This document shows, in pieces, positions 1 to 64,000 of a DNA stretch of 64,000 nt. The notes beneath the pieces are model-generated. The model did not search any database, was not told the DNA's origin, and saw nothing but the letters and a program-made list of their open reading frames with translations. The position numbers and the translations under genes were made by a program. How positions within the stretch are numbered: the first letter of the stretch is position 1; each line of letters opens with the position of its first letter. The DNA is taken from contig JAKLLB010000003.1 of assembly GCA_023150345.1 (NCBI GenBank), forward strand, positions 53,950 through 117,949. The letters run 5' to 3'. The stretch comes from Aquabacterium sp. (lineage in GTDB: Bacteria; Pseudomonadota; Gammaproteobacteria; Burkholderiales; Burkholderiaceae_C).

Positions 1-393
1 CGTGAATACGACACGGCCGGTGGCGCATGGATCACACCGACCACCACGCCGGTGCAATTCGAACCCGACTCACTTCGGCAGTCCATCGACCGCCTGGTGG
101 CCCAGGATCCGCAGTGCATGTACCTGACGCACTTCAGCCGAGTGCGCGACATCCCGAGGCTGGCCAGGCTGCTGCACGAGCAGATCGACGCATTGGTGGC
201 GCTAGCCGAACCGCTGCGCGGACATCCGGACCGCCATGCTGCGCTGTGCGAACGTCTGCGGCAGTTCTATCGCGGGCAGTTGGGTCGCCATGGCGTGGCC
301 GATGTCGAGGCGGGCGTGCACGCGCTGGCGCTGGACACCGAGCTCAATGCCCAGGGTCTGGAAGTCTGGCTCGATCGGGCGCGCCGCGGCTGA
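1..393 (+). CDS. MBL-fold metallohydrolase, C-terminal part (cut by window edge)
   Basis: The frame is open from the first base to the TGA at 391-393, so this is the last ~130 residues of a gene starting upstream of the window. The segment TPTTTPVQFEP, the following YLTHFSRV, and the helical, charged tail resemble the end of metallo-beta-lactamase-fold hydrolases common in Burkholderiales. The zinc-binding HxHxDH core would lie upstream and cannot be seen, so the substrate is unknown. The GTG at 52 could be read as a start, but the upstream codons are in frame and protein-like. The gene converges on eda with a 24-base gap. The family call rests on resemblance only. Confidence 0.6.
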   Translation, partial: REYDTAGGAWITPTTTPVQFEPDSLRQSIDRLVAQDPQCMYLTHFSRVRDIPRLARLLHEQIDALVALAEPLRGHPDRHAALCERLRQFYRGQLGRHGVADVEAGVHALALDTELNAQGLEVWLDRARRG

Positions 394-417
394 CAGCGCA
401 GCGCACCAAGCCGGCTG

Positions 418-1065
418 TCATGGCCTGGGCGGTTGCCAAGCCCGTGGCAGTGCCTGCGCCTGTCGCGCCAGCGCCGTGACACGTGGCCAGTCCGAGGCGT
501 CCAATGCATCGACCGGTGTCAGCCACGAGCCGCCGCACACAGGCACATGCGGCAGCGCCAGGTATTGGGGCGCGCTCTGAATCGAAATGCCACCGGTGGG
601 ACAGAACCGCACGTCGGCGAACGGGCCACCCAGGGCCTTGAGCATCGCCACCCCTCCCGCCTGCTCGGCAGGGAAGAACTTCAGCAACCGGTAACCATCG
701 GCGGATGCCTGCATCACCTCGGTGGCCGTTGCGACGCCCGGCAACAGCGGCAGGGCGGCGGCACGGCAGGCCGCGCCCACTTCCGGCGTGTAACCCGGGC
801 TGACCGCGAACCGGCAGCCCGCGGCCGAGGCAGCCGAGACATCGGCCGCCCTGCGCACCGTACCTGCACCCACCACGGCCTGCGGCACCAGGCGCGCGAT
901 GGCCTCGATCGCCGGCAATGCTGCCTCTGTGCGCAAGGTCACTTCCAGGACGCGCACGCCGCCAGCCACCAGCGCTTCGGCCAGGGGAACGGCGTCGGCC
1001 ACGCGATGCACCACGATCACCGGGATCACCGGGCCAAGAGCCAACAGTTCATCGATATCGATCAT
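418..1065 (-). CDS. eda: 2-dehydro-3-deoxyphosphogluconate (KDPG) aldolase
   Basis: Cleaves KDPG to pyruvate and glyceraldehyde 3-phosphate, the last step of the Entner-Doudoroff pathway, in the cytosol. The 215-residue length is usual. The EVTLRT motif supplies Glu41 and Arg45, and LLKFFPAE carries Lys129, the Schiff-base lysine (133 in E. coli); PTGGI near the C-terminus is the phosphate-binding loop. The ATG at 1065 follows the edd stop by three bases, so edd-eda is one transcript and probably translationally coupled. No zwf or pgl lies beside it, so glucose 6-phosphate oxidation must be encoded elsewhere. Confidence 0.96.
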   Translation of the reverse strand: MIDIDELLALGPVIPVIVVHRVADAVPLAEALVAGGVRVLEVTLRTEAALPAIEAIARLVPQAVVGAGTVRRAADVSAASAAGCRFAVSPGYTPEVGAACRAAALPLLPGVATATEVMQASADGYRLLKFFPAEQAGGVAMLKALGGPFADVRFCPTGGISIQSAPQYLALPHVPVCGGSWLTPVDALDASDWPRVTALARQAQALPRAWQPPRP

Positions 1066-1068
1066 CTC

Positions 1069-2883
1069 TCACATCCAGGAAACGGCGCCCTCTTCCGCAG
1101 TGCTGACCCGCCGGCGCATTCCGCCGAACAAGTCGCGGCCCATGCCCACGCCGTTCTCAGCGGCATGAGTCGGATCGATTTGCTCTGGTTCACGGGCGTC
1201 CCATTCATCCGGCTCGACGCATGCCTGGATGACGCCCGCCGTCGCGTCGACGCGAATCAGGTCACCGTTGCGCACGCGGGCCAGTGGCCCGCCGCCCAGC
1301 GCTTCGGGGCTCACGTGAATGGCCGCCGGTACCTTGCCCGAGGCGCCACTCATGCGCCCGTCGGTCACCAGCGCGACGCGATGTCCCTTGCCCTGCAACA
1401 CGGCCAGCGGTGGTGTGAGCTTGTGCAGCTCGGGCATACCGTTGGCGCGCGGCCCTTGGAACCGCACCACTGCGACGAAGTCGCGCTCGAGTTCGCCTGC
1501 CTGGAATGCCCGCTGCAGTGCATCCTGGCTATCGAAGACGATGGCAGGGGCCTCGACCACATGGCGATCCACAGGCACCGCCGAGACCTTGATGACCGCG
1601 CGCCCCAGGTTGCCCTGGAGCACCCTCAGCCCACCAGTCGGCGAGAACGGTTGCGTTGCCGGCCGCAGGACATCGTCATCGCCGCTGGCGCCCGTGGCAG
1701 GGTTCCATTTCACGCCAACGGGGGTCAGCGCCGGCACCCGCGTATAGGCCAACAGGCCCTCGGGCGCCACGGTGGCGACGTCGGGATGCAGGCAACCCGC
1801 GTCGAGCAACTCGCGCAGCACATAACCCGGCCCGCCCGCGGCCTGAAGCGCGTTGACGTCCGCGCTGCCGTTCGGGTAGACCCGTGCCAGCAGCGGAACC
1901 TGCCCGGACAGATCGGAGAAGTCGTTCCAGTCGATCACGATGCCGGCCGCGAGCGCCACGGCCACCCAGTGGATCAGGTGGTTGGTCGACCCACCGGTGG
2001 CCAACAACGCGACCATCGCATTGACGATGCATCGCTCGTCGACCAAGCGGCCGATGGGCAGATGTGCCGGGCCCCTGGTCCTGGCCAGCAGCGCCCCGAC
2101 AGCCTCGCGGCTGAGTGCATCGCGCAGCGGCGCATGGGGGTGGATGAAGGCCGCGCCAGGCACGTGCAACCCCATCGCTTCGAGCAGCATCTGGTTGCTG
2201 TTGGCAGTGCCATAGAAGGTGCAGGTGCCAGACCCATGGTAGGCCGCCTGCTCGGCCTGCAGCATGCGTTCGCGCGGCACCAGTCCCTGGGCGTACTGTT
2301 CGCGCACCTGGGCCTTCTCGCCGTTGGATAGGCCCGTGGACATGGGCCCAGCGGGCACGAACACGCACGGCAGGTGTCCGAAGTGCAAGGCGCCGATCAA
2401 CAGGCCGGGCACGATCTTGTCGCACACGCCCAGCAGCAATGCGCCGTCGTAGACGTCGTGCGCCAGGGCGATCGCGGTGGCCATCGCAATCGTGTCACGC
2501 GAGAACAGCGACAACTCCATGCCGGGCAGGCCCTGTGTCACACCGTCGCACATGGCCGGTACGCCACCGGCGACCTGCAGCGTTGCGCCCCGGCGGCGGG
2601 CCTCTTCGCGCAACAGTTGCGGATAGCACTCGTAGGGCTGATGGGCCGAAAGCATGTCGTTGTACGCGGTGACCACCCCCAGGTGTGGCGCACGCTCTTC
2701 GACGATCTGCAGCCGTGCATCCGGCGGCATCGCAGCGAACGCGTGGGCCACGTTCGCGCAGCCCATGCGCCGCACGCCCGGGGCGCGCCGCACCATCGCA
2801 TCCACCCGTTCGAGGTAGGCGCGGCGGCTGTCGGCGCTGCGTGCGCGTATCCGGGCGGTCACTTCGGTGATGAGAGGCTTCAT
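1069..2883 (-). CDS. edd: 6-phosphogluconate dehydratase
   Basis: First committed step of the Entner-Doudoroff pathway: 6-phosphogluconate to KDPG plus water, using a [4Fe-4S] cluster. The 604-residue length matches the family (about 600). Cluster cysteines expected from the IlvD/Edd family are visible as Cys154 in GVCDK and Cys221 in [21 protein letters not shown] and the C-terminal [10 protein letters not shown] signature are also present. The ATG at 2883 is the first in frame and lies 32 bases from a HexR-like palindrome, so repression relieved by KDPG is likely. First gene of edd-eda. Confidence 0.97.
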
Positions 2884-2915
2884 GCCGCGGATGGTAACTC
2901 AATATGCGAAAAGCA

Positions 2916-2930
2916 GGTAATATGATTACA
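2916..2930 (-). promoter_or_regulatory. Candidate HexR operator upstream of edd
   Basis: On the minus strand this reads TGTAATCATATTACC, an imperfect inverted repeat (TGTAAT/ATTACC) close to the published HexR consensus TGTARTWWWAYTACA; only positions 7 and 15 differ. HexR, an RpiR-family repressor that responds to KDPG, controls edd-eda in many proteobacteria. The site lies 32 bases before the edd start, where a bound repressor would block transcription. The match and position are seen; HexR binding is inferred, and hexR is not in the window. It also lies 53 bases upstream of the divergent chaC-like gene. Confidence 0.6.
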
Positions 2931-2983
2931 CGTGAGTGCCACCCGTCCCCGTGGCTCGGGCAGTTGGCATACCATGATCGCGC

Positions 2984-3604
2984 ATGGAGAACCGTCCCGT
3001 GGGAGCACCGCCCCACCTACCCTGGCAGCGCGACCCGGCGCCAGCTCTCGACCGTGTGAGGCATGAGTGGGGGGGGCGCGCCGACCTGTGGGTGTTCGGC
3101 TACGCATCGCTGATTTGGCGTCCTGACCTGACATTCGACGAGTGCCGCCCGGCACGTGTGCAGGGTTGGCACCGTGCGTTCCGAATGCGGTCGCGGGTCA
3201 ACCGTGGCACACCTGAGCGGCCGGGTCTGGTGTTTGCGTTGCTTTCCGGCGGCGCGTGCCGAGGCATGGTGTTTCGCGTGCCACGCCGGGTGGCCCACGA
3301 CGAACTCGAGCGTCTATGGGCACGCGAAATGCCGACGGGCGTGTACGAGCCGCGCTGGTTGGCCTGCATCACCCCCGCGGGCACCGTGCAGGCCCTGGCC
3401 TTCACGCTGAGCAGGCGCAGCCCGAGCTACACCGGCCGCATCGCCGACGACGAGCTGATCCACATCCTGCGCCACGCCAACGGACGCTACGGCAGCACCC
3501 TGGACTACCTGATGCGCACAGCGGATGCGCTGCGCGAACATCGCCTTCGCGACCGTGAAATCGAACGCTTGGTCAGCCTCGCACGGCACAACGGGTTGGT
3601 CTGA
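2984..3604 (+). CDS. ChaC-family gamma-glutamylcyclotransferase
   Basis: Predicted to release 5-oxoproline from gamma-glutamyl compounds; ChaC proteins act specifically on glutathione, giving Cys-Gly. The signature FGYASLIW (usual form FGYGSLIW) sits near residue 38, and the conserved REMPTGVYEPRW segment contains the glutamate expected to act as catalytic base. At 206 residues it fits the bacterial ChaC size. Start ATG at 2984; the leader shares the edd promoter region, transcribed divergently. A role in glutathione turnover is inferred from family. Confidence 0.85.
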   Translation: MENRPVGAPPHLPWQRDPAPALDRVRHEWGGRADLWVFGYASLIWRPDLTFDECRPARVQGWHRAFRMRSRVNRGTPERPGLVFALLSGGACRGMVFRVPRRVAHDELERLWAREMPTGVYEPRWLACITPAGTVQALAFTLSRRSPSYTGRIADDELIHILRHANGRYGSTLDYLMRTADALREHRLRDREIERLVSLARHNGLV

Positions 3605-3637
3605 GAGCGACGGAGCCTGCTGTCGCCCGCACCAGTC

Positions 3638-4243
3638 TCACGCCTGCCGAGGCCAGTCGGCCTGAACTGCCGCCAGATCCTCCGGCGTGTCAACGTCGAC
3701 CAATACGCCGGGATCGTCCAGCTCGATGCCCGCGCTCGGGTAGCGGGCCACCAAGCGCCTCGCCCCTTCGTCGCCTTGGAGGTGTACCAGTTCGGAGAAC
3801 AGCTCCGCACCGAACCCCACCGGATGCCCCCGCCTGCCCCGGTACTGCGCAAAGACCACCGCGTGCTGGCCCAGTGCCTCGGCCACGGCAGCCAAGGTTC
3901 GGGGTCTGACCAGCGGCATGTCGCCCGGCAGAACCAGCCAGCCCGACGCATCGGGTCGTGCCGCGACACCGGTGGCAATCGAGTAGCCCATGCCCAGCGC
4001 GGAGTCGGTTCCGTCGGCCTCTGGCAAAACGACCACGTCGCGTCGCGCGACCCACCGAGCACTCTCGGCCGCCAGCCGTTCGGTGGTCACCACCACGACG
4101 GGCAAGCCGCTGGCTATGGCATGGGTGACGGTCTGCCCCAGAACGCTCAACTCGCCCAGCGGCTGGGCCAGCTTGTGGCCCTGGGCTGCGTACCGCGAGC
4201 CACGACCGGCGGCCAGGACGACGATGACGGGCGCATTTCTCAT
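3638..4243 (-). CDS. MobA/MocA-like nucleotidyltransferase
   Basis: The N-terminal VVLAAGRGSR motif is the nucleotide-binding loop of MobA-type NTP transferases, followed by the central PGDMPLV metal-binding motif and a C-terminal DVDTPEDLAAV motif. At 201 residues the protein is a stand-alone MocA-like enzyme, the group that adds CMP or GMP to molybdenum cofactor or acts on related substrates. No molybdenum genes are nearby, so the acceptor cannot be named. ATG at 4243; it converges on the chaC-like gene. Confidence 0.75.
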   Translation of the reverse strand: MRNAPVIVVLAAGRGSRYAAQGHKLAQPLGELSVLGQTVTHAIASGLPVVVVTTERLAAESARWVARRDVVVLPEADGTDSALGMGYSIATGVAARPDASGWLVLPGDMPLVRPRTLAAVAEALGQHAVVFAQYRGRRGHPVGFGAELFSELVHLQGDEGARRLVARYPSAGIELDDPGVLVDVDTPEDLAAVQADWPRQA

Positions 4244-4370
4244 GATCTATATCTAGCATGCGGGCACCGCACCACATTCCATAGTCGGAGGTTCACCTAA
4301 GGCCTTTCACGTAGGGTGCAGCCCGGCCCCGCGGATCGGCAGGCTCGCCCGATCGCGGCATACTTGTGTG

Positions 4371-5009
4371 ATGAACCGTCGCATCGCGGACCTGCGCAAG
4401 AGCTATGAGCGCGCCGAACTCGACGAGTCGGCCTCGTTCGATGAACCCCTGGCCCAGTTCGATCGCTGGATGAGCGAGGCCATCGCTGCCGAAGTCCCGG
4501 AGCCCAATGCGATGACGCTGGCGACCGTCGGTTCCGATGGCCGCCCCTCGACGCGGATCGTGCTCATCAAGGGCTATGACGCCCGTGGCATCGTCTGGTA
4601 CACCAACTACGAAAGCCGCAAGGGACAGGAGCTGGCTGCGCACCCTGTCGCTGCTCTGCAGTTCCACTGGGTCGAACTCGAGCGGGTGGTCCGCATCGAG
4701 GGTGCGGTTACCCGGGTCAGCGACGAGGAGTCCGATACGTACTTCGCATCGCGACCGCTGGATTCGCGCATCGGTGCCTGGGCGTCCCCGCAAAGCCAGG
4801 TCATCTCGTCGCGCACGGTGCTGTTGGCCAACGCGGCGCGCTACGCCGCACAGTTCGCGCTCTCCCCACCCCGACCTCCGCATTGGGGCGGATTCCGGTT
4901 GCAGCCCGATGCATGGGAGTTCTGGCAGGGTCGCAAGAGCCGGCTGCACGACAGGCTGCGCTACCGCCTGGCCGACGGTCGTTGGCTTCGTGAGCGGCTG
5001 GCGCCCTGA
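4371..5009 (+). CDS. pdxH: Pyridoxamine/pyridoxine 5'-phosphate oxidase
   Basis: FMN enzyme that makes pyridoxal 5'-phosphate, the cofactor used by glyA and cysM in this window. The 212-residue protein has the diagnostic [15 protein letters not shown] and [12 protein letters not shown] segments (FMN site), [11 protein letters not shown] in the middle and the C-terminal [14 protein letters not shown] signature. A GTG at 4368 directly abuts the ATG at 4371; the ATG is preferred. The gene stands alone between two minus-strand genes. Confidence 0.96.
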
Positions 5010-5033
5010 TCTCTTCGCGGGCCGCAGCGCTGG

Positions 5034-5567
5034 TCAGCGCCGACGATGGCGGCTGAAGGTGCGGCGGAATTTCTCGAGCTTGGGCTCGATCACGTGCGCG
5101 CAATAGCCCTGTTCCGGGTGGCGCGCATGGTAGTGCTGGTGGTAGTCCTCGGCCCGGGTATAGCCGGCTTCGCGGGCGACTTCGGTCACGGCGCGACCTT
5201 GCAGCGCCGCCTGCACCTGTGCGAGCACGTCGCGCACCACTGCGTCCTGGTCGTCGTCATGGGTGTAGATCGCCGACCGGTATTGCGTACCGACGTCATG
5301 ACCCTGGCGATTCAGCGTGGTCGGGTCGTGGATGGCGAAGAAGATCTCGAGGATCTCGCTCAGCGACACCTGTTGTGGGTCGAACCGCACCCGCACGACT
5401 TCCGCGTGTCCTGTGGCGCCGCTGCACACCTGCTCGTAGGTAGGCGCAACAGCATGACCATTGCTGTACCCTGACTCGACCGCCAGCACACCCTCGACCT
5501 GCTCATACACCGCCTCCAGGCACCAGAAGCAGCCCCCGGCCAACGTGATCAACTGCTGAGGTCCCAT
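5034..5567 (-). CDS. msrA: Peptide methionine (S)-S-oxide reductase
   Basis: Reduces methionine S-sulfoxide in proteins. The GGCFWCLE motif near the N-terminus holds the catalytic Cys13 and a second cysteine at 16. YSNGHAVAPTYEQVCSGATGHAE and the YRSAIY segment are typical of the family, and the 177-residue length is normal for the non-fused form (no MsrB domain). ATG at 5567; no other in-frame start improves it. The stop lies 24 bases beyond the convergent pdxH stop. Confidence 0.96.
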   Translation of the reverse strand: MGPQQLITLAGGCFWCLEAVYEQVEGVLAVESGYSNGHAVAPTYEQVCSGATGHAEVVRVRFDPQQVSLSEILEIFFAIHDPTTLNRQGHDVGTQYRSAIYTHDDDQDAVVRDVLAQVQAALQGRAVTEVAREAGYTRAEDYHQHYHARHPEQGYCAHVIEPKLEKFRRTFSRHRRR

Positions 5568-5691
5568 TGCAACACCTTGCTTCGCCTGCAGGGGTTTGAT
5601 TGTCGATGGTCACAATCGCAGCGGTGCGCGCCCCGGGGCAACTGCACAATCGACGGCTGGTCATTTCCACCGCAGCTTGACAGGAACCCCA

Positions 5692-6513
5692 GTGGACAGT
5701 GTCATCGCCAACCTCGGTCTGTCGGGCTGGAAGCCGATCTTCGCAGCGTTGCTGCTTCCGCCTTTTCCGTTGCTGCTGCTGATGGTGGTGGGCGCGCGGC
5801 TGATGGTCTCGCGCCGGCACTGGCGCTCGGGCTGGGTGGTGATGCTGTCGGTGCTGCTGCTGATGTGGGCGAGTTGCTGCATCGGCGTGGGCCACTTCCT
5901 GGAGCGCGCGCTGCTCCATGTGCCGCCCCCGCTCACCGAGAGCCAGATGGCGCCGCTGCGCCGCGAACCGCAGGCCCGTCAGACAGCTGTTGTCGTGCTC
6001 GGCGGTGGCCGCGAGCGCGTGGCACCCGAGTACGGTGAGTCGCATCTCGCGCCGCGCTCGATGCAGCGGCTGCACTATGGGCTGTGGCTGGCGCGCAAGC
6101 TCAATGCGCCCGTGATGTTCTCTGGAGGCAGCGGGCACGCGCAAGTCGACGGCCCCGCCGAGGCCGATATTGCTGCCCGCATCGCGGCGCGCGACTTCGG
6201 CCGGCCTCTGCGCTGGGCCGAAAATCTCTCGCGCGACACGCGAGGCAACGCCGCGGCCAGCCTGGGACTGCTCAAGACCGACGGCATCTCGACCGTGGTG
6301 CTGGTCACACATGGCTGGCACATGCGTCGGGCCCAGCGCGCCTTCCAGGAAGCCGCACAACAGCACGGCATGTCGATTCAGGTCGTGAGCGCGCCGATGG
6401 GCCTGGCCGCGGCCGAGGTCCGCCCCGTGCTGCGCTGGCTGCCGACCCAGGAAGGGTTCACGCAGGTGCAACTGGTGCTGCGCGAGACCCTGGGGTTCTG
6501 GCTCGGCGCCTGA
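5692..6513 (+). CDS. YdcF/ElyC-like DUF218 membrane protein
   Basis: A 273-residue protein with two N-terminal membrane helices (about residues 13-32 and 43-63) and a C-terminal DUF218 domain: VVVLGGG, SRDTRGNA and the VLVTHGWHMRRA segment. E. coli ElyC, a relative, affects envelope integrity and peptidoglycan assembly, but the biochemical activity is not established. The GTG at 5692 is chosen because an AGGA-type ribosome site (CAGGAACCC) precedes it and the membrane helix follows at once; an in-frame TTG at 5596 would add 32 non-membrane residues. Confidence 0.75.
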   Translation: MDSVIANLGLSGWKPIFAALLLPPFPLLLLMVVGARLMVSRRHWRSGWVVMLSVLLLMWASCCIGVGHFLERALLHVPPPLTESQMAPLRREPQARQTAVVVLGGGRERVAPEYGESHLAPRSMQRLHYGLWLARKLNAPVMFSGGSGHAQVDGPAEADIAARIAARDFGRPLRWAENLSRDTRGNAAASLGLLKTDGISTVVLVTHGWHMRRAQRAFQEAAQQHGMSIQVVSAPMGLAAAEVRPVLRWLPTQEGFTQVQLVLRETLGFWLGA

Positions 6514-6823
6514 GCGATCACCGCGTGCGGCGCCATTGGCCCGCGGCGGCGGGTACGTCCGTGCCATGCATCGAAGGCAGGTGCATTCCACCGCCCAAAA
6601 GGCGAAACCCCTCCGGCCTTGCAGCACGGAGGGGGCGGGTGGCCGTACGGCCACCGTGTGGGGCTCCGGAGGAAAAAGGTCCGGGGCCCCTGCGGCACAG
6701 AGACTGCGCACACAGTTGTACCTTCACTTGGAAGGCACTTCCAGATTAGTCGATGGCGCAGCGCGATTCAAGCCCGCTGATCACGGGGTTTGTTCGAAGT
6801 GACAACTGCTGCCATGCGTCGAC
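6514..6823. other. 310-base intergenic region with strong inverted repeats
   Basis: No convincing gene lies between the convergent DUF218 and ubiD genes. The middle contains an 8-bp stem (6608-6615 CCCCTCCG with 6627-6634 CGGAGGGG, 11-base loop) followed at once by a 16-bp perfect palindrome at 6639-6654 (GTGGCCGTACGGCCAC), then another G/C-rich palindromic stretch near 6660-6690. No T-run follows, so if this ends transcription it is not a textbook intrinsic terminator. It could be a bidirectional terminator or structured RNA. Confidence 0.5.
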
Positions 6824-8377
6824 TCAGCGCATCAGCCGCTCGTACACCTGCTGCACACGATCCTGGACTGCGGCTTCCATGCGGATGGCCCGCCCCCACT
6901 CCCGGTCGGTTTCGCCCGACCACTTGTGCGTGGCGTCCAGGCCCATCTTGCCCCCGAGGCCACTGACCGGAGAAGCAAAGTCGAGGTAGTCGATCGGCGT
7001 GCGCTCCACCAGCGTGGTGTCACGCACCGGGTCCATGCGTGTCGTGATCGCCCACACGGCCTCTCGCCAGTCTCTGATGTTCACATCGTCGTCGGTGACG
7101 ACGATGAACTTCGTGTACATGAACTGCCGCAGGAAGCTCCAAAGCCCGAACATCAGCCGCTTGGCGTGGCCCGGGTAGGCCTTGCGAATGGAGATGAGCG
7201 CCATGCGGTAGCTGCATCCCTCCGGCGGAAGGTAGAAGTCGACGATCTCCGGGAATTGCCTCTGCAAGATGGGCACGAACACCTCGTTGAGCGCAACGCC
7301 GAGCACGGCCGGCTCGTCCGGCGGCTTGCCGGTGTAGGTGGAGTGGTAGATCGGGTCGCGCCGATGCGTCAGCCGGTCGATGCGGAAGACCGGAAACCAG
7401 TCCTGCTCGTTGTAGTAGCCCGTGTGATCGCCGAACGGGCCTTCCAGCGCATGCAGGTAGCCATTGACTTCGCGCTGCGGCACACCGTTCTCGCTGTGAC
7501 CGGTATACCCGGGCGTGGCTGTCGGCACGTGCCCCTCGAGCACGATCTCGGCGGTCGCAGGTACCTGCAGCGGGCGCCCGGCTTCGCCGACCTCGCAGTC
7601 AACGAGCTCGGTTGCCGACCCGCGCAGCAGCCCGGCGAATTGGTACTCCGACAAGGTATCGGGCACGGGTGTCACCGCGCCCAGTATGGTTGCGGGGTCG
7701 GTGCCCAGCGCCACAGCCAGCGGGAACGGCTGGCCCGGGTGGACCTGGGCAAACTCACGGAAGTCCAGCGCGCCACCCCGATGAGCGAGCCAGCGCATGA
7801 TCACCTCTCGCCGACCGATCACCTGCTGCCGATAGATGCCGATGTTCTGCCTCTGGCGAGGACGGGCCACGCCCGCCTGCGGGCCGCGGGTGACGACGAG
7901 GCCCCACGTGATCAGCGGGCCCGCGTCGTCCGGCCAGCAGGTCTGAACCGGCCATCGACCCAAGTCGACATCATCGCCACGCAGTTCCACCTCGCGACAC
8001 GGCCCATCCCGTCGCCTGACAGGCTTCATGTCCCACACCGCCTTGATCATTTGCAGCAGGCGGCCCGTGTCCTTCAGGCCATGCGGCGGCTCGGGCTCCT
8101 TCAGCCGAGCCAGCAGCGCGCCCACCTCGCGCAGGTCCTTGACATCCGACGCGCCCATACCCAGCGCCACCCGACGCGGCGTGCCGAACAGGTTGGCCAG
8201 CACCGCGACCGAGTGCCCGGCAGGCTGTTCGAACCACAGTGCGGGGCCGCCCTCACGCAGCACGCGATCTGACAGCGCCGTCATTTCCAGTCGAGGTGAC
8301 ACCGGCTCACGCACGCGGCGCAACTCGCCCATCTGTTCGAGTTGTGCCGCGAAGTCGCGGAGATCGCGATATTTCAT
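6824..8377 (-). CDS. ubiD: 4-hydroxy-3-polyprenylbenzoate decarboxylase
   Basis: Removes the carboxyl group of the ubiquinone precursor using prenylated FMN supplied by UbiX. Length 517 residues versus about 497 in E. coli. Recognisable UbiD features are the N-terminal [12 protein letters not shown], the [15 protein letters not shown] segment that lines the prenyl-FMN site, the [11 protein letters not shown] motif with an active-site acid, and [17 protein letters not shown] near the C-terminal third. ATG at 8377 is the natural start. No ubiX is adjacent. Transcribed alone, divergent from the transglycosylase. Confidence 0.95.
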
Positions 8378-8410
8378 TTGTTTCAGTTATTAGAATGTCG
8401 TTCTTTATGC

Positions 8411-8440
8411 TTGACCGGTTATTTCCGGCCTTCCTAGAAT
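8411..8440 (+). promoter_or_regulatory. Sigma-70 type promoter for the transglycosylase gene
   Basis: TTGACC at 8411-8416 and TAGAAT at 8435-8440 are separated by 18 bases, a good -35/-10 pair. Transcription would start near 8447 and leave a leader of about 190 bases before the ATG at 8640. Nothing conserved was recognised in that leader. Seen in sequence; activity inferred. Confidence 0.6.
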
Positions 8441-8639
8441 GCGTCCAGCCTGAGAATTCAGGGTTTCCCCGCGCCACATCCAGGTTGGGATGGATCGGCG
8501 CCCGCTGCCAGAGCCGCACTGGCGCCGCCTCGTAGCGGTCTTTCCAGCAAGCGGCCCATTATCGTCGGCACCCCTCGTGCACGTCTGGCAGGCCCAGTGT
8601 CTGCCGCGGTGTCGGTGTGCAGCCGAAGAAAGGTCTTGC

Positions 8640-9581
8640 ATGACAGCGATCGGTCGGTTTCTGGTGCTAGCGCGCCAAGTGGCGAGCAGCACGAATGTCT
8701 TTCTGCGCGACGTCGGCGCAGGCCTGCTGGAGGTCAGCCACAACTCGCTGGCCCTCCTGGGCCTGTGCGTCGTCGCGGCTATCCTGTTCGCCGCCGGGCG
8801 CCCGGATCTCCGAGTCAGCGTCGAGCGGCACGCCCTGGACTGGCTGCAGGCTCGCCATGAGGCCCGCGAACCCGCTGCGACGGTAGACCTGCCCGCCGAA
8901 CCCGACGCGGTGGCGCGAGCCACAGCTGTGGACCCGGCGGCACTGCCGCGGCCCCAGGCTGCGGTCGCGCACTGGCTGGCGCGGCGCTATCGGGTCGCCA
9001 GCGAGCCCGTCGGCCGTCTGGTCCAGGAAGCTTGGCAGATCGGCCAGCGAGCGAGCCTGGATCCCACCCTCATCCTGGCCGTCATCGCAGTGGAGTCCAG
9101 CTTCAATCCCTTCGCCCAGAGTTCGGTCGGCGCACAAGGGCTGATGCAGGTGATGACGCGCGTCCACGACGAAAAGTACGACGCCTACGGTGGAACGCGC
9201 GCCGCGTTCGATCCGGTGTCCAACCTCCGCGTGGGCGTACAGGTGCTCAAGGAGTGCATTGCCCGTGCCGGTAGCCTCGAGGCTGGACTGCGCTACTACG
9301 TGGGCGCAGCCAACAGCGCGGACGACGGCGGCTATGTGGTGAAGGTGTTGGCCGAGCAGTTCAACCTGCGCCGCGTGCTGGAAGGCAAGGCCGTGCCGGT
9401 CACCGTGGCACTGCCGTCGTCGGCAACCGCTGCATCGCCGTCGGGCGCGCTTGCCCCAGTGGCACCGTCGGCCGCCGCAAGCCGGGCGGCAGAGCCGATC
9501 CCGGCGGCCGCGGTGGCACCAGCCGGCAGCGCATCGCGGCCCTCAGCAGAACCCACTGGGCAGGTTGCGCTGCTGAACTGA
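8640..9581 (+). CDS. Membrane-anchored lytic transglycosylase (SLT domain)
   Basis: Predicted to cleave the glycan strands of peptidoglycan in the periplasm. One membrane helix lies at about residues 36-53; the SLT domain follows at about 125-265, with Glu152 in [13 protein letters not shown] as the expected catalytic residue and GAQGLMQVM as the family's second motif. The last ~60 residues are rich in Ala, Pro and Ser and look unstructured. The ATG at 8640 follows GAAGAAAGG; an earlier in-frame ATG at 8490 would add a Pro/Arg-rich stretch without protein character. 313 residues, a short stand-alone member. Confidence 0.85.
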
Positions 9582-9634
9582 CCGCCTGGACAACCGGCCA
9601 ACCGGGTGCGCGCCCTGTGCCAGCCGCCTGGCGC

Positions 9635-9640
9635 TAAACT
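9635..9640 (+). promoter_or_regulatory. Probable -10 box for the glyA leader
   Basis: TAAACT at 9635-9640 places a start near 9647, exactly where the riboswitch aptamer begins (9648). No strong -35 box is visible 16-18 bases upstream, so the call depends mainly on this fit. Confidence 0.4.
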
Positions 9641-9644
9641 CCGG

Positions 9645-9755
9645 CCTTCGCGCAACTGGCGATAGGGTCGGCTGCGACCCGAGGTGGGTCACCACCGTGA
9701 AGCGCGATCGGCGGTCCCGAGGACGATGCCGAGTCACAGCCGTTCGCCTGGGCCG
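9645..9755 (+). promoter_or_regulatory. Predicted ZTP (pfl-type) riboswitch upstream of glyA
   Basis: Aptamer features visible in order: TCGCGC (9648-9653) pairing with GCGCGA (9702-9707); AACTGGCG right after the 5' strand; an extra hairpin GGGTCG/CGACCC (9664-9679); hairpin GGTGG-GTCA-CCACC (9683-9696); AAGCG just before the closing strand; and a downstream CGCCTGGGC at 9745-9753, the most conserved 3' element of the pfl class, whose CGCC can pair with the GGCG upstream to form the pseudoknot. ZTP riboswitches sense the folate-stress alarmone ZMP/ZTP and commonly precede glyA and purine genes. The 75 bases to the glyA start would hold the expression platform. Confidence 0.78.
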
Positions 9756-9828
9756 CCCGCAGCGCACTCGCGCCGGCTTGGCCCGGGTTCGAGGCGGGAC
9801 CACTCCCCAAGACGAGGACTGCCCTGTC

Positions 9829-11079
9829 ATGTTCGACCGAACCCAATCCACCATCGACCGCATCGACCCCGAGCTGTGGGCGGCCGTCCAGGCCGAGAAC
9901 CGCCGCCAGGAAGACCACATCGAGCTGATCGCTTCCGAGAACTACACATCGCCCGCCGTGATGCAGGCGCAGGGTTCCCAGCTCACCAACAAGTACGCCG
10001 AGGGCTACCCCGGCAAGCGCTACTACGGCGGCTGCGAGTATGTCGATGTGGTCGAGCAGCTCGCCATCGACCGCGCGCGCGAGCTCTTCGGCGCCGCTTA
10101 CGCCAACGTGCAGCCGAACTCGGGCTCGCAGGCCAATCAGGGCGTGTTCTTCGGCCTGCTGCAACCGGGTGACACCATCATGGGGATGAGCCTGGCCGAG
10201 GGCGGCCACCTCACCCACGGCATGGCGCTCAACATGAGCGGCAAGTGGTTCAAGGTGGTGAGCTATGGCCTGGATGCCAAAGAGGCGATCGACTACGACG
10301 CCATGGAGCGGCTCGCCCATGAAGCCCGACCCAAGCTCATCATCGCCGGCGCATCGGCCTACGCGCTGCGCATCGACTTCGAGCGCTTTGCCAAGGTCGC
10401 GCGGGACGTCGGTGCGCTGTTCATGGTGGACATGGCGCACTATGCCGGTCTCATAGCCGCGGGGGTATATCCCAGCCCGGTGCCCCACGCCGACGTGGTG
10501 ACCTCCACCACCCACAAGACGCTTCGGGGCCCGCGCGGGGGGATCATCCTCACGCGCCATGAAGAGATCGCCAAGAAGATCAACAGCGCCATATTCCCCG
10601 GCATTCAGGGTGGGCCGCTGATGCACGTGATCGCCGGCAAGGCAGTGGCCTTCAAGGAAGCCCTGGCGCCCGAGTTCAAGATCTACCAGCAGCAGGTGGT
10701 GCGCAACGCGTCTGCAATGGCCGAGGTGCTCGTGGAACGCGGTCTGCGCATCGTCTCGGGTCGCACCGAGAGCCATGTGATGCTGGTGGATCTGCGTGCC
10801 AAGGGCATCACGGGCAAGGAAGCCGAGGCCGTCCTGGGCCGTGCGCACATGACCTGCAACAAGAACGCCATCCCCAACGATCCGCAGAAGCCGATGGTGA
10901 CCAGCGGCATCCGGCTGGGCTCGCCGGCCATGACCACGCGCGGCTTCGGCGAGGCCCAGGCCCGCGCCACCGCCCACCTGATTGCCGACGTGCTCGACCG
11001 CCCTGAGGACGAGGGCCGGATCTCGGCCGTACGGGACAAGGTCGCGGCGCTTGCCCGAGAGTTCCCGGTCTATCGCTGA
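9829..11079 (+). CDS. glyA: Serine hydroxymethyltransferase
   Basis: PLP enzyme converting serine and tetrahydrofolate to glycine and 5,10-methylene-tetrahydrofolate, the main one-carbon source. The 416-residue length equals the family norm. [34 protein letters not shown] is fully conserved at the N-terminus, and [15 protein letters not shown] holds the PLP lysine. ATG at 9829 gives the usual MFDRTQSTI start; an in-frame TTG/GTG-type extension to 9697 runs through the riboswitch and is rejected. Likely regulated by the leader RNA. nrdR follows 44 bases later. Confidence 0.98.
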
Positions 11080-11123
11080 CACGGCCCGCCTGCCGAGCCC
11101 GCGACCCGATCCGACGCATCGCC

Positions 11124-11567
11124 ATGCGCTGCCCCTACTGCGCCCACGCCGAGACGCAGGTCGTCGAGACCCGCGAATCTGACGAGGGCGATGTCATCCG
11201 GCGCCGGCGGCGCTGCCTGAAGTGCGACAAGCGGTTCACCACCTACGAGCGCGCCGAAATCGCGATGCCGGCGGTGGTGAAAAAGAGCGGCGCGCGCACG
11301 GACTACGACCCGGCCAAGCTGCGCGGCTCGATGATGCTGGCGCTGCGCAAGCGATCGGTCAGCGTCGAACAGGTCGATGCCGCGATCGAACGGATCCAGG
11401 ACAAGCTGCTGGCCTCGGGTGCGCGCGAAGTACCGAGTTCCCGAATCGGCGAACTGGTCATGCGCGAACTCAAGCGCATCGACAAGGTGGGCTACGTTCG
11501 ATTCGCATCGGTCTATCGCAGTTTCGAGGACGTGGACGAGTTCCGGCAGCTCATCCGCGACATCTGA
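11124..11567 (+). CDS. nrdR: Transcriptional repressor NrdR
   Basis: Nucleotide-sensing repressor of ribonucleotide reductase genes. The 147 residues comprise an N-terminal zinc ribbon (Cys3, Cys6, Cys31, Cys34; MRCPYC and CLKC) and an ATP-cone domain from about residue 49 ([14 protein letters not shown]), ending with the conserved [19 protein letters not shown] segment. Length and order are standard. It follows glyA with a 44-base gap, an arrangement common in betaproteobacteria. Confidence 0.98.
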
Positions 11568-11686
11568 GCGCGCGCGGGACCGTCCCCTTCGCCTGCAGCC
11601 GCCGCGAGGATCCGCGCGGACGACACAGCGGCGCCATCGTCCACTGGGTCAGATGCGCCGGGGCGGCAGGGGTGTCACCCTTACGG

Positions 11687-11714
11687 GGGGGTGTCCATGG
11701 GGCCGCACACCCCC
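11687..11714 (+). other. Stem-loop between nrdR and the pilin operon
   Basis: GGGGGTGT (11687-11694) pairs perfectly with ACACCCCC (11707-11714), 8 bp with a 12-base loop; a nearby GGGTGTCACCC at 11669-11679 is a second small palindrome. There is no T-run. It may end nrdR transcripts or shape the pilin operon leader; 67 bases separate it from the fimT start. Confidence 0.4.
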
Positions 11715-11781
11715 TCTTGGGCGACGCGCAACCACGCGCGCATGCCTACAGTGGCGACCCACGACACCAGTGGTTCCGCCC

Positions 11782-12360
11782 ATGCTCCCGCCTCGCCCAC
11801 CCCGACAGCCGCACCCCCGGCGTCATCGTCACGCAGCAGCCCCGCGCGGCGCCACCCTGCTTGAAGCCATGTGCGCCTTGGCGATCGTCGGCATCCTCGC
11901 GGCGCTCGCCCTGCCCGGACTCCAAGGCTGGATCACCCGCCAGGCACTCCTGGCCAGTGCCAGCGAGCTGGAGGCCGACTTGCAGTTCGCACGGGCCGCC
12001 GCCCTGGCGCGACAGCAGGTGGTGCGGCTGGCCGTGCAACCCGCCGGCAGTGGCAACTGCTATGTGCTGCACACTGGCTCGGCTGGTGCCTGCCGATGCG
12101 CCGATGCCGGCGGCGGTCCGCGCTGCAGCGCCGAGGCGACCGTCTTGCGCGTCAATGCCTTCGACCCGCGCCGGGTGCTGTCCCTGACGGCCACCCGCGA
12201 GGCGGTGGCCTTCGATCCCCGCTACGGCACCGTCACACCCACGACCACTCTGAGGCTGACCGACCCCGCTGGCACCGCCATCCATGCAGTGATGAACGTG
12301 ATGGGGCGCGTTCGGTCCTGCTCGCCCGGCGCCCGCATCCCGGGTTATCCGGGCTGCTGA
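11782..12360 (+). CDS. FimT/GspH-type minor pilin
   Basis: Type IV pilus minor pilin, first gene of a five-gene operon. The 192-residue protein has a 23-residue Arg/Pro/His-rich leader ending PRG, cleaved before ATLLEAMCALAIVG; Glu at +5 of the mature form and the following hydrophobic helix are class III signal hallmarks recognised by PilD. A GspH-like body with several cysteines follows, then a C-terminal region with the typical VMNVMGRVRSC. The leader is longer than usual, and a later start is not available in frame. Likely part of the initiating complex at the pilus tip. Confidence 0.82.
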   Translation: MLPPRPPRQPHPRRHRHAAAPRGATLLEAMCALAIVGILAALALPGLQGWITRQALLASASELEADLQFARAAALARQQVVRLAVQPAGSGNCYVLHTGSAGACRCADAGGGPRCSAEATVLRVNAFDPRRVLSLTATREAVAFDPRYGTVTPTTTLRLTDPAGTAIHAVMNVMGRVRSCSPGARIPGYPGC

Positions 12361-12379
12361 CCCAGGTGATCGGCGCGCC

Positions 12380-12853
12380 ATGCGACAGACCGCCTGCTCC
12401 ACGGCACACACACCCGCGCAGGGCTATACGCTGGTCGAGGCGATGGTCACCGTCGCGCTGTTGGCCGTGATGGCCGGCCTGGCCATGCCGTCCTATCTCC
12501 ACGGCCTGCGCAAGGCGCGGCGCACCGATGCTGCAGCCGCCATAGCCGCCACGACTCAGGCCCAGGAACTGCACCGCGCCAACTCGCCGCGCTATGCCTC
12601 GCACTTCGGGCCTGGTGGCCTCGAACGCGTCGGCGAACGGTCTCCCGACGGTCACTACCTCCTGGGCCTGACCGCCGCCACCGCCACGGGCTACCAGGTC
12701 ACCGCCGTTGCCACTGGCGCCCAGGTCGACGACTCGGACTGCCAATACCTGCGCGCCGCGATGGACGGCACCACCGGTACCCTGGTCTACAGCTCCTCAG
12801 CCGATGGTCGCGCCTGGACCAGCAGCGACACCGACCCGTGCTGGCCGCGATGA
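12380..12853 (+). CDS. PilE-like type IV pilin
   Basis: A 157-residue pilin: 15-residue leader ending PAQG, then YTLVEAMVTVALLAVMAG with Glu at +5, a long N-terminal helix and a short globular domain with a C-terminal cysteine pair (SDCQYL and DPCWPR) able to form the D-loop disulfide seen in PilE-family pilins. It is second in the operon, 19 bases after fimT, with AGGTGA upstream. Its position among minor pilin genes suggests it is a PilE-type minor pilin rather than the major subunit, though this cannot be settled here. Its stop overlaps the start of pilW. Confidence 0.82.
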   Translation: MRQTACSTAHTPAQGYTLVEAMVTVALLAVMAGLAMPSYLHGLRKARRTDAAAAIAATTQAQELHRANSPRYASHFGPGGLERVGERSPDGHYLLGLTAATATGYQVTAVATGAQVDDSDCQYLRAAMDGTTGTLVYSSSADGRAWTSSDTDPCWPR

Positions 12854-13590
12854 CCGCCCTGAACACGAACGTCGGCGCCGCCACCACAGGCCGCGGTGTG
12901 CGACCGGCTCGCTCGACCAGAATGCACCCGCGCGGCTACACACTGGTGGAGTTGCTGGTGGGCATGGCCGCTGGCCTGTGCGTGCTGGCTGGCGCGGGAT
13001 CCCTCGCCGTCGGCCATGCCAACCATGCCCGCCGACTGGCGCTGGCCACCCAACTGCAGCAGGACATGCGCGCCGCCTTGGACATCGTGGTGCGCGACCT
13101 GCGCCGCAGCGGACACGACGGAAGTGCCCACCGATTGCTGCGCGTCGTGGCGGACTCCGCGCCGGCGCCATCCCCAGCGGTCTACCTGCCCGCGCGAACC
13201 GCAGGTGCCGACGCCATCGATCTCACCTCGTCGCACGACCGCGACCGTGGCGATGCCGAGAACGGCCACGTCGATTCGGACGAAGCCGGTGGCTTCCGTC
13301 TCGATCCGAAGAGTGGCGCGCTTCAGGTGCGCTTGGGCGCCGGCGGCTTCCAGGATCTGACCGACCGGCAGGTCATGACGGTCACGGCGTTCAGCGTTCG
13401 TCAGATCGACCGCCCGATCGCCTTGCCGTGCACGGCCGCGGCCGGCTGCGCCGCGCCGGCCGGGTGTACGCAGACGGTTCGGTTGCTTCAGATCGAACTC
13501 CGGGCGCAGTCCCGCTCCGACGTGAGCGTGCAACGCGCATTGACGTCTGCCGTGCGCGTGCGCAACGATCCGCTGAAGTGCACGCCATGA
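12850..13590 (+). CDS. pilW: PilW-like minor pilin
   Basis: 246 residues with a prepilin signal: leader ending MHPRG, then YTLVELLVGMAAGLCVLAG, Glu at +5. The ATG at 12850 overlaps the preceding stop (ATGA), giving a 29-residue leader; the in-frame ATG at 12922 would give a five-residue leader and is possible. Downstream, QLQQDMRAALDIVVRDLRRSGHDG is the conserved segment of PilW proteins. Cys-rich stretch near residues 195-210. PilW helps prime pilus assembly. Third gene of the operon. Confidence 0.82.
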   Translation: MTALNTNVGAATTGRGVRPARSTRMHPRGYTLVELLVGMAAGLCVLAGAGSLAVGHANHARRLALATQLQQDMRAALDIVVRDLRRSGHDGSAHRLLRVVADSAPAPSPAVYLPARTAGADAIDLTSSHDRDRGDAENGHVDSDEAGGFRLDPKSGALQVRLGAGGFQDLTDRQVMTVTAFSVRQIDRPIALPCTAAAGCAAPAGCTQTVRLLQIELRAQSRSDVSVQRALTSAVRVRNDPLKCTP

Positions 13591-14885
13591 GCCGCCGGAT
13601 CACAGAGCGCGGCTTCGCTACGCTGACCATCGTGCTCGTGCTGTTGTTCACCGCTGCACTGGTAGCCGTCTACAACAACCGGCAAGTTCTCGCCGAGCAG
13701 CGCGCGGCGGCGCACAGCGCCCGCGCAGCCCAGGCCATGGCCGCCGCCGAGGCGGGGATTGATTGGGTGGTTGCCCAGGCCAATGGCGACACGATCGACA
13801 GCAGCTGTCGCCCGGATGCTGCATCCCCCAGCGGGTTTCGTGACCGCTACCTGCGCATCGATGACGAGGGCCGCATCGGGTTTGCGACCTGGCCCACGGG
13901 CACCGGTGAGGGGCGTCCTGACCCCAGCTGTGTCCTGACCGACCGCGGCTGGACTTGCAGCTGCCCATCGGCAGCCATGGCCACACTCGTCGGCGCCGTC
14001 GATGATGCACCGTCGACTTTCCGTGTCCGCCTCGGCGCCGCTGGTGGAGCCGGCGCTGGCCCGTATCCGGGAACGGTTGGTTTGACGGTGCGTGCGTGCA
14101 GCGAGCCGATTCAAGGACTGGATCCGGGTGACTTCGACGCGCCAGATGCCTGTCACCGCGCCGATGGCGCCGCGGCCCGGGTCGATGCGCAAGCCACGGT
14201 CGAAGTGACACTGGGGCTGCTGTCGGCACTGCCGGTGGCACCTGCAGCCGCGCTCACGATCGGGGCCGACGTTCACATCGCGCCAGCGGCCACCATGCAC
14301 GTGATCAACAGCGATCCGACCACCGGACTGACCGTGCACAGCGGCGGCGCCATCTCCGGTGCACTGGCCACGGTAGGCCCCGCAGGCAGTGCCGGTGCCA
14401 CACGTACCGCGGACGCCGAGTTGGCCGCGGCAGCCGGTGCAGCCGACGGCCTCATCGAGCGCTATCTGGGCCTGCCCTGGGCGATGTACAGCGCCCAGCC
14501 TGCAGCGCGGCGACTCGAGTGCCGTCCTTGCAGCGCCCGCGACGTGCTGCTCGCGTGGCAACGCACCCCCGGCGGCGTGCTGTGGATCGACGGTGACCTG
14601 ATACTCGACGACGCCGTGACATTGGGCACCCACGACCGCCCCTTGATGCTGGTTGTTCGCGGCAACCTGGAGATCGCGGCGCCGCTGGCTGTGCAGGGCG
14701 CAGCGCTGACCACTGGCGCGCTGCGGTGGCGCGCCGCAGGCGCGAGCTGGCAAGGCGCACTGGTGGCGGCTCAGATGGATGTCACCGCCGATGCAGTGGT
14801 GGTGCGCGATGCCGCGGTGGTGCGGCGCATACGCACGACGGTGGGATCGTTCGTCCGAGTACCGGGAAGCTGGCGTTCATCATGA
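13587..14885 (+). CDS. pilX: Large PilX-like pilus assembly protein
   Basis: 432 residues, more than twice the usual PilX length. The N-terminus (RGFATLTIVLVLLFTAALVAVYNNRQVLAEQRAA) is the PilX N-terminal pattern: hydrophobic helix, no Glu5, then a helix ending AMAAAEAGIDW. The C-terminal half (about 225-432) has repeated hydrophobic/Gly pattern (GADVHIAPAATMHV, GDLILDDAVTLG, GNLEIAAPLAVQG) that suggests a beta-helix like those in bactofilin-type folds. ATGA overlap with pilW and with pilV indicates tight coupling. Likely a minor pilin of the tip complex with an added surface domain. Confidence 0.72.
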   Translation: MSRRITERGFATLTIVLVLLFTAALVAVYNNRQVLAEQRAAAHSARAAQAMAAAEAGIDWVVAQANGDTIDSSCRPDAASPSGFRDRYLRIDDEGRIGFATWPTGTGEGRPDPSCVLTDRGWTCSCPSAAMATLVGAVDDAPSTFRVRLGAAGGAGAGPYPGTVGLTVRACSEPIQGLDPGDFDAPDACHRADGAAARVDAQATVEVTLGLLSALPVAPAAALTIGADVHIAPAATMHVINSDPTTGLTVHSGGAISGALATVGPAGSAGATRTADAELAAAAGAADGLIERYLGLPWAMYSAQPAARRLECRPCSARDVLLAWQRTPGGVLWIDGDLILDDAVTLGTHDRPLMLVVRGNLEIAAPLAVQGAALTTGALRWRAAGASWQGALVAAQMDVTADAVVVRDAAVVRRIRTTVGSFVRVPGSWRSS

Positions 14886-16369
14886 TCGGCCGTAAAGCCC
14901 GGATCCCGCAGCCCAAGATGCTGGTCACCGCACCCCGTGGTGCCACCTTGATCGAAGCCCTGCTGGCCTTTGCCGTGACGGCCGCAGGGCTGCTCGCGCT
15001 GGTGCGTGCGCACCTGCAGTTCGACTACGCAGCCGACGTGGCGCGCCAGCGCGGCGAGGCGGTGCGGCTGGCCGAGTCCGACCTGGAGGCGCTGCGCAGC
15101 TTCGACCTCGTCGGCAGCCCTGGGTCGGCGACCGACTACGGCACGATCACTTCCACCGTCATTGGCGACATCGACATTGCGCACGCGAATGCCACCTATC
15201 GGCTGCAGCGCCAGGTGACACCTGCAGCAGACGGCCGGCATCGCGTGGTATCGGTGCAGGTCGAGTGGTCCGATCGTCAGAGCCAGACGCAGCGCGTCAC
15301 GCTGCGCGACCTGATCGCGCGGGCAGCTCCCGCCCTGTCCGGCGCGCTGGCGCTTCAGGCGCCGCCAGGTACATATGCTGCGGTCGGCGGACGCCACAGG
15401 TCCATCCCGCAGCGTGCGGCCGACTTGGGTGATGGGCGCAGCGTGTTCAAGCCCGTGGAGTCCGGCACCATCGCGTGGGTGTTCGACAACCCATCGGGCG
15501 AGATCACATCCAGTTGCACCGTCCCAGCGGACCGACCGAGTGATCGCCTGGCGACAGCCGACCTCGCCGGCGCTTGCACCTCGGTACGCGGCCAATTGCT
15601 GGCCGGCACCGTGCGCTTCAATCTGCGCGGCGCGACCCACCGGCTGGCAGATGGCCGCTGGGTGCTCAAGCCGGTGCATCCAGGTGGCGTCGCCTGGGTG
15701 CTCACCGACGGCCCGCCGGCGCGCATCATCAGCCTGTGCTCCGTTCCGTCGGGCACACCAACCGGCGCATTGAGCGCCGCCGATTTGTCTGGCTGCTCAC
15801 GGCTCGACCATCTGGTGGCGCCCTTCGATGCGGCAGGCGCAGCCCCTGCACTGACGGCCGCAGACTCGCAAGCGCCTCGCTGGCCGGCATTGGCATTGCA
15901 GGTACGCCTGGCCCTGGACAGCAAAGGCCACCCGGCACCGGCCACCTGCCTTGCCGACAACCCCAGTTCGGCGCGCACGGGCGCTGGCACCTGGCAGGTC
16001 GACTACGCGTGCCTGATCCCCGTGAACGCCGATGGCCGCTGGAGCGGGCGCACCACCATCGAACCGCAGCCCTTTGCCGACGCTGGCGTCGCCAGCTGGC
16101 CGATCGCTACCGGCACCGACGCCTACCGCGTATGCCGATACGCGCCCAGCGACGCGACCGACCTGCCCGACGATGCACACCCCGCCGACTACGGTCGACA
16201 TTCGGGCACCTGCGTCGACGGCCGCGCAGGCTGTCCCGGGGTCGCCGGCAACCTGAGCCACCAGAACTTCCTGGTCATCGCCGGCACGCATGCATGCCCC
16301 ACTGACCATGCACCCGATCCAACGATCGGCGACTTCGTCAACACGAACACAGTCGCACATCAGCCCTGA
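14882..16369 (+). CDS. pilV: Long PilV-like minor pilin with an internal repeat
   Basis: 495 residues, roughly three times a normal PilV. The first ~150 residues are a standard PilV: leader ending APRG, then ATLIEALLAFAVTAAGLLAL, then a domain with VRLAESDLEALRSFD. The remainder contains two copies of a ~54-residue unit at about residues 184-237 and 257-310, each starting DGRxVxKPV, continuing AWV, and holding two cysteines about 20 apart (212/232 and 286/305), plus a Cys-rich C-terminal domain. ATGA overlap with pilX. Such an enlarged PilV may replace PilY1 as the tip adhesin; that is inference. Last gene of the operon. Confidence 0.72.
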   Translation: MIGRKARIPQPKMLVTAPRGATLIEALLAFAVTAAGLLALVRAHLQFDYAADVARQRGEAVRLAESDLEALRSFDLVGSPGSATDYGTITSTVIGDIDIAHANATYRLQRQVTPAADGRHRVVSVQVEWSDRQSQTQRVTLRDLIARAAPALSGALALQAPPGTYAAVGGRHRSIPQRAADLGDGRSVFKPVESGTIAWVFDNPSGEITSSCTVPADRPSDRLATADLAGACTSVRGQLLAGTVRFNLRGATHRLADGRWVLKPVHPGGVAWVLTDGPPARIISLCSVPSGTPTGALSAADLSGCSRLDHLVAPFDAAGAAPALTAADSQAPRWPALALQVRLALDSKGHPAPATCLADNPSSARTGAGTWQVDYACLIPVNADGRWSGRTTIEPQPFADAGVASWPIATGTDAYRVCRYAPSDATDLPDDAHPADYGRHSGTCVDGRAGCPGVAGNLSHQNFLVIAGTHACPTDHAPDPTIGDFVNTNTVAHQP

Positions 16370-16446
16370 GCCGATCCCCCGGGCCGGCGCGTCGCATGTC
16401 ACACTGGTCGCCTGCGGCCACTGCCACGAGCATTCCACCACCTGCC

Positions 16447-17580
16447 ATGCCTGCCCAGCCCGCCGATCACCCGATGCTGATCCGATGCCTGGAACTCGCG
16501 CAGCAGTCGGTCGGCCTGTCCGATCCGAACCCGCGCGTGGGCTGCGTCCTGCACGATGCGAAAGGCACGTTTGCCGGTGAGGGTTACACGCAACACGCTG
16601 GCGGCCCGCACGCCGAGGTGATGGCACTGCGCGACGCCCGCACCCGCGGCGCCGACCTGCACGGTGGCACTGCCTGGGTCAGCCTGGAGCCGTGTGCCCA
16701 CTACGGACGCACGCCACCATGCAGCGATGCATTGATCGAAGCCGGTCTGGCACGGGTGGTCGTCGCAACCGTGGACCCCTTTCCACAGGTAGCCGGCCAG
16801 GGTCTGGCACGGCTGCGGGCTGCCGGCATCGACGTCGTCGTCGCCGAAGGCGACGTGGCGCTGGCGGCGCGCGAACTCAACATCGGGTTCTTCTCACGCG
16901 TCATCCGCTCGCGCCCGTGGGTGCGGATGAAGCTGGCCGCTTCGCTCGACGGTCGCACCGCACTGCCCAATGGAGTCAGCCAATGGATCACCGGGCCGCC
17001 AGCGCGACTGGATGGCCAGCGTTGGCGTCAGCGCGCCCAAGCCGTGCTCACCGGCATCGGGACCGTGCTGGCGGACAACCCCAGGCTGGACGTTCGCGAC
17101 ATCCCAACCACGCTTCAGCCGCTTCGCGTGGTCCTCGACTCAAGCTGGCGCACCCCGTTGGATGCTCGCATCCTGCGGCCACCGGGCGACGTGCTGGTGA
17201 TCGGGGCCAGGCCCGACACCACCCGGCAGGCTGCGCTGCATGCCAGCGGGGCACGAACCTGGCATCCGCCCGACGTCACCGTTGCGGGCACGGTTGCACC
17301 GGACGTGGTGCTCACGATGCTTGCCGGGCTGGGGGTGAACGAATTGCACGTCGAGGCAGGACCGAACCTCAGTGGCGCATGGCTGGCAAACGGTGCGGTC
17401 GACGAATTGGTGCTGTACCTGGCCCCACGGCTGCTGGGCCCCGGGCGACCGCTGGCGGATCTGCCCGAAGTGCATGCGCTCGACCAGGCCATCGGCCTTC
17501 AGATGGTCGATGTCCAGCCCGTGGGCGGCGACCTGAGGATGCGCTTGCGCCGCGAGGGCGGCGACTCATTCATCCGCTGA
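16447..17580 (+). CDS. ribD: Bifunctional riboflavin deaminase/reductase
   Basis: Carries out the second and third steps of riboflavin synthesis: deamination of the pyrimidine and NADPH reduction of its ribosyl chain. The 377 residues give a deaminase domain (about 1-145) with zinc ligands His55 (HAEV, Glu57 catalytic), Cys83 and Cys92 in EPCAHYGRTPPC, and a reductase domain from about 157 (RPWVRMKLAASLDGRTA) to the end. The start at 16447 is chosen over 16396, which adds a Ser/Pro-rich tail, and over 16474. It follows pilV by 77 bases. No FMN riboswitch was seen upstream. Confidence 0.93.
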   Translation: MPAQPADHPMLIRCLELAQQSVGLSDPNPRVGCVLHDAKGTFAGEGYTQHAGGPHAEVMALRDARTRGADLHGGTAWVSLEPCAHYGRTPPCSDALIEAGLARVVVATVDPFPQVAGQGLARLRAAGIDVVVAEGDVALAARELNIGFFSRVIRSRPWVRMKLAASLDGRTALPNGVSQWITGPPARLDGQRWRQRAQAVLTGIGTVLADNPRLDVRDIPTTLQPLRVVLDSSWRTPLDARILRPPGDVLVIGARPDTTRQAALHASGARTWHPPDVTVAGTVAPDVVLTMLAGLGVNELHVEAGPNLSGAWLANGAVDELVLYLAPRLLGPGRPLADLPEVHALDQAIGLQMVDVQPVGGDLRMRLRREGGDSFIR

Positions 17581-17627
17581 CGATCGCATCGACCCAACGC
17601 TCGGCCGGCGCCGCGGTCGGCGGGACG

Positions 17628-17846
17628 TCAATGCAGTTCGCTGTGCCGAACCGCAGGGGTGCGGAACTCACGCCCGACCACGGCGCGCGCATACAAGTAG
17701 TTGCATCGTGCGCGCTCGCTGAGCGCATCCAGATCCACGTGCCCGTGCGCATCGCACGGAAAGGACAACGCGCGCCCCTCGACGAACAGCGACTCGAATC
17801 GCAGCTCGAAGCGCTCGCAGGCATCGGTGTACGAATCGAACGACAT
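17628..17846 (-). CDS. Small conserved protein of unknown function
   Basis: 72 residues, beginning MSFDSYTDACERFE and holding DAHGHVDLDALSERAR and NYLYARAVVGREF. The ATG at 17846 is preceded by GAGGTGG, a good ribosome site; a 14-residue N-terminal extension from 17888 lacks one. I recall similar short proteins in Burkholderiales genomes, but no function is known to me. It is soluble, with no signal peptide or membrane helix. Convergent with ribD. Confidence 0.65.
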   Translation of the reverse strand: MSFDSYTDACERFELRFESLFVEGRALSFPCDAHGHVDLDALSERARCNYLYARAVVGREFRTPAVRHSELH

Positions 17847-18074
17847 GGCCACCTCGCACAACAGCCGAACATTGGATGCGCAAAGCATAGGCGGACCACC
17901 CGCCCCGCGCGTTCAGCGGGGCTCCGTACACGAGGTCGGCCGCCATCGGCGCCGGCTGTAGGAATTCGTCCGACAGCGGGCACCGATCGCACCAAACCAG
18001 CGCAGCTGCCGTCGGCCCTGTATTGCAATGCGCTCGACATGAGCAAGGTTGGCGTCGAGCTTTGCAAAGGGCAC

Positions 18075-18104
18075 AACGAAAACAGCCACCTAAAGGGGTG
18101 GCTG
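18075..18104 (-). terminator. Intrinsic terminator of tRNA-Asp
   Basis: On the minus strand an 8-bp stem CAGCCACC/GGTGGCTG (18104-18083) with a 6-base loop is followed by TTTTCGTT. It lies 29 bases after the tRNA-Asp 3' end, in the right orientation. Confidence 0.85.
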
Positions 18105-18133
18105 CTCGATTGGTCGTGCTTCAAGCGCTGATT

Positions 18134-18210
18134 TGGCGGAGTGGACGGGACTCGAACCCGCGACCCCCGGCGTGACAGGCCGGTATTCTAACCAACTGAA
18201 CTACCACTCC
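18134..18210 (-). tRNA. tRNA-Asp (GTC)
   Basis: 77 bases with encoded CCA. The acceptor stem GGAGTGG pairs with CCACTCC; the D-arm, TTCGAGTCC T-arm and the anticodon loop CTGTCAC with GTC are all regular. The anticodon identifies aspartate. Followed by its own terminator. Transcribed from the minus strand, divergent from the EamA permease. Confidence 0.98.
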
Positions 18211-18317
18211 GCGTTGGTCTTGAAGCAAGTCTTGCACTATAGCATGTTTTCGAACGCCTTCGCAAGTTGACAGGCCATGGGCGCGACCGGCGCGCACCCG
18301 TGACGGGTGTTCGGAGT

Positions 18318-18347
18318 GGGAGGGGAATGGGTGGGGAATGGGTGGGG
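18318..18347 (+). repeat. G-rich tandem repeat, possible G-quadruplex
   Basis: Two copies of GGGGAATGGGT in tandem (18322-18343), preceded by GGGA and followed by GGGG. Six runs of three or four Gs with 1-3 base spacers meet the usual G-quadruplex pattern. It lies about 45 bases before the EamA permease start, so it would be in or near its 5' leader. Seen directly; folding untested. Confidence 0.6.
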
Positions 18348-18392
18348 CGTGCGTGTGAGTGCGATGAGAGGCGAAGCAGGACAATCGAGGCC

Positions 18393-19280
18393 ATGCCCGC
18401 CGCGCTGTTGATGCTCTTGTCCACCCTGCTCTTCTCGACCATGAGCGTGACCGTCAAGCTGGCTTCGGCGATCTACGGCACGGGCGAGATCGTGTTCTAT
18501 CGGGGCCTCGTGGGTGCGGCGATGATCGGCGTGATCGCACGCTGCAGCCGCACGTCGCTGCGCACTGCGGTACCCGGCATGCATGTCGCGCGCGGCGTCA
18601 GCGGCGTATGCGCGCTGATGCTGTGGTTCTACGCCATCGGCAACCTGCCCCTGGCGACAGCGGTGACGTTGAACTACATGTCGTCGATCTGGATGACGAT
18701 GTTCCTGCTCGGTGGCGCCGTACTGCTCGGCTCTGCGCGCGTGGACCCCAGACTCGTGTTCACCGTGCTGCTGGGTTTCGCCGGCGTGGCGCTGGTGCTG
18801 CGACCGACGATCGAGCACAACCAGCTGTGGCACGGGCTCGCCGGCCTGTTGTCGGGCATGCTGGCAGCGCTCGCGTACCTGCAGGTCACCGCATTGGGTC
18901 GCGCTGGCGAACCCGAACTGAGGGTGGTGTTTCACTTCTCGCTGTTTACAGTCGCCGGTGGCGCCGCAGTGGCCGCATTCGGCGGCTGGCATGCCCACAC
19001 GCCGGCCGGCGTACTCTGGCTCATTGCCACGGGGGTTCTGGCCACGCTGGCCCAACTGCTGTTGACACGCGCCTACGCGATCGGGCGACCCCTGGTGAAC
19101 GCGAGCCTGCAGTACATGGGCATCGTGTTCTCGTTCGGCTATGGGGTGTGGTTGTTCGATGATCCGGTCACGTCGATGGCGCTGACCGGGATGACCTTCA
19201 TCGTGGCGGCCGGCCTGGCCGCGACGATGTTGCGCCGCAAGGCGGTCGCCGCTGCTCCGGTTGACTCATCTCAAGCATAG
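18393..19280 (+). CDS. EamA/DMT-family inner-membrane permease
   Basis: 295 residues with about ten hydrophobic helices in two EamA repeats, typical of the drug/metabolite transporter superfamily (for example RhtA, YdcZ-like exporters). Motifs seen are the NYMSSIW segment in the first repeat and ASLQYMGIVFSFGYG in the second. The ATG at 18393 begins right at the first helix (MPAALLMLLSTLLFS); upstream in-frame starts would add Arg-rich residues. The substrate cannot be inferred. A G-rich repeat lies just upstream. Confidence 0.85.
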   Translation: MPAALLMLLSTLLFSTMSVTVKLASAIYGTGEIVFYRGLVGAAMIGVIARCSRTSLRTAVPGMHVARGVSGVCALMLWFYAIGNLPLATAVTLNYMSSIWMTMFLLGGAVLLGSARVDPRLVFTVLLGFAGVALVLRPTIEHNQLWHGLAGLLSGMLAALAYLQVTALGRAGEPELRVVFHFSLFTVAGGAAVAAFGGWHAHTPAGVLWLIATGVLATLAQLLLTRAYAIGRPLVNASLQYMGIVFSFGYGVWLFDDPVTSMALTGMTFIVAAGLAATMLRRKAVAAAPVDSSQA

Positions 19281-19360
19281 ACGGGCCTGGCGACGCACAC
19301 TTCCCATTGAAATGGCCCAATGCCGGGCGCATCTTGTTCCACCCACAACAGGAGTTGGTC

Positions 19361-19795
19361 ATGTACAAGCGCATCCTCGTTCCCACCGACGGCTCGGAGA
19401 TCACCGCCAAGGCCATCCAGACGGCCGTCGCACTGGCCAAGGCCACCGGTGCCACGCTGACCACGTTGAGCGTGAAGGAGCCTTTCCCGTACAGCGCGAT
19501 TTCCGAGATGCAGCCCGTGCCGCCGCAGGAGTTCTACGACGCGCAGGAGCGCATCGCCGCCGCTCGAGTCAAGGCAGTGGTCGACTCCGCCAAGGACTCC
19601 GGGTTGAACTGCGACGGCTATACCGTCGAGGCCCTGCACCCGTGGGAGGCGATCCTCGACCATGCCAAGCAGCAGGGTTGCGATCTCATCGTGATGGCTT
19701 CACACGGCCGCCGCGGGGTTTCGGCGCTGCTGCTGGGCAGCGAGACCAGCCGTGTGCTCACTCACTCACCGCTGCCGGTGCTGGTGGTCAAGTAA
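19361..19795 (+). CDS. uspA: Universal stress protein, UspA family
   Basis: 144-residue cytosolic protein of a single Usp domain: MYKRILVPTDGS at the N-terminus and the ATP-binding G-2x-G-9x-G(S/T) motif seen as GRRGVSALLLGSETSRVL, ending SPLPVLVVK. Presence of that motif places it in the ATP-binding subgroup. The ATG at 19361 follows a strong site (CAGGAG). It stands alone between the permease and the HD-GYP-like gene. Confidence 0.93.
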   Translation: MYKRILVPTDGSEITAKAIQTAVALAKATGATLTTLSVKEPFPYSAISEMQPVPPQEFYDAQERIAAARVKAVVDSAKDSGLNCDGYTVEALHPWEAILDHAKQQGCDLIVMASHGRRGVSALLLGSETSRVLTHSPLPVLVVK

Positions 19796-19812
19796 CCCCG
19801 AGGGGCGGCGCA

Positions 19813-20982
19813 TCACGCCGCCTGAGCCTCCGGATACAACCACTGGGCCGGTATGCGCAGGCGCGTGCGCGGCTCGGGCAAGGAGCCCACCACGGCGTGC
19901 GCCGCGCGCCCGGTGTCCAGTGTCACCGGCGCCGGCAGCACCCGGCCACTGCGGTCGGTCAGCGCCGCCACCTGAGGTGTGTTGGCCGCAGCTCCCCGGC
20001 GCACGACGATCGCGATCTCGCCCGATGCCAATCGCACCAGGCAACCGGGTGGATAGATCCCGAACTCCTTGATCATCAGCGAGGCCATGCGCTCACCCGG
20101 GTTCTCGACGAAGAACTGGCGCGCCGCCATTTGGGCGGGCAGCGCCGGCCGGGTTGCGCGGGCGCTGTGCTTGGCCGTGAACTGGTCGGCCAGGCGCAGC
20201 AGTTGCGAGCGCAGACCCGGGTGCGTGCGGTTGAGCGGATAGCCGCCGCCGCCGCTGCGCTCGTGATGGTCCTGCACCGCCTCGATCCACTCGGCGTCAT
20301 CCAGGCCGGCATCGCGCAGCAGTCGCGCGGCCCGCTGCGGATGACCATCGATCAGCTCGCGCTGGCGACGCGTGAGCGGCGCGGCCTGGCGCGCGAGCTG
20401 GCCTTGCAGGTCGATGATGCCGAGGTTCATGGTCAGCGCGGCGCCGATGATGCGCTGCCGGTCGAGCTCGTCCCAGCCCAGCCGCTGCGCCATCAGGCTG
20501 CACACGCAGGCCACATGCAGGCTGTGATAGACGCCATAGCGTTCGAAGTCCCCGTGGTCCTGGCGCAGGATCATGTACAGCTGCAGATCGGCGTTGACGT
20601 TGTCGAGCGCCAATACATGCCGGCAGGCCTCGCGCACGCGCTGCATGAAATACTGCTCGCCGGGGCTGGCCAACAACCGTGACAGCCGGTCGCACAGGGC
20701 GTCCCAGCGTTCGAACGGCGTACCCCGCGTCGGGTCGACATGCGCCTTGGGCGGTTCCGCAGGCGCCGCTGCCGGCGCCGGTGCGGGTCGTATGCCAGTT
20801 GCCGCGGCTTCCAGCGCGTCGACGAAGATCCCGCGCTCGAGCAGAGCCGACAGCGTGGCTTCGCTGTCGACGAGGTAGCCCGCGGCGAGCAGCAGGTGCC
20901 CCTGGCCGTCGCGCACGTTGAAGGGCAACGGCTGGCCGGGCGCCAGCGCGTGACTGAGATCGGCCAACGGCAGCAGTTGCAT
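19813..20982 (-). CDS. HD-GYP-like protein with degenerate active site
   Basis: 389 residues. An N-terminal ~65-residue domain (SHALAPGQPLPFNVRDGQG) precedes a Pro/Ala linker, then an HD-like helical domain. In true HD-GYP c-di-GMP phosphodiesterases a HDxGK motif is expected; here that place reads AALTMNLGIIDLQG, so the metal-binding HD pair is missing. HHERSGGGGYP replaces HHERxDGSGYP, keeping the GYP-region pattern. A ~90-residue C-terminal part (GIYPPGCLVRLASGEIAIV) matches that often seen downstream of such domains. Likely a signalling protein without phosphodiesterase activity, perhaps a c-di-GMP receptor. ATG at 20982 preferred over a GTG at 21027. Confidence 0.65.
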   Translation of the reverse strand: MQLLPLADLSHALAPGQPLPFNVRDGQGHLLLAAGYLVDSEATLSALLERGIFVDALEAAATGIRPAPAPAAAPAEPPKAHVDPTRGTPFERWDALCDRLSRLLASPGEQYFMQRVREACRHVLALDNVNADLQLYMILRQDHGDFERYGVYHSLHVACVCSLMAQRLGWDELDRQRIIGAALTMNLGIIDLQGQLARQAAPLTRRQRELIDGHPQRAARLLRDAGLDDAEWIEAVQDHHERSGGGGYPLNRTHPGLRSQLLRLADQFTAKHSARATRPALPAQMAARQFFVENPGERMASLMIKEFGIYPPGCLVRLASGEIAIVVRRGAAANTPQVAALTDRSGRVLPAPVTLDTGRAAHAVVGSLPEPRTRLRIPAQWLYPEAQAA

Positions 20983-21054
20983 CGGAGTTCGGACGGCGCG
21001 CAGTGCGCTGCCTCGAACTATCGGCACCCCTCAGGACGACTTGAGCGCCGATGC

Positions 21055-21831
21055 TCAGTGCCCGTGCAGCAAAGTGCGAGCAATTGCAACCACGGTCAGG
21101 CCAACGGCGATCCATGTCACCTGCGCGACCGTCGAACGCCAGGGCAGCCGGCGCTGCAGTTGCGGCATCAGGTCGGCCACGGCGACGTAGATGAAGCTGC
21201 TGGCGGCGGCCACCAGCAGGTACGGAAAGACGGCTTCCCAGGGTCCGACCACGAAGTAGCCCAGCACTCCGCCCAGCACCGCCGCCAGTCCCGACAACGC
21301 ATTGAACGCCAACGCCTTGGCGCGGCTGAACCCGGCGTTGAGCAGCACGATGGTGTCACCCACCTCTTGCGGAATCTCGTGCGCAATGATCGCAAGCGAG
21401 GTCACCAGCCCCAGCCTCGTGTCAGCCAGGAACGCCGCCGCAATGATGATCCCGTCGCAGAAATTGTGGATGCTGTCGCCCAGCAGCACGCTCCAGCCAC
21501 CACGGCCCGCCTGCTCGGTATCGAAGTGATGGTGGTGCTCGTGACCGTCGCCTTCGTGGTGATGGCCATGGCGGTAGAGCTCGGCCTTCTCGAGCAGGAA
21601 GAAGAACAGCAGCCCGCCCAGCAGCGTCGCAAACAGCGCGGAGGGCGCAACGGCACTCTCGAAGGCTTCCGGCAGCACATGAAGCAGCGCAGTGCCCAGC
21701 AGCACACCGGCCGACAGGCTCACGAGGTGGCGAACCAGTCGACCCAGCAACTGCTGGGTGAGCGACGCTGCGATCACGACCGACAACACGCCTCCCAGCG
21801 TGGTGGCCAGCACGATGTAGAAGAGAGTCAT
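21055..21831 (-). CDS. ZIP-family divalent metal transporter
   Basis: 258 residues with about seven to eight membrane helices. The hallmark metal-binding helices carry SIHNFCDG (helix IV) and IAHEIPQEVGD (helix V), and a histidine-rich loop (HGHHHEGDGHEHHHH) between helices III and IV is a typical zinc-sensing or loading loop. Probable uptake of zinc or a similar metal across the inner membrane. The ATG at 21831 starts at the first helix (MTLFYIV). Gene stands alone; no zur box recognised nearby. Confidence 0.88.
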   Translation of the reverse strand: MTLFYIVLATTLGGVLSVVIAASLTQQLLGRLVRHLVSLSAGVLLGTALLHVLPEAFESAVAPSALFATLLGGLLFFFLLEKAELYRHGHHHEGDGHEHHHHFDTEQAGRGGWSVLLGDSIHNFCDGIIIAAAFLADTRLGLVTSLAIIAHEIPQEVGDTIVLLNAGFSRAKALAFNALSGLAAVLGGVLGYFVVGPWEAVFPYLLVAAASSFIYVAVADLMPQLQRRLPWRSTVAQVTWIAVGLTVVAIARTLLHGH

Positions 21832-21948
21832 GTGGGGTCGGCGGGCTGCCCGTGGGCAATGCAATGGCTGGACAAGGTCGTGCCTCGGGCGCGCATCAGC
21901 GCAGCCGGCCGCACGGATCCCTGCCACGGGACCTGCCAGGCCCGGGGA

Positions 21949-22824
21949 TCAGCTCACCCCGTGCTGCGCCAACCACGCCAGACAGCGCTTCCAGCCGTCC
22001 TCGGCCGGTCCCTGGCGGTAGCTGGGCCGGTAGTCGGCATGGAAGGCGTGCGGCGCATCCGGGTAGACAACGAACTCGGAGCGCCGCGCGGCCACACTGC
22101 CCTGACTGAGGGCACCCTTCATCTTATCGACTGTGTCAAGCGGAATGCCGGTGTCCTGCCCGCCATACAGCCCGAGCACCGGGCCGTGCAAGCTGGATGC
22201 GATGTCCACGGGGTGGCGCGGCTGCAAGGTCTGAGCCTCGCCGACCAAGCGCCCGTACCATGCCACGCCCGCCTTGACTGCCGGGTTGTGGGCGGCGTAG
22301 AGCCAGGTGATGCGACCACCCCAGCAGAACCCGGTGACACCGAGCCTCGATGCATCCGCGCCCTGCGTCTTCGCCCATGCGACGCAGGCATCGAGGTCGG
22401 TCATTGCCTGGGAGTCCGGCACGCGGCTCACCACGTCGGCGATGAGTCGGGCGATCTCGGTGTACGCCTTCGCATCGCCCTGGCGAGCAAACATCTCCGG
22501 CGCCACGGCGAAGTAGCCCCGGTGCGCCAGGCGCCGCGCCACATCCGCAATGTGCTCATGGACGCCGAAGATCTCGGAGACGACCAGGACCACAGGCGCG
22601 CCGGGACGGCCCACCGGGGCAGCGCGGTAGGCCGGCATCGAGAACCCGCCCACCGGTACGGTCACCGGTCCGGCCAGCAGGCCTTCGGCATCGGTGCGAA
22701 TCACGGTCTGAGCGGTCACGGGCAACACGGCCGCAGCGAAACCCGCGCCAACGGCCCCCTGGACAAAGGCGCGACGATCCAGCGCCCGTGCAGGCGCCAG
22801 GCTGTCGACTTCAAGGTCAAGCAT
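21949..22824 (-). CDS. Dienelactone hydrolase family protein, probably exported
   Basis: 291-residue alpha/beta hydrolase. Catalytic triad by family pattern: Cys167 in GFCWGG, Asp in GGQDTGIP, His in PHAFHADYRPSY. The N-terminus has a twin arginine (DRRAFVQGAVGAGFAA, residues 16-30) and hydrophobic stretch ending PVTAQ, a likely Tat signal, consistent with the Tat-exported DLH proteins of Burkholderiales. The real substrate is unknown; dienelactone itself is unlikely without a catechol pathway nearby. ATG at 22824 preceded by GAGGAGT. Confidence 0.82.
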   Translation of the reverse strand: MLDLEVDSLAPARALDRRAFVQGAVGAGFAAAVLPVTAQTVIRTDAEGLLAGPVTVPVGGFSMPAYRAAPVGRPGAPVVLVVSEIFGVHEHIADVARRLAHRGYFAVAPEMFARQGDAKAYTEIARLIADVVSRVPDSQAMTDLDACVAWAKTQGADASRLGVTGFCWGGRITWLYAAHNPAVKAGVAWYGRLVGEAQTLQPRHPVDIASSLHGPVLGLYGGQDTGIPLDTVDKMKGALSQGSVAARRSEFVVYPDAPHAFHADYRPSYRQGPAEDGWKRCLAWLAQHGVS

Positions 22825-22951
22825 GCAGAACTCCTCAGTGGTTCAACCAACAACGGATCGCGGATGCTGCGACAAGTGGCACCTGCTGCGTGCGCCGGGG
22901 TCCAACACAACCCGGCTGTCAACCCGGATTTAGCAGCTAGCATCCGTGCCC

Positions 22952-24460
22952 ATGCCCTCCCGCCTGCCGCCCGCTGCCGCGCCTTTGGCCTCCGTCGACA
23001 TGGGGTCCAACAGCTTTCGACTCGAGATCGGGCAATTCCAGCACGGCCGCTACCGCCGCATTGCCTACCTCAAGGAGACCGTCCGGCTGGGCGCCGGCCT
23101 GGACTCCAACGGCTACCTCACCGAGGAGGCGGCGCAGCGCGGGCTGGCCTGCCTGGCGCGTTTTGCCGATCGGTTGCAGGGGTTCGAGCGCGCGCAGGTG
23201 CGCGCCGTCGCCACGCAGACGCTGCGAGAAGCCCGCAACCGCGACGCCTTTCTCGTGCGTGCCGAAGCGGCCCTGGGACATCCGATCGAGGTCATCTCGG
23301 GCCGGGAGGAGGCCCGCCTGATTTACGCAGGCGTTGCCCACCTGCAGCCCAGCGACGACGCCAGGCTGGTGATCGATATCGGCGGGCGCAGCACCGAGAT
23401 GATCCTGGGGCGCGGCCGCCAGCCCGAAGTGGCCGAGTCCTTCAAGGTCGGTAGCGTGAGCCTGTCGATGCGCTGGTTCGCCGAAGGCCGGTACACGCAA
23501 CAGGCCTTTCGCGATGCCCAGGTGGCCGCCGGGGCCGAACTGGAAGAGGCACTCACGGCGTTTCCGCCCGCGCGCTGGCACGAGGCGCTGGGGTCCTCGG
23601 GCACGGCCGGCGCCGTTTCGCAGATCCTGCAGGCCAGCGGTCGCACCGATGGGCGCATCACACCCGAGGGCCTGCGCTGGTGCATCGACCAGTGCCTGGC
23701 CGCGGGCGAGACGCCACGCCTTGCGCTGCCGGGACTGGCGGAGGATCGCAAGCCCATCATCGGCGGTGGCCTGTCGCTCTTGTACACCCTGGTCACGCAC
23801 TTCGGCATCGAGGCCCTGTACCCTGCCAAGGGCGCGCTGCGCCAGGGCGTGATCGTCGACCTGCACGAGCGCCATGTCGCGGCGCGCCATGCCGGCGGCG
23901 CCGACATGCGCGACCAGACCACGCACGAGCTCCAGCGCCGCTTCGCCGTCGATCGGCAGCATGCCCAGCGTGTGCGTGCGGTGGCCACGGCGATGTTCCG
24001 CAGCGCCTGCCCGGACGTCGACGACGAGACGCTGCGCGAGCTCGGATGGGCCTGTGACCTGCACGAGGTGGGGCTGATGGTGTCCCACCACGATCACCAC
24101 CGCCACAGCGCCTATCTGATGGCCCACGCCGATGCGCCGGGGTTTTCGCAGAGTCAGCAACGCCGCATCGCCGACCTCGTACTGGGGCAACGCGGCGGCC
24201 TGCGCAAGCTCGAAGCGCCGCTGGCCAGCGAACGGTTCGCATGGCAAGTGCTGGCGCTGCGACTGGCGGTCATCAAGTGCCACGCTCGCGGACAGGTCAA
24301 CACGCGCGCGCTCACGTTGCTGCGCGAAGGTCGCCATGCCTGTCTGCAGTTCGGCACCGGCTGGGCTGCCACCCACCCGCGCACGATGCACTTGCTGAAG
24401 GAAGAGGCGGAAGCCTGGTCGCGCCAGGGCACACCGCAGTTGTCGATGCAGGTGCGCTGA
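22952..24460 (+). CDS. ppx: Exopolyphosphatase
   Basis: Releases phosphate from the ends of polyphosphate (and may also act on pppGpp). 502 residues of the Ppx/GppA family: SVDMGSNSFRLEIGQF (phosphate-1 loop), DIGGRSTEMILG (phosphate-2), ATQTLREARN, VISGREEARLIY, then a C-terminal HD-like domain with HEVGLMVSHHDHHRHSAYL. ATG at 22952 is preferred to GTG at 22946. Faces sixA and ppk, which run opposite, ending 51 bases away: a polyphosphate locus. Confidence 0.95.
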   Translation: MPSRLPPAAAPLASVDMGSNSFRLEIGQFQHGRYRRIAYLKETVRLGAGLDSNGYLTEEAAQRGLACLARFADRLQGFERAQVRAVATQTLREARNRDAFLVRAEAALGHPIEVISGREEARLIYAGVAHLQPSDDARLVIDIGGRSTEMILGRGRQPEVAESFKVGSVSLSMRWFAEGRYTQQAFRDAQVAAGAELEEALTAFPPARWHEALGSSGTAGAVSQILQASGRTDGRITPEGLRWCIDQCLAAGETPRLALPGLAEDRKPIIGGGLSLLYTLVTHFGIEALYPAKGALRQGVIVDLHERHVAARHAGGADMRDQTTHELQRRFAVDRQHAQRVRAVATAMFRSACPDVDDETLRELGWACDLHEVGLMVSHHDHHRHSAYLMAHADAPGFSQSQQRRIADLVLGQRGGLRKLEAPLASERFAWQVLALRLAVIKCHARGQVNTRALTLLREGRHACLQFGTGWAATHPRTMHLLKEEAEAWSRQGTPQLSMQVR

Positions 24461-24511
24461 CGCAGGTCGCCGATCGTCGCCGGTGATGCCGCCGGCGCGC
24501 CCCCGGCGTGC

Positions 24512-24985
24512 CTACAGCTTGTCGGCCCCCCGCACCGCGGCCAACACCACCTCGGCCCCGCCCTCGCGCTCGCGATGGCGCAGCCACCACACGGCGCCCT
24601 TGCGGATGGCCCAGGCCTGCCCGTGCAGCGCCGGCGCACCGGCCATCAGGTAGGCCGCCACCTGGCCCAGCGTGGGTTGGTGGCCAACCACGAGCACGGG
24701 CTCGCGGCTGTCGGGCCAGCGCACTGCCGAAAGCAGCTGGTTCACGCCGGCCCCGGGTGCCAGTGCGTCGACCACGCGCACCTTGCGGCCCAACGCATCG
24801 GCGGTCTGCCTGGCCCGCACGGCCGGGCTGCACAGGATGCGGGTGGTCTCGGGCAGCACGTGGTTGAGCCACTCGGCCATGCGCTGGGCCTGCTTCACGC
24901 CACGTGGCGTGAGCGGCCGCTCCAGGTCGTCGTCACCCAGTTCAGGATCGCGCGCATCGGCATGGCGCCACAGGATCAGGTCCAT
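24512..24985 (-). CDS. sixA: Phosphohistidine phosphatase SixA
   Basis: 157-residue histidine phosphatase. The RHG signature appears as LWRHADA with catalytic His8; the second histidine is in VVGHQPTLG, and LTPRGVKQAQRMAEWL and ILCSPAVRARQTADAL are conserved. SixA dephosphorylates phosphohistidine on signalling proteins such as the PTS-Ntr protein NPr in E. coli. Its gene starts 22 bases after the ppk stop, so it is probably co-transcribed with ppk; that pairing is frequent in betaproteobacteria. Confidence 0.92.
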   Translation of the reverse strand: MDLILWRHADARDPELGDDDLERPLTPRGVKQAQRMAEWLNHVLPETTRILCSPAVRARQTADALGRKVRVVDALAPGAGVNQLLSAVRWPDSREPVLVVGHQPTLGQVAAYLMAGAPALHGQAWAIRKGAVWWLRHREREGGAEVVLAAVRGADKL

Positions 24986-25007
24986 GGTGACCGTCGTCCC
25001 GCCAGGG

Positions 25008-27095
25008 CTAGCCCGCTGCGCCGCGCAGGTGCATCAACGCCACTTGGGCGCTGGGTCCGCGTTCGCCCACCCGCGCATAGTGGCCGTCGGACGACTGCTG
25101 CCAGGCATCGCGCCCGTCGTGCAGGTAGGGCACCAGGCACTCGTCGATCACGCGCTGGCGCATCGCGGGGTCGCGCACCGGCCAGGCGAGCTCGATGCGG
25201 CGGAACATGTTGCGCCCCATCCAGTCGGCGCTGGACAGGTAGAGCACCTCGTCGCTGTCGCCAGGCCCCCACCGGAAGTAGATCACGCGGGTGTGCTCGA
25301 GGAAGCGGCCCACCACCGACCGCACCCGCACCCGATCGGTCACGCGGGGAATCCCCGGCGGCAGCATGCAGGCGCCGCGCACGATGAGGTCGACCTGCGC
25401 ACCGGCCTGGCCAGCCTCCACCAAAGCGCCAATGAGCGCCGGGTCTGTGAGCGCGTTGATCTTCACCACCACCCGCGCGGGGTGCCCGCTGCGCGCGGCG
25501 CGCGCCACCTCGTCCAGATGCGACATCATGCGCCGGTGCAACGCGAACGGCGCCGTGACCAGGGCGCGCTGCGCCGGCACCCGCGTGAGGCTGGTGAGCT
25601 GGTGGAAGACGCCATCGGCGTCGGCCGTGAGCTGCGCGTCGCTGGTGAGCATGCCCACATCGGTGTACAGGCGCGCCGTCCGCGGGTTGTAGTTTCCGGT
25701 GGACAGGTGCGCATAGCGGCGCATCACCGGCTGGCCTCGGCCACCGGTCTCGCGACGGGTCACCAGCAGCAGCTTGGCATGGGTCTTGAAGCCGACGATG
25801 CCATAGACCACCTGCGCCCCGACCGCTTCCAGTCGCTCGGCCCAGTTGATGTTGGCCTCCTCGTCGAAGCGGGCCTTGAGCTCCACGACCACTGTGACTT
25901 CCTTGCCGTTGCGCGCAGCCTCCAGCAGCAGATCCATCAACACCGAGTCACTGCCGGTGCGGTAGATGGTCTGCTTGATGGCCAGCACGTCGGGGTCGGC
26001 GACCGCGTCGCGCAGGAACTGCACGACGGGCTCGAAGCTCTCGAACGGGTGGTGCAACAGCACGTCGTGTCGCTTCAGACACGCGAATGCCGACTCCCCG
26101 CGCGGCCACTGCGCCTGGGGCCATGCGGGCTCATAGGGCGCGAAACGCAACTGCGGGGCATCGACCTGGTCGATGAGCTGGTTCAGGCGCACCAGGTTGA
26201 CCGGCCCGTTGACCCGATACAGCGCTTCCTCGGGCAGACTGAACTGGTCCAGCAAGAAGCGCCACAGCGGCTCCGGGCAGCTGCGCACCACCTCCAGGCG
26301 TATGGCCAGACCGAAGTGGCGGGTGGTGAGCCCGGTGCGCAGTGCCTGGCGCAGGTTGGCCACGTCTTCCTCGTCGACTTCGAGGTCGGAGTCGCGTGTC
26401 ACACGGAACTGCGAGAACGACTCGACGGCGCGGCCGGGGAACAGCGTCTGCAGGTGGGCGCGGATCACACTGGTCAGCAGGACGAAACCCTGCGTGCCCG
26501 GAGCGCACAACTCGCGTGGCATCGCGAAGACCCGCGGCAAGGCCCGCGGCACCTTCACGATGGCGATGGTGTTCTCGCGGCCGAACGCATCTCGTCCGCC
26601 GAGCTGGACGATGAAGTTCAACGACTTGTTGGCCACCAGCGGGAACGGATGCGCCGGGTCCAGCCCGACCGGCACCAGCAGCGGGCGTACTTGCTGCTCG
26701 AACACCCGCCCCACCCAAGCCCGTTGCGCGTCGGTGCGCTCGGTGTGGTTGACGATGAACACGCCCTCGCGCTGCAGCGCCGGTGTGATGTCATCGTTGA
26801 GCGCGGCGTACTGCTCGTCGATCAGGCCGTGGGCATCGGCTGCCACCTGCCTCAGCGCGTCGCGCTGAGGGCCGCCACCTGCCGCAGCACGCATGGCTTC
26901 CAGCGCGTCGGCGAATCGCACTTCGAAGAACTCGTCCATGTTGGACGAGACGATCGTGATGTAGCGCAGCCGCTCGAGCAGGGGCACGTCCGTTCGGCGG
27001 GCCTGGGCCAGCACACGGCGATTGAACTCGAGAATCGCGCGTTCGCGATTGAGCAGCGGGGGCAACAGCGCAGCAGCCGGGGCCTGGGCGTTCAT
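25008..27095 (-). CDS. ppk: Polyphosphate kinase 1
   Basis: Makes polyphosphate from ATP. 695 residues, as expected for PPK1. N domain with RERAILEFNRRVL and the TIVSSNMDEFFEVRFAD segment (ATP-binding end); C-terminal phospholipase D-like fold with the catalytic histidine in YAHLSTGNYNPRTARLYTD and a second one in HAKLLLV. ATG at 27095. Upstream partner of sixA, converging on ppx: synthesis and degradation genes side by side. No Pho box was recognised. Confidence 0.97.
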   Translation of the reverse strand: MNAQAPAAALLPPLLNRERAILEFNRRVLAQARRTDVPLLERLRYITIVSSNMDEFFEVRFADALEAMRAAAGGGPQRDALRQVAADAHGLIDEQYAALNDDITPALQREGVFIVNHTERTDAQRAWVGRVFEQQVRPLLVPVGLDPAHPFPLVANKSLNFIVQLGGRDAFGRENTIAIVKVPRALPRVFAMPRELCAPGTQGFVLLTSVIRAHLQTLFPGRAVESFSQFRVTRDSDLEVDEEDVANLRQALRTGLTTRHFGLAIRLEVVRSCPEPLWRFLLDQFSLPEEALYRVNGPVNLVRLNQLIDQVDAPQLRFAPYEPAWPQAQWPRGESAFACLKRHDVLLHHPFESFEPVVQFLRDAVADPDVLAIKQTIYRTGSDSVLMDLLLEAARNGKEVTVVVELKARFDEEANINWAERLEAVGAQVVYGIVGFKTHAKLLLVTRRETGGRGQPVMRRYAHLSTGNYNPRTARLYTDVGMLTSDAQLTADADGVFHQLTSLTRVPAQRALVTAPFALHRRMMSHLDEVARAARSGHPARVVVKINALTDPALIGALVEAGQAGAQVDLIVRGACMLPPGIPRVTDRVRVRSVVGRFLEHTRVIYFRWGPGDSDEVLYLSSADWMGRNMFRRIELAWPVRDPAMRQRVIDECLVPYLHDGRDAWQQSSDGHYARVGERGPSAQVALMHLRGAAG

Positions 27096-27157
27096 TCGGC
27101 CAGTCTATGACCGTTGCAAGACACTTCGATGACAGCCGGTGAGTCTGGTCTGCAGCA

Positions 27158-29962
27158 TCAGTGCGCTTGCTCCCAGTTGGGTCCGGCGCCCACCTCCACC
27201 AGCAAGGGTACCGAGAGATCGGCCACGCCACCCATCAGGCGAGGCAGTTCGGCGCGCACCCACTTGAGCTCGTCATGCGGCACCTCGAGCACCAGCTCGT
27301 CGTGCACCTGCATCACGATGGCGCTGCGTCGATGCTGCGCGTCCAGCGCATTCTGCACCGACAGCATGGCCAGCTTGATCAGGTCGGCCGCCGTGCCCTG
27401 CATCGGCGCGTTGATCGCCTGACGCTCAGCAGCCGAGCGACGCGGGCCGTTGCCGCCGCGGATGTCGGGCAGCTCGATGCGGCGGCCGAACAGTGTCTCC
27501 ACATAGCCACGCGCGGCGGCCTGCGCGCGGGTGTCGTCCATGTAGCGCTTGACGCCGGCAAAGCGGGCGAAATAGCGGTCGATGTAGTCCCTGGCGGCCT
27601 TTTGCTCGATGCCCAGCGCCTGCGCCAATCCGAACGCCCCCATGCCGTAGATGAGGCCGAAGTTGATGGTCTTGGCATACCGACGCTGCTCGGAGGTGAC
27701 CGCCTGCGGCTCCAGGTTGAACACCTCCGCCGCAGTGGCCCGGTGCACATCCATGCCTTCGGCGAACGCCCGGGTCAGGCCGGGGTCGCCGCTGATGTGG
27801 GCCATGATGCGCAACTCGATCTGGGAGTAGTCGGCGGAGACGATGACGTGGTCCGGCGGCGCGATGAATGCCTCGCGCACCCGCCGGCCTTCGGCGGTGC
27901 GGATGGGGATGTTCTGCAGGTTGGGATCGTTGCTGGCCAGGCGCCCGGTAACCGCCACGGCCTGCGCGTAGTTGGTGTGCACGCGCCCGGTTTCGGGGTT
28001 CACCATCAGCGGCAGCTTGTCCGTGTAGGTGCCCTTGAGCTTGGCCAGGCTGCGATGCTCGAGGATGCGCGCCGGCAGTGGGTAGTCGGCCGCCAGTTCC
28101 TGCAGCACCTCCTCGTCGGTGCTGGGCGCCCCCGAGGCGGTCTTCTTGCGCACCGGCAGGCCCAGGCGGCCGAAGAGAATCTCACCAATCTGCTTGGGCG
28201 AGCCCAAGTTGAAGGGCTGGCCCGCAATCTCGTGGGCCTGACGCTCCAATTGCAGCATACGCTCGGCGAGCTCATGGCTCTGGCGGGCCAGCACGACCGC
28301 ATCGACCAGCACCCCATGGCGCTCGATGCGCGCCAGCAGCGCCGACACCGGCATCTCGATGTCCTCGTAGACACGGCGCAGACCGGGCGCTTGCTCCAGG
28401 CGCGGCCACAGCGCCTGGTGGACATGCAGCGTCATCTCGCTGTCCTCGCCGCTGTACTCGGTGGCTCGCTCGACGTCCACCTGCGAGAACGGGATCTGGT
28501 TCGCGCCCTTGCCACACACGTCCTCGTAGCTCAGGCCGCGGCGCCCCAGGTGCCGCTCGGCCAGCTTCTCCAGGCTGTGCGCCAGATGGGCCTCGAGCAC
28601 GTAGCTCTGCAACATCGTGTCGTGCCGCCAGCCACGCACCGCGATGCCATGATTGGCCAGGACATGGGTGTCGTACTTCGTGTTCTGCCCGACCTTGGCC
28701 GAGTGCTCGTCCTCCAGCCACGGCTTGAGCTCGGCCAGCGCGAGATCGAGCGACAGCTGCGTCGGTGCCCCGGGGTAGTCGTGCCTGAGCGGTACATAGG
28801 CCGCCTCGCCCGGTCGCACGGCGAACGACAGGCCGACGATGCGGGCGCGCATCGGGTCCAGCGAATCGGTCTCGGTGTCCAGTGCCACCAGCGCGGCTGC
28901 CCGCAGACGTTCGATCCAGTGCGACAGACGCTCGGCATCGAGCACGGTTTCGTAGTGTCGCGCCAGCGGCTCGGGCGGCAGCCCCGCATCCGATGCCGTC
29001 GGCCCGCCCTCATGCCGCCCGACCGCAGCCGGCGCGGCGGCGGCCGAAACCCCGAGATCGGCCTCGAGCTCGCGCCGCCAGGACTTGAAGCCGTGGCGCT
29101 CGTAGAACGCCAGCAGGCCGGACCGATCCACAGGCAGCAGCGCCAGCGCCTCGATCGATGGCCAACCCGATATATGAGCGGCCAGGTCGCAGTCGGTCAC
29201 CACGGTGACCAGTCGCCGCCCTTGCGGCAGCCAGTCGAGCGCGCGCCGCAGGTTCTCGCCGGCCACGCCCTTGATGGTCGGCGCCGCGGCCATCACACCG
29301 TCCAGTGAGCCGTACTCGGCCAGCCACCGCGCGGCCGTCTTCGGGCCCACCTTGTCGACACCTGGCACGTTGTCGACCGTGTCGCCGATGAGCGCAAGGT
29401 AGTCGACGATGCGCGCCGGCGGCACGCCGAACTTGGCCTGCACGCCCGCGCTATCGAGCCGCTCGTTGGACATCGTGTTGATCAAGGTGACACGATCGTT
29501 CACCAACTGGGCCAGGTCCTTGTCGCCCGTGGAAATGACGACCTGATGGCCGGCGCCGGACGCCGCACGCGCCAACGTGCCGATGGCGTCGTCGGCCTCG
29601 ATGCCGGGCACCTGCAAGACGGGCCAACCCAGCAGGCGCACCACCTCGTGGATGGGCTCGATCTGCAGGCGCAGGTCGTCGGGCATCGGGGCGCGGTGCG
29701 CCTTGTATTCGGGGTACCACTCATCGCGGAAGGTCGGACCCGGGGCATCGAACACGCAGGCAGCGTGGCCGTGGCCGCCCGAGCCCAGCACCTGGTCGCG
29801 CAAGCGCTTCATCATGGCGATGAAGCCATGGATGGCCCCGGTGGGGAAGCCCTGCGGACTGCGCAGGTCGGGCATCGCGTGATAGGCGCGGTAGAGGTAG
29901 CTGGAGCCGTCGACCAGCAGCAGCAGCGGTTGCGGGGAAGCAGGCGTTTCCATGGCGTGCAT
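27158..29962 (-). CDS. polA: DNA polymerase I
   Basis: 934 residues, with all three domains: 5'-3' flap nuclease (about 1-300; LLLVDGSSYLYRAYHAMP), proofreading 3'-5' exonuclease (about 330-530) and family A polymerase (to the C-terminus). Proofreading looks active: acidic DTE in ALDTETDSLDP, the YDTH segment and YSGEDSEMTL are kept. Polymerase motifs SADYSQIELR (motif A) and RYAKTINFGLIYGMG (O-helix) and QVHDELVLEVP (motif C) are visible. Divergent from thrB with 68 bases between. Confidence 0.98.
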   Translation of the reverse strand: MHAMETPASPQPLLLLVDGSSYLYRAYHAMPDLRSPQGFPTGAIHGFIAMMKRLRDQVLGSGGHGHAACVFDAPGPTFRDEWYPEYKAHRAPMPDDLRLQIEPIHEVVRLLGWPVLQVPGIEADDAIGTLARAASGAGHQVVISTGDKDLAQLVNDRVTLINTMSNERLDSAGVQAKFGVPPARIVDYLALIGDTVDNVPGVDKVGPKTAARWLAEYGSLDGVMAAAPTIKGVAGENLRRALDWLPQGRRLVTVVTDCDLAAHISGWPSIEALALLPVDRSGLLAFYERHGFKSWRRELEADLGVSAAAAPAAVGRHEGGPTASDAGLPPEPLARHYETVLDAERLSHWIERLRAAALVALDTETDSLDPMRARIVGLSFAVRPGEAAYVPLRHDYPGAPTQLSLDLALAELKPWLEDEHSAKVGQNTKYDTHVLANHGIAVRGWRHDTMLQSYVLEAHLAHSLEKLAERHLGRRGLSYEDVCGKGANQIPFSQVDVERATEYSGEDSEMTLHVHQALWPRLEQAPGLRRVYEDIEMPVSALLARIERHGVLVDAVVLARQSHELAERMLQLERQAHEIAGQPFNLGSPKQIGEILFGRLGLPVRKKTASGAPSTDEEVLQELAADYPLPARILEHRSLAKLKGTYTDKLPLMVNPETGRVHTNYAQAVAVTGRLASNDPNLQNIPIRTAEGRRVREAFIAPPDHVIVSADYSQIELRIMAHISGDPGLTRAFAEGMDVHRATAAEVFNLEPQAVTSEQRRYAKTINFGLIYGMGAFGLAQALGIEQKAARDYIDRYFARFAGVKRYMDDTRAQAAARGYVETLFGRRIELPDIRGGNGPRRSAAERQAINAPMQGTAADLIKLAMLSVQNALDAQHRRSAIVMQVHDELVLEVPHDELKWVRAELPRLMGGVADLSVPLLVEVGAGPNWEQAH

Positions 29963-30018
29963 TGTGGCGGCCCCGAGCGCCCGGCGAGCACGGGTCGCCC
30001 CCGGGCCCGACAGGCTCC

Positions 30019-30024
30019 TAGAAT
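30019..30024 (+). promoter_or_regulatory. -10 box of thrB, possibly leaderless
   Basis: TAGAAT ends seven bases before the thrB ATG (TAGAATGCGCCGATG). Transcription starting six or seven bases downstream of the box would begin at the start codon itself, giving a leaderless mRNA. No ribosome-binding site is visible. No clear -35 box at normal spacing. Confidence 0.4.
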
Positions 30025-30030
30025 GCGCCG

Positions 30031-30999
30031 ATGGCTGTCTTCACCACGGTGTCCGCCCAAGAGGCCGCCGCGCTGCTGGCCCGCCTGGACGCTGGCGAAC
30101 TGCTGGCGCTGGATGGCATCGGCTCAGGCATCGAGAACACCAACTACTACGTCGACAGCACCCGCGGTCGCTGGGTGCTCACGCTGTTCGAGCGGCTGAC
30201 GTTCGAACAACTGCCCTTCTATCTGCGGCTGATGCAGCACCTGGCGCAACGCGGCCTGCCGGTACCCGAGCCTCGCGTTGACGCTCAGGGCCAGATCCTT
30301 CATTGCGTCGCCGGAAAGCCGGCAGCGCTGGTCAACGCACTGGCGGGCCACCCGCAGCTGGCCCCTGACCTGCACCACTGCGCGCAGCTCGGTGCGCTGC
30401 TGGCACGCATGCATCTGGCCGTGGTCGACTTCCCCCTCGAGCAGCCCAACCTTCGCGGCCTGGCCTGGTGGTGCGACATGGCCCCGAAGCTGCTGCCGCA
30501 CCTCGGCGCCGCACAACGAGGCTTGCTCGCCGATGAACTGGCGTTCCAGCAGCAGCTGGCCCACTCGCCGGCGTACGCCGCCTTGCCCAGAGGTGCCGTG
30601 CATGCCGACCTGTTTCGCGACAATGCGGTCTTCGACGGTCTGACCGGCCACGAGAAGCTCACCGGCTGCTTCGACTTCTATTTCGCCGGGACCGATACCT
30701 ATGTCTACGATCTGGCGGTATGCCTGAACGACTGGTGCATCGACGACGAGTCCGGACGACTCGACGATACGCGCGCGGCCGCGCTGGTTCAGGCCTACGA
30801 ACAGTTCCGCCCGCTGGCCGCCGCCGAGGCGCGGCTGCTCCCCGCGCTCATGCGGGCAGCGGCGCTGCGGTTCTGGCTGTCGCGCCTGGGTGACCTGCAT
30901 CTGCCCAGGCAGGCCGCGCTGCTCGAACCCAAGGATCCCACGCACTTCGAGCGGGTGCTGCGCGAGCGCGTGGCTGATCCGTGGCACCCGACACGATGA
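30031..30999 (+). CDS. thrB: Homoserine kinase (choline-kinase-like type)
   Basis: Phosphorylates homoserine on the way to threonine. 322 residues, a member of the aminoglycoside phosphotransferase/choline kinase fold used as ThrB in many beta- and gammaproteobacteria, not the GHMP type. Active site HADLFRDN with His191, Asp193 and Asn198; second acidic motif CFDFYFAGTDTYVYDLA. The N-terminal IGSGIENTNYYV segment is the nucleotide loop. Neighbours are not threonine genes; the membrane protein downstream is 19 bases away and may be co-transcribed. Confidence 0.94.
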   Translation: MAVFTTVSAQEAAALLARLDAGELLALDGIGSGIENTNYYVDSTRGRWVLTLFERLTFEQLPFYLRLMQHLAQRGLPVPEPRVDAQGQILHCVAGKPAALVNALAGHPQLAPDLHHCAQLGALLARMHLAVVDFPLEQPNLRGLAWWCDMAPKLLPHLGAAQRGLLADELAFQQQLAHSPAYAALPRGAVHADLFRDNAVFDGLTGHEKLTGCFDFYFAGTDTYVYDLAVCLNDWCIDDESGRLDDTRAAALVQAYEQFRPLAAAEARLLPALMRAAALRFWLSRLGDLHLPRQAALLEPKDPTHFERVLRERVADPWHPTR

Positions 31000-31018
31000 C
31001 ATCAGTTCGCTTCACATC

Positions 31019-31867
31019 ATGGGTTTGAAACTGCGCGAGGTGCCCGCATCGCAGGGTGCGCTGTGGCTGCGCCAGGGCTTGCTGGCGTTCGGCCGGCGAC
31101 CGGTGGGCTACATGGCGTTGTTCGTCGCCTACTTCGCGGCCTTCTCGCTGGTCGGCGCCCTCACCGTGGTGGGTGAGTGGCTCGCGTTGGCATCGGTGCC
31201 CATGCTGTCGCTGGCCTACATGGCTGCCACACGCGACGTACTCGAGGGGCGGCCCGTGCGCATCTCGCACCTGCTGGCCGTTTGGCGCACGCCCAGGCCC
31301 ACCCGCCGACATGCCCTGGTGTTATGCGCGAGCTTCGGTGCACTGCTGCTCGCCGGTTTCGCCCTGATCAATTCGGCTGCGGGCGCCGAATTGGCCGAGG
31401 CGCTGCAGCCACTGTCGAAGCCGCAGCGCACGGCAGCCGATCTGGCCGAGGTGTTCACCCATCCGGCCGTGGTCAGGCACTTGAACCTGACCATGACGCT
31501 GATGGCCGTGATCTCGGTGCCGTACTGGCACGCGCTGGCGCTGGTGCACTGGGGGCGGCAAGGCGCACTGCAGGCGCTGTTTTCCAGCCTGCTGGGGTTG
31601 TGGCGCACGCGGGGTGCATTCGTGCTGTTCCTGGTCAGCTTCCTCGGTCTGTCGATGGCCACGGCCGTGCTCATCGGGCTGGTGGCTGCGTTGCTGGCAT
31701 TGGCGATCGGCGCAGGACCGCTGGTGCTCGCCATCGGAACCGCGGCCTGGCTCGGCATGGCGGCGTTGTTCTATGCCAGTCAGTGGTTCATGTTCGCCGA
31801 CACCTTCGAGTTGCCGACCGACGAGCCCCCGGCGGAATTGCCCGAACCAGCGACGCCCCCGACCTGA
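31019..31867 (+). CDS. BPSS1780-type membrane protein
   Basis: 282-residue integral membrane protein with about six helices, beginning MGLKLREVPASQGALWLRQG, the pattern of the BPSS1780 family found next to thrB in many Burkholderiales (from memory). No catalytic motif or signal peptide is visible; function is unknown. The start lies 19 bases after the thrB stop. Its stop overlaps the ATG of the PadR-like gene by one base (TGATG), so the two are translated together. Confidence 0.75.
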   Translation: MGLKLREVPASQGALWLRQGLLAFGRRPVGYMALFVAYFAAFSLVGALTVVGEWLALASVPMLSLAYMAATRDVLEGRPVRISHLLAVWRTPRPTRRHALVLCASFGALLLAGFALINSAAGAELAEALQPLSKPQRTAADLAEVFTHPAVVRHLNLTMTLMAVISVPYWHALALVHWGRQGALQALFSSLLGLWRTRGAFVLFLVSFLGLSMATAVLIGLVAALLALAIGAGPLVLAIGTAAWLGMAALFYASQWFMFADTFELPTDEPPAELPEPATPPT

Positions 31868-32433
31868 TGTCGCTGCCACACGCACTGCTGACCGCCTTGC
31901 TCGAGCAGCCGGGTTCGGGCTCCGACCTGGCGCAGCGCTTCGACCGCTCGATCGGCCACTTCTGGAACGCCACCCACCAACAGATCTACCGCGAGCTTGC
32001 GCGGCTGCAGGCGCAAGGCCTCGTGCAATCCCACCCGATCGAGAACACCCGCGGCCGCAAGCGGGCCTACCGCATCCTGCCCGCCGGACGCCAGGAACTG
32101 GCGCGGTGGGTCGGCGAACCGGCCGCGGCGTCGCCGCTGCGAGACGCGCTCATGGTGCGCCTGCGCGCCGAGGCTCTGGTGGGGCCCACGGCCCTGGTCG
32201 ATGAGATCCGGCAGCGGCTCCATGCGCACCGCGCGCAACTCGAGCTCTACCTGGATATCGAGCGTCGCGACTTCCCGCCCATCGAAGACGCCGAACCGCG
32301 CCCGCGTGCCCTGCAGCACCTGGTGCTGCATGCAGGCATCCTCTACGAGCGCAACTGGATCGATGTGCTCGAGCAAGCGCTGGGCATCCTCGACCAGCCG
32401 GCGCCGAGGCCCAGAGCACGATCGCGGTCGTGA
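31867..32433 (+). CDS. PadR-family transcriptional regulator
   Basis: 188 residues: N-terminal winged helix (LPHALLTALLEQPGSGSDLAQRFDRSIGHFWNATHQQIYRELARLQAQGLV) with the wing VRHxxEN-type GRKRAYRIL, then a C-terminal helical dimer domain typical of PadR-s2 members. PadR repressors usually control adjacent transporters or detoxification genes in response to phenolics or drugs. One-base overlap with the membrane protein gene suggests that protein is the target or shares its control. Trigger unknown. Confidence 0.85.
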   Translation: MSLPHALLTALLEQPGSGSDLAQRFDRSIGHFWNATHQQIYRELARLQAQGLVQSHPIENTRGRKRAYRILPAGRQELARWVGEPAAASPLRDALMVRLRAEALVGPTALVDEIRQRLHAHRAQLELYLDIERRDFPPIEDAEPRPRALQHLVLHAGILYERNWIDVLEQALGILDQPAPRPRARSRS

Positions 32434-32543
32434 GCGCTCGCATGGAGAACAGGCGCACGGTGCCTGGCACGCTGGAGGGGTCGCCAGGCGGTCTGCCACG
32501 CGGTGCGCTAAAGTGAGCCGCGCCTCAGACGCTGCCGCATGCC

Positions 32544-32792
32544 ATGAACCACACTCACCCACTTCGCCTGCACGCGGTCGCGCTGGCGCTGGCGGCCGCA
32601 GCGCTGTTGCCCGGCTGCGCCGTGATCACCGTCGCCGGTGCGGTCGTGGGCACGGCGGCGAGCGTCGCCGGCACCGCGATCGCCACCACGGCCAAGGTGA
32701 CCGGGCGGGTGATCGAGAAGACCGTCGATCTCGTGACCGGGCCCGACGCGCCGCCGTCAGCTGACGCTGCGGCCGGAGCCCCTGGGCGTTGA
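32544..32792 (+). CDS. Small lipoprotein
   Basis: 82 residues. The signal sequence ends in the lipobox LLPGC (Cys at about residue 25), giving a short mature lipoprotein that begins CAVITVAGAVVGTAASVAGTA. An alternating Ala/Val/Thr amphipathic segment, then VTGRVIEKTVDLVTG, follow. I recall a family of such small lipoproteins (NF038104-like) in betaproteobacteria; function unknown. Between the PadR gene and uvrD, its own unit. Confidence 0.78.
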   Translation: MNHTHPLRLHAVALALAAAALLPGCAVITVAGAVVGTAASVAGTAIATTAKVTGRVIEKTVDLVTGPDAPPSADAAAGAPGR

Positions 32793-32860
32793 TGACTGTC
32801 CGTCGATCGACGCCGCGCCGTCGCTTCGTGACCCGCAGCAAGCGCCCTTGGCGAGCGCCG

Positions 32861-35254
<2,394 letters not shown>

Positions 35255-35260
<6 letters not shown>

Positions 35261-35971
35261 CGAGCCATTCTAGAAGCGCACTCCATCGCAGCCCTGATGC
35301 TCGCCGTTGGCTGCGGCATTGCAGCCGCGCAACCACCCGCGCCGGCGCATTGCCCGCCGCGCAGCGCCCGCGTGACCGAGCACTTCCTGAGCGCCGACTG
35401 CGCCGACTGCTGGGCCGCACACGCACAGGTGCCGGCCGATGTCCGACCTGCCTCCCCTGTGAACGCAGGTTGGCGCCTCGACTGGATCGTGCCCACCGAC
35501 ACTGGCGATGGCGCCGCGTTGGCCTCCGCGGCGGTGACCGACGCGCCGGAACGCCTGGGGCGTGCGGGTTTGGCTGCACCCGCGGGTATGCAGAGCCTCG
35601 TCGTGCTCGACACCATTCGTCCCGCACCCGACACGCGCATGCAACTCGAGACGGGCCCTGCGTGGAGCGGCTACGTGGGCGTGAGACTGACCGTGCGTGG
35701 CCGGCTGCCCGCCGGCACCCAGGCCTGGGTGGCCCTCGTCGAGGAACTCGACCCGGGTGCCGAAGGTTCCGCCCAGCCCCGCGTCCTCGTGCGTCGTGTC
35801 GCCGGGCCGCTCGCGCTGCATGGCAAGGGCTCGCCAGCTCGCACGGAGCACCTGCGGGCAATTCGCTGGCCGGAGCAAGCGCTCGCGCACCGGGTGCGGG
35901 CCCGCGCCTGGATCGAGAGCACCGACGGCCGGATGCTCGGCATGGCCAGCGACACGTGCGCGCTGCGCTGA
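35255..35971 (+). CDS. Secreted protein of unknown function with CxxC motif
   Basis: 238 residues beginning MHRAILEAHSIAALMLAVGCG, a signal peptide with probable cleavage after AAA (near residue 25). The mature part has a cysteine in APAHCPP, then a CxxC motif in SADCADCWAAH, and a C-terminal cysteine pattern DTCALR. Otherwise it is rich in Ala, Arg and Val with beta-strand-like stretches. The CxxC hints at redox activity or a metal site, but no thioredoxin fold is recognisable. The start codon overlaps the uvrD start as the palindrome ATGCAT. Confidence 0.55.
35267..35272 (-). promoter_or_regulatory. -10 box of uvrD, possibly leaderless
   Basis: Minus strand reads TAGAATGGCTCGATG: a TAGAAT box ending seven bases before the uvrD start codon. 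The expected initiation point falls on the ATG itself, so the transcript may lack a 5' leader; no ribosome site precedes the ATG. The pattern matches that at thrB. Confidence 0.4.
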
Positions 35972-36019
35972 ACGGCTTGGTCGAGCGACGCCAGATCGCG
36001 ACCGTGAATCACGTTATGC

Positions 36020-36050
36020 AATGCAACGCATTCGCATTTCTGTTTAGAAT
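36020..36050 (+). promoter_or_regulatory. Promoter with Fur-like inverted repeat for the DUF1513 gene
   Basis: A -10 box TAGAAT at 36045-36050 is preceded by the perfect inverted repeat AATGC-AAC-GCATT at 36020-36032, which would cover the -35 region (about 36022-36027). The repeat and the flanking GCATTT resemble the AT-rich hexamers of Fur boxes but match the classic consensus only in part. DUF1513 genes are often in iron-uptake clusters, which is why Fur is suggested. Confidence 0.4.
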
Positions 36051-36084
36051 AGACGACCGTTTCGGCCATACGCCAAACCCTCCC

Positions 36085-37197
36085 ATGCATCACCGCCGCA
36101 GTCTTCTCGCCCTGGCAGCCGCCGTCGCTGCCTTTCCACTGTCTGTTCGCTCCCAAGCGGCGGAACAGCAGCCCGTTCGTGTAGCCGGCGGCTGGCGCAT
36201 GCATGGCCGCGACTACCAGGTGGGCACCCTGCAGGTTCACTGGGACGACGCACGCATCGAGATCGAGTCCGCTGTGACCGTGCCGAGCCGTCCGCATGCC
36301 GTCGTGCCGGAAGCCCACGGCGGTTTCATGGCGGTGGCCACGCGTCCAGGCACCTGGATGCTGCGCGTGGACGCCCAGGGCCGGGTGGCGCAGCAGGTCA
36401 CCATGGCCGACGAAGGCGATGCACGCACGCTGGACGGGCACGTCGTCGCCAGCCGGGATGGCCAATGGCTCTACTCCGGCGAGACCGACCGCCGCAGCGG
36501 CGAGGGCTGGGTCAGTGTGCGAGACGCGCGCACCCTGCGCAAGGTTGCCCAGTTCCGTACGGGCGGCATCGACCCGCACCAGATCCTCGTCGCCGACGAC
36601 GACATGCTGCTGGTGGCCAATGGCGGCATCCCGCGCACGCCCACCGGCGGCAAGCGCGATCTCGACCAGATGGATCCGGCGTTGGTGCGGCTGAACCCCG
36701 GCAATGGCGAAGTGCTGGGCGAGTGGAAGCTGCCCGACCGCCGGCTGAGCCCGCACCACATCGCGTGGAATCACCCGACGCAGCCCGACCAGCGCAGGCT
36801 CCTGGGCATCGGACTGCAGGCCGAGCACGACCATGCCGCCCAGAGGCGCGAAGCGCCGCTGCTGGCGGTATGGGATGGCCAGCGCCTGCGCATTCCGCGT
36901 CAACCGGTGGTGGAGGGCTATGCCGGCGACGTGGCCGCAGGCCCGGATGGCGGCTTCGTCCTCACGGCGCAATTTGCAGACCGCATCGTGATGTGGCGCC
37001 CCGGCCACCCGGACGAACTCACGCCCATCGGCCAGGTCCAGAACCCGTGCGGGCTGTGGCCGCTGGATGGCGCGCAGGGCGTCATCGCCGGTGGCGGCCT
37101 GGGACTGGCGCGTTGGCACGCCCGTGATCCGGCTCGCATGCTGCGCTGGCCAGCCGGGCTGTCGGCCGACAACCACTGGGCCGTGCTCGCCGCGTAG
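36085..37197 (+). CDS. DUF1513 periplasmic protein
   Basis: 370 residues with a Tat-like N-terminus (HHRRSLLALAAAVAAFPLS) and likely beta-propeller body: repeated WD-like blades such as HAVVPEAHGGFMAVATRPGTWMLRV and DGQWLYSGETD. The DPHQILV, ANGGIPRTP and SPHHIAWN segments are features I associate with the DUF1513 family, which is found beside imelysin-type iron-uptake genes in other proteobacteria; here no such partner is present. Function unknown. ATG at 36085 follows a promoter with a Fur-like repeat. Confidence 0.75.
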   Translation: MHHRRSLLALAAAVAAFPLSVRSQAAEQQPVRVAGGWRMHGRDYQVGTLQVHWDDARIEIESAVTVPSRPHAVVPEAHGGFMAVATRPGTWMLRVDAQGRVAQQVTMADEGDARTLDGHVVASRDGQWLYSGETDRRSGEGWVSVRDARTLRKVAQFRTGGIDPHQILVADDDMLLVANGGIPRTPTGGKRDLDQMDPALVRLNPGNGEVLGEWKLPDRRLSPHHIAWNHPTQPDQRRLLGIGLQAEHDHAAQRREAPLLAVWDGQRLRIPRQPVVEGYAGDVAAGPDGGFVLTAQFADRIVMWRPGHPDELTPIGQVQNPCGLWPLDGAQGVIAGGGLGLARWHARDPARMLRWPAGLSADNHWAVLAA

Positions 37198-37205
37198 AAT
37201 CAGCC

Positions 37206-37231
37206 ACCGGGCCCTCATTCTGGCGCCCGGT
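37206..37231 (+). terminator. Stem-loop after the DUF1513 gene
   Basis: ACCGGGC (37206-37212) pairs with GCCCGGT (37225-37231), 7 bp with a 12-base loop, followed by TTTCACC. It begins nine bases after the DUF1513 stop. It could terminate that gene or be part of the guaC leader, since TAGAAT at 37195-37200 may be a guaC -10 box. Confidence 0.5.
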
Positions 37232-37367
37232 TTCACCGCACGCATCGCCCACGTGTCCATGGAGGCGCGCCGCGCGCGGCCGCCGGATCTCCAGCTCACG
37301 CGCTCGCAGCCCAGCGCCGGCACTGCACCAACGCCGCGCCTGTTCCCCCTGACGAGAGAGACCGGCG

Positions 37368-38345
37368 ATGGAGATCTTCGACTACGACAACATCCTGTTG
37401 CTGCCGCGCAAGTGCCGCGTCGACAGCCGCAGCGAGTGCGACACCTCGGTTGAGTTCGGCGGCCGCCGCTTCAAGCTGCCGGCCGTGCCGGCCAACATGA
37501 AGACGGTGGTCGACGAAGCCATCACCGAGCATCTGGCCGCCACCGGCCACTTCTACGTGATGCACAGATTCGATCTCGACACGGTGGCCTACGCACGGCG
37601 CATGCGCGACCAGGGCCTGTTCGTGTCGATCAGCTCGGGCGTCAAGCCGCACGACCGCGACACCATCGACCGCCTGGCCGCCGAGGGTGTGGGGGCCGAC
37701 TACATCACGATCGACATCGCGCACGGTCACGCCGAGAGCGTGCGCCACATGATCGAGCACATCAAGCAGCGCCTGCCGCAAGCCTTCGTGATCGCTGGCA
37801 ACGTGGGCACGCCCGAAGGCGTGATCGACCTCGAGAACTGGGGCGCCGATGCCACCAAGGTGGGTATCGGCCCTGGCAAGGTGTGCATCACGCGGCTGAA
37901 GACCGGCTTTGGCACCGGCGGCTGGCAACTCTCGGCGCTCAAGTGGTGCGCCCGCGTGGCCACCAAGCCCATCATCGCCGACGGCGGCATCCGCCACCAC
38001 GGCGACATCGCCAAGAGCGTGCGCTTCGGTGCCGCGATGGTGATGGTCGGCTCGCTGTTCGCGGGCCACGAGGAGTCGCCGGGACAGACCGTCGAAGTTG
38101 ATGGCCGGCTGTACAAGGAGTACTACGGCTCGGCCAGCGACTTCAACAAGGGCGAATACAAGCATGTCGAGGGCAAGCGCATCCTGGAACCCATCAAGGG
38201 TCGCCTGGCCGACACGCTGCGCGAGATGCGCGAGGATCTGCAAAGCTCCATCAGCTACGCCGGCGGTCGTACGCTGGCCGACCTGCGCAAGGTGAACTAC
38301 GTGATCCTGGGCGGCGAAAACGCGGGCGAACACCTGTTCATGTAG
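37368..38345 (+). CDS. guaC: GMP reductase
   Basis: NADPH-dependent conversion of GMP to IMP, part of purine salvage. 325 residues of the shorter bacterial GuaC form. Catalytic Cys173 sits in [22 protein letters not shown] near residue 43 and [14 protein letters not shown] are family motifs, and the C-terminal [20 protein letters not shown] closes the active site. The ATG at 37368 follows GAGAGAGACCGGCG. Leader of about 160 bases with a hairpin; no purine riboswitch pattern recognised. Confidence 0.95.
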
Positions 38346-38367
38346 CAGCTGCGCCGCCGCAGCAGCA

Positions 38368-39777
38368 TCAGCGCGGGATCATGACCGGGCGCTCGCCCTC
38401 GCTCCATCGTGCGCGTTCGCGCTGAAGGGCCAGCGGTCGTGGGCGCGCTGCTGCGGCGGGGCCTGCGCAGCCCTGCCCGTCGGCATGCGCCAGCGCCGCG
38501 GCCAACAGTGGCTCGGCCGGGGCGCCCAGCGGCTGGTGCCAGTCTTCGGCCACCGCGCACGTGGGCTGCAAACCGTCGAAGTACCGCCCTTCATTGCGAG
38601 CGTTCACCGACTCGAAGTTGACGACGTTGTAGGTGGTGCCACAGGTGTCGTCCTTGGGCAGGAAGCCTACCGGCTTGCCGCAGGTGGCGTCGCCCACCAA
38701 GACCACGTCGACGTACGGCCGCAACCCGTTGGCGAGTTGCTCGCTGGCCGAACAGGTGCGCGAGCCCACCAGCAGATACACCCGCGCCAAGCCCAGGGCA
38801 TCGGCCGGACGCGTGAACGCGTAACTGGTGTTCCACTGGGCGGCCTGGCGGTTGTTGTAGAGCAGCGAAGAATATGTGGCGCCGACCGCGCGCACGCCCG
38901 CCACGAGTGAGGCAAGGTCGCGCCCGACGCTGACCAAGCCACCGCCGTTGTAGCGCAAGTCGACCACCAGCTCGCGCACGCCAGCTGCTCGAAAGCGCGA
39001 GAACGCCTCCGTGGCTGGCGTGATCGCCTGCGTGATCATGTCCTTGACCATGAGGTAGCCCACGGGTCGCCCCCCTGGCGTGTACACCACCGCGCTTCGG
39101 GGCACCGGGCTGAGGCGATACACCGCCGCAGCCAGCGTGACCGTGCGCTGGCCGCCGGTTCCTTGCAGCAGCAATGCAAGCGTCTGGCCTGAACGCTCGG
39201 CCGTGAGCAGACTGAAGTCGTTGGCCGAGATCAGCTCGCTGGCCGGTCGACCGTTCAGTGCCAGCACCTGATCGCCACGCACGACACCGGCAACGCCGGC
39301 AGGCGACTGCGGCTCGACATGCCGCACGTGCAGCGGCAGGTCGGGTCGACCCACGACCTCGACGCCGGCCACCGCCACGCCATAGCCCAGTGCCTGACCG
39401 TCGCCATAAAAGCGGTTGAAGCTCTCCGTGCTCTCGAAGTAGCTCCAGCGATCGGCCGGGAAGGTGGCATTGCCGGTGAACAGCAGCGCCTTGAAATACT
39501 CATCCAGCGAGGCGCCACCCCAGGGGTCGGGCCGCGGGCTGATGGCGTACCAGAAGTACCAGTCATCGAAATAGTCGCGCAGCGCGGCCTTGCGCGAGTT
39601 CGGCTGGCAGGTCAGGGAGACGATGGGATCTCCAGGATCTCCGCCGCCACCGCCGCATCCGGCCAGGAGCGCCAATGCTGTCGCGAGGGCCAGCACCGGA
39701 CGGGACTGTCGTGGCGCACGCTTGTGCGCGCTTGGCCGCTCGGCCAGCGGGTTCAGGCAAGTTGAGACGGAATGCAT
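38368..39777 (-). CDS. S41-family C-terminal-processing peptidase, lipoprotein
   Basis: 469 residues. The signal peptide ends in the lipobox LLAGC (residues ~37-41) followed by GGGGG, so the protein is membrane-anchored on the outer side of the inner membrane. A PDZ-like domain (HVRHVEPQSPAGVAGVVRGDQ) precedes the S41 domain, with the nucleophile Ser in GSRTCSASEQLANG and the Lys in ATCGKPVGF. The tail is Ala/Arg-rich and unusual. ATG at 39777. Substrates unknown. Confidence 0.82.
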   Translation of the reverse strand: MHSVSTCLNPLAERPSAHKRAPRQSRPVLALATALALLAGCGGGGGDPGDPIVSLTCQPNSRKAALRDYFDDWYFWYAISPRPDPWGGASLDEYFKALLFTGNATFPADRWSYFESTESFNRFYGDGQALGYGVAVAGVEVVGRPDLPLHVRHVEPQSPAGVAGVVRGDQVLALNGRPASELISANDFSLLTAERSGQTLALLLQGTGGQRTVTLAAAVYRLSPVPRSAVVYTPGGRPVGYLMVKDMITQAITPATEAFSRFRAAGVRELVVDLRYNGGGLVSVGRDLASLVAGVRAVGATYSSLLYNNRQAAQWNTSYAFTRPADALGLARVYLLVGSRTCSASEQLANGLRPYVDVVLVGDATCGKPVGFLPKDDTCGTTYNVVNFESVNARNEGRYFDGLQPTCAVAEDWHQPLGAPAEPLLAAALAHADGQGCAGPAAAARPRPLALQRERARWSEGERPVMIPR

Positions 39778-39903
39778 CGACGGGCTCCGGTTCGGCCAGT
39801 ATGGCAGCGCCCGCCCAGGGCAGCCACCTACAATCGGCAACCCCCCAGAATGCGCATTCGTTGACAGGGCCTGCCCTGCGCGTTGTGTCCAATCGTCTCT
39901 GCC

Positions 39904-42589
39904 ATGACCGAAACGCCCAAGTCCTTCGAACCCACCGCCATCGAGGCCCATTGGGGTCCGCGTTGGGAGCAATCGGGCCTGTACGCGCCCAGGCTCGACG
40001 CGAGCAAACCGTCGTTCTCGATCCAGTTGCCGCCGCCCAACGTCACCGGCACGCTGCACATGGGCCATGCGTTCAACCAGACGATCATGGACTCGCTGAC
40101 GCGTTACCACCGCATGCGCGGTTTCAACACGCTGTGGGTGCCAGGCACCGACCACGCCGGCATCGCCACGCAGATCGTCGTGGAGCGCCAGTTGCAGGAG
40201 CAGGGCATCAGCCGCCACGATCTCGGCCGCGAGGCGTTCGTCGCCAAGGTCTGGGAGTGGAAGGAACACAGCGGCTCGACCATCACGCGGCAGATGCGCC
40301 GCATGGGCGCCAGCGTGAGCTGGGCGCACGAGTACTTCACCATGGACGACAAGCTGTCGAAGGTGGTGACCGAGACCTTCGTGCGGCTGTATGAAGAGGG
40401 CCTGATCTACCGCGGAAAGCGCCTGGTGAGCTGGGATCCGGTGCTCAAGAGCGCGGTGTCCGACCTCGAGGTGGAGAGCGAGGAAGAAGACGGCCACCTG
40501 TGGCACATCCGCTATCCGCTGGCCGATGGCTCGGGCTCGCTGGTGGTGGCCACCACGCGCCCCGAGACCATGCTGGGCGACACCGCCGTGATGGTGCACC
40601 CGGAAGACGAACGCTACGCCGCATTCGTGGGCAAGCAGGTGAAGCTGCCGATCACCGGGCGCCTGGTGCCGGTGATCGCCGATGCCTATGTCGACAAGGA
40701 ATTCGGCACCGGCGTCGTGAAGGTCACGCCCGCACACGACGCCAACGACTATGCGGTCGGCCAGCGCCACGGCCTGGAGATGATCACCATCTTCACCCTC
40801 GAAGCCACGGTGCGCACCGATTTGCCCGAGATCCCCGAGGGCCTGCGCGGGCTGGACCGCTTCGTCGCCCGGAAGGCGGTGGTGGCCGACCTCGACACCG
40901 AGGGCCTGCTGGTCGAGACCCGCAAGCACCGGCTGATGGTGCCGCGCTGCGCCCGCACCGGCCAGGTGATCGAGCCCATGCTCACCGACCAGTGGTTCGT
41001 CGCCATGACCAAGCCGGGAGCAGACGGAAGCAGCATCGCGCGCAAGGCCATCGACGTGGTGGCCTCGGGCGAGGTGAAGTTCGTTCCCGAGCAGTGGGTC
41101 AACACCTACAACCAGTGGATGAAGAACATCCAGGACTGGTGCATCAGCCGCCAGCTCTGGTGGGGCCGTGCCCTTCTCCACGCTGGGCTGGCCCGAGCGC
41201 ACGGTCGAGCAGGACCTGTTCCTGCCCTCCTCGGTACTGGTGACCGGCTACGACATCATCTTCTTCTGGGTCGCCCGGATGATCATGATGACCAAGCACT
41301 TCACCGGCAGGGTGCCGTTCCATCATGTCTACATCCACGGCCTGGTGCTCGACGCCCACGGCCACAAGATGAGCAAGAGCGAAGGCAATGTGCTCGATCC
41401 GGTCGATCTGATCGACGGCATCCAGCTCGGCCCGCTGCTCGACAAGCGCACCACGGGGCTGCGCAAGCCGGAGACCGCGCCCAAGGTGCGCAAGGCCACC
41501 GAAAAGGAGTTCCCGGACGGCATTCCGGGCTACGGTGCCGATGCGCTGCGCTTCACCTTCGCGGCCATGGCGACGCTGGGGCGCAGCATCAACTTCGACA
41601 GCAAGCGCTGCGAGGGCTATCGCAACTTCTGCAACAAGCTCTGGAATGCCACGCGCTTCGTGCTGATGAACTGCGACGGGCAGGATTGCGGCCTGGATGG
41701 CGTCGCCCAGGCGGCCTGCGCGACCCCCGCCGGCTGCGAAGCCTATCTCTCATTTTCGGCGGCAGACCGGTGGATCACCGGCGAGTTGCAGCGCGTCGAG
41801 GCGACGGTGGCCCAGGGTTTCGCCGAGTACCGGCTCGATACCGTGGCCGGCGCCATCTACCAGTTCGTGTGGGACGAGTATTGCGACTGGTACCTCGAAA
41901 TCGCCAAGGTGCAAATCGCCAGCGGCGGCGCCGCGCAGCAGCGTGCCACTCGGCGCACGCTGATCCGGGTACTGGAGACGGTGCTCCGGCTGCTGCACCC
42001 GGTGACCCCGTTCATCACGGCCGAGCTGTGGAACACGGTGGCGCCGGTGGCCGGGCGCAAGGTGTGCGACAGCGTGGCGGCGGCGCCCTACCCCCAGGCC
42101 CAGCCCGAGCGCATCGACGCCGCGGCGGACGCCTGGATGACACGGCTGAAGGGTGTGGTGGCTGCCGTGCGCAGCCTGCGCAGCGAAATGGGCCTGTCAC
42201 CGGCCGAGCGCGTACCGCTCTATGCCATCGGCGACGCCGTCTTCATTGAAGAAGCCGCCCCGGTGCTCAAGGCCCTGGGCAAGCTCGCGGAGGTGCGCTC
42301 ATTCGACGACGAGGCCGCCTTCACCCAGGCCAGCGCGCAGGCGCCGGTGGCGGTGCATGGGGCGCTGCGGCTGGCTCTGCACGTGGCCATCGACGTGGAG
42401 GCCGAGCGCGCGCGGCTGGCGCGCGAGATCATGCGGTTGCAGGGCGAAATCACCAAGGCGCAGGGCAAGCTCGGCAACGAGAGCTTCGTGGCGCGCGCGC
42501 CGGCAGCGGTGGTCGAACAGGAGCGTCAGCGGCTCGACGACTTCAGCCAGACGCTCCGCCGGCTGCAAGATCAAGCGGCTCGTCTGTAG
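39904..42589 (+). pseudogene. valS: Valyl-tRNA synthetase, disrupted by an internal out-of-frame deletion
   Basis: The first part (39904 to about 41166, 421 codons) holds the HMGH signature (TLHMGHAF), the editing domain and stops being ValRS-like right after SRQLWWG. ValRS sequence resumes in another frame at PFSTLGWPE (from 41168), with KMSKS as HKMSKSEG, anticodon-binding domain and C-terminal coiled coil, to 42589. Normal ValRS has about 50 more residues here, including the IPAW and DVLDTWFSS segments of the catalytic core. So about 150-180 bases are missing at 41166-41168 and the frame shifts. As valS is essential, an assembly fault or a second copy must be considered. Confidence 0.88.
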
Positions 42590-43520
42590 GCCGCTCGGGT
42601 GACCGGAAGTCGCGCACGACGGGTTGCGTGAGCAATTCGTCGATGCGACGCGCCACACCCCAGGCGCTGCGCACGCGCGACTCGCGGGTGGTGCTGGCCA
42701 CGCGTGGTGTGATCTGCAGGTTATCGATGTCGTGCAGCGGGCGCCCGGGCTCCAGCATGCCCGGCTCCAGGCTGTCGAACCAGGCCGCGGCCATGCGGCC
42801 CGTGCCCAATGCGTCGGCCAGCGCTGCCTCATCGAAGACGCTGGACGGCGCGATGCTCACCATCACCTGGTTCGGGCGACAGAACGGCAGGAAGCGTTCA
42901 CCGATCAGGCCGTGGTATCGGGTGAAGTAGGTCAGCAGCACCGCCACCGCCTCCGACTCTTCCAGCAACTCGCGCAGTCCCACCGGCTCGACTTTCCAGC
43001 GTGCCCAGATGCCATCGTTGGCATGCACCGCCGGGTCGTAGCCGACCACGCGCGCACCGAACGCGGACAGCAACTGGGCCAGGGGCCGCGCGGCGGGCGA
43101 CATGCCCACCAGACCGACCGTGGAGCCCCCGATCTCGCGGCCCACCAGCAAGCCTTCGGCATTGACCACCGGCACCCGCCGCAGCATCTGCAGCAGCGCC
43201 CCGATCACGAACTCGGCCTCGGCCGCGGCGGTGGCATTGCTCGGGCGCACCACCTCCACACCGGCGCGGGCGCAGGCGTCCACATCGATGTTCTCCGCGC
43301 CGGCACTCAATCGCCCCACGGCGCGCAGCATGGGTGCGTGGTGCAGCGTTTCTGCATCCAGCGCGACCGACGGCGGAATGATCATCGAGCGCACGTTGTA
43401 GAGCGCCTGGCGGAAACCGCGCGGTTCGCGGCCGAGATCCGGCGCGTAACGCACGGCGTGGCGCGCGACCAGCCAGTGCATCACTTCGGGATCCAGCGGT
43501 TCGACGATCAGGATATCCAT
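42543..43520 (-). CDS. 2-hydroxyacid dehydrogenase-like protein with altered active site
   Basis: 325 residues with the fold of D-isomer 2-hydroxyacid dehydrogenases (lid and nucleotide domains; [17 protein letters not shown] near residue 74). The expected catalytic residues are not all present: the Arg of the NxARGxxVD motif is Pro225 ([10 protein letters not shown]), the His of TPH is Arg273 (ITPRVAST), and the GxGxxG loop reads GMSPAA. The Glu-Pro motif is kept at 252-253. It may not act as a normal oxidoreductase. ATG at 43520. The 3' end overlaps the valS end by 47 bases on the opposite strand. Confidence 0.7.
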
Positions 43521-43640
43521 CGGCTCCCACGCACCGGGACGGTCCGTGCTGCCCGTGCCGGAAGGCACCGGACAGGCCGGCACTGACCTGCAGGCATTCT
43601 ATGTAAGCGATTGTTGACCGACGAAGGGTTGTTTCCCTCA

Positions 43641-43690
43641 CCCCGGTTCCGGGGGGGCACCAGCTCCCTCCCCCCGGTGTGGTGGGGGGA
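43641..43690 (-). terminator. Two G/C hairpins between tusA and the dehydrogenase gene
   Basis: CCCCGG/CCGGGG at 43641-43654 and TCCCCCC/GGGGGGA at 43669-43690 (7 bp, 8-base loop). They lie 54 bases after the tusA stop in the direction of transcription. No T-run follows, so termination is a guess. Confidence 0.4.
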
Positions 43691-43743
43691 CGATCGCGCG
43701 CGCGGACACCGGCCCGAGGGTCGCGCCGCGCTGGGCGGTCGCA

Positions 43744-43980
43744 TCATCGACGACGCAGGTAGTGCACGAATTCGGCACCTTCGGCCGACTGCTCGAGCAG
43801 TTCATTGCCGGTCTGGCGCGCAAATGCCTGGAAGTCGCGCATGGATCCAGGATCGGTCGCGACCACCTTGAGCACCTGGCCGCTGGACATCTCGGACAGC
43901 GCCTTCTTGGCCTTCAGGATGGGCAACGGGCAGTTCAGGCCGCGCGTGTCGAGTTCCTTCTGCGCTTGCATCGTCGGCAT
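43744..43980 (-). CDS. tusA: TusA-like sulfurtransferase
   Basis: 78-residue protein. Begins MPTMQAQKELDTRGLNCPLP with Cys17 as the persulfide-bearing residue in the CPxP motif; the KAKKALSEMSSGQ helix and MRDFQAFARQTGNELL match TusA. TusA passes sulfur for tRNA 2-thiolation (with TusBCDE and MnmA) and other sulfur carriers. The start could also be ATG at 43971. Sits in a minus-strand run of sulfur-related genes with cysM upstream. Confidence 0.88.
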   Translation of the reverse strand: MPTMQAQKELDTRGLNCPLPILKAKKALSEMSSGQVLKVVATDPGSMRDFQAFARQTGNELLEQSAEGAEFVHYLRRR

Positions 43981-44030
43981 TTCGTCGAGCGGAGAAGTTT
44001 CGATTCTAGGGGGGTGGCGCGTCCGGTCGG

Positions 44031-44576
44031 TCAGGGTGGATCGCGACGAGGAGGATCCATGAATACAGGCTCCAGCCCGCGGCTGCGCAACCAGTCGGCC
44101 AGTGCATAGCCGGTCCCGGCGGGCCAGCACCTCAGGTCCTGGGGCGCAAACAGCCGGTATTCGGCCAGCTCGGGCGACAACCGGATCTCGCCGGATGCCT
44201 GCACGTGGTAGGCAATGATGACCTGGTTCATGCGCTGGAAGTCGTAGACGCCGATCAACGCCGTGTGATGCACCTGCAGCGCGGTTTCTTCGGCCACCTC
44301 GCGCGCGATCCCCTCGACCGGTGTCTCGCCCGCCTCCATGAAGCCGGTGATCAGCGCGAACATGCGGTGCGCCCAGGCGGCATTTCGCGCCAGCAGCACC
44401 TGGCCACCTCGGTCGGTGCACTCGACGATGGCAGCCAGGACCGGCGTCGGGTTGTTCCAGTGCGTCCAGTGGCATGCCGGGCAGCGCAGCCGGGTACGCG
44501 GCCCGCCGTCCTCGACCTGCTCGATCAGGGCCAGCTCGGTGGCGCAGGCGGGGCAATAGCGATAGGCATGGCTCAT
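44031..44576 (-). CDS. Nudix hydrolase with zinc ribbon
   Basis: 181 residues. An N-terminal CPACATEL...CPACHWTHWNNPTPV zinc ribbon like that of NADH pyrophosphatases precedes a full Nudix box GFMEAGETPVEGIAREVAEET. NUDIX proteins with this ribbon often cleave NADH or related dinucleotides, but the substrate is not fixed by sequence. ATG at 44576 is preferred over GTG at 44588. It starts just after cysM (12 bases) and is probably co-transcribed with it and tusA. Confidence 0.85.
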   Translation of the reverse strand: MSHAYRYCPACATELALIEQVEDGGPRTRLRCPACHWTHWNNPTPVLAAIVECTDRGGQVLLARNAAWAHRMFALITGFMEAGETPVEGIAREVAEETALQVHHTALIGVYDFQRMNQVIIAYHVQASGEIRLSPELAEYRLFAPQDLRCWPAGTGYALADWLRSRGLEPVFMDPPRRDPP

Positions 44577-44588
44577 GATGCGATGCAC

Positions 44589-45494
44589 TCAGGCAGGAAA
44601 CACGCCGGTGGACAGGTAGCGCTCGCCACGGTCGCAGACCACGAACACGATGGTTGCGTCCTCCACCCGCGCAGCCAGCTGCAGCGCGACCCAGGCCGCG
44701 CCCGCGGCCGAGATGCCTGTGAACAGGCCCTCCTCGCGCGCCAGCCGACGGGCCATTTCCTCGGCATCGGGCTGGCTCACCAGCACGAGCTCGTCGACCT
44801 GGCCCGGATCGTAGATGCGCGGCTGGTAGGCCGGGGGCCACTTGCGGATACCCGGGATGCGCGAGCCCTCGGCCGGCTGTGCGCCGATGATGCGCACGGC
44901 CGGGTTGCGCTCCTTGAGGTAGCGTCCCACGCCGGTGATGGTGCCGGTGGTGCCCATGGCACTGACGAAGTGGGTGACGCAGCCCTCGGTGTCCTGCCAG
45001 ATCTCGGGGCCGGTGGTTTCGTAGTGCACCCGCGGGTTGTCGGCGTTCGCGAACTGGTCGAGCACGCGCCCGCGCCCTTCGCGCTGCATCTGTTCGGCCA
45101 GGTCGCGGGCGTACTCCATGCCGCCCGAACGCGGCGTGAGAATCAGCTCGGCGCCGTAGGCCTTCATGGTCTGCGCCCGCTCGACCGAGAGATCCTCCGG
45201 CATGATCAGCACCATGCGATAACCACGTATCGCGGCGGCCATGGCCAGCGCGATGCCGGTGTTGCCGGAGGTGGGCTCGATCAATGTGTCGCCGGGATGG
45301 ATCTCGCCGCGCTCCTCGGCACGGCGGATCATGCTCATGGCGGGCCGGTCCTTCACGGAACCGGCCGGGTTGTGGCCCTCGAGCTTGCCAAGCACGACCG
45401 TGCGGCGCGTCGCCACGGACTGCCCGGGCAGGCGTTGCAGGCGCACCAGCGGCGTTCGGCCGATGACCTCCTCGACAGTGGGATAGACGGGCAT
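44589..45494 (-). CDS. cysM: Cysteine synthase B
   Basis: PLP enzyme using O-acetylserine and sulfide or thiosulfate. 301 residues, the length of CysM. The PLP lysine is Lys48 in NPAGSVKDRPAM; PTSGNTG and GTTGTITG bind substrate and PLP phosphate; RIPGIRKWPP is typical of the B form rather than CysK. ATG at 45494 (MPVYPTVEEV) is the natural start, with upstream in-frame starts dismissed. Divergent from tRNA-Leu. Confidence 0.95.
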   Translation of the reverse strand: MPVYPTVEEVIGRTPLVRLQRLPGQSVATRRTVVLGKLEGHNPAGSVKDRPAMSMIRRAEERGEIHPGDTLIEPTSGNTGIALAMAAAIRGYRMVLIMPEDLSVERAQTMKAYGAELILTPRSGGMEYARDLAEQMQREGRGRVLDQFANADNPRVHYETTGPEIWQDTEGCVTHFVSAMGTTGTITGVGRYLKERNPAVRIIGAQPAEGSRIPGIRKWPPAYQPRIYDPGQVDELVLVSQPDAEEMARRLAREEGLFTGISAAGAAWVALQLAARVEDATIVFVVCDRGERYLSTGVFPA

Positions 45495-45571
45495 GGGCAA
45501 CTGTTCCTTTGGCGCCCATTGTGGCAGCGCAGCACCGGCCGCGCGGGACCCCCATGCCATAATCCTCCGCC

Positions 45572-45594
45572 CACGCCGAACCAATTTCGGCGTG
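45572..45594 (+). other. Hairpin just upstream of tRNA-Leu, with -10 box
   Basis: CACGCCGAA/TTCGGCGTG (9-bp perfect stem, 5-base loop CCAAT) lies eight bases before the tRNA 5' end. A -10 like CATAAT at 45558-45563 precedes it, so the stem would form at the very 5' end of the precursor RNA. Could affect processing by RNase P or protect the end. Confidence 0.4.
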
Positions 45595-45602
45595 CCTCAT
45601 CG

Positions 45603-45687
45603 GCCCGCGTGACGAAATCGGTAGACGTAGCGGATTCAAAATCCGCCGCCGCAAGGCGTGCCAGTTCGAGTCTGGCCGCGGGCACCA
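45603..45687 (+). tRNA. tRNA-Leu (CAA)
   Basis: 85 bases with encoded CCA. Acceptor GCCCGCG/CGCGGGC, discriminator A, anticodon loop TTCAAAA with CAA in a GCGGA/TCCGC stem, a long variable arm (GCCGCAAGGCGT region) and GTTCGAGTC T-arm: a class II leucine tRNA reading UUG. The rhomboid gene begins 16 bases later. Confidence 0.96.
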
Positions 45688-45703
45688 CCCCCATACGCTG
45701 CTC

Positions 45704-46306
45704 ATGCTCCCGTTGCCACCGGTCACCCAGGCGTTGATGCTCATCTGCTCGGCGGTGTTTTGCGCCCAGTTGTTGCTTCCGGTGGGACTGATGGAGCGCT
45801 TCCTCGCCCTGTGGCCGCTGGCCAGCGGCCTTTTCCTGCCCTGGCAGGTCATCAGCTACGCATTTCTGCACGGCGACTTCACCCACTTGTTCTTCAACAT
45901 GCTGGGGCTGTACATGTTCGGCAGCGAGCTCGAACGCCTGTGGGGCACGCGGCGCTACTTGCAGGTGCTGGCCGCCAGCGTGCTGGCCGCAGCGGTGGCG
46001 CAGCTGGTGGTCACGCTGCTGCTGGGTTCGCGCGGATACACCGTGGGCGCGTCGGGCGCCCTGTTCGGGCTGTTGCTGGCCTACGGCATGCTGTTCCCGA
46101 ATCGCACCATCATGCCGCTGATTCCGCCGATCCCGATGAAGGCGCGAACGTTCGTGATGGTGTTCGGTGCGCTCGAGCTGCTGCTGGGTCTGTTCGGGCC
46201 GACCGGAGTGGCCCATTTCGCGCACCTGGGCGGCATGGCCGGGGCATGGCTGATGATCAGCTACTGGCGGGGCCGCCTGCCCTTCGGCTCGGGCCGGAGA
46301 CGCTGA
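45704..46306 (+). CDS. Rhomboid family intramembrane serine protease
   Basis: 200 residues, about six membrane helices. Catalytic Ser in VGASGALFGLLLAYGM and His in VAHFAHLGGMAGAWL are present, with Asn in THLFFNMLGL, so the protease looks active. Family members cut transmembrane helices; targets in proteobacteria are mostly unknown. ATG at 45704 lies 16 bases after the tRNA-Leu 3' end, so the mRNA may come from the tRNA transcript. No obvious ribosome-binding site. Confidence 0.88.
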   Translation: MLPLPPVTQALMLICSAVFCAQLLLPVGLMERFLALWPLASGLFLPWQVISYAFLHGDFTHLFFNMLGLYMFGSELERLWGTRRYLQVLAASVLAAAVAQLVVTLLLGSRGYTVGASGALFGLLLAYGMLFPNRTIMPLIPPIPMKARTFVMVFGALELLLGLFGPTGVAHFAHLGGMAGAWLMISYWRGRLPFGSGRRR

Positions 46307-46371
46307 CCTCGACCGGCCCCTGAACTCTCGGGACTGCCTGAGGCCGGGCCTCCGGGTTCGCGCGCCCGTCC

Positions 46372-47271
46372 CTAGCCCAGTGCGAACCAGGCCTCGTCCA
46401 CGCTCGGATAGCGCAGCCGCACGCGCAACTCGCGCTTGAGCCGGTCATTGCGCAGCTGCCTCGACTCGGACAGGAAGCTCATCTGCATCGCGCTGAGCTG
46501 AACCCAAGCCTGCTCGCGCGAGATGCGCGCAGGACGCGCCAGGCCGCACAGATCGGCCACATGGTCGAAATGGTCACCCATGAGCAGCCGTGATTCGTCG
46601 CACACATGCACCACGCGCTGCGGTCGCCCGCGGTAGAGCGCTGCGATGCAGGCGCGCGCCAAGTCATCGGCGTGAATGTGATTGGTGTAGACATCGTCCT
46701 GCGGACGCAGAACCGGCGCGCCACGCCACAGGCGCTCGCGTGGGTCTCCGCCCGGGCGGTCGAATGCATAGATGCCCGGCACCCGCAGGATCGAGACGGT
46801 CAGGGCACCCGCACGTCCGTGCCAGCGGACCAGCGCCTCGGCGTCGACGCGGCGAGCGGCGCGGTCGGTGGTCGGGCGCACCGTGCGGGTTTCGTCGAAC
46901 AACGCGCCGCCGGCATCACCGTAGACACCCGTGGTGCTGGCATAGACCATCCGGCGTACGCGGCCGCCGCGTGCGAGCGCCTGCAGCAGCGCCCGGGTGC
47001 GCCCGTCGCGGCGGCCGTGCGCCGGTGGCGGCGCCAGATGCAACACGGCGTCAGCCAGCCCGGCCAGGCGCCCCAGCGTGTCAGGACGGTCGAGATCGGC
47101 CACCAGCGGCAGGGCACCGGCCGAACGCAGCTCGCTCACCCGGCCGGCATCGCGCGTGAGGGCCAGCACGCGCCAGCGTTGGCGCAGCAGCCGCACCACG
47201 CGCAAGCCAACATCGCCGCAGCCCACGAGGAGCAACGTCGGGCGACGCATGGCGGTGGCGGGCAGGGTCAT
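46372..47271 (-). CDS. NAD(P)-binding SDR (extended) family protein
   Basis: 299 residues. Rossmann motif LLLVGCGDVGLRVV near residue 13, and YASTTGVYGD in the middle (YxxxK-type region is altered: no classic active YxxxK). It resembles SDR proteins of the YeeZ type, and the CDESRLLMGDHFD segment is typical of Burkholderiales members. A role as an epimerase or dehydratase is not proven. ATG at 47271 or 47250 (MRRPTLLLVGC). Faces the rhomboid gene. Confidence 0.7.
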   Translation of the reverse strand: MTLPATAMRRPTLLLVGCGDVGLRVVRLLRQRWRVLALTRDAGRVSELRSAGALPLVADLDRPDTLGRLAGLADAVLHLAPPPAHGRRDGRTRALLQALARGGRVRRMVYASTTGVYGDAGGALFDETRTVRPTTDRAARRVDAEALVRWHGRAGALTVSILRVPGIYAFDRPGGDPRERLWRGAPVLRPQDDVYTNHIHADDLARACIAALYRGRPQRVVHVCDESRLLMGDHFDHVADLCGLARPARISREQAWVQLSAMQMSFLSESRQLRNDRLKRELRVRLRYPSVDEAWFALG

Positions 47272-47388
47272 GAAGCAGGCTCGGCCTTGCCGCGGGCAGG
47301 GCCATCAAGGGCTGGGGGCAAAATCCGGGCCCGGTGCAGATGGCCCGAGTCTATCGGGCTGCCCCGCCCGATTCCGGAACCGAGGATC

Positions 47389-48429
47389 ATGAGCTTTCGC
47401 GTGAGCGTGACACCCGCCGACCTTCAGTTCGAGGTCGACGACGGCGAGACCATACTGAGCGCCGCCATGCGCCAGGGTGTGGGACTGCCCTATGGCTGCC
47501 GGGATGGCGCCTGCGGCTCCTGCAAATGCACGCTGGTGGAAGGACGGGTCACACACCGCCCGCACCAGCCGCAGGCCTTGTCGTCCGAAGAAGAACGCAG
47601 TGGCCGCATCCTCGCGTGCTGCGCCGTGCCGGCAAGCGACTGCACTGTGCAGGCACGCGGCGTCGCGGCCGCGGGCGACTTTCCGGTGATCAAGATGCCC
47701 ACCCGGGTCCTGTCCCTGAGCCGCCCTGCACCCGATGTGGCGCTCCTGCGGCTGCAATTGCCTGGCAACCAGAACTTCCGTTACCACGCCGGACAGTACA
47801 TCGAGTTCCTCCTGCGCGACGGTGAGCGCCGCAGCTACTCGATGGCCAACGCACCTACGCGATTGGGTACGCCCCCATCGATCGAACTGCACCTGCGGCA
47901 CATGCCCGGCGGGCTGTTCACCGACCATGTCTTCGGAGGCATGAAGGACAAGGACATCCTGCGCGCCGAGGGCCCGTTGGGCGGCTTCCGGCTGAACGAG
48001 GCATCGACGGCGCCGATCGTGCTGCTGGCCTCGGGCACTGGCCTTGCGCCGATCAAGGCCATCATCGAGCACATGCAGGATCAGGGCATCGTGCGAGACG
48101 CCACCCTGTACTGGGGCTGCCGCTCACGTGCCGATCTCTACCTGCACGATTGGGCCGTGGCCGCCGCCGCGGCACTGCCATGGCTGCGCTACGTGCCGGT
48201 GCTGTCGGAGCCGCGTCCGGGCGACGGGTGGACCGGCCGGACGGGCTTCGTGCATGAGGCGGTGATCGCCGACCATCCCGACTTGTCGGCGCACGAGGTC
48301 TATGCCTGCGGCGTACCTGTGATGGTGGAGGCCGCACGGCGCGACTTTTCGAGCCGCTGCGGCCTGGCACCCGACGCCTTCCACAGCGACGCCTTCAGTT
48401 CCGCGGCCGACCGCGCAGCGGCGTCATGA
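47389..48429 (+). CDS. Ferredoxin-type FAD/NAD reductase (AscD-like)
   Basis: 346 residues. N-terminal plant-type 2Fe-2S domain with Cys37, Cys42, Cys45 and Cys77 (GCRDGACGSCKC), then an FNR-like domain with FAD motif RRSYSMANAP and NAD motif GTGLAPIKAI. It resembles CDP-6-deoxy-delta-3,4-glucoseen reductase (AscD/RfbI) found in many Burkholderiales, but no CDP-sugar genes are nearby, so it more likely supplies electrons to an unknown oxygenase or reductase. ATG at 47389. Confidence 0.82.
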   Translation: MSFRVSVTPADLQFEVDDGETILSAAMRQGVGLPYGCRDGACGSCKCTLVEGRVTHRPHQPQALSSEEERSGRILACCAVPASDCTVQARGVAAAGDFPVIKMPTRVLSLSRPAPDVALLRLQLPGNQNFRYHAGQYIEFLLRDGERRSYSMANAPTRLGTPPSIELHLRHMPGGLFTDHVFGGMKDKDILRAEGPLGGFRLNEASTAPIVLLASGTGLAPIKAIIEHMQDQGIVRDATLYWGCRSRADLYLHDWAVAAAAALPWLRYVPVLSEPRPGDGWTGRTGFVHEAVIADHPDLSAHEVYACGVPVMVEAARRDFSSRCGLAPDAFHSDAFSSAADRAAAS

Positions 48430-48487
48430 CCGGGACACTTCGGCCTCGCCGCCGCGATACAGGGCCCCGGCGGGCCGCTGATCGCGG

Positions 48488-49729
48488 TCACTCGCCCTGC
48501 TTGCGGCGGATGTAGCTGGCGCGCTTCTCGTCCTCGGCGTACTGGAAGCGAATCTCACCCTGCCGCCAGGCGCCCAGCCAAATCATGTTGAGCGAGAACG
48601 CGTCGTGATCGGCGGCGGAAAACGGTCGGTCGTAGGTGGTCACCACACCGACATAGGGCTTGTCGAGGTTCTCGAGCGCGCCCTTCAGCGCCTCGGCACG
48701 GGTGTCGCCACGGGTCTGGAACAGGGCCCGCAACATCAGGTGCACCGCATCGTAGGTCTGCGCCGCGGCCATCAATGAAGCCACAGGCTCCTTGGCGGCC
48801 TGTCGCTTGAGCCTGGCGATGAAGGAACTGCGTCGCTCGTTGGCCAGGTTCGGGATGATGGACTGCACCATCATCGCACCCTCGGCGCCGCCACTGGACT
48901 TCTCCCACACCTGGCGGAACGACATCGGCCAAGGTCCGTACAGCAGCCCCTCGTAGCGGGTCTCGGCCTTGGCCCGCGCCAGTACCGCCAGCTCCGGCCC
49001 CACGGTGTAGCCCACCAGGGCCTGAGCTCCTGCTGCGCGCGCCTGCTGGACCTCGTCACGCAGCGATGCGACACCGAGATCGAAGCGCGCAACGTGCACC
49101 GGCGCCAGCTTGCGCTCGGCCAGGAACGCGAGCACATCTTTCAGCCCACCCTCGCCGTAGCCGGTGCGATCGGCGAAAACCGCCACCTTCGTCAGTCCGC
49201 GCCGGTCGACGATGTCCTTGATGAGAAACGCCGCCTGCAGGGTGTCGCGCGGGGACACGCGAAAGATGTAGCTCTGCGCTGCAGGGTAGCGTGCCGTGAC
49301 AGCCGAACCGGTGGACACCGGAACCATCAGCAGATGCTGGTTGTCCTGGAAGACATCCAGCGACTTCAGCGCGACCCCGGTGTTGCAGTAGCCCACCGTG
49401 AATGCCACCTTCTCGACCTTGACCAGGTCTTCCGCGGCCTGGCGGCCGCGGTCTGGGTTGGCTTGATCGTCGCGTTGCACCAGCACGACGTGTCGCCCGA
49501 GAAACCCACCCGCTTCGTTGATTTCCCGGACTGCCAGCTCGGCGCCCAGCCGGGCGCTGTTGCCGAAGTCGGCCGACCCGCCGGTGAATGGGCAGACAAA
49601 ACCCACCCTCAAAGCGTTGGCAGGAACCGCTGAAGCAGAAGGCGCCGTCTGTGCCCTCGCGGTTCCGCCCCAGGCCAGCAGCAAACCCAAGGCCCCGACC
49701 ACCAGCCGGCTGCGCGAATTCGACCCCAT
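48488..49729 (-). CDS. Substrate-binding protein of a branched-chain amino acid ABC transporter
   Basis: 413 residues. Signal peptide MGSNSRSRLVVGALGLLLAWGG with likely cleavage after ARA. Mature part is a Leu/Ile/Val-binding-protein fold: PFTGGSADFGNSARLGAELAVREINEAGG near the N-terminus and AQTYDAVHLMLRAL at the C-terminus. In the same direction as livHMGF but 160 bases after livF, so possibly with its own promoter. The ligand may be an amide or aromatic acid rather than leucine; not resolvable. Confidence 0.82.
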   Translation of the reverse strand: MGSNSRSRLVVGALGLLLAWGGTARAQTAPSASAVPANALRVGFVCPFTGGSADFGNSARLGAELAVREINEAGGFLGRHVVLVQRDDQANPDRGRQAAEDLVKVEKVAFTVGYCNTGVALKSLDVFQDNQHLLMVPVSTGSAVTARYPAAQSYIFRVSPRDTLQAAFLIKDIVDRRGLTKVAVFADRTGYGEGGLKDVLAFLAERKLAPVHVARFDLGVASLRDEVQQARAAGAQALVGYTVGPELAVLARAKAETRYEGLLYGPWPMSFRQVWEKSSGGAEGAMMVQSIIPNLANERRSSFIARLKRQAAKEPVASLMAAAQTYDAVHLMLRALFQTRGDTRAEALKGALENLDKPYVGVVTTYDRPFSAADHDAFSLNMIWLGAWRQGEIRFQYAEDEKRASYIRRKQGE

Positions 49730-49889
49730 CGCAGGACTCCAGCGCCCCGGATGCGGTGCGCAGGCCCTAAGGTAACGACGCGGACCTTAAAGCCGGCTTG
49801 CAACTTCGGGTGATCAGGGGTAACCCCGAGGCACGAATGGGGCGCTGGCGTGCAGCTCCTCACGCAGCGACGGTGCCGGGCGCCCGGCG

Positions 49890-50609
49890 CTACTCGCCGA
49901 GATATGCGGCGCGGACCTTGGGGTCGTTGAGCAGTTGCTTCGCGTCACCGCTCATGGTCACCTCACCCGAATCCATCACATAGCCCCGGTTGGCCAATTG
50001 CAGCGCGCGGCTGGCGTTCTGCTCGACCAGAAGCACCGTGGTGCCGCGCTGGTGGATGTCGTTGACCACCTCGAAGATCTTGTCGACCATGATCGGCGAC
50101 AGTCCCATCGAGGGCTCGTCGAGCAGCAGCACCTTCGGTCGGGCCATCAATGCGCGGCCCATGGCCAGCATCTGCTGCTCGCCGCCGGACATGGTGCCAG
50201 CCAGCTGGGCGGCACGTTCCTTGAGCCGAGGAAAGATGCCGAAGACCTTGTCGATGTCGGCGTCGACCTCGGCATCGTTGCGCACATAAGCGCCCATCTG
50301 GAGGTTCTCGACGATGGTCATGCGCGCGAACACGCCTCTGCCCTCGGGCACCATGACCAAACCCTGCTTGACCAAGTCCCAGGCACCCTGACCGCGGATG
50401 CTGCGGCCCATGAACTGGATATCGCCTGCCGCCACCGGCTGGGTACCCGTGACAGCCTTGAGCGTGGTGGTCTTCCCGGCGCCGTTGGCGCCGATCAGGC
50501 TGACCAGCTCGCCCTCGCAGACCTCGAAGCTGGCGCCCTTGACGGCCTGGATACCGCCGTAGGCGACCTTCAGGCCGCTGACCTTGAGCAGGACGTTGTT
50601 GCTTGACAT
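49890..50609 (-). CDS. livF: Branched-chain amino acid ABC transporter ATPase LivF
   Basis: 239-residue ATPase. Walker A GANGAGKTTT, signature MSGGEQQM, Walker B VLLLDEPSMG, with the LivF-typical VMVPEGRGVFARMTIVENL. Partner of LivG; couples ATP to import. ATG at 50609, 31 bases after livG stop. Last of the four membrane and ATPase genes. Confidence 0.95.
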   Translation of the reverse strand: MSSNNVLLKVSGLKVAYGGIQAVKGASFEVCEGELVSLIGANGAGKTTTLKAVTGTQPVAAGDIQFMGRSIRGQGAWDLVKQGLVMVPEGRGVFARMTIVENLQMGAYVRNDAEVDADIDKVFGIFPRLKERAAQLAGTMSGGEQQMLAMGRALMARPKVLLLDEPSMGLSPIMVDKIFEVVNDIHQRGTTVLLVEQNASRALQLANRGYVMDSGEVTMSGDAKQLLNDPKVRAAYLGE

Positions 50610-50640
50610 ATGGTTTACCTGCCTCGCGTGGGGGCTGACA

Positions 50641-51417
50641 TCAATGTGCCTTGTGGCCGGCACCGAGGTAAGCCTCGATCACCTTCTCGTTGCTTTGCAC
50701 GTCGGCCGGAGTGCCTTCGGCAATCTGTTTGCCGTAGTCGAGCACGGTCACCCGGTCGCACAGGCCCATCACCAGCTTGACGTCGTGTTCGATCAGGAGA
50801 ATGGTGCGCCCGTCATTGCGGATGCGGTCGATCAGTTCGCGCAACACCACCTTCTCGGTGGCATTCATGCCGGCAGCAGGTTCGTCGAGCGCGATCAGCT
50901 TGGGGTCGGTGGCCAGCGCGCGCGCAATCTCGAGGCGACGCTGGTCGCCATAGCTCAGGGTGCGCGCCTTGTACTCCGCGTAGCGCCCGATGCCCACGTA
51001 GTCGAGCAGTTCCTGGGCGCGCGCGGCGATGGCGGCCTCTTCGGCCTTGAAGCCGGGAGTGCGCAGCACCGCGCCCCACAGCCCGGAGTGCGACCGCACG
51101 TGGCGGCCGACCATCACGTTTTCGAGCGCCGTCATCTCGGCGAACAGGCGGATGTTCTGGAACGTGCGTGCGATGCCGGCCTTGGCCACCTCGTGCACGG
51201 CCGTGGGCCGGTAAGGCGCGCCGCCCAGTTCGAAGGTGCCGGAATCGGGCGTGTACAGCCCGGTGAGCACATTGAAGAAGGTGGTCTTGCCGGCCCCGTT
51301 CGGGCCGATCAGGCCGTAGACCTGTCCCGCCTCGATGGTGATGCCGACATCGGACAGCGCCTGCAGGCCGCCGAAGCGCTTGGATACGTTGCCGACCTTG
51401 AGAACGACTTGGCTCAT
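50641..51417 (-). CDS. livG: Branched-chain amino acid ABC transporter ATPase LivG
   Basis: 258-residue ATPase. Walker A GPNGAGKTTF, LivG hallmark ARTFQNIRLFAEMTALENVMVG, signature LSYGDQRRLEIARAL and Walker B LIALDEPAAGM, and C-terminal VIEAYLG. ATG at 51417; follows livM by 14 bases. Confidence 0.95.
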   Translation of the reverse strand: MSQVVLKVGNVSKRFGGLQALSDVGITIEAGQVYGLIGPNGAGKTTFFNVLTGLYTPDSGTFELGGAPYRPTAVHEVAKAGIARTFQNIRLFAEMTALENVMVGRHVRSHSGLWGAVLRTPGFKAEEAAIAARAQELLDYVGIGRYAEYKARTLSYGDQRRLEIARALATDPKLIALDEPAAGMNATEKVVLRELIDRIRNDGRTILLIEHDVKLVMGLCDRVTVLDYGKQIAEGTPADVQSNEKVIEAYLGAGHKAH

Positions 51418-51431
51418 CGTGGACTCCGGTC

Positions 51432-52517
51432 TCAGCGCGCGGGTGTTGCCGCAGCCTTGCCATGCTCGGGCGAAGGCCACAGGCCGCGTGGGCGCGTGAG
51501 CATGATGGCGATCATTGCGAACGCAATGAGCAGCTGGCGCAGGATGGCCGCATCGATGCGGCCGTCGGTGACCCGCTGCAGGTCGAGCTCGCCGGCCACC
51601 CAACGCAGAGCCTCGGGCAGGGCCGCCAGCAGCACGGCACCCAGCACCACGCCAGGAATATGACCGATGCCGCCGAGCACGACCATCGCGACGATCATGA
51701 TGGACTCCTGCAGCGCGAACGACTCCGGCGACACGAAGTTCTGGAAGCTGGCGAACATCACGCCCGACACGCCGCCGAAGGTGGCACCCATGCCGAAAGC
51801 CATCAGCTTGAGGTTGCGGGTATTGATGCCCATGGCCTTCGCGGCGATCTCGTCCTCGCGGATGGCCATCCACGCGCGCCCGATCCGGCTGCGCTCGAGC
51901 CGGTAGCAGATGACCACGCTCACCACCACCAGCAGCAGGAACAGGTAGTAGTACTTGGTGACGCCCGAGATTTCGTAGCCGAAAACCTCGCCGGTACGCC
52001 CGAAGTCCACGCCCAGAATCTTGATGCTGTCGATCTGCTGGATGCCCTTGGGACCATTGGTGATGTTCACCGGGCGGTCGAGGTTGTTCATGAACACCCG
52101 GATGATCTCGCCGAAGCCCAGCGTGACGATGGCCAGGTAGTCCCCGCGCAGCTTCAACGTGGGCGCGCCCAGGATCACCCCGGCCACCCCGGCCAGTGCC
52201 GCACCCAGTGGTATGACCAGCCACACCGGCGTGTGCATGCCGTTGGGGAACGTGGCCTTGATGAACTCGAAGGTATCGGACAGGTGCGGCGAAGCCATCA
52301 GGCCGAACATGTACGCACCCACGGCGTAGAACGCGACGTAGCCCAGGTCGAGCAGGCCTGCGTAGCCCACGACGATGTTCAGGCCCAGCGCCAGCAGCAC
52401 ATACAGCAGCGCGAAGTCGATCATGCGAACCCAGAAATTGCCCGCAGCCTGCGCCACCAGCGGCAGCACCATCAGGGCGATGGCGGCCAGCACGAAGACA
52501 ACCAGCTTGTTCTTCAT
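51432..52517 (-). CDS. livM: Branched-chain amino acid ABC transporter permease LivM
   Basis: 361 residues with about ten membrane helices. GLNIVVGYAGLLDLGYVAFYAVGAY and LKLRGDYLAIVTLGFGEI are LivM hallmarks; ARAWMAIREDEIAA-type (RIGRAWMAIREDEI) loop contacts LivG/F. ATG at 52517, 24 bases after livH. Confidence 0.95.
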   Translation of the reverse strand: MKNKLVVFVLAAIALMVLPLVAQAAGNFWVRMIDFALLYVLLALGLNIVVGYAGLLDLGYVAFYAVGAYMFGLMASPHLSDTFEFIKATFPNGMHTPVWLVIPLGAALAGVAGVILGAPTLKLRGDYLAIVTLGFGEIIRVFMNNLDRPVNITNGPKGIQQIDSIKILGVDFGRTGEVFGYEISGVTKYYYLFLLLVVVSVVICYRLERSRIGRAWMAIREDEIAAKAMGINTRNLKLMAFGMGATFGGVSGVMFASFQNFVSPESFALQESIMIVAMVVLGGIGHIPGVVLGAVLLAALPEALRWVAGELDLQRVTDGRIDAAILRQLLIAFAMIAIMLTRPRGLWPSPEHGKAAATPAR

Positions 52518-52541
52518 CTTTAAGCTCCGGATACGGTGGGA

Positions 52542-53465
52542 TCAGGCACGGTCGGCGACGCGTTCGCCCAGCAGGCCCTGCGGTCGCACCGTGAGCACCA
52601 GGATCAGCACGATGAACGCGAAGATGTCCTGGTACTGGCTGCCCAGCACGCCACCGGTGAGGGTGCCGATGTAGCCCGAGCCCAGGGCCTCGATCAGGCC
52701 CAGCAGAACGCCGCCGACCACGGCACCGGCGAGGTTGCCGATGCCACCGAACACCGCTGCCGTGAAGGCCTTCAGTCCGGGCATGAAGCCCATGGTGTGC
52801 TGCACCGAACCGTAGTTGGCCGCGTACATCACGCCAGCCAATGCAGCCAGCGCGGCGCCGATGATGAACGTGGCCGAGATCACCATGTCGGGACGCACGC
52901 CCATGAGCGTGGCCACGCGCGGGTTCTCGGCGGTTGCCCGCATCGCGCGACCCAATCGTGTGCGGTTGACGAGGTACATCAGGCCGGCCAGCGTGATGCC
53001 CGTGATCGCCAGGATCAGGATCTGGGTGACGTTGATGACTGCGCCGCCGACGAAGAACGGCTCCGAAGGCAGCAAGATGGGATAGGGCTTGGTGCTGGGT
53101 TGCCAGATGATCATCGCCAGGGTCTGCAGCAGCAGGCTCATGCCCATCGCGGTGATGAGCGGCGCCAGGCGCGGCGCATTGCGCAATGGCCTGTAAGCGA
53201 TCTTCTCGATCAGGAAGTTCAACAGCGAGCACACGACGATCGCCGCCACCAACGACAGGATCAGCAGCAACCAGCCGGGCAGTCCTGCACCCTGCAGCGC
53301 CATGATCACGGTCCAGCTGGTGAGCGCGCCCACCATCAGCACTTCGCCGTGGGCGAAATTGATGAGGTTGATGATTCCGTAGACCATCGTGTAGCCCAGT
53401 GCCACGAGCGCATACATGCTGCCCAGCACCAGACCGTTGATGATCTGCTGCAGAAAGATGTCCAT
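52542..53465 (-). CDS. livH: Branched-chain amino acid ABC transporter permease LivH
   Basis: 307 residues, about eight helices. QQIINGLVLGSMYALVALGYTMVYGIINLINFAHGE is the LivH signature; RTRLGRAMRATAENPRVATLMG is the coupling loop. ATG at 53465. First gene of livHMGF, after a 181-base gap that follows rarA. Confidence 0.96.
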   Translation of the reverse strand: MDIFLQQIINGLVLGSMYALVALGYTMVYGIINLINFAHGEVLMVGALTSWTVIMALQGAGLPGWLLLILSLVAAIVVCSLLNFLIEKIAYRPLRNAPRLAPLITAMGMSLLLQTLAMIIWQPSTKPYPILLPSEPFFVGGAVINVTQILILAITGITLAGLMYLVNRTRLGRAMRATAENPRVATLMGVRPDMVISATFIIGAALAALAGVMYAANYGSVQHTMGFMPGLKAFTAAVFGGIGNLAGAVVGGVLLGLIEALGSGYIGTLTGGVLGSQYQDIFAFIVLILVLTVRPQGLLGERVADRA

Positions 53466-53612
53466 CAGCGGGTCTCCAGGTGTCTCCGCGACAGCGGGAC
53501 GCTTTTTGGGTGTGAACGGCACTCGCGGCACGGCCGGCGTCAGCGACGACGACTGCGGGCTGCGCGGAATTGTAGGAGGGGGTCGGCGCCGTCGCGGCAG
53601 GGCATTCCCGCT

Positions 53613-53639
53613 GCAGATCCGAAGATTGCGCGGATCTGC
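53613..53639 (-). terminator. Stem-loop after rarA
   Basis: GCAGATCCG/CGGATCTGC, 9-bp perfect stem with a 9-base loop, eight bases beyond the rarA stop on the minus strand. No T-run follows. Separates rarA from livHMGF; a likely transcription end point or attenuator for the liv operon. Confidence 0.5.
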
Positions 53640-53646
53640 CGGGAGA

Positions 53647-54999
53647 CTACCGTGAGTTCTTCGATTCCTGGTCCAGGCGCCGCAATTCCGCCAGGCGATC
53701 GCCGATGCGCTGCTCCAACCCTCGGGGTGCCGGGCTGTAGAACGGCGCCGGGTGGATCCCGTCGGGCAGGTAGCGCTCGCCTGCGGCGTAGCCGTCGGCC
53801 TCGTCGTGGGCATAACGGTAGCCCTCGCCGTGGCCCAGTTCGCGCATCAGTGCCGTGGGCGCGTTGCGCAGGTGCGGCGGCACGGGCCGGGTGCCATCGG
53901 CAGCCACGAATGCACGCGCCGCCTTCCACGCCGCGTAGACGGCATTCGACTTCGGCGCCACCGCCAGGTACACGACCGCTTGCGCCAGCGCCAGCTCGCC
54001 TTCGGGCGAGCCCAGGCGCTCGTACGTCTGCGCAGCGTCCAGGGCCATCGGCAGCGCGCGCGGGTCGGCCAGGCCGATGTCTTCGCTGGCCATGCGGATG
54101 ACACGCCGGGCCACGTAGCGTGGATCGGCACCGCCATCGATCATGCGGGCCAACCAGTACAGCGCGGCATCCGGGTCCGACCCGCGCACGGACTTGTGCA
54201 GCGCCGAAATCATGTCGTAGAAGAGGTCACCCCCTTTGTCGTAGCGCCGCAGCATCCGCCCGAGCGCCTGCTCGAGCAGCGGTTCGTCGATCGGCCCGGC
54301 GCGACCAGTGCCCGCCAGCGCCGCCACCGCCTCACAGGCATTGATCAATCGCCGGGCGTCACCGTCCGCATGCGCCACCAGCCGCTGGCGCGCCCCCTCG
54401 GTGAACTCGGGCATGGCCAACTCGGCGCGGGCGCGGTCGAGCAGGCGCCCGAGGTCGACCTCGCCCAGCGGCTCGAGCACATGAACGGCCGCCCGCGACA
54501 GCAAGGCGGAGTTCACCTCGAACGACGGATTCTCGGTGGTGGCGCCGATGAAGGTGAACAGGCCCGACTCCACGTGAGGCAGGAAGGCATCCTGCTGGGC
54601 CTTGTTGAAGCGATGAACCTCATCGACGAACACGACCGTCGGATGGCCGGCGCTGCGTGCCGCGCGAGCCAGATCGACCGCGTCCCGGATGTCCTTCACG
54701 CCGGACAGCACCGCCGAAAGCACTCGCAACTGCGCGGCCGGCACCGCCTGAGCCAGCAATCGTGCCAGCGTCGTCTTGCCCACCCCCGGCGGACCCCAGA
54801 GGATCATCGAGTGGAGGCGGCCGGTCTCGATCGCCGCACGCAGCGGCTGCCCAGGCCCGAGCAGATGCCCCTGGCCGATCACCTCGTCAAGCGTGCGCGG
54901 GCGCAATCGCTCGGCCAGCGGCGTATGCGCATCCGCGGCGGGCAGCGCAGCACCGACCGGAGCGACATCACCGTCGAACAAGGACTCCTGCGCACGCAT
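53647..54999 (-). CDS. rarA: Replication-associated recombination protein RarA
   Basis: 450-residue AAA+ ATPase, also called MgsA, acting at stalled replication forks. N-terminal [19 protein letters not shown], Walker [16 protein letters not shown], Walker [21 protein letters not shown], sensor [12 protein letters not shown], and the C-terminal tetramer domain with [22 protein letters not shown] at 54999 ([11 protein letters not shown]); upstream in-frame start dismissed. Confidence 0.95.
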
Positions 55000-55154
55000 G
55001 GCGCCATTGTCGCAGTGCACCCAGGCCTCGAATTGCGGCGGCGTTCCGGCGCTTTTGCGGCCATGTGCGAACGGCCTGCCGCTGCACACTGCATGACAAC
55101 GCGTTCGGGACGCCGCCTGAGCAACGATCCCGCACCCCCGTCCATGGAGTTGAC

Positions 55155-55697
55155 ATGAGCGCCATCACCACCCCGGAAAGCCAGGCCGTCGCACATGCGG
55201 CATCTCGAGCGGTTTCGTCGGGCGCGCTGTTTGCGCCACGCGAGGTGTTGTCATTCAAGCTCGGCACCGAGGAGTACGGGATCGATATCCTGAAGGTGCA
55301 GGAAATCAGGGGCTACGAGGCGCCGACCCGCATCGCGGGCACGCCAGGCTTCATGAAGGGCGTCGTGAACCTGCGTGGCGTGATCGTGCCCATCGTCGAC
55401 ATGCGGGTGCGCTTCGCGCTGCCGGAAGTGAAGTACGACGCCTTCACAGTGGTCATCATCCTGAACGTGGTCGGTCGCACGGTGGGGATCGTCGTCGACT
55501 CGGTCAGCGATGTGCTGGAACTCGGCGCCGACCAGATCCGCCCGGCGCCGGACTTCAATGCGCAGATCGATGCCGACTACATCACCGGACTGGGCACGGT
55601 GAAGGCCGGCGACGGCGAACGCATGTTGATCCTGATGAACATCGAGCAGTTTCTCGCAAGCACAGACATGGGCTTGATGGACATGCGTGTGCATTGA
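55155..55697 (+). CDS. cheW: Chemotaxis coupling protein CheW
   Basis: 180 residues. Core from about residue 30: [54 protein letters not shown] is standard CheW, linking receptors to CheA. A 30-residue N-terminal tail precedes. ATG at 55155 after GGAG. No other chemotaxis gene in the window, so it is an orphan here. A small secreted protein gene follows after 37 bases. Confidence 0.95.
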
Positions 55698-55734
55698 AGC
55701 CAGCGCAACGCCCAACCCGCCCCGGACCCCGACC

Positions 55735-56061
55735 ATGAGCCGGCCGCTGCTCGCGATGGTCGCTGCCATGCTGGGGGTGGTCGCTTCCGCCGCGGTCGCC
55801 CAGGACGGCACACCACAACGCGCTGTACTCGGGCAGCAAGCCTGGGGTACGCACGCCTCGGGCTATGTCGCCCTCGATGGCGAACGCCTGCCCGTGCGGC
55901 AGGCATTGCGCCAGCCGCTCGACGCCGTGCGTGCCAGTTTGGACACCGGCGTGGAACTGCGCGTAGGCGCCCAGGCGCGCCTGCGCCTGGCGTTGCACAC
56001 GGGATTGACACGCCAGGCCCCCTCGCAGGCGTTCGCGATCACTCTGGCCGCACCGTTCTAG
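55735..56061 (+). CDS. Small secreted protein of unknown function
   Basis: 108 residues: a signal peptide MSRPLLAMVAAMLGVVASAAVAQ, then an 85-residue mature part without cysteine, containing GYVALDGERLPVRQALRQPLDAVRASL and VGAQARLRLAL. Not recognised. It may be co-transcribed with cheW (37-base gap). Converges on lolA. Confidence 0.6.
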   Translation: MSRPLLAMVAAMLGVVASAAVAQDGTPQRAVLGQQAWGTHASGYVALDGERLPVRQALRQPLDAVRASLDTGVELRVGAQARLRLALHTGLTRQAPSQAFAITLAAPF

Positions 56062-56071
56062 GAGCCTGTTC

Positions 56072-56719
56072 TCACTGCGGTTGCCTGAGCACCTCGACGC
56101 CCGCGGGGATCTCGTAGCGAAAGCGGTCGTCGCCCAGTCGCGGGTTCACCGTCACTTCGCTGAACTGCAGGATCGACCGCTGCCCGAAAGCATCGGTGAT
56201 CTCGAGTGCAGCCAGCACCCCGGCGCGGAATCCGACCTGCAGGCTGCGAATCTGCCCATCGGCCTGGCGCGGCTGGGCCTGCACCCACTCGAGCCCGTCA
56301 CGCGGCGGCAACGGCGACAGCGCGAAGTCGCGCTCGAGCGCCTGGCCGGCCAGCAGCGCCGCAGGTGTGGCGCCCATCGCCTGTGCATACGGCCGCACCA
56401 CCACCTGGTTGAGCTCGACATCGTGCAGCCACACCGTTCGACCGTCGGCCACGATGGTCTGCTCGAACGGTCGTTGATAGGCGAAGCGGAACCGGTCCGG
56501 CCGGGCGAACTCGAACTGCCCGGCCGACGACTTGCGGCGTGCGCCGTCGGGTGAGATCACGGTCTGGCTGAATGCGGCACGTGCCGACTTCACATCGCGC
56601 GCAAAGCCGCGCAGCAGTTCCACGCCGTCGGCCCACACCAAGCCAGTCGACAGCGCGCATGCCAACGCCAACAGGCTGGCGCGCACCCTCCGGCTGAGCA
56701 ATGTGCGGGGCGCCGTCAT
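56072..56719 (-). CDS. lolA: Outer-membrane lipoprotein carrier protein LolA
   Basis: Periplasmic chaperone taking lipoproteins from LolCDE to LolB. 215 residues; signal peptide ends at ...[50 protein letters not shown] is the conserved lipid-binding core. ATG at 56719 overlaps the ftsK stop (ATGA), the standard ftsK-lolA arrangement in proteobacteria. Confidence 0.94.
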
Positions 56720-59049
56720 TCGTCGCGCCGCGGCACGAGCAGGTCGCGGTTGCCGTTGGAGGCCATTGCAGATACGAGGCCGGAGCGCTCCATCTGTTCG
56801 AGCAGGCGCGCAGCCCGGTTGTAGCCGATGCGCAGGTGGCGCTGCACCAGCGAGATGGAGGCCTTCTTGTTCTGCAGAACGATGGCAACGGCCTGGTCGT
56901 ACATCGGATCACTCTCGCCATCGGCGCCGCTCCCACCGGCGCCGGTGCCGTCGGCGTCGCCATCGAGCGTACCGCCCTCGAGGATGCCCTCGATGTAGTT
57001 GGGCGCGCCCTGGCTCTTGAGGTACTCGACCACGCGGTGCACCTCCTCGTCCGACACGAACGCGCCATGCACGCGCACCGGCAACCCGGTGCCAGGGGCC
57101 AGGTAGAGCATGTCGCCCTGCCCCAGCAGGGCCTCGGCACCCATCTGATCGAGGATCGTGCGGCTGTCGATCTTGCTGGACACCTGGAACGACAGTCGTG
57201 TCGGGATATTGGCCTTGATCAGGCCCGTGATCACGTCCACGCTGGGCCGCTGGGTGGCCAGGATCAGGTGGATGCCGGCAGCTCGTGCCTTCTGGGCCAG
57301 GCGGGCAATCAATTCCTCGATCTTCTTGCCCACCACCATCATCAGGTCGGCCAGCTCGTCGATCACCACCACGACAAAGGGCAGCCGCTCCAGCGGCTCT
57401 GGCGCATCGGGGGTCAGGCTGAACGGGTTGGGGATGGACTGGCCAGCCTCGTGGGCCTCGGCAATCTTCTTGTTGTATCCGGCGAGATTGCGCACGCCAA
57501 GCTTGCTCATCAGCTTGTAGCGACGCTCCATCTCGCCCACGCACCAGTTCAACGCATTGGCGGCCTGCTTCATGTCGGTGACCACCGGACACAGCAGGTG
57601 CGGAATGCCCTCGTACACGCTCATCTCGAGCATCTTCGGGTCGATCAGGATGAGCCGAACATCGCGAGCCTCGGCCTTGTAGAGCAGGCTGAGGATCATG
57701 GCGTTGATGCCCACGCTCTTGCCCGAGCCGGTCGTACCCGCGACCAGGCAGTGCGGCATCTTGGCCAGGTCGGCCACCACCGGTGCGCCGACGATGTCCT
57801 TGCCCAGGCCCATGGTGAGCTGCGACATCGCGTCGGCATACACCTGTGAGCCCAGGATCTCGGCCAGCCGGATGGTCTGCCGCCGCGCGTTGGGCAGCTC
57901 CAGGGCCATCGTGGTCTTGCCTGGGATGGTCTCGACCACGCGTATGCTCACCAGCGAAAGCGAACGCGCCAAGTCCTTGGCCAGGTTCACGACTTGCGAG
58001 CCCTTGACGCCGGTGGCTGGCTCGACTTCGTAGCGGGTGATCACAGGTCCAGGCGAGGCGGCGACCACGCGCACGTCGACTCCGAAGTCGCGCAGCTTCT
58101 TCTCGATCAACCGGGAGGTCATCTCCAGCGACTCCGGCGTGACCGACTCCTGGCGACCATTGGGCGCGTCGAGCAGGTCCACCTGAGGCAGCCGGGTGTC
58201 GGTGAGCTCGGCGAACAGCGGTTTCTGCCGTTCCTTGGCGACGCGGGTCGATCGCGGCACGTCGACCACGGGCGGTTCGATCACGATGGGCGCATGGTCC
58301 TCGACCACGGCGCGCTCGACCTCGACCACCTGTTCACGCTCGCGCATGGCCTGCTCGCCGATGCGCTGGTCTTCCTGGCGCTCCCGCGCCTCGTGGCGAC
58401 GAGCACCGAATCCCTCCACCCACGTACCCAGCGATTCAGCCGTGCGCACCCACGAGAACCGCATCGACAGGCTCACGCCGACCACCAGGGTGGCGATCCA
58501 GAACACACCCGACCCGGCGAAACCCAGCCCGCGCATCGATGCCGACCCCAGCACCTGGCCCAGCACGCCACCGGCCTGGCCACCAGGCAGCAGTGTGTCG
58601 TAGCGATACAGCCGGGTCCACTCGAGCCCGCAACTGGCCGCGAGCAGCAAGCACAGCCCGAGCCAGAAGGGCCAGCGCGACACCGAGACCCCAGCCGTCG
58701 GCGAGCCGCGCAGGCTGAGCGCCAAGCCCTGCAACCATGCGCGCAGGCTCACCAGTGGCAACCACCACGCCGAATAGCCGAACACGAACAGCAATGCGTC
58801 GGACACCCAGGCGCCCAACAGGCCAGCGCGGTTGTGCAGCCCCGCGCCCTGCCCGGACGTCGAGAAGCCCGGGTCGGCCGGGTGGTGCGTGGCCAGCGCC
58901 AGCACCAGGAGCAGCCATCCGACGACGCCGGCCAGCAGCGCCAGCTGGCGGGTCCAGCGTGGCAGGGGTGCACCAGCGGCGTCGTCCGCGGCGCCGCCGG
59001 CCAGGCCGGGCGCACCATCGGCGCGCAGCGATCCGAGTGGAAACGTCAT
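56716..59049 (-). CDS. ftsK: DNA translocase FtsK
   Basis: 777 residues. Four membrane helices in the first ~200, a short linker, then the alpha/beta motor with Walker [12 protein letters not shown] and Walker [15 protein letters not shown], and a C-terminal gamma winged helix ([27 protein letters not shown]) that reads KOPS sites. Moves chromosome dimers to dif at division. Linker is much shorter than in E. coli FtsK (1,329 residues), as usual in betaproteobacteria. Start 59049 or 59058. Confidence 0.95.
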
Positions 59050-59146
59050 GCGCCGCATTGTGGCGCAAGGTCCCTGCGACACACCGCCCGCCAGGTTGTC
59101 GCGGCCAGCCCGGAGCGGCGGTCTGCCGCCCCCCGGCGGCGGGTCC

Positions 59147-61014
<1,868 letters not shown>

Positions 61015-61075
61015 CTCGACATCCCTGGCTGCGGGTCACCTTGCCGGAGCGAGCGGCGCCGGTGCCGAAACTGGC

Positions 61076-61081
61076 TATAAT
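61076..61081 (+). promoter_or_regulatory. -10 box for rpmB-rpmG
   Basis: Consensus TATAAT at 61076-61081 with a leader of about 155 bases before rpmB. No good -35 at 16-18 bases. The box lies between the inverted arms GCCGAAACTGGC and GCCAATTTCGGTGC (61064-61104), which could form an operator. Confidence 0.6.
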
Positions 61082-61241
61082 CGCGGTCTTTGCCAATTTC
61101 GGTGCCGGATTCGGGGCACATATCGGGCGGGACGGGCAGGCCAGCAGGACAGGCAGGCCTGGAGATGGGGTTGCGCCCGTCGAACCGAATCCGCGAATCC
61201 GGTGGCTCCGCCTGCAACAGTTCAAAGTTTGGAGAAGCGTC

Positions 61242-61475
61242 ATGGCACGCGTCTGTCAAGTCACGGGCAAGGGCCCGATGGTCGGGAACAATGTCTCCCA
61301 CGCCAACAACAAGACCAAGCGCCGCTGGCTGCCGAACCTGCAGTACCGTCGGTTCTGGGTCGAAAGCGAGAACCGCTGGGTGCGCCTGCGCGTGACCAGC
61401 GCGGCTCTGCGCCTGATCGACAAGGTCGGCATCGATCAGGTCGTCGCCGACCTGCGCGCCAAGGGTGCCCTGTAA
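61242..61475 (+). CDS. rpmB: 50S ribosomal protein L28
   Basis: 77 residues, [34 protein letters not shown]: a textbook bacterial L28 of the large subunit. ATG at 61242 after GGAGAAG. First gene of the rpmB-rpmG operon. The Cys5 position is kept but there is no zinc CxxC pair, so it is the zinc-independent form. Confidence 0.98.
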
Positions 61476-61511
61476 TCAGGCCACCCACCATCATCAGACC
61501 AGGAGCACACC

Positions 61512-61682
61512 ATGGCAACCAAAGGCGGACGCGAGAAGATCAAGCTGGAATCCACTGCGGGTACCGGTCACTTCTACACCACGGCCAAGAACAAGAAGAC
61601 CACGCCCGAGAAGCTCGAATTCATGAAGTTCGACCCGAAGGCGCGCAAGCACGTCCTGTACAAGGAAATCAAGCTCAAGTGA
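61512..61682 (+). CDS. rpmG: 50S ribosomal protein L33
   Basis: 56 residues, [24 protein letters not shown]: bacterial L33, zinc-independent (no CxxC). The ATG at 61512 follows AGGAG. 36 bases after rpmB; the pair is conserved across proteobacteria. Ends at TGA 61680-61682, just before a likely terminator. Confidence 0.98.
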
Positions 61683-61694
61683 GCTCTGTCCGGG

Positions 61695-61743
61695 CCGGGT
61701 CATGCCCGGTCTGACACCAAGCGGGCCGCGCCAGTGGCCCGCT
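61695..61743 (+). terminator. Two stem-loops after rpmG
   Basis: CCGGG-TCATG-CCCGG (61695-61709) and AGCGGGCC/GGCCCGCT (61720-61743, 8-bp perfect, 8-base loop), then GGGTTTG. Position after rpmG suggests the operon's terminator, although the T-run is short. Confidence 0.65.
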
Positions 61744-61882
61744 GGGTTTGCAGCGGCGCCCTGTCACTTGGCGCCGACGGGCCCGAAGCATCCGCCGTGA
61801 CGGCGGACAGACCGCGAGCGACACGCCGCTCCTCGCCCAACCGGCCAGCACACCGAGCCCTCAGGGCATGGCGTGCACCCCG

Positions 61883-63109
61883 CTACATGCGTGCGGCTCG
61901 CAGCGTCAGCGAGAAGTTCTCCAAGGCCACGATACCGCTGGCCTCCGCCTTGCGGCACCAAGCCTGCAACTCGGCTACCAGTTGCTCGGCCGACGCGTTG
62001 GTGCGCGTCCAGATCTGGCGCAGCTCCTCGCGCATGCTCAGTAGCTTGGCCAGGTGCGGGCTGGCTGCCACCACCTCGTCCAGGCGCGCACGCAACTCCG
62101 GCGGGATCTGCTGTGCATCGCGTGGCAGCCAGCGCCGTGCCAGTCGCAACTCGTTCAGCCGCCCGGCATTGCGGGCGCCCTGTGCCTTCAGGTTGCGCAA
62201 CTCGGTGGCACACGCCTGCCGCAAGGCGCTCGCATAACGAGCCATCACCTCGTAGCGATTGGCGATGACCGCCTCGAGCGTCTTCGCGTCTGCCACGGGC
62301 TTGGTGGGGCCGCGCTGCAGGTGCGGCACGGTCTTGCGAACCCGCGCCAGGCCCAGCAACTCCAACGCCCGGATGTAGCCCCAGGCAATGTCGAACTCGA
62401 ACGGCTTGACCGAGAGCTTGGCCGACGTGGGATAGGTGTGGTGGTTGTTGTGCAGTTCCTCGCCGCCGATCACGATGCCCCACGGCACCACGTTGGTCGA
62501 CGCATCGGCAGACTCGAAACTGCGATAGCCGCGATAGTGCCCGATGCCGTTGATGATGCCGGCCGCACAGACCGGGATCCACAACATCTGAGCCGCCCAG
62601 ACCGTGAGGCCGATCGCGCCGAACATCAACAGGTCGATCACCAGCATCAGGCCCACACCTTGCCAGGTGTAGCGGGCATACACATGCCGCTCGAGCCAGT
62701 CGTCGGGCGTGTTGTGCCCGTACTTGCTCAGGGTCTCGGCGTTGCGAGCCTCCGCCCGGTACAGCTCACTGCCGCGCAACAGCACCGTGCGGATGCCCTT
62801 GCTGACGGGGCTGTGCGGATCGTCGGCGGTCTCGCAGCGCGCATGGTGCTTGCGGTGGATGGCCACCCACTCCCGTGTCACCATCCCGGTCGTCAGCCAC
62901 AGCCAGAAGCGGAAGAAGTGCGCAGGCAATGGATGCAAGTCCAGCGCGCGGTGGGCTTGCGAGCGGTGCAGGAAGATCGTGACCGCGGCAATGGTCACAT
63001 GCGTCAGCGCCAGTGTGTAGGCCACCAGGGTCCAGGCGCTGGCACTGCGCCAAAGTCCATGGGCCGCAGCATCGACCAAAGACAACCAGAGCACGGCGGG
63101 GTCGGTCAT
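61883..63109 (-). CDS. Fatty acid desaturase with an extra C-terminal domain
   Basis: 408 residues. Membrane-bound acyl desaturase part (about 1-260) with the three histidine boxes: His48 and His53 (HRSQAH), HRKHH (85-89) and HNNHH (220-224), and four or so helices. The remaining ~140 residues (from about VIANRYEVMARYA) are soluble, helical and charged; the final EELRQIWTRTNASAEQL and WCRKAEASGIVALENF resemble the C-terminal end of ISL3-type transposases. This architecture recalls the longer bacterial DesA enzymes. Likely introduces cis double bonds into phospholipid acyl chains. Confidence 0.82.
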   Translation of the reverse strand: MTDPAVLWLSLVDAAAHGLWRSASAWTLVAYTLALTHVTIAAVTIFLHRSQAHRALDLHPLPAHFFRFWLWLTTGMVTREWVAIHRKHHARCETADDPHSPVSKGIRTVLLRGSELYRAEARNAETLSKYGHNTPDDWLERHVYARYTWQGVGLMLVIDLLMFGAIGLTVWAAQMLWIPVCAAGIINGIGHYRGYRSFESADASTNVVPWGIVIGGEELHNNHHTYPTSAKLSVKPFEFDIAWGYIRALELLGLARVRKTVPHLQRGPTKPVADAKTLEAVIANRYEVMARYASALRQACATELRNLKAQGARNAGRLNELRLARRWLPRDAQQIPPELRARLDEVVAASPHLAKLLSMREELRQIWTRTNASAEQLVAELQAWCRKAEASGIVALENFSLTLRAARM

Positions 63110-63300
63110 GACGGCACCTTCACGGGGGTTTCAGAATCTGGCCCGTATTCTAGGTATTTGACATCGGACAAGCACAGGCGAGCGGCCCATGGTTGACCCG
63201 GTGACTTGCCAGAAGTCCGAGGGGCGCCCCGGGGGTCATGGGCCTCGTGGAGTTGCCCGACGCGCAGTGACAGGTGTGGAGGTCCTCGGATGGCCGCCCG

Positions 63301-64000
63301 TCATGCGGGGTCGCGCTCCCAGATCACGGCGAAGAAGCCGTCGCTGCCATGGCGGTGCGGCCACAGGCGCAGGCAACCATCGCGAGTGAGGCTGCTGGCG
63401 TCAGGCACTCCGGCTTGTTCCAGCACGGGTGCCACATCCAGCCGGCGCAATTCGGGATGCGCGGCCTGAAACGCGTCGGCCACCTCCTCGTTCTCGGTGC
63501 GCAGCAGGCTGCAGGTGGCGTACACCAGCCGGCCGCCGGGCTTGAGCAAGCGCACCGAGCTGTCGAGGATCGCCCGCTGCTTGACGGACAGCTCCTGCAC
63601 CGCCTGGGGCGACTGGCGCCACTTCAGGTCCGGGTTGCGGCGCAGCGTGCCCAGGCCAGAACAGGGTGCGTCCACCAGCACACGATCGATCTTGCCTGCC
63701 AGGCGCTTGATGCGGTCGTCGCGCTCATGGGCAATCTGCACCGGATGCACGTTGGACAGGCCACTGCGCTTCAACCTGGGCTTGAGCGCCTCGAGCCGGT
63801 GGCCGGACACATCGAACGCGTACAAACGCCCTGTGCTTCGCATGGCGGCGCCGAGTGCGAGCGTCTTGCCGCCGGCGCCGGCGCAGAAGTCGACCACCAT
63901 CTCCCCGCGCCGCGCCTGCACCAGCAGCGCCAGCAACTGGCTGCCCTCATCCTGCACCTCGATCGCGCCCGCTTCGAACAGCGGCAACCGGTTGAGTGCC
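63301..64000 (-). CDS. RsmB/NOP-family rRNA cytosine methyltransferase (cut by window edge)
   Basis: The open frame runs off the right edge (from 64000 backwards), so only the C-terminal ~233 residues are seen. The SAM-binding DFCAGAGGKTLALGAAM, the catalytic PC motif VDAPCSGLGTLRRNPDLKW and second cysteine TCSLLRTENEEV mark RsmB/RsmF-type 5-methylcytosine RNA methyltransferases. Likely acts on 16S rRNA. An apparent TTG start near 63987 is inside the gene, since ALNRLPLFEAG is continuous upstream. Confidence 0.88.
   Translation of the reverse strand, partial: ALNRLPLFEAGAIEVQDEGSQLLALLVQARRGEMVVDFCAGAGGKTLALGAAMRSTGRLYAFDVSGHRLEALKPRLKRSGLSNVHPVQIAHERDDRIKRLAGKIDRVLVDAPCSGLGTLRRNPDLKWRQSPQAVQELSVKQRAILDSSVRLLKPGGRLVYATCSLLRTENEEVADAFQAAHPELRRLDVAPVLEQAGVPDASSLTRDGCLRLWPHRHGSDGFFAVIWERDPA

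Follow-up and report, generated by a model that had tools for sequence, protein, structure and literature searches.

The window, a 64,000-nucleotide stretch of a draft Aquabacterium genome, carries a gene for valyl-tRNA synthetase (valS) that is written as two parts in two reading frames, with the following features.

39904–41166, forward strand: valS part 1, 421 residues, unbroken between the ATG start and SRQLWWG; includes the catalytic domain with HMGH and the editing region.
41104–41166, forward strand: left flank of the junction, whose 31-base words recur in as many as 48 of 111 related loci.
41167–41168, forward strand: valS junction, blunt, without microhomology; 149 bases of the sister genome G032 are absent.
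41167–42249, forward strand: out-of-frame run past the junction, as read by a ribosome starting at 39904; open reading frame 39883–42249.
41168–42589, forward strand: valS part 2, in the next frame, from VPFSTLGW to the stop; KMSKS loop, anticodon-binding domain and C-terminal arm.

Part 1 ends with ...CISRQLWWG at 41166 and is followed by the single base 41167, after which part 2 runs from VPFSTLGW at 41168 to the stop at 42587–42589. No single open frame from the start to the C-terminal arm was found in valS: the frame switches at 41167/41168, and translation from 39904 past the junction would terminate out of frame at 42247–42249. Profile searches matched part 1 to NF004349 with 686.3 bits, below the curated family cut-off of 704, and to TIGR00422 with 614.5 bits (profile positions 2–410 of 863), above the cut-off of 612.1; part 2 matched NF004349 with 456.1 bits (positions 450–859 of 860) and scores below both family cut-offs. 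The part 1 protein is 80–88% identical to those of 13 genus members. HMGH is kept in part 1 and KMSKS in part 2, both of which we take to act as valyl-tRNA synthetase motifs, and part 2 also retains the anticodon-binding domain and the C-terminal arm (PF08264 and PF10458) behind PF00133 positions 308–414. The frames at 41166/41168, together with the comparison with relatives described below, confirm the original prediction that valS is broken out of frame.

The frame change was also picked up by a codon-usage scan that was blind to valS and found a long, strong coding stretch on each side. In the 377,504 genome bases scanned (8,542 masked), 321 coding segments were recognised, along with five candidate frame changes, valS among them; the candidate on C210 resembles two ordinary genes that are simply adjacent, and two on L149 are weak or lie at a contig end. 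A further candidate falls at C251:12119–12128 (L142), where a gap of 10 N is flanked on either side by one and the same seven-base sequence and the coding frame changes across it, indicating that imperfect joins do occur in this genome. Comparison with the genome G018, in which gene order is largely kept from about 18.1 kb to the window end, with interruptions, gave 34 reading frames of G018, free of overlaps, that match in the window, and valS alone has two parts of more than 80% identity in two frames. Three other frames have a second, weaker match (44–51%) in another frame, probably an antisense shadow cast by an adjacent gene; for some of the remaining frames there are paralogue matches.

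At the place of the window's single base, relatives hold 150 bases (20 of 24), 138 bases (three) or 273 bases (one), all multiples of three; these 24 relatives are the valS loci that hold both flanks, five loci with one flank only being omitted. G032, the nearest genome found, with valS DNA about 94% identical, aligns gap-free to both parts (93.9% and 94.8% identity) and has 149 extra bases exactly at the junction, a figure close to the loss of about 50 residues, or 150–180 bases, that had been estimated at the outset. The lost protein stretch, HQIPAW...DVLDTW[YF]SSAL, lies within the catalytic domain and corresponds to about residues 410–461 of the Thermus enzyme 1gax, by manual count on the alignment. 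Positions 5–240 and 308–414 of PF00133 remain in valS and positions 241–307 are wanting between the two parts, the relative L026 having an unbroken 5–414. A complete PF00133 catalytic domain with DVLDTW is not present in the window valS, and the motif is kept in all 24 relatives, in line with the earlier claim that a core of this type is missing. Judging from the sequence, neither part is expected to give an active enzyme. Trp456 of the Thermus enzyme may be part of the valine pocket; this is not counted as evidence, because PMC7955072 uses the number 456 for yeast IleRS.

An intein, intron or other insertion in valS is ruled out, since bases are lost at the junction and none are gained. One might also suppose that each part is produced on its own and the pair function jointly, part 2 being opened by an in-frame GTG (41168) at which it could start; but such a split enzyme would have to do without the stretch around residues 410–461 of 1gax, including DVLDTW, that 24 of 24 relatives hold, PF00133 positions 241–307 would be wanting between its halves, and the missing stretch is found nowhere else in the searchable genome, so that we consider this arrangement hardly credible.

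Apart from the junction, both parts are well preserved. In comparison with G032, part 1 (421 codons) shows 62 synonymous and nine amino-acid-changing codon differences and part 2 (473 codons) 57 and 14, respectively, with no stops in either, for a total of 119 synonymous versus 23 changing differences, indicating that selection acted on valS up to a very recent time, or continues to do so. The conservation of both halves, which had been held to speak against old decay, is confirmed by these counts, and a decayed pseudogene can be rejected: neither part shows relaxed selection or further stops or frameshifts.

With G032 as a stand-in for the undeleted state, the junction is blunt, with 0 bases of overlap, and is bordered by 67 identical bases on the left and 140 on the right; it contains no N. 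Repeat-mediated slippage is not supported by this comparison, as there is no direct repeat or microhomology at the breakpoints, and shared 7-base words near them sit at different offsets. No strong hairpin was found in the stretch held by G032, which has a fold energy like that of shuffled sequences (z −0.05; 92 of 200 shuffles fold as well). A chimera of two organisms at the junction is unlikely, because the G032 alignment stays in order on both sides of it; identity to G032 beside the junction is 91.7% over 5,095 aligned bases on the left and 94.3% over 5,691 on the right. Local identity to G032 was also considered as a trace of mixing and discarded: the runs of 67 and 140 bases are long and not exceptional, runs of 154–921 bases being present at 30.8–35.1 kb. 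Among 54 bins of 50 bases, only two (41204–41303) exceed the left flank of the junction in shared 31-base words, and one of them, 41254–41303, is biased, as one of the peptide patterns falls there, through which 80 of the loci were retrieved; the left flank contains none of the peptide patterns used in fetching.

We then come to the question of whether the genome has another valS. Within the searchable genome, the PF00133 and TIGR00422 profiles revealed none; likewise, no second copy was found there with a 69-residue stretch of a relative spanning the lost part, and the DNA pattern at the left breakpoint located no other valS. The remaining profile matches, on C251, C210, C238 and C2, are presumably related synthetases (ileS, leuS, metG and cysS), judging by how they score and where on the profile they match. 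With a completeness of 94.37%, and with seven of 20 sampled contigs, all seven shorter than 3 kb, reading only N, the genome could hide a second valS; the proposal of a second valS elsewhere is nevertheless not supported so far, none being present in the searchable part of the 94.37% complete genome. According to PMC3386938, Burkholderia cenocepacia, a member of the same order, cannot do without valS and has no paralogue of it, and conditional valS mutants of that species failed to grow without inducer.

Among the 130 sampled family genomes, 125 match valS at E 1e-75 or better, and this genome is the only one in which, among the matches listed, a single contig carries valS in two frames; the remaining splits listed fall on different contigs or within one open frame. 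The window's 261 bases through the junction have no match in the 20 other genus genomes. In six genomes (G057, G058, G081, G104, G148 and G154) the valS match is split near profile position 470, and in three (G054, G075 and G101) near position 365, in each case on one contig and in one open frame, suggesting in-frame ValRS insertions at two recurrent places. G027 carries on C2 (L190:1329–2609, minus strand) a 426-residue frame that is a partial valS copy near its full valS, in which the SRQLWWG...DVLDTWFSSAL stretch is fused to a later part of the gene. In fragmented relatives, contig ends seemed to cluster within valS, seven of 10 ends placed by eye falling at profile positions 443–633 of 863; this was discarded, because the range was picked afterwards and a rough reading of the 130-genome sample gave under half there.

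These comparisons bear on the view that the deletion is recent and fixed, with a second valS, acquired or duplicated, in the unseen part of the genome. Such a gene could hide in a genome 94.37% complete with seven of 20 sampled contigs (<3 kb) reading only N, and partial extra copies are known in relatives, as in G027 near its full gene; but no second full-length valS occurs among the matches listed for 31 and 130 genomes, and the searchable part of the genome itself is without one. We regard this view as improbable, and it is very doubtful that the only chromosomal valS was truly deleted in its amino-acid-binding core, very recently, with valine charging provided by a gene unseen in the searchable genome.

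The surroundings of valS show varying similarity to G032. At 30598–35971 identity is mosaic, reaching 97.7% and 95.1%, as compared with 91.7–94.3% at 36.1–46.9 kb, and the longest identical run is 921 bases (33224–34144); the mosaic could come from recent exchange between lineages or from mixing in assembly. At 35971–36083 (in the region of about 35.3–37.3 kb) the G032 alignment breaks, with about 1.2 kb more in G032, and G018 is about 11 kb longer at the same spot, a variable site between conserved genes. Small gaps relative to G032 are few.

It could be envisaged that two alleles coexist in the population, an intact gene in some cells and, in others, a valS with a real, blunt deletion of very recent date, with the deleted form being the one assembled and its carriers non-viable or being lost. 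The clean junction with no N, the conservation of both parts, and the varying identity to G032 (92% to more than 97%, with the 921-base identical run), as would be seen if related DNA mixes in the lineage or in the assembly, all fit such a situation; yet a deleted form of a gene essential in B. cenocepacia, of the same order, should not be the major one, no intact allele turned up where the bin could be searched, and contamination is given as 0.11%. Overall, we consider it unlikely, and place it second, ahead of a deletion that is fixed and accompanied by a second, unseen valS, and behind a fault of assembly or consensus.

A fault in the assembly or its consensus is probably behind the broken valS, and is ranked first. 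Of the three options put forward in the original prediction, namely assembly error, a very recent deletion with a second valS, and strain mixture, it is thus the first that we favour; the broken frame, the lost core and the lack of decay stand, and the second valS is so far unsupported in the searchable genome. The points in its favour are the essentiality of valS in B. cenocepacia, the lack of a second copy in the searchable genome, the selection on both parts, the shared left flank and the imperfect join on C251, as well as the fact that the other 20 genus genomes have no match through the junction and that, among the matches listed, the 129 other family genomes give no second case of valS in two frames on a single contig. 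DNA shared between species can tangle the assembly of mixed samples. With 251 contigs, down to 512 bases in length, the draft is most likely a short-read metagenome bin; to its left the join has widely shared valS DNA, at which a mixed-sample graph would be expected to tangle, and the assembly may have misjoined the two sides of valS, dropping 149 bases. The living organism would then most likely have one intact valS at this site. The main weakness of the assembly-fault reading is the absence of N, which speaks against a plain scaffolding error, since the gap on C251 is marked by 10 N and the valS junction is unmarked. A join within a contig normally requires spanning reads. The blunt junction without overlap, and an assembly otherwise clean in this region (one split gene and few gaps relative to G032), also count against it.

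If an assembly fault is indeed responsible, the locus represents a clean case in which a draft of otherwise good quality miswrites an essential, conserved gene, next to DNA shared between species, and cautions against inferring gene loss from such drafts; if the deletion is real, a cell would have been caught losing or replacing an essential enzyme.

Comparison with known systems shows that the window gene shares with bacterial valS (TIGR00422, NF004349; structure 1gax) the domain order, the lengths of the parts and, here, a high identity to relatives, as opposed to the lack of 149 bases of the catalytic core and the broken frame, which set it apart. Assembly errors produce many apparent pseudogenes, according to the abstract of PMC11017572, and the window valS resembles these artefactual pseudogenes of draft genomes in that a conserved gene is broken in the draft and the rest is intact; the cases named in that abstract are frameshifts and internal stops, whereas the window valS is a gene without 149 bases.
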